Shown here piece after piece: positions 1-39,188 of a DNA stretch of 39,188 nt. The notes beneath the pieces are model-generated. The model was not told where the DNA came from. It was given only the letters and a program-made list of their open reading frames with translations, and did not search any database. Position numbers and translations under genes: made by a program. How positions within the stretch are numbered: position 1 is the first letter of the stretch; each line of letters starts with the position of its first letter. The stretch spans positions 1 to 39,188 of IMG/VR virus record IMGVR_UViG_3300011009_000006; one strand, given 5' to 3'. This DNA comes from a virus.

Positions 1-1
1 A

Positions 2-2395
2 GGTCTATCTATTGGGTTTATTGGTTTTGCTGCATACACACTTGGCAAATATGATAAAGGCGGGCAAGTTACAAAAGGTGCTCTGGTTCTTGACCAGTTA
101 ATTATACCAATGATAGGATTTGCTATAGGTCTTGCAATCATAGGAGCAACCACAGGTAATCCTGTAGATCTTGCGCTTAAAGTTGCGGTAATTGGTGGAG
201 CAATCGTTATTCTTGGATTGGCTGCAAGTATTTTAGGTCAGCCTGAAATTGCTGTATTTGCTGAAATAGGTGCAGGTGTACTTATATCATTAGCTGCTTC
301 ACTTGTAGTGTTTGCTGCTGCACTTTGGATATTGTCTAAAGCAGATTTTACAAGAGAAAAAACAGAAAATCTTGGTTATGCTATTTTTGAAATAGGCTGG
401 GCAATGCAAAAATTAGCTGTTGCTGCACCACTTGCACTAGTAGGTGCCGCCATTCTTTTACCAGCATCAGCATCTTTGGTAATACTAACAGGTGCTCTTG
501 CAATATTTAAAACTATAGATTGGCAAGAATCTGATGGAGTGGCTTTAACTAATGCTCTGACAAGCACAGTACAAGGGTTTTCACATGCACTTGATGGATT
601 AGGTGTAACAGGTATAGTTAAAGCAATGGCAGCAATTCCGATGATTGCTTTAATGGGTCTTGCTCTAGTTTCTTTAGCTGCTGGTGTAAAAGCAATGGCA
701 ACTTTATCATTCACTGAAATGGAATATGATAAAGCATCAAAGAAACTTGTAGCTAAAAGAGTAGTTAAATTAACTGATGCTGAAATTCAACAGGTTGGTC
801 CAAATGTTGCAAAAATACTAAATGCACTTGCATTACCTCTAACCAGTTTTGGTATGTGGTCAACTTTAGGTGAAACTGGATACGGTCCATTTACATTAGG
901 AGCTGGTTACATGCGAAAAGGTATTCGCGCTGCTGCTGATATTGGAAATGTAATTTCAAGTTTAGCGCAAGGTGTTTCCGATATGGCAAACCTTAACGTT
1001 GTTGATTACGAAGTAAGAAACGGAAAACTTGTACCTAAAAGTGTTCGCAAATTAACACCTGGCGATTTCATAATGGCAGGTATTAACACCGGATTCATCC
1101 TAGAAACTTTAATGATTCCGTTATCTAATTTTGGAAAAGAATCTACAAAGGGTGAAGGTAAATACTGGGGAGATGGCTATGTAGTAAAAGGTATAGAAGC
1201 GGCGGCTAAAGTTGGTAATGCTATTGCAGGTATTGCTAAAGGAGTAACTGATATGGCAAATCTTAACATTGTTGAATACGCTGTTAAGAATGGAAAACTT
1301 GTTCCTATATCTACTCGTAAATTAAATGATACTGATTTTACTCTTGCTGCAACTAATGTTGAAAGTATACTTACTGCATTAACTGCACCTCTTACACAAT
1401 TTGGTAAAGATTATAAAAGCGGTAGTTCTTGGTTTACCGATAGCGCACTTGAGGCTGGTATAGAAGCAACTGGTAAAATAGTTGATCCTATTTCTAAAAT
1501 GGCTGATATGGTTCTTAAACTTGCAAGCGGTCAAGCAACCATAAATGAAGTTATTAACCCGGGAACTAAAAACGCAAAACTTGTGGCAAAAGGCACAATT
1601 AATTTTGCTGATGCTATTCCAACAGCAATCGCTAATGCTAAGAAACTATTATATGCATTCCCACAAATATTTGCCAACTTAGGTATATACCTTGATACAT
1701 GGGAAGATCAAATAGATACTGCTATAGAATTTATGCCAAGAATGTCTTCTGCTATGGAAGATGTACTTGATGTTTCTAAATCGTATTTAGGAATTACTAA
1801 GAACATTGCTGAATCATCTAAGAATGGTAAAAACATTAACGGTGTATTAACTGGCTTTGCAAGTTCGTTAGCAACAATGGGTGCATCTTTTGATAAAATG
1901 GACAATAATAAAGTTACGTTATACAAAAAATTTGCGTCAATCACAGAAGGTATGACAAAGATTAATACGCCCTTTGAGAAGTTCACTAAAAACTTTGGAC
2001 AGTTCACTAAAGATATGGGCATCTTTGTTAAAGTATGGGACGCATTTGGAAAAGACGATGCAAGCAACTTAAAAACATATGCTGACTCATTAAAAACTAT
2101 AGCAAGTGTTGATGCTGGTAAACTTTCAGCAACTACGCAAGCACTTAAAGAACAAGCGCAAGCGCAAGCAGCCTTAAACAATGCTCAGAAATCAGCGGCA
2201 AGTAAAACTCCTGCGGCTGAAGAAAAAGGTGTACTTACTAAAATTGCTGATAAAGCTAAAGAAGTATTTTCACCGTCTGCTCAACAGCAACAGCAACAGC
2301 AACAAGTTCCTGCATCTCAAGGTAGTTTAGCAGGAGGAGTAATTGCTCGTTTAGAAGTAACTAACCTTTACATAAATGGTAAATTATCAAGGTAA
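2..2395 (+). CDS. Tape-measure-like tail protein, 3' part
   Basis: The reading frame is open from base 2, so this is the C-terminal part of a longer protein cut by the window edge; the first in-frame ATG is at 110. Residue numbers count from that ATG. The first 200 residues are Ala/Gly/Leu/Ile-rich with several hydrophobic stretches, as in tail tape-measure proteins that later cross the host membrane. Residues about 195-503 contain four related repeats. The tail end (about 690-740) is Ala/Gln-rich with a run of eight Gln encoded by alternating CAA/CAG, followed by a short beta-like end. Hydrophobicity, repeats and position at the head of a virion block suggest a tape measure or large tail protein; no catalytic motif is visible. 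An alternative is a large internal virion protein. Confidence 0.6.
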   Translation, partial: GLSIGFIGFAAYTLGKYDKGGQVTKGALVLDQLIIPMIGFAIGLAIIGATTGNPVDLALKVAVIGGAIVILGLAASILGQPEIAVFAEIGAGVLISLAASLVVFAAALWILSKADFTREKTENLGYAIFEIGWAMQKLAVAAPLALVGAAILLPASASLVILTGALAIFKTIDWQESDGVALTNALTSTVQGFSHALDGLGVTGIVKAMAAIPMIALMGLALVSLAAGVKAMATLSFTEMEYDKASKKLVAKRVVKLTDAEIQQVGPNVAKILNALALPLTSFGMWSTLGETGYGPFTLGAGYMRKGIRAAADIGNVISSLAQGVSDMANLNVVDYEVRNGKLVPKSVRKLTPGDFIMAGINTGFILETLMIPLSNFGKESTKGEGKYWGDGYVVKGIEAAAKVGNAIAGIAKGVTDMANLNIVEYAVKNGKLVPISTRKLNDTDFTLAATNVESILTALTAPLTQFGKDYKSGSSWFTDSALEAGIEATGKIVDPISKMADMVLKLASGQATINEVINPGTKNAKLVAKGTINFADAIPTAIANAKKLLYAFPQIFANLGIYLDTWEDQIDTAIEFMPRMSSAMEDVLDVSKSYLGITKNIAESSKNGKNINGVLTGFASSLATMGASFDKMDNNKVTLYKKFASITEGMTKINTPFEKFTKNFGQFTKDMGIFVKVWDAFGKDDASNLKTYADSLKTIASVDAGKLSATTQALKEQAQAQAALNNAQKSAASKTPAAEEKGVLTKIADKAKEVFSPSAQQQQQQQQVPASQGSLAGGVIARLEVTNLYINGKLSR
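692..1618 (+). repeat. Fourfold internal protein repeat, about 90 aa period
   Basis: Within the tape-measure-like protein the pattern DMANLN-(V/I)-(V/E)-x-Y-x-V-x-NGKLVP occurs at residues 291 and 381, exactly 90 residues apart. A diverged copy starts near 195 (AMATLSFTEMEYD ... KKLVAKRVVKL) and a weaker one near 464 (KMADMVLKL ... KNAKLVAKGTI). Each unit also has a PLxxFG segment and a G-I-x-A-A helix. The DNA copies have diverged, so this is an old duplication rather than a recent tandem repeat. Confidence 0.8.
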
Positions 2396-2414
2396 ATTGA
2401 AGAATATATAGAAT

Positions 2415-2747
2415 ATGGAAAGAACATATATGAGATTCTCTGATTGGGAAGCAAAGAAATACGATGCTGCTGTTAAAGAAGACGCAGAAGAAATAAAGAC
2501 TGCGGCTGAACCGTCAGCAAATGCTGGTTTAATTGCGCAGCTTGCTGATGTTGAAAAAGCTCGTAAAGAAGCTGTTCGAAATAAAGAATCATTTCAATCT
2601 CAGATTTTAGAAATTGAAGGCAAACTTATTAAGTTGGAAATTGAAAGAAATGATTTAACCAAAAAGAAACAAGACTTAGAGCACGCTAAGACTATTGCGT
2701 TAACAACATCAAAAGAAGGAAAGACTAATGTCAAAGAAGATAAATAA
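2415..2747 (+). CDS. Small coiled-coil protein, unknown function
   Basis: A 110-residue charged protein. Residues about 38-95 are rich in Lys/Glu/Leu with heptad-like spacing (ADVEKARKEAVRNKESF ... IEGKLIKLEIERNDLTKKKQ), so a coiled coil is likely. It begins 19 bases after the tape-measure-like gene and overlaps the next gene by 20 bases, so all three are probably co-transcribed. The start could instead be the ATG at 2430 (MRFSDW), which would remove five residues. It may be a tail or assembly component; I do not recognise a family. Confidence 0.7.
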   Translation: MERTYMRFSDWEAKKYDAAVKEDAEEIKTAAEPSANAGLIAQLADVEKARKEAVRNKESFQSQILEIEGKLIKLEIERNDLTKKKQDLEHAKTIALTTSKEGKTNVKEDK

Positions 2748-2958
2748 TACGCCAGACTTTGCTACATTTGAGTCAGAGACTGAAGAGTACAAAGCACCAA
2801 AATATTTAGTTCAACCTGCGCCAGGTGATACTGGGTTTTATATGTTTAAGAAAGCATTTGATAATCAGAAGTCATTCTTTGAGCCAAGGATTGCAAGTTC
2901 TAATAAAGAACTGCCTGATAGTAAAGGCCAAACACCTGATGAACAAGAGGAAGATTAA
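2728..2958 (+). CDS. Small hypothetical protein
   Basis: A 76-residue hydrophilic protein with an acidic C-terminus (DEQEED). It overlaps the upstream coiled-coil gene by 20 bases in another frame, which supports translational coupling. No motif or family is recognised. It is the last gene before a good intrinsic terminator, so it closes the tape-measure operon. Confidence 0.6.
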   Translation: MSKKINNTPDFATFESETEEYKAPKYLVQPAPGDTGFYMFKKAFDNQKSFFEPRIASSNKELPDSKGQTPDEQEED

Positions 2959-2984
2959 GTACTTCTAATCTATTATAGAAATTA

Positions 2985-3012
2985 ATGTATGGTAATTATC
3001 ATACATTTTTTT
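2985..3012 (+). terminator. Intrinsic terminator after the tape-measure operon
   Basis: Perfect 7-base inverted repeat ATGTATG / CATACAT (2985-2991 and 3000-3006) with an 8-base loop containing TAATTA, followed directly by a run of seven T (3006-3012). It lies 27 bases after the stop of the preceding gene. Confidence 0.75.
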
Positions 3013-3092
3013 GTATGTCCGCAAATGTCCTCTATATAACTGTAAAGAACTTTATTTACGCTGTAGAATATAATCTACAAAAATATCCTTAT

Positions 3093-3329
3093 ATGATTGA
3101 CTTTGAGAAAACAAATCTATTAAGACAAAAAATAGCTGATGAAAAAATAAGTGATGGGTCTGAAAGGCCTAATCATTTTGCTTTCTTGTTATTATTTGTT
3201 GCAAAATTCTTAGCCGTTTATGGCGCACTATGGTTAATCTTAACCAAATTCAATAACATACCGTTTAACTTTTTAGAAACTGCAGTAATCTACATTGCGT
3301 TTATGTCTACTCTATGGAAAAGAAAATAG
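3093..3329 (+). CDS. Small membrane protein
   Basis: I use the ATG at 3093 (MIDFEKTNLLRQ). The frame is open to an ATG at 2985, but that codon lies inside the terminator hairpin and the added N-terminus looks non-coding. The 78-residue product has one clear transmembrane segment (about 26-46, FAFLLLFVAKFLAVYGALWL) and a second hydrophobic stretch (about 52-72). It overlaps the guanylate-kinase-like gene by 16 bases. A small hairpin (TGTAGA / TCTACA, 3062-3079) lies in the leader. Function unknown. Confidence 0.6.
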   Translation: MIDFEKTNLLRQKIADEKISDGSERPNHFAFLLLFVAKFLAVYGALWLILTKFNNIPFNFLETAVIYIAFMSTLWKRK

Positions 3330-3850
3330 TCCTTATTGGAAAATCTTGCTCAGGTAAAACTGAGCTGGCAACAATGTTACAAGAAAACGGTTGCCGCCCT
3401 GCATTATCAACTACATCAAGACCAATCCGTCATAATGAAATACCTGACATTAGTTATAGGTTTGTGACTCGTGATTACTTTGAAAAGTTAAGAGCTAATG
3501 AACAGTTTGTTGAATGGGACGAATTTAATGATTGGTATTATGGTTTAACAAAAAGTGATTATAAGAATTGTGATCTTCTTATCTTAACACCAAGAGGATT
3601 AGAAAAACTTATACACGCGGTAGGTAGAGAAAACCTAGTTGTTATTTTTATGCACACACCAGATGAAGTACGTTTAGATAGATCGTTAAAACGAGGAGAT
3701 GATCCTAAAGAAGTTAATCGTCGAATGAAAACTGATGATAAAGACTTTGCTGACTACATTAAAACCGAAGATTGGGATTTAGCAATGGACTATCGCATGA
3801 CTGATAAATTTAGATTTTTATCTAAACTTTTTTCAGATTTCAAGAACTAA
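3314..3850 (+). CDS. Guanylate-kinase-like nucleotide kinase
   Basis: The 178-residue protein has the order of motifs of guanylate kinases: P-loop GKSCSGKT at residues 9-16, the GMP-binding stretch STTSRPIRHNE at about 32-42, then FVTRDYFEKL and FVEWDEFNDWYYG at about 50-77. In this family the enzyme phosphorylates GMP or dGMP with ATP in the cytoplasm, so a role in supplying dGTP for phage DNA synthesis is likely. It is slightly shorter than typical cellular Gmk (about 200 residues) and the C-terminal third is divergent. Its place inside a virion block, translationally overlapped with a membrane protein, is unusual for a nucleotide kinase. Confidence 0.82.
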   Translation: MEKKIVLIGKSCSGKTELATMLQENGCRPALSTTSRPIRHNEIPDISYRFVTRDYFEKLRANEQFVEWDEFNDWYYGLTKSDYKNCDLLILTPRGLEKLIHAVGRENLVVIFMHTPDEVRLDRSLKRGDDPKEVNRRMKTDDKDFADYIKTEDWDLAMDYRMTDKFRFLSKLFSDFKN

Positions 3851-3861
3851 TGAACCATAAT

Positions 3862-3870
3862 GATATATAA
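3862..3870 (+). promoter_or_regulatory. Late-type promoter candidate GATATATAA
   Basis: GATATATAA begins 29 bases before the ATG of the 3891 gene. The same motif at nearly the same distance precedes the 5606 and 8944 genes. No host-type -33/-7 pair is present here. Proposed target of the phage sigma factor; this is inference from recurrence and position. Confidence 0.4.
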
Positions 3871-3890
3871 ACTATAAATAAAATAGACAT

Positions 3891-4316
3891 ATGCAAAATT
3901 ACGTAGTAACTCCTGAGTTCAAACAGAGAGTAACAGACATCTTAAACACTAAGAAATTTACTCAAGTATTTCCATTTATGAATTTGATTAACCGTGAAGG
4001 TTTTCAATTCACTGAAACTGAGTTAAACCAACTTGTACAATTCCTTGGAGAATTTGCATACAATGAGGTTGCCGAATTATTCAATAGACTTCCTTCTATT
4101 GTTACTCAAGATTTACCTGAGGCTTTAGAAAATGAGCCAGTAAAGAAAGCATGGAATGGGCCAATACCTACAGATCCAATTCCGTCAGGCGACGATATAT
4201 TGAGAGCTGCAATGGTAGATCCTGACCAAACAGATTACACTGGTGAAAATCAACCTGAAGATTGTAAAGATCCGGGATTTGATGGAATTTCTGGAGAGCC
4301 AGAACAAGCAAACTAA
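3891..4316 (+). CDS. Hypothetical acidic protein
   Basis: A 141-residue protein. The first 85 residues look helical and folded (FKQRVTDILNTKKFTQVFPF, then LNQLVQFLGEFAYNEVAELF); the last 50 are Pro/Asp/Glu-rich and probably disordered. It has its own leader with the GATATATAA motif. No family recognised. Virion-block position suggests a structural or assembly role. Confidence 0.65.
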   Translation: MQNYVVTPEFKQRVTDILNTKKFTQVFPFMNLINREGFQFTETELNQLVQFLGEFAYNEVAELFNRLPSIVTQDLPEALENEPVKKAWNGPIPTDPIPSGDDILRAAMVDPDQTDYTGENQPEDCKDPGFDGISGEPEQAN

Positions 4317-4333
4317 TTTATCTCAAACAACTT

Positions 4334-4359
4334 GCAGGATAGGAGAAATTCTAACCTGC
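4334..4359 (+). terminator. Weak hairpin after the 3891 gene
   Basis: GCAGG (4334-4338) pairs with CCTGC (4355-4359), continuing after one A/A mismatch with TAG/CTA. No T-run follows directly, so it is at best a weak terminator or an mRNA 3' end. It lies just upstream of the promoter of the sigma factor gene. Confidence 0.3.
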
Positions 4360-4362
4360 TTA

Positions 4363-4422
4363 AAGTTGTTAATAACTTTATCCCTATTTGTTTTTTATTT
4401 CACAATAAATTTATTATATTTG
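4363..4422 (+). promoter_or_regulatory. Host-type promoter, class B, for the sigma gene
   Basis: Perfect -7 element TATATTTG (4415-4422), matching TAnnTTTG. At a 20-base spacer the -33 position is TTTT (4391-4394), with TTTG four bases earlier (4387-4390). The near-palindrome AAGTTGTTAATAACTT sits at 4363-4378, exactly 28 bases before 4391, as in the other class B promoters. This is the only host-type promoter I found in the virion block. Confidence 0.7.
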
Positions 4423-4459
4423 TAAAATAAATAACAACTAACTTAACCTAACAGTATCT

Positions 4460-5110
4460 ATGTCACTAACTAAAAATTCTCAACAGCCATCTATGTCAAC
4501 TAAACCGAAATCACTTCAAGAAATGGGATTAGCATTTTTTGAGTCAAGATCCGAAAGGGATTTTACTGATGTGTATCATCGCCTACGTCCAAGCATCTCA
4601 TATTACTTGAGAGAATTGGTTCCTAATCAAGATGACCGAAATGAGGTTATTGCAACAGCCTTTGCTAAAGTTTGGCAAAAGATTCATCAATATGATCCGT
4701 ATTGGAATTTCAGTACTTGGGTTTATCGTATTGCTCGAAATGAGGCTCTTCTGTTTTTCAGAAGTAAAAAGAAAACATATTCATACGATGCTATGCAAGA
4801 GATGGGTATAAACATGGAAGCTAAAGGTCCTATTACTGAATCTGACGCTTTCTTATCTGATGAAGATCATCCAGTCGATTTGCTATACGATATGGCAGTT
4901 GAGGAAATTGGGAATCTTCCAGATTTATACAAAACCGTTTTAACACTTCGTGAAATTGATAAAATGAAATACGAAGAAATTGCTGACCAACTTGGTTGGA
5001 AACATAATACTGTTAGAACTCGTATCCGTAAAGCTCGTGAACTTGTTAGGGCTAGTCTTTTAAAGAAAGATCCTAATTTAGTTAAATTATACAATCAAGA
5101 AATATCATAA
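4460..5110 (+). CDS. Phage ECF-type RNA polymerase sigma factor
   Basis: This 216-residue protein has the two-domain layout of ECF sigma-70 factors. Region 2 (about 35-105) includes NEVIATAFAKVWQKIHQYDP and NFSTWVYRIARNEALLFF, the polymerase-binding and -10 recognition helices. An acidic linker follows, then region 4 (about 150-200) with LPDLYKTVLTLREID and the helix-turn-helix YEEIADQLGWKHNTVRTRIR. Region 3 and region 1 are absent. It should redirect host RNA polymerase to phage promoters. It has its own host-type promoter while surrounding virion genes do not, so it is a good candidate for the late-gene switch. The start could also be the ATG at residue 12. Confidence 0.93.
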   Translation: MSLTKNSQQPSMSTKPKSLQEMGLAFFESRSERDFTDVYHRLRPSISYYLRELVPNQDDRNEVIATAFAKVWQKIHQYDPYWNFSTWVYRIARNEALLFFRSKKKTYSYDAMQEMGINMEAKGPITESDAFLSDEDHPVDLLYDMAVEEIGNLPDLYKTVLTLREIDKMKYEEIADQLGWKHNTVRTRIRKARELVRASLLKKDPNLVKLYNQEIS

Positions 5111-5111
5111 T

Positions 5112-5567
5112 ATGAAACTATTCAGATTCAGAAATCTAAAAAACTTTCTACAGGACGTAAAGAATTACGCTGTCCTTAGATTTGCTATTCGTAAGTACCG
5201 CGGCACCGCAGATTGGGAAAGATTTAACTTGCGAGTTGATTGGGTTGGTAGAATCTATACCGTGTTTAACCCAAACCCAGCTGATGCTGGTGACGATAAA
5301 CAAATGCTTGACATCAAACTTGGCGAAAGAATGATTCCTTGCCATAAGTTTATTGACACAATGGGATTAAGTGAAGTTGTTGCAGTATCCGGTGAAAAGA
5401 TTCCTGACTCTGACTCTTATCTTATTGTGTATTATCCTATCTTTAAATACTTATCTATTTGGAAAGCAGTTTTAAATGCGTTCTATCTTACACTTATACT
5501 GATATTCCAATCGGATATCACAAGTGCAATTAACTGGGCTATAGAATTATGCAAAACGCTAATCTAA
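5112..5567 (+). CDS. Hypothetical protein with C-terminal membrane segment
   Basis: A 151-residue protein starting 1 base after the sigma factor stop. The N-terminus is basic (MKLFRFRNLKNFLQ), a globular middle follows (ADWERFNLRVDWVGRIYTVF), and the C-terminal 45 residues contain a hydrophobic segment (LSIWKAVLNAFYLTLILIF, about 114-132). Tight spacing suggests co-expression with the sigma factor. It could be a membrane-anchored virion or regulatory protein; no family is recognised. Confidence 0.65.
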   Translation: MKLFRFRNLKNFLQDVKNYAVLRFAIRKYRGTADWERFNLRVDWVGRIYTVFNPNPADAGDDKQMLDIKLGERMIPCHKFIDTMGLSEVVAVSGEKIPDSDSYLIVYYPIFKYLSIWKAVLNAFYLTLILIFQSDITSAINWAIELCKTLI

Positions 5568-5576
5568 ATTCACCAA

Positions 5577-5586
5577 GATATATAAA
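5577..5586 (+). promoter_or_regulatory. Late-type promoter candidate GATATATAAA
   Basis: GATATATAAA begins 29 bases before the ATG at 5606, the same distance as at 3862. The gene it precedes is in the virion block and lacks a host-type promoter. Confidence 0.4.
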
Positions 5587-5605
5587 TTAAGAAAAAACAA
5601 AAACC

Positions 5606-6163
5606 ATGACAAAAGAAGCAACTCTTACTATTGAGAAAGCACCTGTTGATATTGACGGGAAATTAGAACAAAGACAAAAACTTGCAGCGGATCTTGAAAA
5701 GAAATTAAATGATTTCCGTGCAGAATTAGAAACAAAAACGTATCTTGTAGAAGGTCAGCTTGTAACAGCAAAAGCTTTACATGACTTTATTACTAATGAT
5801 GCTAAATGGAATTTCTCAGAATCAATGGGAATCATTGAAACAAGAAAGCAACTTGATGTTATCATCAAAGATCTTGAGACTGGGAAACGTAAAGAAATCA
5901 TGCTATCTACATTAGCTCTTGAGGCTATTTACTATTTCTTATCAAAAGAAACTGGTGTAGGATTAAGTTCAGCATTGCATTACTTTAACACAACATTGAA
6001 ACCTATCACTGACGCTTTATCTCGTGCTAAACAAGATAAAGAAAAGAGAGATCAGTTAGAGAGAGATTTAGGTCAAGTACAAAATGCTATAGACCAAGGA
6101 GCAGTATCAGAATATGAGGATCAACTTATTGCTGAAATTGCCGCTGAAACAGAAGCACAATAA
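5606..6163 (+). CDS. Helical coiled-coil protein, unknown
   Basis: A 185-residue, Glu/Lys/Leu-rich protein. Residues 20-50 (EQRQKLAADLEKKLNDFRAE) and 138-185 (SRAKQDKEKRDQLERDLG) look like coiled coils flanking a more globular centre that has a short hydrophobic stretch (LSTLALEAIYYFL). It starts the operon that runs through the two membrane proteins downstream (gap of 2 bases). Virion-associated or scaffold-like roles are possible; no family recognised. Confidence 0.7.
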   Translation: MTKEATLTIEKAPVDIDGKLEQRQKLAADLEKKLNDFRAELETKTYLVEGQLVTAKALHDFITNDAKWNFSESMGIIETRKQLDVIIKDLETGKRKEIMLSTLALEAIYYFLSKETGVGLSSALHYFNTTLKPITDALSRAKQDKEKRDQLERDLGQVQNAIDQGAVSEYEDQLIAEIAAETEAQ

Positions 6164-6165
6164 AA

Positions 6166-6456
6166 ATGAACAAAATAAACGAATTACTCGATAAACGTTT
6201 TCGCATGATTGCTATCATCTTCTTGGTAGCAATCTTTGTGAATACTTGTGGTTCAGGTGATGTTAAAAGTATTAACAAGAGACTTGACAAAATAGAGGCA
6301 AGACTTGATTCTTGCGCATCTCAAAAGGATCTTCAGATAGAAGGATTAAAAGCTGAAAAGCGAATGATTCAATCTGCTGACCGTAAGATCCTTGATGTTA
6401 ATCGCCAAACAGTGATTGACGCTGAAATTACAAAACTTGAAAGTGAAAAAAGATAA
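6166..6456 (+). CDS. Membrane-anchored coiled-coil protein
   Basis: A 96-residue protein with one N-terminal transmembrane helix (about 13-29, MIAIIFLVAIFVNTC), then a long charged helical region with coiled-coil character (INKRLDKIEARLDSC ... LQIEGLKAEKRMIQ). VNTC is not a proper lipobox, so a lipoprotein is unlikely. The layout (short cytoplasmic start, one helix, periplasmic coiled coil) resembles an inner-membrane spanin subunit, but no outer-membrane partner is evident. Its end overlaps the next gene by 14 bases or more. Confidence 0.65.
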   Translation: MNKINELLDKRFRMIAIIFLVAIFVNTCGSGDVKSINKRLDKIEARLDSCASQKDLQIEGLKAEKRMIQSADRKILDVNRQTVIDAEITKLESEKR

Positions 6457-7315
6457 ATTACTACATGGATTCATTATTACAACTTTTATAAGTTTGTATC
6501 TAATCGTGAGTGTTATTTCAACCATTCACGTTATTGAGTTCTTCAGTTTATCCAACCCACAGTGGCTTTCTATTTCATTAGCGGTAGCATTTGAAATTGG
6601 AGCAGCTGCTTCTCTTGCATCTCTTATAGTATTAGATAAAATGAATAAGTCTCTAGTTTGGGGCTTATTCATTATTTTAACTTGTATGCAAATGATGGGT
6701 AATACATATTACGCATTTACTAATTTGCAAGACTACCAATCTTGGGTAGAATTATTTGGTCTTGTTGATGAAGACCCTCTTTACCAAAAAAGAGTCCTTT
6801 CTATTATAAGTGGAGCAATCTTGCCACTTGTTGCTTTAGGTTTTATTAAGTCCCTTGTTGATTACATTCGTCCAGCGATTGAGGATGATGTAAACATACA
6901 TGAGCATGCTGAACCTGTTAATGATTTAAAAGCAGAGCAAAAAAGAGTTTCAGAAATTGTTAAAGATTTAAAAGGAAAAGGAAAATTACCAACAGTAGGA
7001 CATACTGACGATGGTAACGAACCTACAGCTCTAGCAAATTCCGAATATCGTTTAGAAGATAAAGAAGAACTTCCATTTATTGAAGATGCATTAGAAATGC
7101 ACGGCTTAGATGTAACACCTGAAATAGAAGCTGAACTTGTAGCTCATATAGAAAACGCAAACACTTTAACAGGAACTCACACTGAAGCGGTTAAAGAAGC
7201 TAAAAAACTGCCAGCAACTATAGCACCTGTGAATCAGGAAGAGATTCTTAAAGAATTTGAAGAATCTTCGGAAATAGATAATATAAATGGTAGTGAAAAA
7301 AAAAGTTTGATTTAA
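6443..7315 (+). CDS. Four-helix membrane protein with long acidic tail
   Basis: No ATG precedes the membrane segments, so the start must be non-ATG: GTG at 6443 (VKKDKLLHGF) seems best, with TTG at 6416 or 6437 as alternatives. About 290 residues. Four hydrophobic segments follow: IITTFISLYLIVSVISTI, WLSISLAVAFEIGAAASLA, SLVWGLFIILTCMQMMG, and LSIISGAILPLVALGFI. The C-terminal half (about 150-299) is soluble and acidic. The gene ends just after a run of nine A, beyond which the -1 frame continues (see next entry). I do not recognise the family. Confidence 0.7.
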   Translation: MKKDKLLHGFIITTFISLYLIVSVISTIHVIEFFSLSNPQWLSISLAVAFEIGAAASLASLIVLDKMNKSLVWGLFIILTCMQMMGNTYYAFTNLQDYQSWVELFGLVDEDPLYQKRVLSIISGAILPLVALGFIKSLVDYIRPAIEDDVNIHEHAEPVNDLKAEQKRVSEIVKDLKGKGKLPTVGHTDDGNEPTALANSEYRLEDKEELPFIEDALEMHGLDVTPEIEAELVAHIENANTLTGTHTEAVKEAKKLPATIAPVNQEEILKEFEESSEIDNINGSEKKSLI

Positions 7316-7401
7316 ACTCTTACTTTGATTTAGATTACACACCAAAGCCAAAAGCAAAAAAGAAAGTTAATCCACAGGTTCGTCCTGGAGTTAATGCGTA
7401 A
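7297..7401 (+). other. Possible -1 frameshift site and C-terminal extension
   Basis: Nine A (7296-7304) precede the stop at 7313. The tandem codons AAA AAA can slip by -1 with full re-pairing. The -1 frame then reads 32 codons from AAG at 7303 to TAA at 7399, giving a protein-like Lys/Pro-rich tail (KFDLNSYFDLDY, then TPKPKAKKKVNPQVRPG). The -1 frame has stops at 7291 and 7294, is open only from the A-run onward, and has no start codon of its own. This suggests programmed slippage or a homopolymer length error or variant; a tenth A would fuse the frames. Confidence 0.5.
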
Positions 7402-7418
7402 AAAGATCACATACTATA

Positions 7419-8555
7419 ATGTCACTTAAACCACCTATTGTTTGTCCTCCAGATTGGTCAATACTTGCGTTCAGAATTTCTGAATGTAAATTAGCAAGCG
7501 TTGTGAAAGGGGTAAATAAACTTGCCGCTTTAGACCTTAACAATTTATACATTCCGATAGCTGAGCATACAGAAGGAACACTAACTCTTAAAGCAGGGAC
7601 AGAGCGTTTACTTAACATTGATGATATTGCAGAATATGGTCCGCTATTTGAAAAGTTTAATTTTGACGCTTTACTTGCTATTAACCCAACTATCTTTGGC
7701 AATGGAAAAACTCATGAATATACATTATATGATGAGAACCTAAACTTCTTAGAATCTTTATCGTTTACTGTTAATTTCAGTAATCCTTTATACGCAGACT
7801 TTCCAACGGCTCTTAATACAGCCTATGGTAATTCTACTGTAATCAAATCTAAAGTTTATTTCGATGCATCTACATCATTAACAACGGGTAAATTAACTGT
7901 ACAATCAAATACAAGAAACGTAAAACTGCGTCATGTATTTACATTTGATACAGCGGGTGTTGATTTATCTTCGCCTGGCACTTTGCTTGTGCCTTATACA
8001 AAATATCCTAAAGGGCGAGTTAAGTATATTTTAGTTTTCCCTGATTATGCTAAAGTAGATGTTACTACTTGTGGTTGCGCAAATGTATCAGGAGATATGA
8101 AATCAAATCAAAAGTTTTTCCAATATGTTAATCGTGGAGAATACGATGAGGTAAATAATCCTGACACTAATGTGATATTAACTGTGCCTAGTGGAACAGG
8201 TCCTTTCTTTAATACAGCATGGGACTATACAACACCAACGGATCACATCGGCTATCATTTTGGTGTTAATGATTTAATGAAAGTTACCGCTAATAATATT
8301 CCGTTTAGAGCTAACATAGAATATCTAAATGGAAAAGACATTGAAATTGATGCGCCAATTAGTGTATCATATGATAATACATTAATGTCAAACGTATACG
8401 GTCCTGCAACTCCTAGATGGAGAAACGTTGGAGATTTCTTATTCTTATCAGGTGCTACTGATATTGAAGATACTGACCGTTGCTTTATAGAAACTATTAT
8501 ACTTAAAAACCCACATACCTTTGATATACCTGTAAGATATATGATTGGTAGATAA
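7419..8555 (+). CDS. Putative virion structural protein
   Basis: A 378-residue protein rich in beta-forming and aromatic residues with few charged helices, typical of tail or baseplate proteins. It starts MSLKPPIVCPPDW, contains a CGC pair at about 218-220, and ends in a beta-like segment (FDIPVRYMIGR). It is followed after 11 bases by another small beta-rich protein. No catalytic motif seen. Assigned as structural from composition and position ahead of the tail fibres only. Confidence 0.6.
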   Translation: MSLKPPIVCPPDWSILAFRISECKLASVVKGVNKLAALDLNNLYIPIAEHTEGTLTLKAGTERLLNIDDIAEYGPLFEKFNFDALLAINPTIFGNGKTHEYTLYDENLNFLESLSFTVNFSNPLYADFPTALNTAYGNSTVIKSKVYFDASTSLTTGKLTVQSNTRNVKLRHVFTFDTAGVDLSSPGTLLVPYTKYPKGRVKYILVFPDYAKVDVTTCGCANVSGDMKSNQKFFQYVNRGEYDEVNNPDTNVILTVPSGTGPFFNTAWDYTTPTDHIGYHFGVNDLMKVTANNIPFRANIEYLNGKDIEIDAPISVSYDNTLMSNVYGPATPRWRNVGDFLFLSGATDIEDTDRCFIETIILKNPHTFDIPVRYMIGR

Positions 8556-8566
8556 TACTTTTAATC

Positions 8567-8878
8567 ATGGCTAACATTGCATCAAAATTTTATCCTATCA
8601 CTGATATCTTTTTTAAACATAATAAAGAAGTTATACTTCGCCCAGGTGAAGGAATAATAGCTCATCATGAACCACCTATTATGGGTATTCATATTTTTAA
8701 CTGGAGCCCAGAATCTTGGCTTACAGTTGAAACCGAGTCAGGACAAGTTATTAAGTTCCCTGCTACATCTTTGGTAGAAGGCGCAGTGTATTACATGCGA
8801 ATTACAAAACTTATTAATGCTGGTCCTAATAGAACGGAAACCCAGGTAATGGGAATATCTACTTCCGTGACTCCATAA
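8567..8878 (+). CDS. Small beta-rich putative virion protein
   Basis: A 103-residue protein alternating hydrophobic and polar residues, with turns rich in Gly/Pro (LRPGEGIIAHHEPPIMGIHIF, ATSLVEGAVYYMRITKL). This looks like a single beta-sandwich domain. Close coupling (11 bases) to the preceding structural gene suggests a partner, decoration or tail-tip protein. No family recognised. Confidence 0.6.
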   Translation: MANIASKFYPITDIFFKHNKEVILRPGEGIIAHHEPPIMGIHIFNWSPESWLTVETESGQVIKFPATSLVEGAVYYMRITKLINAGPNRTETQVMGISTSVTP

Positions 8879-8916
8879 TACCACTTACTTATTGATTTCA
8901 TAGCGACTTCTATATT

Positions 8917-8925
8917 GATATATAG
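8917..8925 (+). promoter_or_regulatory. Late-type promoter candidate GATATATAG
   Basis: GATATATAG starts 27 bases before the ATG at 8944 and is part of a small inverted repeat, CTATAT-TGAT-ATATAG (8910-8925). Third copy of the motif at this spacing in the virion block. Confidence 0.38.
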
Positions 8926-8943
8926 TAAAAATAGTGTTGTGTC

Positions 8944-9360
8944 ATGAATCATCGTGTTTCAGCTTCGGAAAGAGTTATTCAAAGTATAGACTGGCGAAAA
9001 ATCAAGAGCTATCATAAAAACAACAATATCCTTTGGGAAATTGAAGATGATAAGGAAACTCATAAAAGGCTACCGTCGGTAGCAGAGCTTCGAGATGAGT
9101 TAAGAAGTATATTTTCTCACATGATGACCGAAGACTTACATTACATTTCTCACGGAAGCTGGATAATCTTCTGGGATCGTGAAGATAGTGACATAGGTGA
9201 CATACGAGTAATTTTCCGTTTAGCAGAATTTGTTTTTGAAGAAGACAAAAAATCTAAACAGGCTTTAGAAAAAGCTTTAGAAAAAGCTGTTGAAAGCGAA
9301 GATTACGAAAATGCTGCCGTGTTAAGAGATGCACTAAATAAAAAAGCAATAAGAAACTAA
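8944..9360 (+). CDS. Hypothetical protein with C-terminal UVR-like motif
   Basis: A 138-residue protein. The first 100 residues are unrecognised. Residues about 106-135 ([20 protein letters not shown]) match the UVR helical-hairpin pattern seen in UvrB, UvrC and ClpC-type proteins, where a short hydrophobic helix hairpin mediates protein-protein contact. The pattern A-x(5,6)-D/N-Y/F-E-x-A-A-x-x-R-D is intact. It sits directly before the giant fibre gene (1-base gap), so it could be a fibre assembly factor that uses the UVR hairpin to dock. Related hairpins occur in the proteins at 17490 and 32077. Confidence 0.65.
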
Positions 9361-9361
9361 A

Positions 9362-12118
9362 GTGAGCAACAAAACAAATCTTATTACATCGTTCGTTAGA
9401 AGAATTGCCAAATTCTATAATTCTGCGACATCTACCTGGTATCGTCCAAATGCGGCTATACCTGGAACTAATCATATTGATAATCCTGGAGATTTTAATG
9501 AATCCACTATATACAAAAGTGAGGAAATTATAGATCTTACTCTAGGTCGTGCTTATAGCAATGATGGGCACGAGATTTTAGAACTGAATGCTCAGAAAGC
9601 AATCTTAAGTGGTCTAGTTGTTAGAAAACCTGACACTGGAATTTCTGGCGGTGGATTATGGTTATCTGTTGATAGCGGTAATGCACGTATTCAAGGTAAA
9701 ACTTATTGGCATCAAACTTCAGCAGCTCTTGGAGATTTACAAATAGAGCCTAACCCTGATTTATCGCTAGGAAGATATGATGTTATTACGTTTAAAGGTG
9801 ATTATCCAAATACTGCAACAAATCCAGGTTTAGGAGGTACTGAATATCGTGGAAAATTAGAAATTCATAAAGGTAACTTACATCCAGTTGGTAGACCTGT
9901 ATCTTTCCTAGGAAATAATACAGCAAGTACAACACTAACATTTACGTTAGGGACAGGAACTGTCAGTGGAATAAACGTTGGTGATACTGTATCTGGCCCA
10001 GGATTAGCACTAGGAACTACAGCAACCGCTGTTTATGATTATGGTGTTGATTTATCAGCGTCAAGCACAGGAACCGTAGTCAGTGGGCAATTTGCAATAT
10101 CGGTTGATACATTTGGAAATCAATTAGGTTTTTATGGAACTTTATCAGCAGGATCTACTATAATAACAAATGTTAACCCACAGGTTAATCTTAATCCTGG
10201 TGATATCATTATTGGAGAAGGAATACCATACGGCAATAAAATTAATTCTGTTGGCGCTGGAACTGTTCAAGTAGACTTGCCTTCTACATTAACAACAACA
10301 ACATTTATTACTATTGGTGATGTATCAGATTATTTAATGATGCAACCACCAACTATACCTGATGATGAAATAGTTTTAGCCGCAGTTTTTGTCCCAGCTA
10401 ATTATGGAAATTCATCAGCACACCAATTAAGACCTCTTAGTGTAAGTACTCTTAATTCTACATATGAATTACAAGAACTTACGCCATCTGATATAATCTG
10501 GACTCAGAAAAATTCAGAACAACTATACGAATCAGACCGTTCATGGGTTTCTGATACAATCATTCTTGATAGAACATCACACGTAATCTATCAAGCAATA
10601 ACAAATAATTACAGCTCTGATTTAACATCTTCTGTCGCAACCGGTGATTTAATTGCTATTGCTGGAGGCGGTCTGGTTGGTCCACAAGGTCCTGCTGGGC
10701 CTGCAGGTGGTCCTACTGGATTAACTGGTCCACAAGGTCCTACTGGTGTAGGAATTACTGGAGCGGCAGGTGCTACTGGAAATGCTGGTATTACCGGTGC
10801 AACCGGTCCTCAAGGTGCTTCAGGTTTCCAAGGACCGACAGGACCTCAAGGGCTATCAGGAAATAATGGGGCAACTGGTGTAACCGGACCGCAAGGTGTT
10901 CAAGGTGCAACTGGTATAGGTACTACTGGAGCAACTGGCCCTGCTGGTGTAACCGGTGTAACTGGAGCAACTGGTGTAGGTCCTACAGGTAGAACTGGTC
11001 CTATTGGACCACAAGGACAGTTTGGCCCACAAGGATTAACAGGCCCGATAGGAAATATCGGTCTTACCGGCCCGCAAGGAGAAACTGGAATAGGTGAAAC
11101 TGGCCCTCAAGGATTAACTGGCCCTCAAGGTGAAACTGGTCCGTCCGGTGGACCTATTGGCCCGACTGGCCCAACTGGAAACACAGGTGCTGGTGTTACA
11201 GGACCTACTGGAGAAACTGGTTTAACTGGTCCAGCTGGACCTACGGGCCAAGGTATTCCTGCTGGTGGAATAACAGGTCAATCTCTAGTTAAAAATTCTA
11301 ATGCAGATTATGACACAATATGGGACGACATTAGTGTTCTATATACTAATGCAAGTCCTACCCCTATTGCTATTGGTGGTATTCCCGCAGGCTCTACATT
11401 CTCAAATCAAACAATGCAGCAAATGTGGGACGCTTTATTATATCCTTACCAATTACCGGTTTGGAATGCCTTTGCTATAAGCGGTCAAACTACTCCGTTA
11501 GAAGTAGGTGCAACCATAGCAGCAAATAAAACTTTTACGTGGTCTTCCACAAATTTTGCAAATATTGTTGGCGGATCAATTAGTTTAATTGATGTAACAG
11601 GTTCTGGCCTTATTGCATCTGGCCTATCTTACGGAGGTACGCCTTATGCATCAACATATCCGGCTATAACACAAACATCACCTATCACACATACATTTAG
11701 AATCACTGGTACTAATACGCAATCAACTGTATTTACAAGAGATTATAATGTTACATGGGCTTGGAGATTATATTATGGAACAGGAAGTGCTACTACTTTA
11801 ACCGAATCTGGTATTGAAAGTCTTGCATCTTCATCTCTTGCTTCAAATAAGAATGGCAATTATTCGTTTGCGGCTGGTAATTATAAATACTTTGCATGGG
11901 CTGATTCTTTAGGTTCTCCTACGGCAGTAAATGGTTTCTTCTCTGGCGGATTCCCTGTTGCAATGGCTGGAACATCTGAAGGGTATTTAAACACTGATGC
12001 AAACGGTTGGAATTATGATGCTGTGAATGTAACAAACACATTCGGAATTACTACTACATATAGAGTTTATAGAACACTTAACGTTTTAGGTGGAGCAATC
12101 AATATAACAGTAAGTTAA
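9362..12118 (+). CDS. Collagen-like tail fibre protein 1
   Basis: A 918-residue protein with a GTG start one base after the upstream stop; the next Met is hundreds of residues in, so GTG is well supported. Residues 1-436 are beta-rich attachment-type domains, including two similar segments near 190-320 ([32 protein letters not shown]). Residues about 437-637 are Gly-x-y collagen repeats (GPQGPTG, GATGPAG). Residues about 640-918 form a beta-rich C-terminal domain that should be the trimerising or receptor-binding end. Phage collagen-like repeats are known to form rod-like trimers. The next gene is a related but longer fibre. Confidence 0.85.
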
Positions 12119-12135
12119 AAAATACAAGAACACAC

Positions 12136-15810
<3,675 letters not shown>

Positions 15811-15824
15811 TAAAACTATAAGAT

Positions 15825-16868
15825 ATGGCAGACATTTTTATAACATCAGCAGCAACACGTGGAGGTGTTAGAGTAACTAGTTCTACGGACGGCCTTCCTT
15901 TCGATCCATGGACATATGATGTAAGAGATAATATTACTGGATATGTCCCGTCTGCTGGAGTTAACACCAATAATACTAAAGCTGTAGGTGTACAGGACAC
16001 TTACAGCAGTGGCCTTGACTTAACAACTAGAAGCTGCAATAGATATTTTATGGCATTTGATACTAGTGCTATAACTGAAAATGTTTTATATGCGGAATTA
16101 TGGATTAATAAAATGTCTGCAGGGTTTGGAAATGGTGATTTTATACCTGTAAAAGCAACTGCACCAACTACGGTAACTAATATTGCTAGCATTGATTATG
16201 GAGCAATTTTCCAATATGAGCAGGGCTATGCAATGAATGCAAACACAATTGGAAATGTTGTAGATTATGCAGATAGTCCAACAACTAGTTGGGTTACGGG
16301 ATGGAATAGTGTTGTATTAAATACTGCAGCATGCGCTGATATTAACGCATTAACACAATTTAAGTTAGCTCTTGTTAATTATACGTATGATTACTTGTAT
16401 CAAGAGCCTATTGGTGGATCGCCGGGAACAAACGTGGCAAACGGTATAAACGCCGCAACAAATCCACCATACTTATACATAGAAACCGGTAGTGGGCAGT
16501 GGGTTTTAAGTATTGATCCAGCATTAACGTTTAAAGTTAATGGAGTTACTGGAACTAATATTAAGTTTGTAAATAGAGTAGGAGTATATGCATTGTATAG
16601 AACGTCAGGTTCAGCCGTCGCCAATCCAGGAGCACCGGTTTGTGATTTAACTTTTTCAGGAACCGACCCAGTATATTGTATTCATGGAATAGGAAGTATA
16701 ATCATTGGAGATTATGTTTATACAGATGCTTTAATGACTACCCCATTAGTTGGCGGTAATTTATATTATGGAATATGGAATGCTATAGGAGACCCTTCAT
16801 GGTCTGGCGATTTATACCAAATTTCAAATACAGGACAAGTTACGGCTATAAGTAACTGTGCTTGGTAA
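15825..16868 (+). CDS. Putative fibre-tip or adhesin virion protein
   Basis: A 347-residue, beta-rich, Thr/Asn/Gly-rich protein that begins 14 bases after the giant fibre. Residues 1-230 contain repeated short strands and aromatic residues (NRYFMAFDTSAITENVLYAE). The C-terminal 70 residues (GDYVYTDALMTTPLVGGNL, then ISNTGQVTAI) resemble a small repeat domain common at the ends of Bacteroidota surface proteins. It has no collagen repeats. Position right after the fibres suggests a receptor-binding tip or a short tail fibre. Confidence 0.65.
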   Translation: MADIFITSAATRGGVRVTSSTDGLPFDPWTYDVRDNITGYVPSAGVNTNNTKAVGVQDTYSSGLDLTTRSCNRYFMAFDTSAITENVLYAELWINKMSAGFGNGDFIPVKATAPTTVTNIASIDYGAIFQYEQGYAMNANTIGNVVDYADSPTTSWVTGWNSVVLNTAACADINALTQFKLALVNYTYDYLYQEPIGGSPGTNVANGINAATNPPYLYIETGSGQWVLSIDPALTFKVNGVTGTNIKFVNRVGVYALYRTSGSAVANPGAPVCDLTFSGTDPVYCIHGIGSIIIGDYVYTDALMTTPLVGGNLYYGIWNAIGDPSWSGDLYQISNTGQVTAISNCAW

Positions 16869-16880
16869 TAATGGTAAAAC

Positions 16881-16900
16881 TATTAAGGATTAACTTAATA
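16881..16900 (+). other. Hairpin in the leader of the amidotransferase gene
   Basis: Perfect 7-base inverted repeat TATTAAG / CTTAATA (16881-16887, 16894-16900) with a 6-base loop, ending 8 bases before the ATG at 16909. No T-run follows. It could mark the end of the fibre operon or affect translation initiation. Confidence 0.4.
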
Positions 16901-16908
16901 TAAATAAC

Positions 16909-17484
16909 ATGACATACTATATACCCATTGGAGAATTTCCATTAGACGATGCTCCGTACGTAGACTTAATGACAAAGGCTGGTTATATTAGAGAAGAAAC
17001 CCCTGAAGCAGATTTCTTATTATTAACTGGAGGGGCTGATATCGGAATAAGAAAAGTAAGAGACGATTATGAAACTTATTGCTATCATAGATTTCGAGAA
17101 TTAGGAAAACCCATCATAGGAATATGCAGAGGTTTACAATTAATGATTTACATAAATGAATCCGGGAATGCTTTAATTGAGCACATACCTGATTACACGC
17201 AGCAAATCATGCATAACACAATCACAGGTTATTGGACAGGTGATTCTTCTTTTCATACGACTGAAAATGGTCTTCTTGTAAACTCAAGACACCATCAAGG
17301 AGTATTACTTGGAGATGTTTCCAAATATGAAGTGATAGATATGACGAGTGATGGAATCGTGGAAGCAATCGAAAATAAAGAAACAAAAGAATTTGCAGTT
17401 CAGTGGCACCCGGAAAACCCGGAGATGAATGACACAGCTGCTTTAGAATGGTTTATATGCAGATTACACAAAATACTCAATTAG
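16909..17484 (+). CDS. Class I glutamine amidotransferase (C26-like)
   Basis: The 191-residue protein has the class I glutamine amidotransferase triad: nucleophile Cys73 in GICRGLQ, and His167 with Glu169 in QWHPE. The oxyanion-region GGADIG (41-46) and NSRHHQG (125-131) match the PuuD/peptidase C26 branch that hydrolyses gamma-glutamyl bonds. Such domains either release ammonia from glutamine for a partner synthase or cleave gamma-glutamyl compounds. No ATP-grasp or synthase partner is visible in this window, so its substrate is unknown. It follows the fibre genes and overlaps or abuts the next small gene. Confidence 0.88.
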   Translation: MTYYIPIGEFPLDDAPYVDLMTKAGYIREETPEADFLLLTGGADIGIRKVRDDYETYCYHRFRELGKPIIGICRGLQLMIYINESGNALIEHIPDYTQQIMHNTITGYWTGDSSFHTTENGLLVNSRHHQGVLLGDVSKYEVIDMTSDGIVEAIENKETKEFAVQWHPENPEMNDTAALEWFICRLHKILN

Positions 17485-17489
17485 ATGCA

Positions 17490-17798
17490 ATGAAATTATA
17501 CACCGTAGATAAACCCATACCAAACTGGGTCCTTGAACATAAAGAGGATATCTACCGTGATGTATTAATTCAGTGCGAACAAAAACTTCTAAATCCTGAT
17601 GGGATTAATAAAGTTGAAGTTGCTTTACTTAAAACTGAAGCAGGAATAACAAAATTCATCATTAAAGATATTGTAGGAATACTTGACTCACTTGAGCGTT
17701 CTATGTTTTATTTTGCTGATGTTGAACAATATGAGCTTGCGGCAAGGTCGCGTGATTGTATTGAGAATTGGAAAAAGATAAATACAACATGCCAATAA
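17490..17798 (+). CDS. Hypothetical protein with UVR-like hairpin
   Basis: The likely start is the ATG at 17490 (MKLYTVDKPIPNWVLEH), five bases after the amidotransferase stop; the frame also has ATGs at 17448 and 17457 inside the upstream gene. The 102-residue product ends in a UVR-like motif at about 67-95 (SLERSMFYFADVEQYELAAR, then SRD). The rest is helical and unrecognised. It overlaps the next gene by 10 bases. A protein-docking role is suggested by the hairpin only. Confidence 0.65.
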   Translation: MKLYTVDKPIPNWVLEHKEDIYRDVLIQCEQKLLNPDGINKVEVALLKTEAGITKFIIKDIVGILDSLERSMFYFADVEQYELAARSRDCIENWKKINTTCQ

Positions 17799-18208
17799 CA
17801 CTAACAGGAAGAAGTATAAACACCGGTAACGGTTCGCCAATGATACCTATCGTTGCGAATAATCCTGCGTTTAAAGTAGCAATCGTATCAGTAGATGGCG
17901 CACTAGAAGAAAAGCCTAGAGCAAAATCAGATGCGGCACAACAAGACGCAATTAAAATAGGCGATTACATTTTTGGAGAAGAACTTTCTGATACTCGAGA
18001 AAAAGGAAAAGAGGCTGCTGGTAAAGTATTAGTTGTGTTACAAAGTGGTCAAGAAGTCTCTGGATATAAAGTACTTGATAAAAATGGTAAAGAAGTAATC
18101 ATTGACCCAACCACTGCAGTTAGAGATAATCACAATGGTCAGATGGACGATGTAGTTGAGTCTCATGTTTTATCATATGAAAACTGGTTAGCAGAGTCAA
18201 AGAAATAA
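17789..18208 (+). CDS. Hypothetical protein
   Basis: The ATG at 17789 (MPITLTGRSINTGNG) is preferred; the frame extends to a TTG at 17768 but that adds only seven residues inside the upstream gene. The 139-residue product has a polar N-terminus, a beta-rich middle (AGKVLVVLQSGQEVSGYKVL) and a helical C-terminus (HVLSYENWLAESKK). Possibly a virion or head-associated protein given the block it closes; no family recognised. It ends just before a class B element and a strong terminator. Confidence 0.65.
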   Translation: MPITLTGRSINTGNGSPMIPIVANNPAFKVAIVSVDGALEEKPRAKSDAAQQDAIKIGDYIFGEELSDTREKGKEAAGKVLVVLQSGQEVSGYKVLDKNGKEVIIDPTTAVRDNHNGQMDDVVESHVLSYENWLAESKK

Positions 18209-18211
18209 TTT

Positions 18212-18271
18212 AAGTTGTTAATAACTTTAGTCCTGCAAATTTTTATTTGTAGGATTTTTTGTTTAATTTTA
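18212..18271 (+). promoter_or_regulatory. Host-type promoter, class B, overlapping a terminator
   Basis: AAGTTGTTAATAACTT at 18212-18227, then at exactly 28 bases the -33 position (TTTT, 18240-18243), a 20-base spacer and the -7 element TAATTTTA (18264-18271). The spacer contains the arm and T-run of the terminator at 18231-18260. Drives the 18298 gene. Confidence 0.6.
18231..18260 (+). terminator. Intrinsic terminator
   Basis: Ten-base stem TCCTGCAAAT / ATTTGTAGGA (one G-T pair) with a TTTT loop, followed by six T (18255-18260). It ends the amidotransferase operon and lies inside the next promoter. Confidence 0.88.
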
Positions 18272-18297
18272 ACTAACAATTTAAAACTACATTAATC

Positions 18298-18543
18298 ATG
18301 GCATCAAATCATTACCCAGTTGACTACGAGATTGAAGTTAAAGTAAAAGTTAAAGTAAAGCAATTACATAACTACCACTCTATGTCTGAAGACGAAAAGT
18401 CCGAAGCAATTAAAGTATTACACGAAGATTTACAAGAAGCCGTTGTTCATTCATTAAACAGCAACCGTAACTTTGTAAATTATGATAATCTTTTAGGCTA
18501 CAAAGGTGCCGCTGACAGTTACGAATTAGAAGCAATCATTTAA
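18298..18543 (+). CDS. Small hypothetical protein
   Basis: An 81-residue protein with an alternating N-terminal strand (YEIEVKVKVKVKQLHNY) and a helical, acidic middle (SMSEDEKSEAIKVLHEDLQE). First gene of the operon behind the 18264 promoter; the next gene follows after 10 bases. Function unknown. Confidence 0.7.
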   Translation: MASNHYPVDYEIEVKVKVKVKQLHNYHSMSEDEKSEAIKVLHEDLQEAVVHSLNSNRNFVNYDNLLGYKGAADSYELEAII

Positions 18544-18553
18544 TCATATACAT

Positions 18554-19054
18554 ATGCCAACTCCACTACCAGTAAAAAGAACATGGTGCAAAACCTGTCA
18601 AGATTTTACAATTCACAAGACAAGAATTAATGGAAGTGATGAAGAAAAGTTTTCATCTACCAATTGTGATACTTGTGATACAGAATATCAACCTTATTAC
18701 TTATCTGAAGTTCCTGAAGATAAGATCTTAGAGCAAAGAGAAAGATACAAACAAAAGAAGAAAGAAGATTTCATTAAGTTAATGAGTGCATACCAAGATA
18801 TGTCAAGATCTAATATACTTGCTGACATGATGAGGGATGTTGCAGATAAACCTGTAGGTTATACTGTTAATGAAGATGATGCTGGGCAGGAAGATATCTA
18901 TGCTGCGGAAAAAGCTGAACGTGAAGCCAGATGGGTAGCAGAGGCTGAGTTTAAAGCAAGATACCAAGGTGCTCAACGAAATGATAAATGCCGTTGTGGT
19001 TCTGGACTTAAGTACAAGAAATGCTGCTTACCTAAAGTAGAAAAGATCCGTTAA
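18554..19054 (+). CDS. Zinc-binding protein with C-terminal SEC-C motif
   Basis: A 166-residue protein with two metal-binding ends. The N-terminus has a zinc-ribbon-like pair, C12-x2-C15 and C38-x2-C41 (WCKTC ... NCDTC). The C-terminus at about 143-158 is a clear SEC-C motif, NDKCRCGSGLKYKKCC, the zinc-binding tail found on SecA and on many proteins that contact ribosomes or other partners. The middle is helical and highly charged. In a phage operon this could be an adaptor that binds host translation or secretion machinery; that is inference. Confidence 0.85.
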   Translation: MPTPLPVKRTWCKTCQDFTIHKTRINGSDEEKFSSTNCDTCDTEYQPYYLSEVPEDKILEQRERYKQKKKEDFIKLMSAYQDMSRSNILADMMRDVADKPVGYTVNEDDAGQEDIYAAEKAEREARWVAEAEFKARYQGAQRNDKCRCGSGLKYKKCCLPKVEKIR

Positions 19055-19055
19055 A

Positions 19056-19114
19056 AAGTTTAACAAAAATTTAACATTTAGAATTTGCTTTGCTTTGCTA
19101 TTTTGGTTAAATTT
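19056..19114 (+). promoter_or_regulatory. Host-type promoter, class A
   Basis: AAGTTTAACA starts at 19056, the second TTTAACA follows 11 bases after the first, -33 TTTG is at 19084-19087, the spacer is 20 bases and the -7 is TAATTTG (19108-19114), one T shorter than the other copies. Drives the 19137 operon. Confidence 0.78.
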
Positions 19115-19136
19115 GCTCTATAATTAATTAATCACT

Positions 19137-20183
19137 ATGAGAAACCCAGATTCATTATTCAATCATCTTGTTACTTTTATTAATTCTGTTAATGAAGGTG
19201 AAATCTTTAAAGTATCCGATCTTATCAATGAGGTAGGTCCACACGAAACACCAAGCCGTTGGAAAAATTGGAATAACAATCCTTACTATACAACTAGGAG
19301 TTATCTATCACATGTTAAAAACGTAGAGAAGTTCATAACAAGAATTTCATACGGTAAATATAAAGTCATCAAACATTTTCCTGTATGGTTTGACTTAGGT
19401 CACTTATTCTTTTTACGTGGTTATGGTGGATATGACTGGGTACAAGATGGAACTCACCGTAGATCATTTCATAATAATTATAAAGGAATGACCGTTGAGG
19501 ATATCCTTAATAAACTTGAAGACAAAACACAGCCTGTAATAAAAACCAAAACACTTCCTAGACTATACTCAGCTAATCGTAATGTGTATAATCTTTTTAT
19601 TAAACACGTGAATGCAAATGGGCCATTATCTTTTAGAAGTCAAAATGCTCTTTACTGTTTTATAGAAGATTTAAAAAATCCGTGGTTAACTACTCGTAGA
19701 CAATCCAATATACCTTACTATGCCGGGGATAAAAACTACGGTCCTATTATAGCACATCTAATTGCCGATGGCATCATTGAGCGTGGAAGCAATATAAATA
19801 ATAGGTACACATTCCAAGTTCTGGAAAAGACATTAAAAGAACGCTATAATGTAATCTTTTTTCCACCTATGAAAAAAATTGTTTCTGAAACTGAAAACTA
19901 TGTTGAAGATGTGAATAAAACTAATATCTCTATTTTAGCTGGAGAGGAATCTAAGTTCAATCCATCTACAGCAATTCCAGGTAATTCTCAGTCTACCACA
20001 GATTATATTGAAGTACTTAAACTTGCCGCAGCAGAGATCCACTTAACAAATGCAATTCGTGCGTTTCAGGCATGTTCTATAACAGACCAACATATGAATG
20101 CCCGACTATACAATATCCAAGCACTTACTCAAGATGTACGCGCTGCAATCATTGACAAAAAAGAATTCTTAATTAATCGATAA
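19137..20183 (+). CDS. Hypothetical protein, possible winged-helix domains
   Basis: A 348-residue protein, not recognised. Residues 1-75 (SLFNHLVTFINSVNEGEIFK ... FITRISYGKYKVI) and about 150-235 (YNLFIKHVNANGPLSF ... LIADGIIERG) both have the helix-helix-wing rhythm of DNA-binding modules, so two winged-helix-like domains are possible. The C-terminal 60 residues are helical. It leads the operon that also encodes UvsE and an AAA+ ATPase, so a DNA transaction role would fit. Confidence 0.6.
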   Translation: MRNPDSLFNHLVTFINSVNEGEIFKVSDLINEVGPHETPSRWKNWNNNPYYTTRSYLSHVKNVEKFITRISYGKYKVIKHFPVWFDLGHLFFLRGYGGYDWVQDGTHRRSFHNNYKGMTVEDILNKLEDKTQPVIKTKTLPRLYSANRNVYNLFIKHVNANGPLSFRSQNALYCFIEDLKNPWLTTRRQSNIPYYAGDKNYGPIIAHLIADGIIERGSNINNRYTFQVLEKTLKERYNVIFFPPMKKIVSETENYVEDVNKTNISILAGEESKFNPSTAIPGNSQSTTDYIEVLKLAAAEIHLTNAIRAFQACSITDQHMNARLYNIQALTQDVRAAIIDKKEFLINR

Positions 20184-20186
20184 TAT

Positions 20187-20480
20187 ATGAACTACCAATT
20201 CCAATCTCTTTACGGCGGAAGTCGTTACACTTTGCAAATTCAATATGGAACTTATCAAGAAGGTAACACTTCTATGCAACTTATTGACTGTGCTGACGGT
20301 TTTCCATTTGCCACTGCAACGGTTAATCTTCCAGGTTTAACAGAAAATGAAGTTGCCATCAAGAACTATTCAGAAAATGAAGGTGTCTTAATTTTTTTAT
20401 TAGATAATGAAATCATCGAAGCTCCTCACAGATTTGTACAGAGTGGATTTGTAAATATTCCGGTATGCAGACTGAAGTAA
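20187..20480 (+). CDS. Small conserved-type hypothetical protein
   Basis: A 97-residue protein with a compact beta-rich pattern (MQLIDCADGFPFATATVNLP, then EVAIKNYSENEGVLIFL) and a C-terminal PVCRLK. I have the impression of a small family shared by phages and mobile elements, but I cannot name it. It starts 3 bases after the 19137 gene and overlaps uvsE by 16 bases. Confidence 0.65.
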   Translation: MNYQFQSLYGGSRYTLQIQYGTYQEGNTSMQLIDCADGFPFATATVNLPGLTENEVAIKNYSENEGVLIFLLDNEIIEAPHRFVQSGFVNIPVCRLK

Positions 20481-21445
20481 TTCCTTACGAAAACCGAATC
20501 GGCTATGCTTGTATTAATACACAGCTATCCGCTAAAGGTATCACAACTAATCGTGATGCAATTAAAAGAACTTTTGACACTAAAGGATTACCTCATATTA
20601 GTGCTCTTGCTTTGGCAAACGTTACTGACTTACAAAAGGTAATTAAATGGAATGAAGAAAACGGAATCAAATTTTATCGCGTCTCTAGTGGATTATTTCC
20701 TTGGTGGACAGAATACAACTTTGAAGATCTTCCAGATTGGCAAAAGATTAAAGGAATCTTGATAAGTATTGGAAAAGACGCTACAAGATTTAAACAAAGA
20801 TTAGAATTTCACCCAAGTCATTTTACAATTTTAGCTTCACCTACAGAATCTACTGTTGTGAAAGCAATGAAAGATCTTGAACAACATTCTCGTGTGTTTG
20901 ACGAAATGGGATTAGAACCTTCTCATTGGAATTGTTTAAACATTCACGTAGGTGGTGCTTATGGTGATAAAGCTTCAGCAACTCAAAGATGGTGTGATAA
21001 CTTTTTAAAGCTATCTGATAACTGTCGTAAACGAATCGTTGTAGAAAATGATGACAAAGCAAATATGTATTCAGTTGCGGATCTTTATGAAATGATTTAC
21101 TTAAAGGTTGGTGTGCCTATTACTTTTGATATCTTTCACCATACATTTTGTACTGGAGAATTATCTGCTAATGCTGCAGCTAAGTTAGCTGCCGACACTT
21201 GGAAAGATGCTCCTATGGTAATTCATTGGAGTTCATCAAAACAAATGTACGAATCATTTGACTCAAAATCAGTAGCACATGCTGATTACATATATGATAA
21301 ACTAAATGACTGGGAAACCGGCGGTTGGTTTATGTGCGAATCTAAAGCCAAAGAATTAAGTGTACAAGAGTATTGGAAATCTGGTCCTCGTCCACAAATA
21401 GTTGTTAAAAAGATTGAAGAACAACTAGAACCTGTTGGAATATAA
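20465..21445 (+). CDS. uvsE: UV damage endonuclease (UVDE/UvsE family)
   Basis: The 326-residue protein has the UVDE TIM-barrel signature: RIGYACIN at 11-18, FYRVSSGLFPW at 70-80, and probable metal ligands in FHP (115-117), HVGGAYGDK (161-169), VEND (193-196), DIFHH (222-226) and IHWSS (253-257). UVDE nicks DNA on the 5' side of UV photoproducts and some other lesions using divalent metals. Length is close to bacterial UvsE (about 300). It overlaps the upstream small gene and precedes an AAA+ ATPase by 14 bases, so it is part of a DNA maintenance operon. Confidence 0.92.
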   Translation: MQTEVIPYENRIGYACINTQLSAKGITTNRDAIKRTFDTKGLPHISALALANVTDLQKVIKWNEENGIKFYRVSSGLFPWWTEYNFEDLPDWQKIKGILISIGKDATRFKQRLEFHPSHFTILASPTESTVVKAMKDLEQHSRVFDEMGLEPSHWNCLNIHVGGAYGDKASATQRWCDNFLKLSDNCRKRIVVENDDKANMYSVADLYEMIYLKVGVPITFDIFHHTFCTGELSANAAAKLAADTWKDAPMVIHWSSSKQMYESFDSKSVAHADYIYDKLNDWETGGWFMCESKAKELSVQEYWKSGPRPQIVVKKIEEQLEPVGI

Positions 21446-21459
21446 CAATAAACTAACCT

Positions 21460-22704
21460 ATGAAAGATATCACAGAATATACTCAGAAACTGCATACCAC
21501 TGAAACTACCCCTGCTATACAGCTAGCATCTATGGGACCAGCCCGTCCCATGCTGTTAGAACATCGTTCTCTCTTTACAAGACTATTTGGAACTTCGGAC
21601 ATGCAAGTACATTATGTGACCACGAAAAAAACTTTTGATGCAACTCTAGTAATAGAAAAAGTTGAATCTGATGGTTGGATAAAATTAGCATCTCAACTGT
21701 ATTGCATAGTTGAAGAAGATATACACAAAACAACAGAACGTGTTTACGTAAAGGATAACATGTTATTATCTTTTGGCATTAACTATCGTAAGAAAGAAGC
21801 AAATCAGAAAAAAGGACCTTATATGATTGATGAGCTTGAAGGAATTTCTGGCGATCTTAAGCAAGCTGACCAATTAACTTTCTACACTCTGTTTGAAAGT
21901 AATCCTAAATATGATGTGTCACCAATCTTAAGTATTACCAATGCACTTAAAAATATGATTGTTCCTGACAGTGATAGCCCATCTATTGGAATAATCTCGC
22001 AAGATAACGGAGACTTTTATGTAAAACGTTTTTCGCTTGAAGGAAAGACGCCAGAATTTAATTTTCCGGACTTACACTATGGTGAAGGCTTTGAAGAATT
22101 TCATAAAAATTTATTAGACCGCCTTGATAAGAATACTAAAGGTCTTGTACTTTTACACGGTGAACCTGGAACGGGTAAGACACAATACATAAGAATACTA
22201 CTAAAAGAATTAGCTGCATTAAATAAGTCTATCATATATGCGCCACCAAGCATATCTGCTAATTTAACTGAACCTGCTATGATTGAGTTTATTAGTTCAT
22301 GGATTATGGATGAGGAGAGAGATTGCATCTTGTTAATTGAAGACGCAGAACCACTTTTAGAATCTAGGGATAACACCGGTAGGTCAACAGGAATTAGCAA
22401 TTTATTAAATATGACTGACGGTCTTTTAAATGATATTCTAGGTCTGACTGTAATTGCTACATTTAATACGCAGATTTCAAAAATAGATAGCGCATTACTT
22501 AGACCAAAACGTTTACTTGCTCGAAAAGAATTTAAGAAACTTCCAAAAGAAATGTTTGTTAACTTGGCTCAAGCATTAGAAATGGAATTGCCAGAGATTA
22601 CATATCCTGCATCACTTGCTGAGTTTTATTCTTCAAATATTGAAAGCACTGTGTTAACTCACGGTATACAAGTAAAAGAAAATAAATTAGGTTTCGGACG
22701 CTAA
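21460..22704 (+). CDS. AAA+ ATPase
   Basis: A 414-residue protein with a C-terminal AAA+ core: Walker A GEPGTGKT (234-241), Walker B LLIEDAE (291-297), sensor 1 Asn in IATFNT (332-337) and an Arg after ALLRPKR (345-351) that may be the finger or sensor 2. Residues 1-220 form a separate N-terminal domain without recognised motifs. The core resembles membrane-remodelling or unfoldase-type AAA proteins (BCS1/FtsH-like spacing) more than replication clamp loaders. Its operon with uvsE suggests a DNA or protein remodelling job in infected cells. Confidence 0.85.
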   Translation: MKDITEYTQKLHTTETTPAIQLASMGPARPMLLEHRSLFTRLFGTSDMQVHYVTTKKTFDATLVIEKVESDGWIKLASQLYCIVEEDIHKTTERVYVKDNMLLSFGINYRKKEANQKKGPYMIDELEGISGDLKQADQLTFYTLFESNPKYDVSPILSITNALKNMIVPDSDSPSIGIISQDNGDFYVKRFSLEGKTPEFNFPDLHYGEGFEEFHKNLLDRLDKNTKGLVLLHGEPGTGKTQYIRILLKELAALNKSIIYAPPSISANLTEPAMIEFISSWIMDEERDCILLIEDAEPLLESRDNTGRSTGISNLLNMTDGLLNDILGLTVIATFNTQISKIDSALLRPKRLLARKEFKKLPKEMFVNLAQALEMELPEITYPASLAEFYSSNIESTVLTHGIQVKENKLGFGR

Positions 22705-22716
22705 TATATAATAGAC

Positions 22717-22893
22717 ATGGATATACAAACGTATTTCATAATAGGAATTATATTTACCGCATTAATTGATCTTGGGATTTATTATACTAAGTCAACTTCA
22801 CAATTTACTTTCTTAGAAATAGTAGGTTCAATAATAATGTGGCCAATCATTCTTATAATTGTTTTGTATCACATGATAAAAGAATCGAAATAA
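22717..22893 (+). CDS. Small two-helix membrane protein
   Basis: A 58-residue ORF, ATG at 22717 and TAA at 22891. Two hydrophobic helices: FIIGIIFTALIDLGIYY (about 7-23) and IVGSIIMWPIILIIVLY (about 35-51), with a short basic end HMIKESK. It starts 12 bases after the AAA+ ATPase gene. It is the first of three consecutive small membrane proteins. Holin, antiholin or superinfection-exclusion roles are possible; none is shown. Confidence 0.65.
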   Translation: MDIQTYFIIGIIFTALIDLGIYYTKSTSQFTFLEIVGSIIMWPIILIIVLYHMIKESK

Positions 22894-22953
22894 TATTATT
22901 CCACTCGTAGGCAATTAGGCCAACAAATTAAAAACATAAAATGGAAGACCCCA

Positions 22954-23178
22954 GTGATAAAGAAAGTAAAACATGCAACCAAGAAGAACCTGGCGACCAT
23001 AGTACTTATGATTGCAACATTCTTCAACCCTCTTGGATTCGATGCACTTTTCGCCCTTGTGATGAAGTGGACAGGTTCCTTTTGGATTACCGACGTCATT
23101 TTTTACTGCCTGTCAGCATTATTCTTTGGACTATACTATTTATTACGCAAGCGTGAAAAGTATAAAAATCAAGATTGA
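22954..23178 (+). CDS. Small membrane protein, GTG start
   Basis: A 74-residue protein with a basic N-terminus (KKVKHATKKN) and two hydrophobic segments (LATIVLMIATFFNPLGF and ITDVIFYCLSALFFGLYYLL), ending in RKREKYKNQD. The frame has no ATG; GTG at 22954 is the only conventional start before the first helix. The ATG at 22941 is in another frame and gives a non-membrane, non-natural-looking peptide. The frame is open upstream to 22894, so a different initiation mode or a sequence error is possible. Confidence 0.6.
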   Translation: MIKKVKHATKKNLATIVLMIATFFNPLGFDALFALVMKWTGSFWITDVIFYCLSALFFGLYYLLRKREKYKNQD

Positions 23179-23200
23179 CTGATACACTACCGATTATCTC

Positions 23201-23239
23201 AGGCTATTTAATGTACATTAGATAGCCTTAGTTGTTTTT
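23201..23239 (+). terminator. Intrinsic terminator after the uvsE operon
   Basis: Long hairpin AGGCTATTTAATG / CATTAGATAGCCT (23201-23213 and 23216-23228): 13 pairs including one wobble, with a two-base nominal loop that must open slightly in reality. A T-run (23235-23239) follows after 6 bases. The T-run is offset, so efficiency is uncertain. Confidence 0.6.
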
Positions 23240-23261
23240 AATATAGATTACCATTACTTAA

Positions 23262-23287
23262 TTATTGCCGTATCCTGCAAGCAATAA
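23262..23287 (+). other. Leader hairpin upstream of the 23331 gene
   Basis: Perfect 7-base inverted repeat TTATTGC / GCAATAA (23262-23268, 23281-23287) with a 12-base loop, between the terminator and the late-type motif. No T-run follows. I tested it for a tRNA fold and saw none. Function unknown. Confidence 0.4.
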
Positions 23288-23306
23288 GAACTACATAAAT
23301 CATTCT

Positions 23307-23315
23307 GTATATAAT
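23307..23315 (+). promoter_or_regulatory. Late-type promoter candidate GTATATAAT
   Basis: GTATATAAT starts 24 bases before the ATG at 23331 and follows a terminator. No host-type -33/-7 pair is seen in the 150-base gap. This places the glycosyltransferase operon under the same motif as the virion genes. Confidence 0.35.
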
Positions 23316-23330
23316 CCTAAAGAATATAAA

Positions 23331-23507
23331 ATGAAAAACAATCCAGAAGTTACCGCTTTAATCTACTTACAAGCACTTCTTATTTTACTAAAGGTTGTTA
23401 ATGTTCAGCCATTTGCATCATATACATGGATATCTTTAACAGCTGTCTTTTGGTTTCCTATGATATTAGGAACCGCTTTATTATTGTTTAGAAGAAAGAA
23501 ATCATAA
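23331..23507 (+). CDS. Small membrane protein
   Basis: I use the ATG at 23331 (MKNNPEVTALIYLQ); the upstream in-frame TTG at 23265 would place the start before the promoter motif. The 58-residue product has two hydrophobic segments (ALIYLQALLILLKVV and ISLTAVFWFPMILGTALLLF) and a basic end FRRKKS. Its stop overlaps the start of the glycosyltransferase gene (TAATG), so the two are translationally coupled. It could anchor or assist the glycosyltransferase at the membrane. Confidence 0.65.
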   Translation: MKNNPEVTALIYLQALLILLKVVNVQPFASYTWISLTAVFWFPMILGTALLLFRRKKS

Positions 23508-25336
23508 TGCAAAAAATAGCTTTCATAACGCGATGCACACGGCCGGATAATCTTTTTAAGATTGCTGAGTCTTTAAAGTTGCATATGCCAATGAACCTGC
23601 ATGAATGGCATGTTATCATTGACGGCAATGTAATACCTGAAATAGATGCAGCCACAAAGCAGTTACTTAACGTAAATGCAACAAGCTGGTTAATAAAATC
23701 ATCAGCGCCTGATACATACGGCTATGATTTAGTAAATCATGTAGCAAGAAATCTTATAGGAGACTATTGGATAAATTTACTTGATGATGATAACTTGCCT
23801 AATCCGCTAATCTTTAGTTGGTTCTTAAATAATCAAGGAACCATCCTATCTAACTATGTATTGGTATTTGGTCAAGAAGTTAATGGCAAAGATTTCACGG
23901 GTCTTGATATTCGTGAAGCTATCCCAGAGAACATGAGACTACAAGGCGTAGATGCTGCGCAGATTTTTATTGATAAGAACTACTTATTAAATAATGATGG
24001 GTGGGACATGGGCTATTGTGGCGATGGCTTATTCATTGAAAGAATTTATAAGCAAGATCCTGATGTGTTTTACTTTTCTCCAAAAATTTTAACTTACTAT
24101 AATAAGTTGGAATTACTTAAAGCTAAAAGAGGATCTTCACCCAGAGTTTTATATGTAGGTGAATTACCAGAGACAAAACAAACTGGAGGTAATCTATATG
24201 AATATGAATCCGACGAATTACTTGTTCAACATATTAAAGATGATAATGAAATTGCAAAAGTAATCTATTCATTTAAGCCTGATGTAATTATAACAAGATC
24301 TAAGGATTGGACAGATTTTCCAAGTCTTGCACAAATGCCTATTGAGATTCGTAAAAAGTGGTTACATTTCTCAAATGAAAAAGATGAAAATAATGGTGCT
24401 GAAATTTATCATGCAGCAAATCATGGAATCTTAAATCGTAGTACTGAGCTAGCGTCAATCTTTACCTCAGCATATAACACAGGTGAAAAGATTTACAAAA
24501 CATATGAATCTTTAAAGAATCAAACTTACACAAATTGGGAATGGGTTATTGTGAATGACTCAACAGATCCAACGATGGATAATTTACTTGAAGATTTGGC
24601 AAAGAATGATCCTCGAGTTAAAGTGTATTCATTTTCTAAAAAGACAGGCGGCATCATAGGTGAAGCAAAATACCGAGCAGCAATGTTATGTGATGGTGAA
24701 TATCTTATGGAGCTGGATCATGACGATTATCTTTTGCCTGACGCGGTTGAACTTATGGTAAAAGCATTCACAGAATATCCTGATGCGGGATATGTTTATT
24801 CCGATGCAGTTGAATGCGACACAGAATTAAATTCATTATGTTATGGAGATGATTTTGCATTTAGCTATGGGTTTTATTACAAGCAAACATACAATGGAAA
24901 AGAACTTGATGTTTGTGCAGCAGTTCCCGTGAATCCTAAAACCATTCGTCACATCGTCGGTGTGCCTAATCATTTTAGATCATGGAGGCGAAGCACATAT
25001 CATACATTAGGTGGTCACAATCGTAAATTAACTATTGCTGATGATTATGAAATAACTGTTAGAACATTTTTAATGACAAGGTTTGTAAGAATACCTAAAT
25101 GTTGCTACTTACAATTATATGATGGCAATAATACACAGAATAGCGATGGCGGTAGAACACGTAAAGATATCCAAAGAAGAGTTCGTTCTATTGCTGACAA
25201 ATATAATGAAGACATAAAGAATCGCTTTGAAGAAGTAGGAATGACAGACTGGGCTTATGAATATGATCCGTCATTTCCACTGATGGCACCTAGTCAATTT
25301 GATAGCAGTGATTTTGCATATACTCTCAAGATATAA
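23507..25336 (+). CDS. Glycosyltransferase with two GT-A-like domains
   Basis: A 609-residue protein. The C-terminal half (about 315-560) is a family-2 type glycosyltransferase: FTSAYNTGEKIYKTYESL, NWEWVIVNDSTD, the DxD-like metal site in ELDHDDYLLPD, and a late IADDYEIT motif. The N-terminal third (ITRCTRPDNLFKIAESL ... LLDDDNLPNP) looks like a second, shorter GT-A domain. A middle segment (RVLYVGELPETKQTGGN) is less clear. It likely transfers sugar from a nucleotide-sugar to a protein, surface glycan or DNA. It is coupled to a small membrane protein and preceded by a late-type motif, which favours virion or envelope glycosylation. Confidence 0.85.
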   Translation: MQKIAFITRCTRPDNLFKIAESLKLHMPMNLHEWHVIIDGNVIPEIDAATKQLLNVNATSWLIKSSAPDTYGYDLVNHVARNLIGDYWINLLDDDNLPNPLIFSWFLNNQGTILSNYVLVFGQEVNGKDFTGLDIREAIPENMRLQGVDAAQIFIDKNYLLNNDGWDMGYCGDGLFIERIYKQDPDVFYFSPKILTYYNKLELLKAKRGSSPRVLYVGELPETKQTGGNLYEYESDELLVQHIKDDNEIAKVIYSFKPDVIITRSKDWTDFPSLAQMPIEIRKKWLHFSNEKDENNGAEIYHAANHGILNRSTELASIFTSAYNTGEKIYKTYESLKNQTYTNWEWVIVNDSTDPTMDNLLEDLAKNDPRVKVYSFSKKTGGIIGEAKYRAAMLCDGEYLMELDHDDYLLPDAVELMVKAFTEYPDAGYVYSDAVECDTELNSLCYGDDFAFSYGFYYKQTYNGKELDVCAAVPVNPKTIRHIVGVPNHFRSWRRSTYHTLGGHNRKLTIADDYEITVRTFLMTRFVRIPKCCYLQLYDGNNTQNSDGGRTRKDIQRRVRSIADKYNEDIKNRFEEVGMTDWAYEYDPSFPLMAPSQFDSSDFAYTLKI

Positions 25337-25395
25337 AGTTGTTAATAACTTATGGTCCCAGGGTTTGCTACTCTGGGATTTTTTGTTTAATTTTA
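25336..25395 (+). promoter_or_regulatory. Host-type promoter, class B, overlapping a terminator
   Basis: AAGTTGTTAATAACTT at 25336-25351, -33 TTTG at 25364-25367, 20-base spacer, -7 TAATTTTA at 25388-25395. The TTTG begins at the last base of the 5' stem arm and continues into the loop of the terminator (25356-25384); the 3' arm and T-run form the spacer. Drives the RNA ligase operon. Confidence 0.72.
25356..25384 (+). terminator. Intrinsic terminator after the glycosyltransferase gene
   Basis: Nine-base stem TCCCAGGGT / ACTCTGGGA with one wobble pair, loop TTGCT, then six T (25379-25384). It lies 19 bases after the glycosyltransferase stop codon. Confidence 0.88.
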
Positions 25396-25427
25396 TACTT
25401 TAATATTTAAACTAATACAAATACAAT

Positions 25428-26504
25428 ATGGAAAGAAAATTAGCTTCCTTGCAAATGATCAGCGACATCCAACCTATTGAAGGTGCTGACATGATTGAAT
25501 TAGCAATCGTAAACGGATGGAAGGTTGTGGTGGCAAAAGCAGTTGGACACAAGATAGGCAATATGGTTGTTTATTGTGAGATTGACTCTTTCTTACCAGT
25601 TCGTGAAGAATTTGAGTTCTTAAGAAAAAGTTCTTTTAAGAAAATGGGAACTGACGAAGGTTTCCGTTTAAAAACAATTCGCTTAAGAGGGCAGGTTTCA
25701 CAAGGTCTTATTTTACCAATGAGTATCTTTGGTGATTTTGGATGGACCGCGTATGAAGGTCTTGACGTAACCGAAAAATTAGGAATCGTTAAATACGAAC
25801 CGCCAATGCCTGCTCAACTTTCCGGAGTTGCTAAAGGATACTTCCCAAGCTTCTTAAGAAAGACTGATGAAGAAAGAATTCAAAATCTTGCAAAGGAATA
25901 TCCTGAGATGAAAACCCGTACATACTATGTGACAGAGAAACTTGACGGTTCTTCTGCAACATACTATATGAAAGACGGTGAATTTGGAGTGTGCTCTCGT
26001 AATCTTGAACTTGCTGAACCTGAAGCATTCGTTGAAGGTATGATAATGTGTGAGGATGGAATTGAAAGACCACGCCAGCAAAACACATTTTGGAAAGTTG
26101 CTCAAGAAATGAAAATCAAAGAGAAACTTGAAAAGGCATGTAAAGAATTAAAACGTAACTTGTCTATTCAAGGTGAACTTATTGGTGAAGGCATTCAAGG
26201 GAATCCTTATAAACTTAAAGGACAAACTTTAAGACTGTACAATATCTTTGATATTGACAGCCAAGAATACTTTGGATTACCAATGTTCTTAACTGCGGCT
26301 GAACACACATTGGATTTACCTGTAGTGCCTGTACTTGATACACACTTCCATTTGCCAGAGACTATTGACGAATTAATCAAATATGCAGATGGCAAATCTG
26401 TTCTGCATGATAAGACGGATCGTGAAGGTGTGGTTATCCGTACACTTGACCGTAAGTATTCTTTCAAAGCAATTAGTAACATCTTCCTTTTAGGAGAAAA
26501 ATAA
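25428..26504 (+). CDS. RNA ligase with N-terminal OB-fold (DraRnl/Rnl5 type)
   Basis: The 358-residue protein contains all nucleotidyltransferase ligase motifs: I KLDG at 171-174 (Lys171 forms the AMP adduct), Ia/III region SRN (190-192) and ELIGEG (250-255), IV EGVVIR (334-339), V SFKAIS (345-350). The first 120 residues (ISDIQPIEGADMIELA ... VVYCEIDSFLP) match the N-terminal OB-like domain of the Deinococcus DRB0094 RNA ligase family, which seals 3'-OH/5'-phosphate nicks in RNA, often on a DNA or RNA template. It leads its operon and has a class B host-type promoter. A second, unrelated-family RNA ligase lies at 35643. Confidence 0.92.
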   Translation: MERKLASLQMISDIQPIEGADMIELAIVNGWKVVVAKAVGHKIGNMVVYCEIDSFLPVREEFEFLRKSSFKKMGTDEGFRLKTIRLRGQVSQGLILPMSIFGDFGWTAYEGLDVTEKLGIVKYEPPMPAQLSGVAKGYFPSFLRKTDEERIQNLAKEYPEMKTRTYYVTEKLDGSSATYYMKDGEFGVCSRNLELAEPEAFVEGMIMCEDGIERPRQQNTFWKVAQEMKIKEKLEKACKELKRNLSIQGELIGEGIQGNPYKLKGQTLRLYNIFDIDSQEYFGLPMFLTAAEHTLDLPVVPVLDTHFHLPETIDELIKYADGKSVLHDKTDREGVVIRTLDRKYSFKAISNIFLLGEK

Positions 26505-26511
26505 AATTTTT

Positions 26512-26865
26512 ATGATAGACACGCAATACCCGCCAGATGTAGAAAAATACTTAGCTAGTATTTTTGAAAGTTTAGTAGAACAAGATTTTTACGCGGACGA
26601 AGACATTATTGAATTTGCTTATGAAGCAACTCGAAAAGTTGCTGGTCCTATGATATTAGAACAATGGCTAACTGGCGAAATTAACTTCCAAGGTGAAGAC
26701 GATACATGGTTTGAAAAAATGCTTAAATTAATTATTGTGAATGGAAGAATGATGAGTCTAGAGAAAAAAGGATTCGTTGGTTCTATTGATGATGAACACG
26801 GCAAAGAAGTATTTTTTGCAACTGAAAGTGGACGAGAATTATTAAAAAAGATGGATAAGATATGA
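26512..26865 (+). CDS. Hypothetical protein, possible winged-helix end
   Basis: A 117-residue acidic protein. The N-terminal half is helical (VEKYLASIFESLVEQDF, IIEFAYEATRKVAG). The C-terminal 45 residues (MMSLEKKGFVGSIDDEHGKE, then FFATESGRELLKK) have the strand-turn-strand-helix end of a winged helix (LEKKGxV ... T-x-x-G-R-E-L). That suggests a DNA- or protein-binding regulator, but the recognition helix is not clear. It overlaps the next gene by 4 bases. Confidence 0.65.
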   Translation: MIDTQYPPDVEKYLASIFESLVEQDFYADEDIIEFAYEATRKVAGPMILEQWLTGEINFQGEDDTWFEKMLKLIIVNGRMMSLEKKGFVGSIDDEHGKEVFFATESGRELLKKMDKI

Positions 26866-27161
26866 AAGAACTATTAGAAATCTACGGAATAACGTTAACT
26901 GCAATATTTGCCTCTTTTGGAATTGAAGATGGTTATGGTGAATTAGATATTAAAGACAAGTGTATCTGGTCCAATGATAATGAAACTATTAGTTGGATAG
27001 AAGACTACGATCCTGATGAAGAAGTTTATTCAAATGAAATTATAGGAGAGCCAATTATCTGTGAACACGGGTATACAATGTTTTATGTTGATAACGGATG
27101 TGGTGACAAGTTCTATCAAATCTTTGCTAACAGATTATATGATGAAACTATAGGAGGTTAA
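26862..27161 (+). CDS. Hypothetical acidic protein
   Basis: A 99-residue acidic protein starting with an ATGA overlap with the upstream stop. Segments such as WIEDYDPDEEVYSNE and GYTMFYVDNGCGDKFYQI look like a small alpha/beta fold. Last gene of the RNA ligase operon. Its stop codon merges into the next class A promoter. No family recognised. Confidence 0.65.
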   Translation: MKELLEIYGITLTAIFASFGIEDGYGELDIKDKCIWSNDNETISWIEDYDPDEEVYSNEIIGEPIICEHGYTMFYVDNGCGDKFYQIFANRLYDETIGG

Positions 27162-27220
27162 AGTTTAACAAAAATTTAACATTCAGAATTTGCTTTGTGT
27201 TACTATTTTGGTTAATTTTG
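27161..27220 (+). promoter_or_regulatory. Host-type promoter, class A
   Basis: AAGTTTAACA at 27161, second TTTAACA 11 bases later, -33 TTTG 27189-27192, 20-base spacer, -7 TAATTTTG 27213-27220 (full match to TAnnTTTG), then CTCTATAATT as at 19115 and 35370. Overlaps the stop codon of the upstream gene. Confidence 0.82.
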
Positions 27221-27246
27221 CTCTATAATTAAAAACAACAATAATC

Positions 27247-27396
27247 ATGGTACAAACTACAACTAAAATGGACTGGAAGAAAATGGGTTTTGCTACTGAA
27301 GCAGAATACAATAAATTCTTAGCTGATAAATGGGAAACCTTAAAAGTTAAGATCCAAGAAAACATTGATGTATTTAAAAGATTAGCTGACCGATAA
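27247..27396 (+). CDS. Very small hypothetical protein
   Basis: A 49-residue ORF with ATG at 27247, 26 bases after the -7 element of a strong promoter. The sequence is helical and charged (MVQTTTKMDWKKMGF, EAEYNKFLADKWETL). Direct placement behind a host-type promoter supports that it is expressed. Host-takeover peptides often look like this; no family is recognised. Confidence 0.65.
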   Translation: MVQTTTKMDWKKMGFATEAEYNKFLADKWETLKVKIQENIDVFKRLADR

Positions 27397-27413
27397 CATT
27401 TAAAACAAAACCT

Positions 27414-27572
27414 ATGTACGAACATAAAGTAATTATCACAAAAGATCAAAGTATTATCAATGCTTATTTAACAGAAGGCTGGTTTGTAATTTCAGTAACA
27501 GCTCAACATGTGTCAGTTGCCGCAAATTCTTTACCAGCAGCTGGCGCATTTTGCTTTGTATTGAAAAAGTAA
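27414..27572 (+). CDS. Very small hypothetical protein
   Basis: A 52-residue ORF with ATG at 27414. The pattern INAYLTEGWFVISVTAQHV ... FCFVLKK (helix, then Gly-Trp, then strands) resembles short domains often found in phage and prophage genomes. Co-transcribed with the 27247 gene (17-base gap). Its stop codon overlaps the start of the next class A promoter block. Confidence 0.65.
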   Translation: MYEHKVIITKDQSIINAYLTEGWFVISVTAQHVSVAANSLPAAGAFCFVLKK

Positions 27573-27631
27573 AGTTTAACAAAAATTTAACATTTAGAAT
27601 TTGCTTTGCTTCTTCTATTTGGTTAATTTTA
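27572..27631 (+). promoter_or_regulatory. Host-type promoter, class A
   Basis: AAGTTTAACA at 27572, repeated TTTAACA at 11-base period, -33 TTTG 27600-27603, 20-base spacer, -7 TAATTTTA 27624-27631, followed by ACTATCAAT. Drives the 27663 operon. Confidence 0.78.
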
Positions 27632-27662
27632 ACTATCAATATTAATCAAACACATTTTAATT

Positions 27663-27860
27663 ATGAAAGTTACAATCTCTATTAAACATTTGCTATTAGG
27701 TATCTTATTTTTAACTTTAGCTTATTTCACTGCTACTGGATCTGTTCAAAACTATATCCATTTTGCTGGCGGCAAAAATGAATTTGCTTTCTTAGGTTTA
27801 ACTTCTGTTATGGGATTCTTACTTGTAGTATTTTCTTTTGAAAAACCTACAACAAAATAA
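27663..27860 (+). CDS. Small two-helix membrane protein
   Basis: A 65-residue protein: a basic start (MKVTISIKH), helix one LLLGILFLTLAYFTATG (about 10-26), a polar turn, helix two FAFLGLTSVMGFLLVVFSF (about 40-58) and a short polar tail. First gene behind a class A promoter, so probably made early. Function unknown; superinfection exclusion or membrane remodelling are possibilities. Confidence 0.68.
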   Translation: MKVTISIKHLLLGILFLTLAYFTATGSVQNYIHFAGGKNEFAFLGLTSVMGFLLVVFSFEKPTTK

Positions 27861-27909
27861 GAACTAAATAAAAGTTTAAGTATACAACCATTCTAATAAA
27901 TTAATCAAT

Positions 27910-28191
27910 ATGAATATAGACCAAATCATTAAAATCGTTGCTGAGGAATCTAAGATTTCTGCTAAAGATATCATAAGCCAATCTCGTCGTCAAGACAAAG
28001 TTTTAGCTCGACATTTGAGCATGTGGGCTTGCCGTTGGTATTCAGGTGCATCTTTACAGAAAATTGCAGCTGAACACAACCGAGTTCAACATGGTTCAGT
28101 AATACACGCATCTAACGCTATTGAAGATGCCATCAGATTTGACAAAACAATAGCAGAACTTCAATCAAGAATACTAAACAGACTTAAATAA
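27910..28191 (+). CDS. Stand-alone DnaA domain IV (DNA-binding) protein
   Basis: This 93-residue protein is made almost entirely of DnaA domain IV, the part of the replication initiator that binds DnaA boxes. Alignable blocks: IIKIVAEESKISAKDIISQS (6-25), the R-rich loop RRQDKVLARHLSMWACRW (26-43), and the helix-turn-helix SLQKIAAEHNRVQHGSVIHA (48-67). The usual recognition helix GGxDHxTVxHA is here NRVQHGSVIHA: the key Asp is Gln and a Thr is Gly. The ATPase domain is missing. It may bind a phage-specific box or compete with host DnaA. The neighbours do not decide between these. Confidence 0.88.
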   Translation: MNIDQIIKIVAEESKISAKDIISQSRRQDKVLARHLSMWACRWYSGASLQKIAAEHNRVQHGSVIHASNAIEDAIRFDKTIAELQSRILNRLK

Positions 28192-28196
28192 AACCT

Positions 28197-28790
28197 ATGA
28201 AACACATTTCATTACAACCGCAATCTGCAGAAACTTGTAGAAAACTTTATGTTAGAGAACACGCAAAATTTATTCACTCATCTTATACGATTACCGAAGA
28301 CCTTGGCAAGACGGTAAAGATTGATGAATTTAATTACACAATCGCTGGTATTTGGGATATCATTGGATTCAAGAAAAACATCTTACTTAAAGAAGTGGGA
28401 AAAGAAACAAGTTATGCTTATGCTGATAGCAAAATAGTTGCAGAGGCTTTAGGATTTACAAACTATCGTAATCTTGTAACAGGTGAACAGGTTCCGTATG
28501 ACATGGCCGCTGAATACCGTATTAAGAAAGCAAACAAATTTAAACTTGAAGCTCTTGAAGCTCTTGAAGATATTGAGCCGGTTGTGGTTGATGAGTTTGA
28601 ATCTATTGATGATGAAGATGAAGATGGCATTGTTACTGAGGACGAAGATACAATTGTTGAAGATGATTCTCTTGATGATGATCTTGAAACAAATCCTGAA
28701 GATGAAGACGAAGACATTGACCCTTTAGTAAAAGCTTTACGTCAATCAGATGACAACGAAGATTACTACAATGATAATGAAAATGAATAA
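28197..28790 (+). CDS. Hypothetical protein with very acidic tail
   Basis: A 197-residue protein. The first 110 residues are a normal globular domain (SAETCRKLYVREHAKF, DIIGFKKNILLKEVG). The last 80 are dominated by Asp and Glu (DDEDEDG, NPEDEDEDID), which could mimic DNA or bind a basic partner. It follows the DnaA-like gene by 5 bases, so it may act with it. No family recognised. Confidence 0.7.
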   Translation: MKHISLQPQSAETCRKLYVREHAKFIHSSYTITEDLGKTVKIDEFNYTIAGIWDIIGFKKNILLKEVGKETSYAYADSKIVAEALGFTNYRNLVTGEQVPYDMAAEYRIKKANKFKLEALEALEDIEPVVVDEFESIDDEDEDGIVTEDEDTIVEDDSLDDDLETNPEDEDEDIDPLVKALRQSDDNEDYYNDNENE

Positions 28791-28793
28791 TTG

Positions 28794-29021
28794 ATGGATA
28801 TCTTTGTAACTATAATTGCCACTGAAGAACAAAAGATGGATTTTGAAAAAGATCTTGCAAGAAATAATATCTTATTAAGAGTAATGACGCCTGACATTGG
28901 TGATGAATATCATTATTCTTTGGAAAGCGATTGGAATGGATATGAAGAACTTAGCAAAAGAACTGGTATTTACTCCGGTGATTGCTACACTATCACAAGT
29001 TTAGAACATTCAGCAGAATAA
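28794..29021 (+). CDS. Small hypothetical protein
   Basis: The ATG at 28794 (MDIFVTIIATEEQKMDFEK) is preferred to the adjacent TTG. The 75-residue protein is acidic with an alpha/beta pattern (ATEEQKMDFEKDLARNN, SGDCYTITSL). Last gene of the DnaA-like operon, 3 bases after the acidic protein. Its stop codon runs into the next promoter block. Confidence 0.65.
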   Translation: MDIFVTIIATEEQKMDFEKDLARNNILLRVMTPDIGDEYHYSLESDWNGYEELSKRTGIYSGDCYTITSLEHSAE

Positions 29022-29069
29022 AGTTTAACATTTAAAATTTGCATAGTTCAAAACTAATGGTTAATTTTA
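29021..29069 (+). promoter_or_regulatory. Host-type promoter, shortened class A
   Basis: AAGTTTAACA at 29021, then directly TTTAAAATTTG. Compared with the other class A sites one 11-base TTTAACA unit is missing. -33 TTTG 29038-29041, 20-base spacer, -7 TAATTTTA 29062-29069. Drives the 29093 gene, which has a TAAAGGA site at 29083-29089. Confidence 0.72.
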
Positions 29070-29092
29070 ACTAACAATAAAATAAAGGAATT

Positions 29093-29716
29093 ATGATAAA
29101 CAACATCGAACAAATCAAAGGACTTTTAAATTTCGAAAAGCCGGGTGACTTCTATATGCTTTATGTACTAAAGCGTAAAAAAGATCAACCTGCTGGTGAA
29201 CGAGACAAACACCAGTCCGTAAGAACTATCAAAACTTATTGCATTGAAAGTATTGACCATTTAGAAAAACGTTACGATGAAGTTATTCAGTTAAGTGAAA
29301 TGTTTAAGGCACGTGCTTATATACATGTGCAAAAACAAAATCATGCTGAGGTTTCTTTAGACATGCTCGTAGATTTGGCAATTCGTATTAAGAATGGCAA
29401 TCACAATCAGAAAAATCTGTTTGACTCAACTGTAGGTCAAGTTAAAACACAAGAGAAACGTTGGATCGTTGACATTGACACTAAAGATACTGCAGTAATT
29501 GATAAGATCCGTAATCTTGTTAATTCTTTACGTCCTGAAGGCGATAAAATTGAAGCAGAGATCCCTACTAAAAACGGAGTACACTTAATCACAAAAAGAT
29601 TTGATGTACTAGGATTTCAACAAGTCTTATCTTTACAAGGTGAGGTTCCAGATATCCAAAAGAAAAATCCTACTTTACTTTATTACCCTAATAGTTTAGA
29701 CAATGAAAACATTTAA
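29093..29716 (+). CDS. Primase-like (AEP-type?) protein, tentative
   Basis: A 207-residue protein. Residues 124-132 WIVDIDTKD give an hhhDxD motif and residues 158-168 PTKNGVHLITK give an x-x-H motif, the order and spacing of motifs I and II of archaeo-eukaryotic primase-polymerases. A third region PTLLYYPNSL lies near the end. The protein is shorter than most primases, and a third acidic residue is not obvious. It could be a minimal prim-pol, a primase-derived repair enzyme or an unrelated fold. Strong promoter and a TAAAGGA ribosome site suggest good expression. Confidence 0.45.
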   Translation: MINNIEQIKGLLNFEKPGDFYMLYVLKRKKDQPAGERDKHQSVRTIKTYCIESIDHLEKRYDEVIQLSEMFKARAYIHVQKQNHAEVSLDMLVDLAIRIKNGNHNQKNLFDSTVGQVKTQEKRWIVDIDTKDTAVIDKIRNLVNSLRPEGDKIEAEIPTKNGVHLITKRFDVLGFQQVLSLQGEVPDIQKKNPTLLYYPNSLDNENI

Positions 29717-29864
29717 GAGTATGACAGAATTAACGGATCACAAGAAAATCACGTATCTTATAGATCTACCGGTGGTTAACATATTTACTAACTTCTTACA
29801 TGAAACTGTAGTAAAAGAAGAGACCGCAAAAATGCGTATGGCATTTGAAATTTCATTAAACTAA
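29703..29864 (+). CDS. Very small hypothetical protein
   Basis: A 53-residue ORF with ATG at 29703, overlapping the end of the primase-like gene by 14 bases; an alternative start is the ATG at 29721 (MTELTDHKK). Sequence is helical (DLPVVNIFTNFLHETVVKEE). The first residues MKTFKSMTE resemble the MKTF starts discussed in the findings, but the match is weak. Function unknown. Confidence 0.55.
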   Translation: MKTFKSMTELTDHKKITYLIDLPVVNIFTNFLHETVVKEETAKMRMAFEISLN

Positions 29865-29874
29865 AAAACATACT

Positions 29875-30246
29875 ATGAGTATTTACAGAATAGAAAACAT
29901 TATTACATTAGTAACACATACAGAATATGAAAGACTGTACGATCATCCTACCGGTGAAATCTGGAGAATCATATTTAATGATGAAGATTATGATTACGTA
30001 AAAGATCCTAGAACTTTAATAGACTTAGAGAAATCTTTGGTAGAACTTGAGATGGATAAGTTCCATGAAAATCCTAATTATGTAGTTCCGGCTGAAGTTG
30101 AAGATGGCCTTGCAGACGAAGCTGGATTACTTAGAGATTGGGATCACATTACAGAAACCTGCACCGAAACACAACTTAAGTGGCTGGAACGTTTACATGA
30201 TTATTACAATCAACAAGATCCTTGGAATTTAGAAAACTTGGAATAA
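29875..30246 (+). CDS. Hypothetical acidic protein
   Basis: A 123-residue acidic protein with a beta start (MSIYRIENIITLVTHTEYE), a Tyr/Asp-rich loop (FNDEDYDYVKDP) and helical C-terminus (ETQLKWLERLHDYYNQQDPW). No family recognised. It lies 10 bases after the 29703 gene and 3 bases before the next. Confidence 0.65.
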   Translation: MSIYRIENIITLVTHTEYERLYDHPTGEIWRIIFNDEDYDYVKDPRTLIDLEKSLVELEMDKFHENPNYVVPAEVEDGLADEAGLLRDWDHITETCTETQLKWLERLHDYYNQQDPWNLENLE

Positions 30247-30249
30247 CCA

Positions 30250-30489
30250 ATGCAACAACTAAAAAACCATATAGACGGAAATTGGTGGACTACTGAATAT
30301 GAATATCTTGAACACGTGCTTGAACTGAAAATGCGCAAGGGTCATGGCTCCAAGATTCATATTTGGAGTCTTGATAGAACTAAAGTAATCAAGACATTCC
30401 GTTGGACTGTCATACCACCTGATAAAGCATTACGAAAAGCAACCACTTGGATTGACCAACAAAAGTTGTTAATAACTTCACTAGATTAA
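30250..30489 (+). CDS. Small basic hypothetical protein
   Basis: A 79-residue Trp/Lys-rich protein (HIDGNWWTTEYEYLEHVLEL, KTFRWTVIPPDKALRKATTW). Unusually, its last codons are formed by the class B promoter element AAGTTGTTAATAACTT (30463-30478), which encodes KLLIT. Coding and promoter sequence therefore share DNA here. Function unknown. Confidence 0.62.
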   Translation: MQQLKNHIDGNWWTTEYEYLEHVLELKMRKGHGSKIHIWSLDRTKVIKTFRWTVIPPDKALRKATTWIDQQKLLITSLD

Positions 30490-30522
30490 ATTTGCCATTG
30501 TGAAAACTATTGGTTAATTTTA
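30463..30522 (+). promoter_or_regulatory. Host-type promoter, class B
   Basis: AAGTTGTTAATAACTT at 30463-30478 inside the end of the upstream gene, -33 TTTG 30491-30494 exactly 28 bases after the element start, 20-base spacer, -7 TAATTTTA 30515-30522. Drives the long operon 30540-35312. Confidence 0.78.
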
Positions 30523-30539
30523 TCATATAATAATTAACT

Positions 30540-30923
30540 ATGGATAAACATTTATTTTTACTAAGAGGATTACCTGGAGCAGGAAAATCTACATTAGCTG
30601 CTTCGTTAGCAAAAACCCATCTTGAAGCAGATCAATTCTTTATGAAAGATGGCACATATAACTTTGACGCAACTAAACTAAAAGAAGCTCATGAATGGTG
30701 CCGAGCTAAATGCGAAAGCGCTATGTTATGGGAACTTAACATTACAGTGTCAAACACATTCACACAAGAATGGGAAATGAAAGCATACTATGAACTAGCA
30801 GAAAAGTATGGGTACACGGTATTTTCAATCATTGTTGAAAACAGACATGGCGGTGTTAATGAACACGGAGTTCCACAAGAAGCTTTGGATAGAATGAAAA
30901 ACCGTTTTGAAGTAAAACTATAA
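30540..30923 (+). CDS. P-loop polynucleotide-kinase-like enzyme
   Basis: A 127-residue P-loop kinase: Walker A GLPGAGKST (10-18), a probable catalytic Asp in EADQFF (30-35), then GTYNFDATKLKEAHEWC and a C-terminal NEHGVPQEALDRMKNRFE. This pattern is that of the small AAA_33/N4BP2-type kinases related to the 5'-OH polynucleotide kinase domain of T4 Pnkp. A 5'-kinase would make the 5'-phosphate that RNA ligases need. It lacks a phosphatase domain. First gene of a twelve-gene operon. Substrate could also be another small molecule. Confidence 0.8.
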   Translation: MDKHLFLLRGLPGAGKSTLAASLAKTHLEADQFFMKDGTYNFDATKLKEAHEWCRAKCESAMLWELNITVSNTFTQEWEMKAYYELAEKYGYTVFSIIVENRHGGVNEHGVPQEALDRMKNRFEVKL

Positions 30924-30926
30924 GAT

Positions 30927-31169
30927 ATGAAAACAAAAACTATAAAAATTAGATTCGTCAAGCATAACGATATCTTTATGATACAACGCAAAGCTTGGTT
31001 TGGATGGACTTACATTCGAGAAATACATGGTTCTGACGCTGGCAAAGCAAGTTTCATTTACACGCATGAAAACAAAAAAGGACTACTTGAATTAGTTTTG
31101 GAAGGCTACTATAGAGCGGATAAAAGATTCTTGACAATTAAAGAATACCCAACTATTAAAATTCACTAA
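30927..31169 (+). CDS. Small basic hypothetical protein
   Basis: An 80-residue Lys-rich, beta-forming protein (KTIKIRFVKHNDIFMIQRKA, WFGWTYIREIHG). It is 3 bases after the kinase gene and 1 base before the next, so clearly in the operon. Small RNA- or nucleic-acid-binding proteins can look like this, but no family is recognised. Confidence 0.65.
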   Translation: MKTKTIKIRFVKHNDIFMIQRKAWFGWTYIREIHGSDAGKASFIYTHENKKGLLELVLEGYYRADKRFLTIKEYPTIKIH

Positions 31170-31170
31170 T

Positions 31171-31455
31171 ATGAAATTTACAAATAAGAACTATCCACAT
31201 TTAGGATTACTTAATTTTGAAGGTGATGCAGTGCGTGCTTACAAATTGCCAACTGGTAATTATACAATCGTTGATGATCATCATGAAATTATTGCAGAGT
31301 GGGATGAATGGCTAATGGCTGAATTTCTTGAAGGAGACATTACAGTAACTACAAGTTATAACAAAACTTTTCGTTATACTGATGAACATTCAAATGCTAA
31401 GCCGACTGATGATAAACTTCAGTCATTCCTAAAATATAAAAGACAAATGCTTTGA
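31171..31455 (+). CDS. Small hypothetical protein
   Basis: A 94-residue protein with a beta-rich first half (LLNFEGDAVRAYKLPTGNY) and helical acidic stretch (AEWDEWLMAEFLEGD). It overlaps the next gene by 4 bases (TTGA). No family recognised. Confidence 0.65.
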   Translation: MKFTNKNYPHLGLLNFEGDAVRAYKLPTGNYTIVDDHHEIIAEWDEWLMAEFLEGDITVTTSYNKTFRYTDEHSNAKPTDDKLQSFLKYKRQML

Positions 31456-31808
31456 GCGAACACACAGACTTCGGAACTAATCCAGTTAAGAAACATAAAT
31501 TGCACAAGAGAATAAAGAAAGAATATAAAGAAGCAACTAATCAAGAAATTTGGGAAGGTGTTAGAGATAACTTTATATTTGGTTTCCTTGGTGCAATTCT
31601 TGTTGTCTTTATAGCAACCCGAACCGATGTTGCTGTTCTATTCGGATATATTGTGTATTACTTTTTTATGGGACGAATTGTGAATCGTCCAAAGTATGTA
31701 ACTGAATTAGGGCAACTGATTGTGTTTCCTATACCTTCAGCATTAGGTGCATTCACAGGTTACAAATTATCTATTACAATTATTGACTTAATACAAACAT
31801 ATTTATGA
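31452..31808 (+). CDS. Membrane protein with TTG start
   Basis: The start is probably TTG at 31452, overlapping the upstream stop as TTGA; the first in-frame ATG lies after the first membrane segment. The 118-residue protein has a basic cytoplasmic start (VKKHKLHKRIKKEYKEA) and three hydrophobic segments (FIFGFLGAILVVFIA, VAVLFGYIVYYFFMG, LIVFPIPSALGAFTGY). It overlaps the next gene by 4 bases. Function unknown. Confidence 0.65.
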   Translation: MSEHTDFGTNPVKKHKLHKRIKKEYKEATNQEIWEGVRDNFIFGFLGAILVVFIATRTDVAVLFGYIVYYFFMGRIVNRPKYVTELGQLIVFPIPSALGAFTGYKLSITIIDLIQTYL

Positions 31809-32086
31809 GACAGACAGGAAGAACTAGCAGGATTGCAAATTTTGCAATAGACCAGCTATACAGTGTAGGTGAAGTGATCATTACAGATCACATAGCATTT
31901 GAAGGATTTGATACAAAGAGGAATCACTTATCTAATTTAATTGATAAAGTTGCGGACGGCTTTGCAAGAACTCACTATTCAAGTGATTGGATAGTAAAAC
32001 ATGAAATACACAAAGTAGGTGAAACTCCAGTTGTGAGATTTAAACTAGAAAGAAAACCTGAAAGATCTAATAAAGTATGGCAGTAA
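31805..32086 (+). CDS. Small hypothetical protein
   Basis: A 93-residue protein starting in an ATGA overlap. The beginning, RQTGRTSRIANFAIDQLYSV followed by GEVIITDH, looks like the first helix and strand of a P-loop fold but has no GKT/S, so no nucleotide binding can be claimed. It overlaps thyA by 10 bases. Confidence 0.65.
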   Translation: MRQTGRTSRIANFAIDQLYSVGEVIITDHIAFEGFDTKRNHLSNLIDKVADGFARTHYSSDWIVKHEIHKVGETPVVRFKLERKPERSNKVWQ

Positions 32087-33390
32087 AATTAAATACACTT
32101 GACAAGCAATACACTGACTTGCTTAAAACTATTATAGAACATGGCGTAGAAAAAGCGGATCGTACTGGTACTGGAACTAAAAGTATCTTTGGTTATACAA
32201 TCCGTCATAATATGAAAGAAGGATTTCCAATGCTTACAACAAAAAAGCTTCCTTGGAAATTAATCGTAACAGAATTAATGTGGTTCTTAAATGGTTACAC
32301 AAACATTCAATTCTTGGTTAGAAATAATTGTCATATATGGGACGGTGACTGCTACAAGAACTACTTAAATAATTGGAATAAAGAAAACCCTCCTTTCGGT
32401 GGTCCTTATGTTAACAACCAATTAACGCTAGAAAAATTTATACAAAAGATTAAAGAAGATGATACATTTGCTAGAGCGTGGGGTGACCTTGGTCCTATCT
32501 ATGGAGCGCAATGGAGATCTTGGAGAGTAGGTGAAGGAATACCTACAGCATTAACTGATAATGAAGGTGAAACTATTTATGAAGCAGCCTCTAGATACAT
32601 TGACCAATTTCAAGATGCAATAGATTTATTGAAAAATGATCCGGACTCTCGAAGAAACCGAGTAAGTGCTTGGAATGTTGGTGAATTAAGAAATATGAAG
32701 TTACCGCCTTGTCATACTGACTTTCAATTATACACTCGTGAATTAACTTTAAAAGAAAGAGTAGATTATGGTTCGGAGAGAGGACTGTGGGAATTGGGTC
32801 AAACAATTAATTACATGCACTGCGATGAATTGCGTATTCCTACTCGTGCAGTATCTTTAATGTGGAATCAGCGTTCAGTTGACACATTTCTTGGATTACC
32901 GTTTAACATTGCATCTTATGGATTGTTATTAAGTATCATTGGAGAAATCGTAAATATGGTTCCTGACCAGCTTATAGGTAATCTTGGTGATACACACTTG
33001 TACTTAAACCATCTTGACCAAGCAGCAGAACAAATTGGTAGAGAATATACTGATGAAGAATTGGAAGAATTATACCCAGAACTTAAAAGACTTCGCACAA
33101 TAAAGATTGCTGAAATACATAAACAAAACTATGAAGAAGCGGCAGCAGCAAGACAAGCAGAAAAGGATTTACTTGCAACCATAGTTCAAAATACAAGAAC
33201 ACCGTTTCCTTTGCCAAAACTTATAATGAATACCGAGTTTTGGAATCCTGGAACTGATGACGGTTGCGGTATGGGTCCTGGAACTTATACCGAAAGTATG
33301 AACGGATTAATTGAAAGTTTTGAAATTGGCGATTTTATGTTAGAAGATTATAAAGCACATCCACATATACCAGCACCCCTAAGTAATTAA
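32077..33390 (+). CDS. thyA: Thymidylate synthase, long form with insertions
   Basis: ThyA makes dTMP from dUMP with methylene-tetrahydrofolate. Core motifs are intact: DRTGTGT (28-34), SRRNRVSAWN (191-200), catalytic Cys212 in LPPCH, and Asn277 in LPFNIASY. That Asn selects dUMP; the Asp of dCMP hydroxymethylases is not present. At 437 residues it is far longer than the usual 264. Insertions lie at about 95-135, 155-175, 221-258 (RELTLKERVDYGSERGL ...) and 320-370. The last carries a UVR-like hairpin, EIHKQNYEEAAAARQAEKDL. Located mid-operon. Confidence 0.95.
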   Translation: MAVKLNTLDKQYTDLLKTIIEHGVEKADRTGTGTKSIFGYTIRHNMKEGFPMLTTKKLPWKLIVTELMWFLNGYTNIQFLVRNNCHIWDGDCYKNYLNNWNKENPPFGGPYVNNQLTLEKFIQKIKEDDTFARAWGDLGPIYGAQWRSWRVGEGIPTALTDNEGETIYEAASRYIDQFQDAIDLLKNDPDSRRNRVSAWNVGELRNMKLPPCHTDFQLYTRELTLKERVDYGSERGLWELGQTINYMHCDELRIPTRAVSLMWNQRSVDTFLGLPFNIASYGLLLSIIGEIVNMVPDQLIGNLGDTHLYLNHLDQAAEQIGREYTDEELEELYPELKRLRTIKIAEIHKQNYEEAAAARQAEKDLLATIVQNTRTPFPLPKLIMNTEFWNPGTDDGCGMGPGTYTESMNGLIESFEIGDFMLEDYKAHPHIPAPLSN

Positions 33391-33391
33391 T

Positions 33392-33595
33392 ATGATAAAG
33401 ATAATTGTTAAAACTGAAGAACAGAAACAAGAACTGTTAAAGCAAAGCCAATACATTCATGATTTCTTAGTATGCCCTGATGATGTAAAAGAACTTGGCA
33501 AAAATTGGCTTATAGGATTAGACAGCGATGAAGCTGGAACTCTTATGCACTTGTATACAGCTCCTCATATAATTGAAGTAAACTCAGAAATTTAA
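33392..33595 (+). CDS. Small hypothetical protein
   Basis: A 67-residue protein (MIKIIVKTEEQKQELLKQSQ ... WLIGLDSDEAGTLMHL). One base after thyA, and its stop shares a base with the next start. Alpha/beta pattern resembling the small protein at 28794 (both start with a strand followed by EEQK), so they may be paralogues. Function unknown. Confidence 0.65.
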   Translation: MIKIIVKTEEQKQELLKQSQYIHDFLVCPDDVKELGKNWLIGLDSDEAGTLMHLYTAPHIIEVNSEI

Positions 33596-33999
33596 TGGAA
33601 CTAATATCAACACACCCAATTAAGAAATCTGATTTAGGATTTCACGGAAATTTATTTGGCGGAAAACTTTTAGCTTGGATGGACGCGGCAGCTGCTGCTT
33701 TTGCAATGCAAACTTGTGATACGCCAAGAATGGTTACTGTTATGATTGACCAATGTATATTTAAGAAACCTGCTAAGGAAGGACAGCTAATTAAAATCTA
33801 CGGTGAGGTCCAAAAGATTGGAACTACATCAATTACAATTTATATGGAAGCGCGTTCACACAATGTATATTCTGGCTTGCAGTCAATCATACTTTCAACC
33901 AATATGAAGTTTGTAAGAATAGATGAAGGTGGAGACGCAATTCCAATTTCTCAAAAAGTAAAAGACCAACACTTAAATAAAATAAAAGATGAAAAGTAA
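33595..33999 (+). CDS. Acyl-CoA thioesterase, YciA-type hotdog fold
   Basis: The 134-residue protein is a clear single hotdog thioesterase. HGNLFGGKLLAWMDAAAAAF (17-36) contains the signature loop, central helix and Asp30 of YciA/acyl-CoA hydrolases; VTVMIDQCIFKKPAKEGQL and IKIYGEVQKIGTTSITI complete the sheet. Family members hydrolyse acyl-CoA esters in the cytoplasm as hexamers. The start codon overlaps the stop before it, and the gene sits in the thyA operon behind a host-type promoter. Presence in a phage is unusual; it may have been taken from a Bacteroidota host. Confidence 0.92.
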   Translation: MELISTHPIKKSDLGFHGNLFGGKLLAWMDAAAAAFAMQTCDTPRMVTVMIDQCIFKKPAKEGQLIKIYGEVQKIGTTSITIYMEARSHNVYSGLQSIILSTNMKFVRIDEGGDAIPISQKVKDQHLNKIKDEK

Positions 34000-34375
34000 A
34001 ACGTACATTGACCGTGATAAGATTACCAAAGTAAGAATACAGTTTGAACAAAAAACTAGGTATACATGGTGGGAAGAAATTCCAGCTTCTGTAAAAAGAT
34101 TCTTAGGGTTTGTTTATGAAAGACAATATGTGATTCCTGCTGGTTGGTCTTCTTATTCAGATGGCAAATGGAGAGAAACTACTGAAGAATTTTTAGAGAC
34201 AGGTCAATATCGTGTAGACGATAAAGCACAAGAAATCTTTAGAAAATCTAATGTTACAATTCATTACGGTAGTCATGAAATTACTCAATGGTTTAATTCT
34301 GATGTTGAGGCTCAAGAATTTGTAGACGGACTTGTGGAAAGAAGTAAAAAGGATTTTGAAATAATCATTAAGTAA
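33989..34375 (+). CDS. Hypothetical protein
   Basis: A 128-residue protein with a basic N-terminus, a Trp-rich region (TRYTWWEEIPASVKRFLGF, GWSSYSDGKWRETTEEF) and helical C-terminus (DVEAQEFVDGLVERSKKDF). It overlaps the thioesterase by 11 bases and the next gene by one base. No family recognised. Confidence 0.65.
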   Translation: MKSKTYIDRDKITKVRIQFEQKTRYTWWEEIPASVKRFLGFVYERQYVIPAGWSSYSDGKWRETTEEFLETGQYRVDDKAQEIFRKSNVTIHYGSHEITQWFNSDVEAQEFVDGLVERSKKDFEIIIK

Positions 34376-34587
34376 TGGACGGATTAGGAAATGCTTTAGG
34401 ACAAATGTTTGGTTGCTTAATAACAATAATCGTTGTACTTGCTATTGGGTTTATAGGAACTACTTGCTATTACTTTTTTAAAGGTGACTCAATAAAATCA
34501 GAGAAACCAATTAAGCCTCAAATAGAATTAGTGATTAAGAACAATAAAGTTGACACTCTTTACGTTTATCGAAAACCAATACGATAA
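34375..34587 (+). CDS. Small single-pass membrane protein
   Basis: A 70-residue protein with one hydrophobic segment (about 12-35, FGCLITIIVVLAIGFIGTTC) after a short Gly-rich start, then a basic C-terminal tail. Its start overlaps the upstream stop (TAATG). Function unknown. Confidence 0.68.
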   Translation: MDGLGNALGQMFGCLITIIVVLAIGFIGTTCYYFFKGDSIKSEKPIKPQIELVIKNNKVDTLYVYRKPIR

Positions 34588-34614
34588 TTCTGAATATAAC
34601 AATAAACTATTACT

Positions 34615-34875
34615 ATGGGAAAGAATAAAGATAAAAAAGAAAAGAACGTAAAGATTGAAATTAATGAAGGGCACTACTTAGAGTTGCTTGACAGAACTCA
34701 TGTTCTAATTTCTAATTTAGAACAACACTTGTTACAACATCCGCTAGCTCAAAAGAAAAAGAAAATCTATAAAAAACTAGAAGCTGCTGGTTTACTTCTT
34801 GCTGATGTGTATCAAGACGTGGGACATTTAATAGCAAAACTTGAAGGAAATGAACATGATGATCTACCTTTTTAA
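34615..34875 (+). CDS. Small charged helical protein
   Basis: An 86-residue protein with a Lys-rich start (MGKNKDKKEKNVKIEI) followed by helices (YLELLDRTHVLISNLEQHLL, KKIYKKLEAAGLLLADVYQD). The composition suggests a small helical bundle or dimer. Two bases before the prohead-protease-like gene. No family recognised. Confidence 0.65.
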   Translation: MGKNKDKKEKNVKIEINEGHYLELLDRTHVLISNLEQHLLQHPLAQKKKKIYKKLEAAGLLLADVYQDVGHLIAKLEGNEHDDLPF

Positions 34876-34877
34876 TT

Positions 34878-35312
34878 ATGCCTGAACAAGTTAAAGAAAT
34901 TCCAGTTCTTAAAATTGGTGTGACCAATGGCAACGATAGAATCTATACTAAAGATGCAGCTAAAACAATTGTTCAATGCTATAAAGATAATAAGTCTAAA
35001 GACAGAGCTATGCTTGGTGAATTACAACATCCATCGTATGCAGATGGTAGATCTTTTGATACAGTTGATTTAAGTAAAGCATCTCATACCATTGATAAAG
35101 TTTACATCAAAGAAGATATTGTTTTTGCTGACGCAACTTTCTTACAAAACCAAAATGGCAAAACAGCACTAAGTATGCTAGAACATGGGTTTGCTGTAAT
35201 GCGCCCAAGATGCGTTGGAACTATTAATGAAAATCATGAAGTAGAGATTACTCAAGTAATTGCATTTGACATTATAGGCGCCGACGGTGATTCTTTTAAA
35301 GGTCTTATATAG
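34878..35312 (+). CDS. Prohead-protease-like domain protein, active site unclear
   Basis: A 144-residue protein whose layout matches the core of T4 gp21-type prohead proteases: NGNDRIYTKDAAKTIVQ (17-33), MLGELQHP (45-52) with the His, VDLSKASHTIDKVYI (63-77), ATFLQNQNGKTALSMLEHGF (86-105) and a beta end (IAFDIIGAD). In active proteases the segment after the Gly-Phe is VSSRG-like with the catalytic Ser; here it is AVMRPRCVG, so the Ser is missing and only Cys112 is nearby. It may be inactive, use Cys or have another role. It closes the thyA operon, far from head genes. Confidence 0.6.
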   Translation: MPEQVKEIPVLKIGVTNGNDRIYTKDAAKTIVQCYKDNKSKDRAMLGELQHPSYADGRSFDTVDLSKASHTIDKVYIKEDIVFADATFLQNQNGKTALSMLEHGFAVMRPRCVGTINENHEVEITQVIAFDIIGADGDSFKGLI

Positions 35313-35369
35313 TTGTTAATAACTTTAGATTAAAAAGTTTGCTTAGTTCAAACTAATTGGTTAATTTTG
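35310..35369 (+). promoter_or_regulatory. Host-type promoter, class B
   Basis: TAGTTGTTAATAACTT at 35310-35325 (first base T instead of A, overlapping the upstream stop), -33 TTTG 35338-35341 at 28 bases, 20-base spacer, -7 TAATTTTG 35362-35369, then CTCTATAATTA. Drives the second RNA ligase operon. Confidence 0.82.
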
Positions 35370-35394
35370 CTCTATAATTAAAAACAACATTATT

Positions 35395-35631
35395 ATGGCA
35401 AATGACAAAACAGAATTGTTTAGAATTGGGAATGACGAATGCTACTCATGTACATTTAATGGTTCTATTCATTTTGATAATATCTGGAGACGTGAAGATG
35501 GTACTATGGATTTAGAATCTTGTACTAATGAAGAAGGCTACACTGCCGACATACCTGATGAAGATATGATTTGGATGGAACAAGAAATTCTTGAAATGAT
35601 TGAGAAAGGTGTCTTTACTATTTTAACATAA
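35395..35631 (+). CDS. Small acidic hypothetical protein
   Basis: A 78-residue, strongly acidic protein with three Cys (ECYSCTF, ESCTNEE) and a helical C-terminus (DMIWMEQEILEMIEKGVF). First gene behind a strong host-type promoter and 11 bases before an RNA ligase gene, so it could be a partner. No family recognised. Confidence 0.65.
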   Translation: MANDKTELFRIGNDECYSCTFNGSIHFDNIWRREDGTMDLESCTNEEGYTADIPDEDMIWMEQEILEMIEKGVFTILT

Positions 35632-35642
35632 AATTAATCAAC

Positions 35643-36719
35643 ATGCTAATTGAAAAACTAAATAAATACATAGCGGAAGGCTGGGTAATGAAACAAGTTC
35701 ACCCAACACTTCCTCTTGCTATTTATAACTATACTCAAGCAACTCAATACGAATCACACTGGGACGAAATCACTTTAATATGTAGAGGCCTTATCTTAAC
35801 TGATGAAGGTGATATAATTGCTAAACCGTTTGGCAAGTTTTTTAATTATGAAGAACTTGCGCAAAAGAATATCATTCCTTGGTTTGAGTCTGAAAAAGTA
35901 ACTATCCAAGATAAGATGGACGGATCTTTAGGGATCTTGTTTAACTATGCTGGGAATTGGGTTATGGCAACTCGTGGATCTTTTACTTCTGACCAAGCAA
36001 TTAAAGGATTAGAAATTGTAAAAGAAAACTGCGACTTAAATAGGTTTGACATTAATCTTGTTTATGTGGGTGAAATCATTTACCCAGAAAACAGAATTGT
36101 GGTTGACTACGGGTTTAATGAAATATTCGTATTCTTAAGTATCTTTAATAAAGAGGAAGAACTTGAGTGGGAAGTTGCAAAGAAAGTTTTATATTCTCAC
36201 AACGTAGATAACAAATACATTGTAAAATCTGAAGTTCATAAACCAATAGGGCATTCATTATATGAATTACTTAAAGCTAAGAATACTGAAAATGAAGAAG
36301 GATATGTTTTAAGATTTTCTCCATCTAACTTTAGAACCAAAATTAAGTTTACAGATTATGTTGCTTTACACCGTATCTTGACTCAATGTTCTACATATGA
36401 TATCTATGAAAACCTGAAAACATTTGGGAAACTTCCAGAGGCTATGCTTGCTGACGTTCCTGATGAATTCTTTGACTGGGTTAAAGAAACTGAGTCTTCT
36501 ATCAGAAATGCATATGCTAAAATAGAAACCGAATATAAGTGGATCTTTAAAATTTTAATGCGAGCTGAAGGTATTGAAGATCGTGCTGTCTTTGCAGGTT
36601 TTGCAAAAAGATATAAATACTCCGGTATCTTATTCTGTATGTATTCTGACAAAGATTACTCAGATCATATTTGGAAACTGATTAAACCAGCTTACGGTAG
36701 ACCGTTTGCTAACAAATAA
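35643..36719 (+). CDS. RNA ligase, T4 Rnl1-like
   Basis: A 358-residue RNA ligase of the T4 RnlA type. Motifs: upstream CRGLIL (47-52) and AKPFGKFFNYEE (60-71), motif I QDKMDGS (89-95) with Lys91 as AMP acceptor, motif III TRGSF (110-114), VGEIIYPENRIVVDY (142-156), motif IV EEGYVLRF (218-225), motif V KIKFTDYVALH (233-243). The C-terminal 115 residues form a helical domain, as in Rnl1 where it recognises tRNA. T4 Rnl1 repairs tRNA cut by the host nuclease PrrC. The kinase at 30540 and 2H enzyme at 38078 could supply the end-healing steps. Confidence 0.92.
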   Translation: MLIEKLNKYIAEGWVMKQVHPTLPLAIYNYTQATQYESHWDEITLICRGLILTDEGDIIAKPFGKFFNYEELAQKNIIPWFESEKVTIQDKMDGSLGILFNYAGNWVMATRGSFTSDQAIKGLEIVKENCDLNRFDINLVYVGEIIYPENRIVVDYGFNEIFVFLSIFNKEEELEWEVAKKVLYSHNVDNKYIVKSEVHKPIGHSLYELLKAKNTENEEGYVLRFSPSNFRTKIKFTDYVALHRILTQCSTYDIYENLKTFGKLPEAMLADVPDEFFDWVKETESSIRNAYAKIETEYKWIFKILMRAEGIEDRAVFAGFAKRYKYSGILFCMYSDKDYSDHIWKLIKPAYGRPFANK

Positions 36720-36730
36720 AAAACAAAACT

Positions 36731-37366
36731 ATGGAACCAGAATTAGACATCTTTGACCAATGGGCTGAAGAAAGAAAAAAGAAATCTTGGATTGCCCGAA
36801 AACTAAACTATGTTTCATCTTGGTGGCATAACGATGGTATGTACTTACATACAACTATTAAGAGAGGAGTTAAAAGTGTTTGGTATTGGTTACCGATTAT
36901 TTGGAAAGACCGCCATTGGGATTCTCACTACATCTTTGAGATTATGAAACATAAGATATCAGCGCAGGCTGATTACATTGGTCGTAGAGATTTACATACT
37001 CGTGCTCAAGCTGATGCTCGTATCATGAGGCTGTGTGTTAAACTTATGGGATTAGTTCAAGATGAGTTTTATTCTGGAGAATATACTGACTACCACAAAA
37101 CTAAACACTGGTTTGAACCTGTCCCAGATAAGCCAAATTTATCATCATGGGAGAGTAAACTACTAGAAGAGAACTTTGATGACTACTTTAAAAAATATCC
37201 ACTAATCTATAAAAGAGTTTTAGCTGGTGAAGGAGTGTTTTCTAGAAAAGGCCGTGAAGAAGATAAACAAATTATTGCTATGAACATTGGACATATTAAC
37301 CATGATAGAGCAAGAAAACTTTTATTCAAATTAATGGAACAAAATATTGAGCGTTGGTGGGATTGA
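36731..37366 (+). CDS. Hypothetical phage protein
   Basis: A 211-residue Trp/His/Lys-rich protein (KRGVKSVWYWLPIIWKDRHW, FEIMKHKISAQADYIGR, DARIMRLCVKLMGLVQDEF). I believe related proteins recur in many large phages, with no known function. The pattern is mostly helical. Last gene of the Rnl1-like operon, 11 bases after the ligase; an RNA-binding role would fit but is not shown. Confidence 0.68.
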   Translation: MEPELDIFDQWAEERKKKSWIARKLNYVSSWWHNDGMYLHTTIKRGVKSVWYWLPIIWKDRHWDSHYIFEIMKHKISAQADYIGRRDLHTRAQADARIMRLCVKLMGLVQDEFYSGEYTDYHKTKHWFEPVPDKPNLSSWESKLLEENFDDYFKKYPLIYKRVLAGEGVFSRKGREEDKQIIAMNIGHINHDRARKLLFKLMEQNIERWWD

Positions 37367-37370
37367 TTAA

Positions 37371-37430
37371 AAGTTTAACAAAACTTTAACATTTAGAATT
37401 TGCTTTACATTAGTATTTTGATTAATTTTA
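37371..37430 (+). promoter_or_regulatory. Host-type promoter, class A
   Basis: AAGTTTAACA at 37371, second TTTAACA at 11-base period, -33 TTTG 37399-37402, 20-base spacer, -7 TAATTTTA 37423-37430, then ACTATCAAT. Drives the single gene at 37458. Confidence 0.78.
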
Positions 37431-37457
37431 ACTATCAATAAAAAACAATTATCCTAT

Positions 37458-38033
37458 ATGAAAACTATCACTACCAACCTTTACAAGTTCTCTGAATTAT
37501 CAAAAGAGGTTCAAGAAAAACTTTTAGAAAAGAATCGTTATTATGAAACACAACTTGACGATTGGCATGATCCTATAACTGAAGGCTTTACCGAAGATAT
37601 GGTTGAAGCTGGATTTGCTGAAATTGAAACTCAGTTCTCTGGTTTTTATTCACAAGGTGATGGCGCTTGCTTTACTGGAAGAGTTACTGACTTAAGGCTA
37701 TTTATGGAAAATTTTGAAAATCTTCCTCAAGAAGTTAGAGACTTTGATGGAGCAATGGAAATTGCAATCATAAAACGCGGTGAAACTTTTGCTTCACGTT
37801 ATTGCCACTCAAATACTATTGAAGCAAACATTGAAGTTTACGATATTCAAACACCTGACTTCATTCATGCATTTGAAACTACTATAACAGAATGGGCAAG
37901 AACTCAATCTGACAAATATTACAAAGCCTTAGAAAAATACTATGATGAAATAACTTCTGATGAAAGTGTTACAGAAGTTCTTGAAGAAAAAGGTGAAGTG
38001 TTTCTTAAAGACGGTTCTTACTACTCTGCATAA
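37458..38033 (+). CDS. Hypothetical phage protein with SQGDGACF motif
   Basis: A 191-residue acidic protein. It starts with YKFSELSKEVQEKLLEKNRY and contains FSGFYSQGDGACFTGRV at about 60-76, a pattern I have seen in uncharacterised proteins of many phages. The C-terminal half is helical (FETTITEWARTQSDKYYKAL). It is the only gene of its operon, so its expression is controlled separately. Function unknown. Confidence 0.68.
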   Translation: MKTITTNLYKFSELSKEVQEKLLEKNRYYETQLDDWHDPITEGFTEDMVEAGFAEIETQFSGFYSQGDGACFTGRVTDLRLFMENFENLPQEVRDFDGAMEIAIIKRGETFASRYCHSNTIEANIEVYDIQTPDFIHAFETTITEWARTQSDKYYKALEKYYDEITSDESVTEVLEEKGEVFLKDGSYYSA

Positions 38034-38046
38034 AACCATTCTACCC

Positions 38047-38075
38047 ATAGTGTATATAAAATCTAAATACACTAT
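38047..38075 (+). promoter_or_regulatory. Inverted repeat overlapping late-type motif GTATATAAA
   Basis: Perfect 9-base inverted repeat ATAGTGTAT / ATACACTAT (38047-38055, 38067-38075) with an 11-base loop. It ends 2 bases before the ATG at 38078 and overlaps GTATATAAA (38052-38060), which starts 26 bases before that ATG. It could be an operator, a terminator remnant or an RNA hairpin that hides the ribosome site. No host-type promoter is present in this gap. Confidence 0.5.
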
Positions 38076-38077
38076 AT

Positions 38078-38623
38078 ATGTTAAATTACAACGAGTTTAC
38101 TAACAGTAGTAAGTTAGAAGAAAAAAGCAATACATATGATTTTGGCTGTTCAATGGTTTACTTTGACTGTCCTGAGTTACAAAAGATTCAAGAACAGATT
38201 AATCCAGATGACCTATACACTGAAGACGGCGACCAATATGGAATAGAAGATGATCACCATGTAACATTACTTTACGGATTACATTCTGAAGAAATTGAAG
38301 AAGCTGATGTTATGCGCATAAGTGCAGGTCAAATTCCAGCTATTCGTTTAGCAGGTGCTTCTGCGTTTGAAAGCGAAAACTATGACGTACTAAAATTTGA
38401 CGCGGAATGTCCTAAGTTGCATGAAATCAATAAAGCACTTAGTGAATTACCTCATACTACAAATTTCCCGGATTATCATCCACACGCAACAGTTGCATAT
38501 CTTAAGAAAGGCAAAGCAGCTGATTACATTAAACAATTAGAAGACGTATCTTTTGAAGTTACACCTTCTAAGATTGTATATTCAAAACCCGACGGTTCTA
38601 AAACAGAACAACCACTTAACTAA
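38078..38623 (+). CDS. 2H phosphoesterase (LigT/Acb1-like superfamily)
   Basis: A 181-residue protein with the two H-x-T motifs that define 2H phosphoesterases: HVT at 61-63 (in DDHHVTLLYGL) and HAT at 136-138 (in YHPHATVAYLKKG). Such enzymes cut or open 2',3'-cyclic phosphates, 2'-5' bonds or cyclic oligonucleotides; the phage anti-CBASS protein Acb1 belongs here. The N-terminus MLNYNEFTNSSKLEE resembles the T4 capsid-targeting peptide (MKTYQEFIAEA type). It is preceded by a late-type motif, not a host-type promoter. RNA end healing and degradation of CBASS signals are the two best hypotheses. Confidence 0.87.
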   Translation: MLNYNEFTNSSKLEEKSNTYDFGCSMVYFDCPELQKIQEQINPDDLYTEDGDQYGIEDDHHVTLLYGLHSEEIEEADVMRISAGQIPAIRLAGASAFESENYDVLKFDAECPKLHEINKALSELPHTTNFPDYHPHATVAYLKKGKAADYIKQLEDVSFEVTPSKIVYSKPDGSKTEQPLN

Positions 38624-38629
38624 ACAAAA

Positions 38630-38857
38630 ATGGCTACATTAACAAAAGGAAGAATTATCGACGAAGGCACTAAGTGGCAGTCCGTTGAGTTTAAAGGAAA
38701 GTGGGAAACACTTGAAGTGTTTCATGCTGACAAAGAAGGTGACGTAGAGATCACTATGACAAATGGTGTTGACATATTTCTTACCTACTTAAATCAAGAA
38801 GATCTTAAATTATTAAGTGATCATATCTTAAAGAATTTAAAGCCGGTAAAAGTTTAA
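38630..38857 (+). CDS. Small hypothetical protein
   Basis: A 75-residue protein with a beta-rich first part (GRIIDEGTKWQSVEFKGKW) and helical end (NQEDLKLLSDHILKNL). It follows the 2H enzyme by 6 bases and probably shares its transcript. Its last codons overlap the class A promoter block that starts at 38850. No family recognised. Confidence 0.65.
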   Translation: MATLTKGRIIDEGTKWQSVEFKGKWETLEVFHADKEGDVEITMTNGVDIFLTYLNQEDLKLLSDHILKNLKPVKV

Positions 38858-38909
38858 CAAAAATTTAACATTTAGAATTTGCATTGCTTCTTATTATTGG
38901 TTAATTTTA
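38850..38909 (+). promoter_or_regulatory. Host-type promoter, class A
   Basis: AAGTTTAACA at 38850, second TTTAACA at 11-base period, -33 TTTG 38878-38881, 20-base spacer, -7 TAATTTTA 38902-38909, then ACTATCAAT. A TAAAGGA site at 38923-38929 precedes the next start. Confidence 0.78.
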
Positions 38910-38932
38910 ACTATCAATAAAATAAAGGAAAT

Positions 38933-39136
38933 ATGATTATAATATCTGACATCACTGAGAAATCCGAATTTAAAATCCAATCAGGAACAACATTCATTAT
39001 TCATGAAGTAACTAAGCATAGAACTTATACTGGTGTTTCATGTCATAACCCTGGTCAAAGAGAATGTTATTACCATAATGAAATTGCAGATCTTGTAAAT
39101 TTTCTAAATGAAAACAACGCAATTAAAATTAACTAA
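38933..39136 (+). CDS. Small hypothetical protein
   Basis: A 67-residue protein behind a class A promoter and a TAAAGGA site. Beta-rich middle (GTTFIIHEVTKHRTYTGVSC) and helical end (EIADLVNFLNENN). It precedes a gene starting 3 bases later. Function unknown. Confidence 0.65.
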   Translation: MIIISDITEKSEFKIQSGTTFIIHEVTKHRTYTGVSCHNPGQRECYYHNEIADLVNFLNENNAIKIN

Positions 39137-39139
39137 GAA

Positions 39140-39188
39140 ATGAAAACATTTAATGAAATCATTGAAGGAGCTCCTCATATCATCAAAA
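39140..39188 (+). CDS. Truncated gene with capsid-targeting-like N-terminus
   Basis: ATG at 39140, open to the end of the window. The visible protein is MKTFNEIIEGAPHIIK. It resembles the T4 capsid-targeting peptide (MKTYQEFIAEA), and IIE followed by G fits the T4 prohead protease cleavage rule (hydrophobic-x-Glu, then a small residue). The rest of the gene is outside the window, so no function can be given. Confidence 0.6.
   Translation, partial: MKTFNEIIEGAPHIIK

Follow-up and report, generated by a model that had tools for sequence, protein, structure and literature searches.

A 2H phosphoesterase related to Acb1 bears a predicted T4-type capsid-targeting tag

The window analysed here is an entire virus record of 39,188 bases. 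Towards its 3′ end it harbours an ORF with two catalytic motifs, immediately preceded by a conserved element:

38050..38077, + strand: conserved 28-nt element, GTGTATATAAAATCTAAATACACTATAT, with the inverted repeat GTGTAT/ATACAC; identical in the closest relative
38078..38623, + strand: 2H phosphoesterase ORF of 181 aa with an ATG start, assigned from the ORF, Pfam, phrog_755 and the 2H fold
38258..38266, + strand: first catalytic HxT motif, H61-V62-T63 (HVT), with H61 and T63 invariant in alignment A1
38483..38491, + strand: second catalytic HxT motif, H136-A137-T138 (HAT), within NFPDYHPHATVAY, with H136 and T138 invariant

A 2H phosphoesterase of 181 residues had been proposed at this locus by an earlier, sequence-only reading, and the assignment is upheld by the ORF, by its two HxT motifs and by Pfam scores above cut-off (30.6 bits for Acb1, PF23474, and 30.8 bits for 2_5_RNA_ligase2, with cut-offs of 27 each). 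The His and Thr of both motifs are unchanged across the 29 sequences of alignment A1, and the second motif lines up with its counterpart in T4-type Acb1. An AlphaFold model of the protein, built with 28 relatives, displays a 2H fold at a mean pLDDT of 86.6, and its top solved match in Foldseek is 9q2g, a Burkholderia phage phosphodiesterase annotated as Acb1 in the PDB. Judged from sequence and modelled fold, the product is a 2H phosphoesterase related to the anti-CBASS enzyme Acb1.

Ahead of the enzyme domain lies a short N-terminal segment, which divides the ORF into two predicted parts:

38078..38122, + strand: predicted capsid-targeting propeptide, residues 1-15, MLNYNEFTNSSKLEE, with a predicted cut after Glu15; based on Y4/F7 and the [LI]xE rule, pLDDT, tagged relatives and clade-wise tag loss
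38123..38620, + strand: predicted mature injected 2H domain, residues 16-181; 10-residue-block mean pLDDT mostly >90 from residue 21

The segment contains Y4 and F7 followed by L13-E14-E15, and thereby follows the published rule for T4 capsid-targeting sequences (CTS), applied here as an aromatic at positions 4 and 7 with [LIV]xE ending at 10-20. In the CTS of T4 IPIII, targeting is determined by residues 4 and 7 and cutting by residues 8 and 10, and T4 propeptides are 10-19 residues long (PMC9026906). The ORF at 38078-38623 is the sole match to this rule among the 57 ORFs of the window, the null rate being 0.0006-0.0019 per internal segment, such that the previously claimed likeness to the targeting peptides of T4 internal proteins goes beyond chance by the position rule. 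Cleavage had been placed after Glu14 or Glu15; the [LI]xE motif, read as L13-E14-E15, retains Glu15 as the predicted site and not Glu14. Residues 1-16 form the only stretch of the model with pLDDT <50, which puts the tag outside the fold. T4 IPI, IPII and IPIII share with the window protein a short N-terminal propeptide, aromatics at 4/7 and an [LI]xE cut site, and the layout of IPI is particularly close, with F4/F7, a Thr/Ser-rich spacer and I-T-E in the T4 record. Unlike these internal proteins, the predicted window cargo is a phosphodiesterase, and no sequence kinship to them was seen beyond the tag. A strict profile of the canonical tags of the lineage (MKHIKTFExFINE) places the window protein at chance (P ~0.2), as compared with P ≤0.0014 for its relatives L004, L011, L013 and L018. 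As the strict profile does not recognize the window tag, the window protein alone constitutes moderate evidence, and its own tag appears atypical for its lineage.

Across the enzyme family the tag is far more regular. A first sample of 48 relatives, fetched with six search patterns of which one was N-terminal, contained [LI]xE in the extension of 16/16 independent N-terminal clusters, where 6.2 were expected from composition-preserving shuffles (approximate P 9e-8). Because of that single N-terminal pattern, sampling was repeated with catalytic-domain patterns only, and among the resulting 79 relatives, comprising 21 independent N-terminal types, 18 clusters possess [LI]xE whilst 6.4 were expected by the same shuffling (P = 6.5e-9; as the clusters have common ancestry, this value and that of the first sample are approximate). 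The three remaining clusters consist of two short MSDKQT-type starts with no tag and one VNE. Full T4-style tags occur in several relatives, namely MKHIKLFEEFVTE, MKAVKLFEEFILE, MKRIKLFEEFLNE and MIKSFTQFLTGIFE. A tree of the enzyme domain places the window protein among tagged proteins, with its nearest relatives all tagged, and gathers eight tagless copies into one strongly supported clade nested within the tagged ones. In this clade the tag has been lost and the enzyme is otherwise intact, as would be expected if the tag were a separable module. A search with the 2H protein of the relative G015 for closer homologues returned no match except itself. In one sample, an S77 protease was found in 9/9 tagged and 0/5 tagless records, an association confounded by the much shorter contigs of the latter. 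Tagless 2H relatives also occur in two phages with an S77 match (Molly and L118), which makes the tag a property of particular lineages.

Many family tags, for example MIKLIDLLKEEK, are short amphipathic segments that do not carry the two aromatics, and the N-terminal segment might on this basis be a helix that has nothing to do with capsids and instead binds a partner or plays a regulatory role, with [LI]xE as a by-product of an amphipathic helix with an acidic end. We consider this very improbable, given that [LI]xE exceeds composition-matched shuffles and that, in these genomes, the same style of tag is borne by gp23, the S77 protease, scaffold-type proteins and unrelated cargo. A different style, M..LxxLLxE, which has no aromatics, is displayed by the T4-like G004 and G005 (L080-L096), where it is common to gp23, the protease and scaffold-type proteins, and also to possible cargo that includes a kinase and HAD proteins; in G005, the 2H tag (RMQELAGIIVE) is similar to the one on a protein of 170 aa.

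As for the genomic neighbourhood, the window is extended at both ends in its closest relatives, G001 and G002, whose 2H protein is 93 % identical. When G001 (L074-L079) is reverse-complemented, ~15 genes with MKHIKTFExFINE-like starts are found in its first 30 kb, and the general CTS pattern occurs in 16 of the 123 ORFs of this genome, with 1.3 expected. Recognizable tagged cargo in G001 includes ferritin-like, PAP2 phosphatase and RNA 2′-phosphotransferase/ADP-ribosyltransferase-like proteins. Plain [LI]xE is not in excess close to N-termini across the proteome of the window or of G002, because the cargo genes sit on a part of the genome seen only in G001; the window 2H gene is itself far from the cargo cluster in its lineage. 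A second tag-like start is nevertheless present at the window's edge:

39140..39188, + strand: second CTS-like gene start, MKTFNEIIE/GAPH..., cut by the window end; complete in L071:13796-14332

In G002 this gene encodes an HD-type protein of 179 aa that weakly matches CCA tRNA nucleotidyltransferases in their HD part.

A clearer arrangement is seen in G015 (L173-L185), a 238 kb relative whose portal is 80 % identical to that of the window's lineage. Here, the 2H gene resides within a run of CTS-tagged genes and its tag is like those of its neighbours, with IKLFEEFIA common to the 2H tag and the start of the gene at 34436 (reverse complement). An S77 protein of 614 residues, encoded approximately 6 kb away, keeps both its GELDHP and its SSR motif intact and is followed by gp23 (132.7 bits), and the general CTS pattern is found in 37 of 308 ORFs as opposed to 7.6 expected. 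These CTS-pattern ORFs include LicD-type, PAP2 phosphatase and cytidylyltransferase-like proteins and one with an intein/Hint-splicing-domain match. In G010, the 2H gene adjoins both gp23 and S77. The intact S77 and the gp23 of G015, and the arrangement in G010, indicate that the window lineage very probably possesses the targeting and cutting machinery. The window does encode an S77 prohead-protease-like protein of 144 aa (34878-35312), but this was rejected as an active protease, since its catalytic Ser motif is altered from SSR to RPR; by its motifs it is a non-catalytic protease paralogue, and in the corresponding protein of G002 the His motif is changed too.

Several of these observations would fit a window tag that represents a relic or matches by chance, on an enzyme made in the cell and confined to the cytosol, with tagged relatives elsewhere being packaged: the tag is at chance by the strict profile, the gene lies outside the cargo cluster, the tagless clade shows that tags can be lost, and no intact S77 protease was seen on the contigs of the window phage and its near relatives. 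Against this, the tag retains its aromatics at positions 4 and 7 together with [LI]xE and lies outside the fold, the relatives nearest in the tree are all tagged, and the first 34 codons display 8 silent and 0 amino-acid changes as compared with the nearest relative, which is weak on its own. A relic or chance match is thus regarded as unlikely.

The reading we favour, and consider likely, is that the gene encodes head cargo, in which a T4-type CTS tag is joined to a 2H enzyme that would be cut after Glu15 and injected. What is observed is a disordered short N-terminal tag of T4 CTS layout attached to a complete 2H phosphodiesterase domain, a layout that recurs across the enzyme family in T4-type phages. 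A removable tag like those used for head loading in T4 suggests that the enzyme probably enters the cell ready-made, injected together with the phage DNA. During prohead assembly the tag would bind the scaffold core, after which the S77 prohead protease would cut the propeptide after Glu15, and the freed enzyme would remain in the head alongside the DNA, to enter the cell by injection at infection. There it would be active at once by metal-free, Acb1-style two-histidine 2′-OH transesterification. Head packaging is a strong inference, supported at the family level and probable for the window protein. The earlier proposal of a head-packaged 2H enzyme with a CTS propeptide therefore stands in part, sustained by the position rule, pLDDT, family-wide [LI]xE, the G015 setting and clade-wise tag loss; its promoter argument is not supported. 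Head packaging followed by injection is known for P1 DarB, which has an N-terminal targeting signal (PMC9024508), and for the ejection proteins of SPN3US (PMC5694885). Their signals and proteases differ from those of the window system, and SPN3US propeptides are mostly much longer.

As to what such an enzyme would act upon, the 181-aa protein belongs to phrog_755, its only PHROG match under E 0.01 and also the PHROG of T4 gp57B/Acb1, and the Acb1 Pfam model matches all 29 aligned proteins at E ≤0.01. The base-stacking aromatics of Acb1 are Y12, W74, F107 and W147, with E141 as a base contact (PMC9117128). The position of F107 corresponds to an invariant F130 in the window 2H family, that of W74 corresponds to F97 in the window protein when matched by eye, and no counterpart was matched for Y12 or for E141 and W147 of the C-terminal lid. 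Acb1 (PF23474, phrog_755) is thus like the window protein in PHROG, Pfam, HxT motifs, the F107 Phe and a common DY.PH.T...Y block; T4 gp57B differs in having no tag. LigT/ThpR and Usb1-type 2H phosphodiesterases possess the same fold, and we know of no capsid tag in either. Against the model of ORF 38078-38623, Acb1, LigT, Usb1 and archaeal homologues tie at a VIA Z of ~12, and with all 2H families tied the fold does not discriminate between substrates. Sequence and fold together do not separate Acb1 from RNA 2′,3′-phosphodiesterases (30.6 vs 30.8 bits; Z ~12), although, as distinct from LigT/ThpR, the window protein reaches just 26.8 bits with TIGR02258 (the RNA 2′,3′-cyclic phosphodiesterase ThpR/LigT equivalog), far below the cut-off of 65.7. 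The likeliest target, at around an even chance, would be a defence signal, for instance a cyclic oligonucleotide of the CBASS type, with 2′,3′-cyclic phosphate RNA ends, the main alternative, ranked slightly behind. One member of the family, L115 from a 635-kb phage, has a C-terminal fusion, apparently to a DEDD-type exonuclease domain.

An enzyme that is head-delivered for RNA healing would open 2′,3′-cyclic phosphates left by defence ribonucleases, with phage ligases and kinase resealing tRNAs, and we judge this a serious possibility, if clearly short of even. In keeping with it, genes for two RNA ligases lie in the window at 35643-36719 and 25428-26504, along with one (30540-30923) for a free-standing AAA_33 kinase that has no phosphatase domain, a CTS-tagged protein of G001 resembles RNA 2′-phosphotransferase, which performs the step after a 2H phosphodiesterase, and 2_5_RNA_ligase2 scores above its cut-off. 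A role of 2H enzymes in RNA healing has also been proposed for jumbo phages (PMC7824862). The TIGR02258 score and the sole PHROG match, shared with T4 Acb1, speak against it, however, and the ligase at 35643 falls in phrog_562, a family that also serves tail fibre attachment, and so need not imply RNA repair. Delivery at once would benefit either role, be it signal cutting or RNA healing.

Returning to head delivery of an Acb1-like enzyme, the phage enzymes shown to destroy defence signals have, to our knowledge, all been studied as proteins made after the onset of infection, by which time they may meet an alarm that is already sounding. A head-delivered 2H enzyme would act ahead of any phage gene expression. 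A search of the open-access literature, with incomplete coverage, turned up no description of head packaging for Acb1 or another 2H enzyme. More broadly, and at a little under even likelihood, many T4-type phages may pre-load an Acb1-like enzyme that destroys cyclic-oligonucleotide alarms from the start of infection, and this enzyme would then belong to a large kit of interchangeable, CTS-tagged enzymes for injection. Other candidates for such a kit in related phages are ADP-ribosyltransferase-like, phosphatase-like and nucleotidyltransferase proteins. Injected proteins of uncultured T4-type phages can be sought by means of the CTS tag, which amounts to a simple rule at the sequence level, and G015 by itself yields dozens of candidate cargo genes.

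The region upstream of the 2H gene does not bear out the late-type motif or promoter claimed for it, as TATATAAA, which lies there, precedes 3/26 structural or cargo genes versus 6/97 others and so is not clearly commoner before the former. A second motif, GATATATA, is somewhat enriched before structural and cargo genes (6/26 vs 4/97 others) and is absent upstream of the window 2H gene. The element at 38050-38077 is kept in the closest relative whilst its flank diverges, and thus probably holds something regulatory. Elsewhere in the window, intergenic repeats of ~70-90 bp are located at 19055-19127, 27159-27243, 27571-27659 and 38847-38919; these recur in G001 and G002, and possibly bear promoters.
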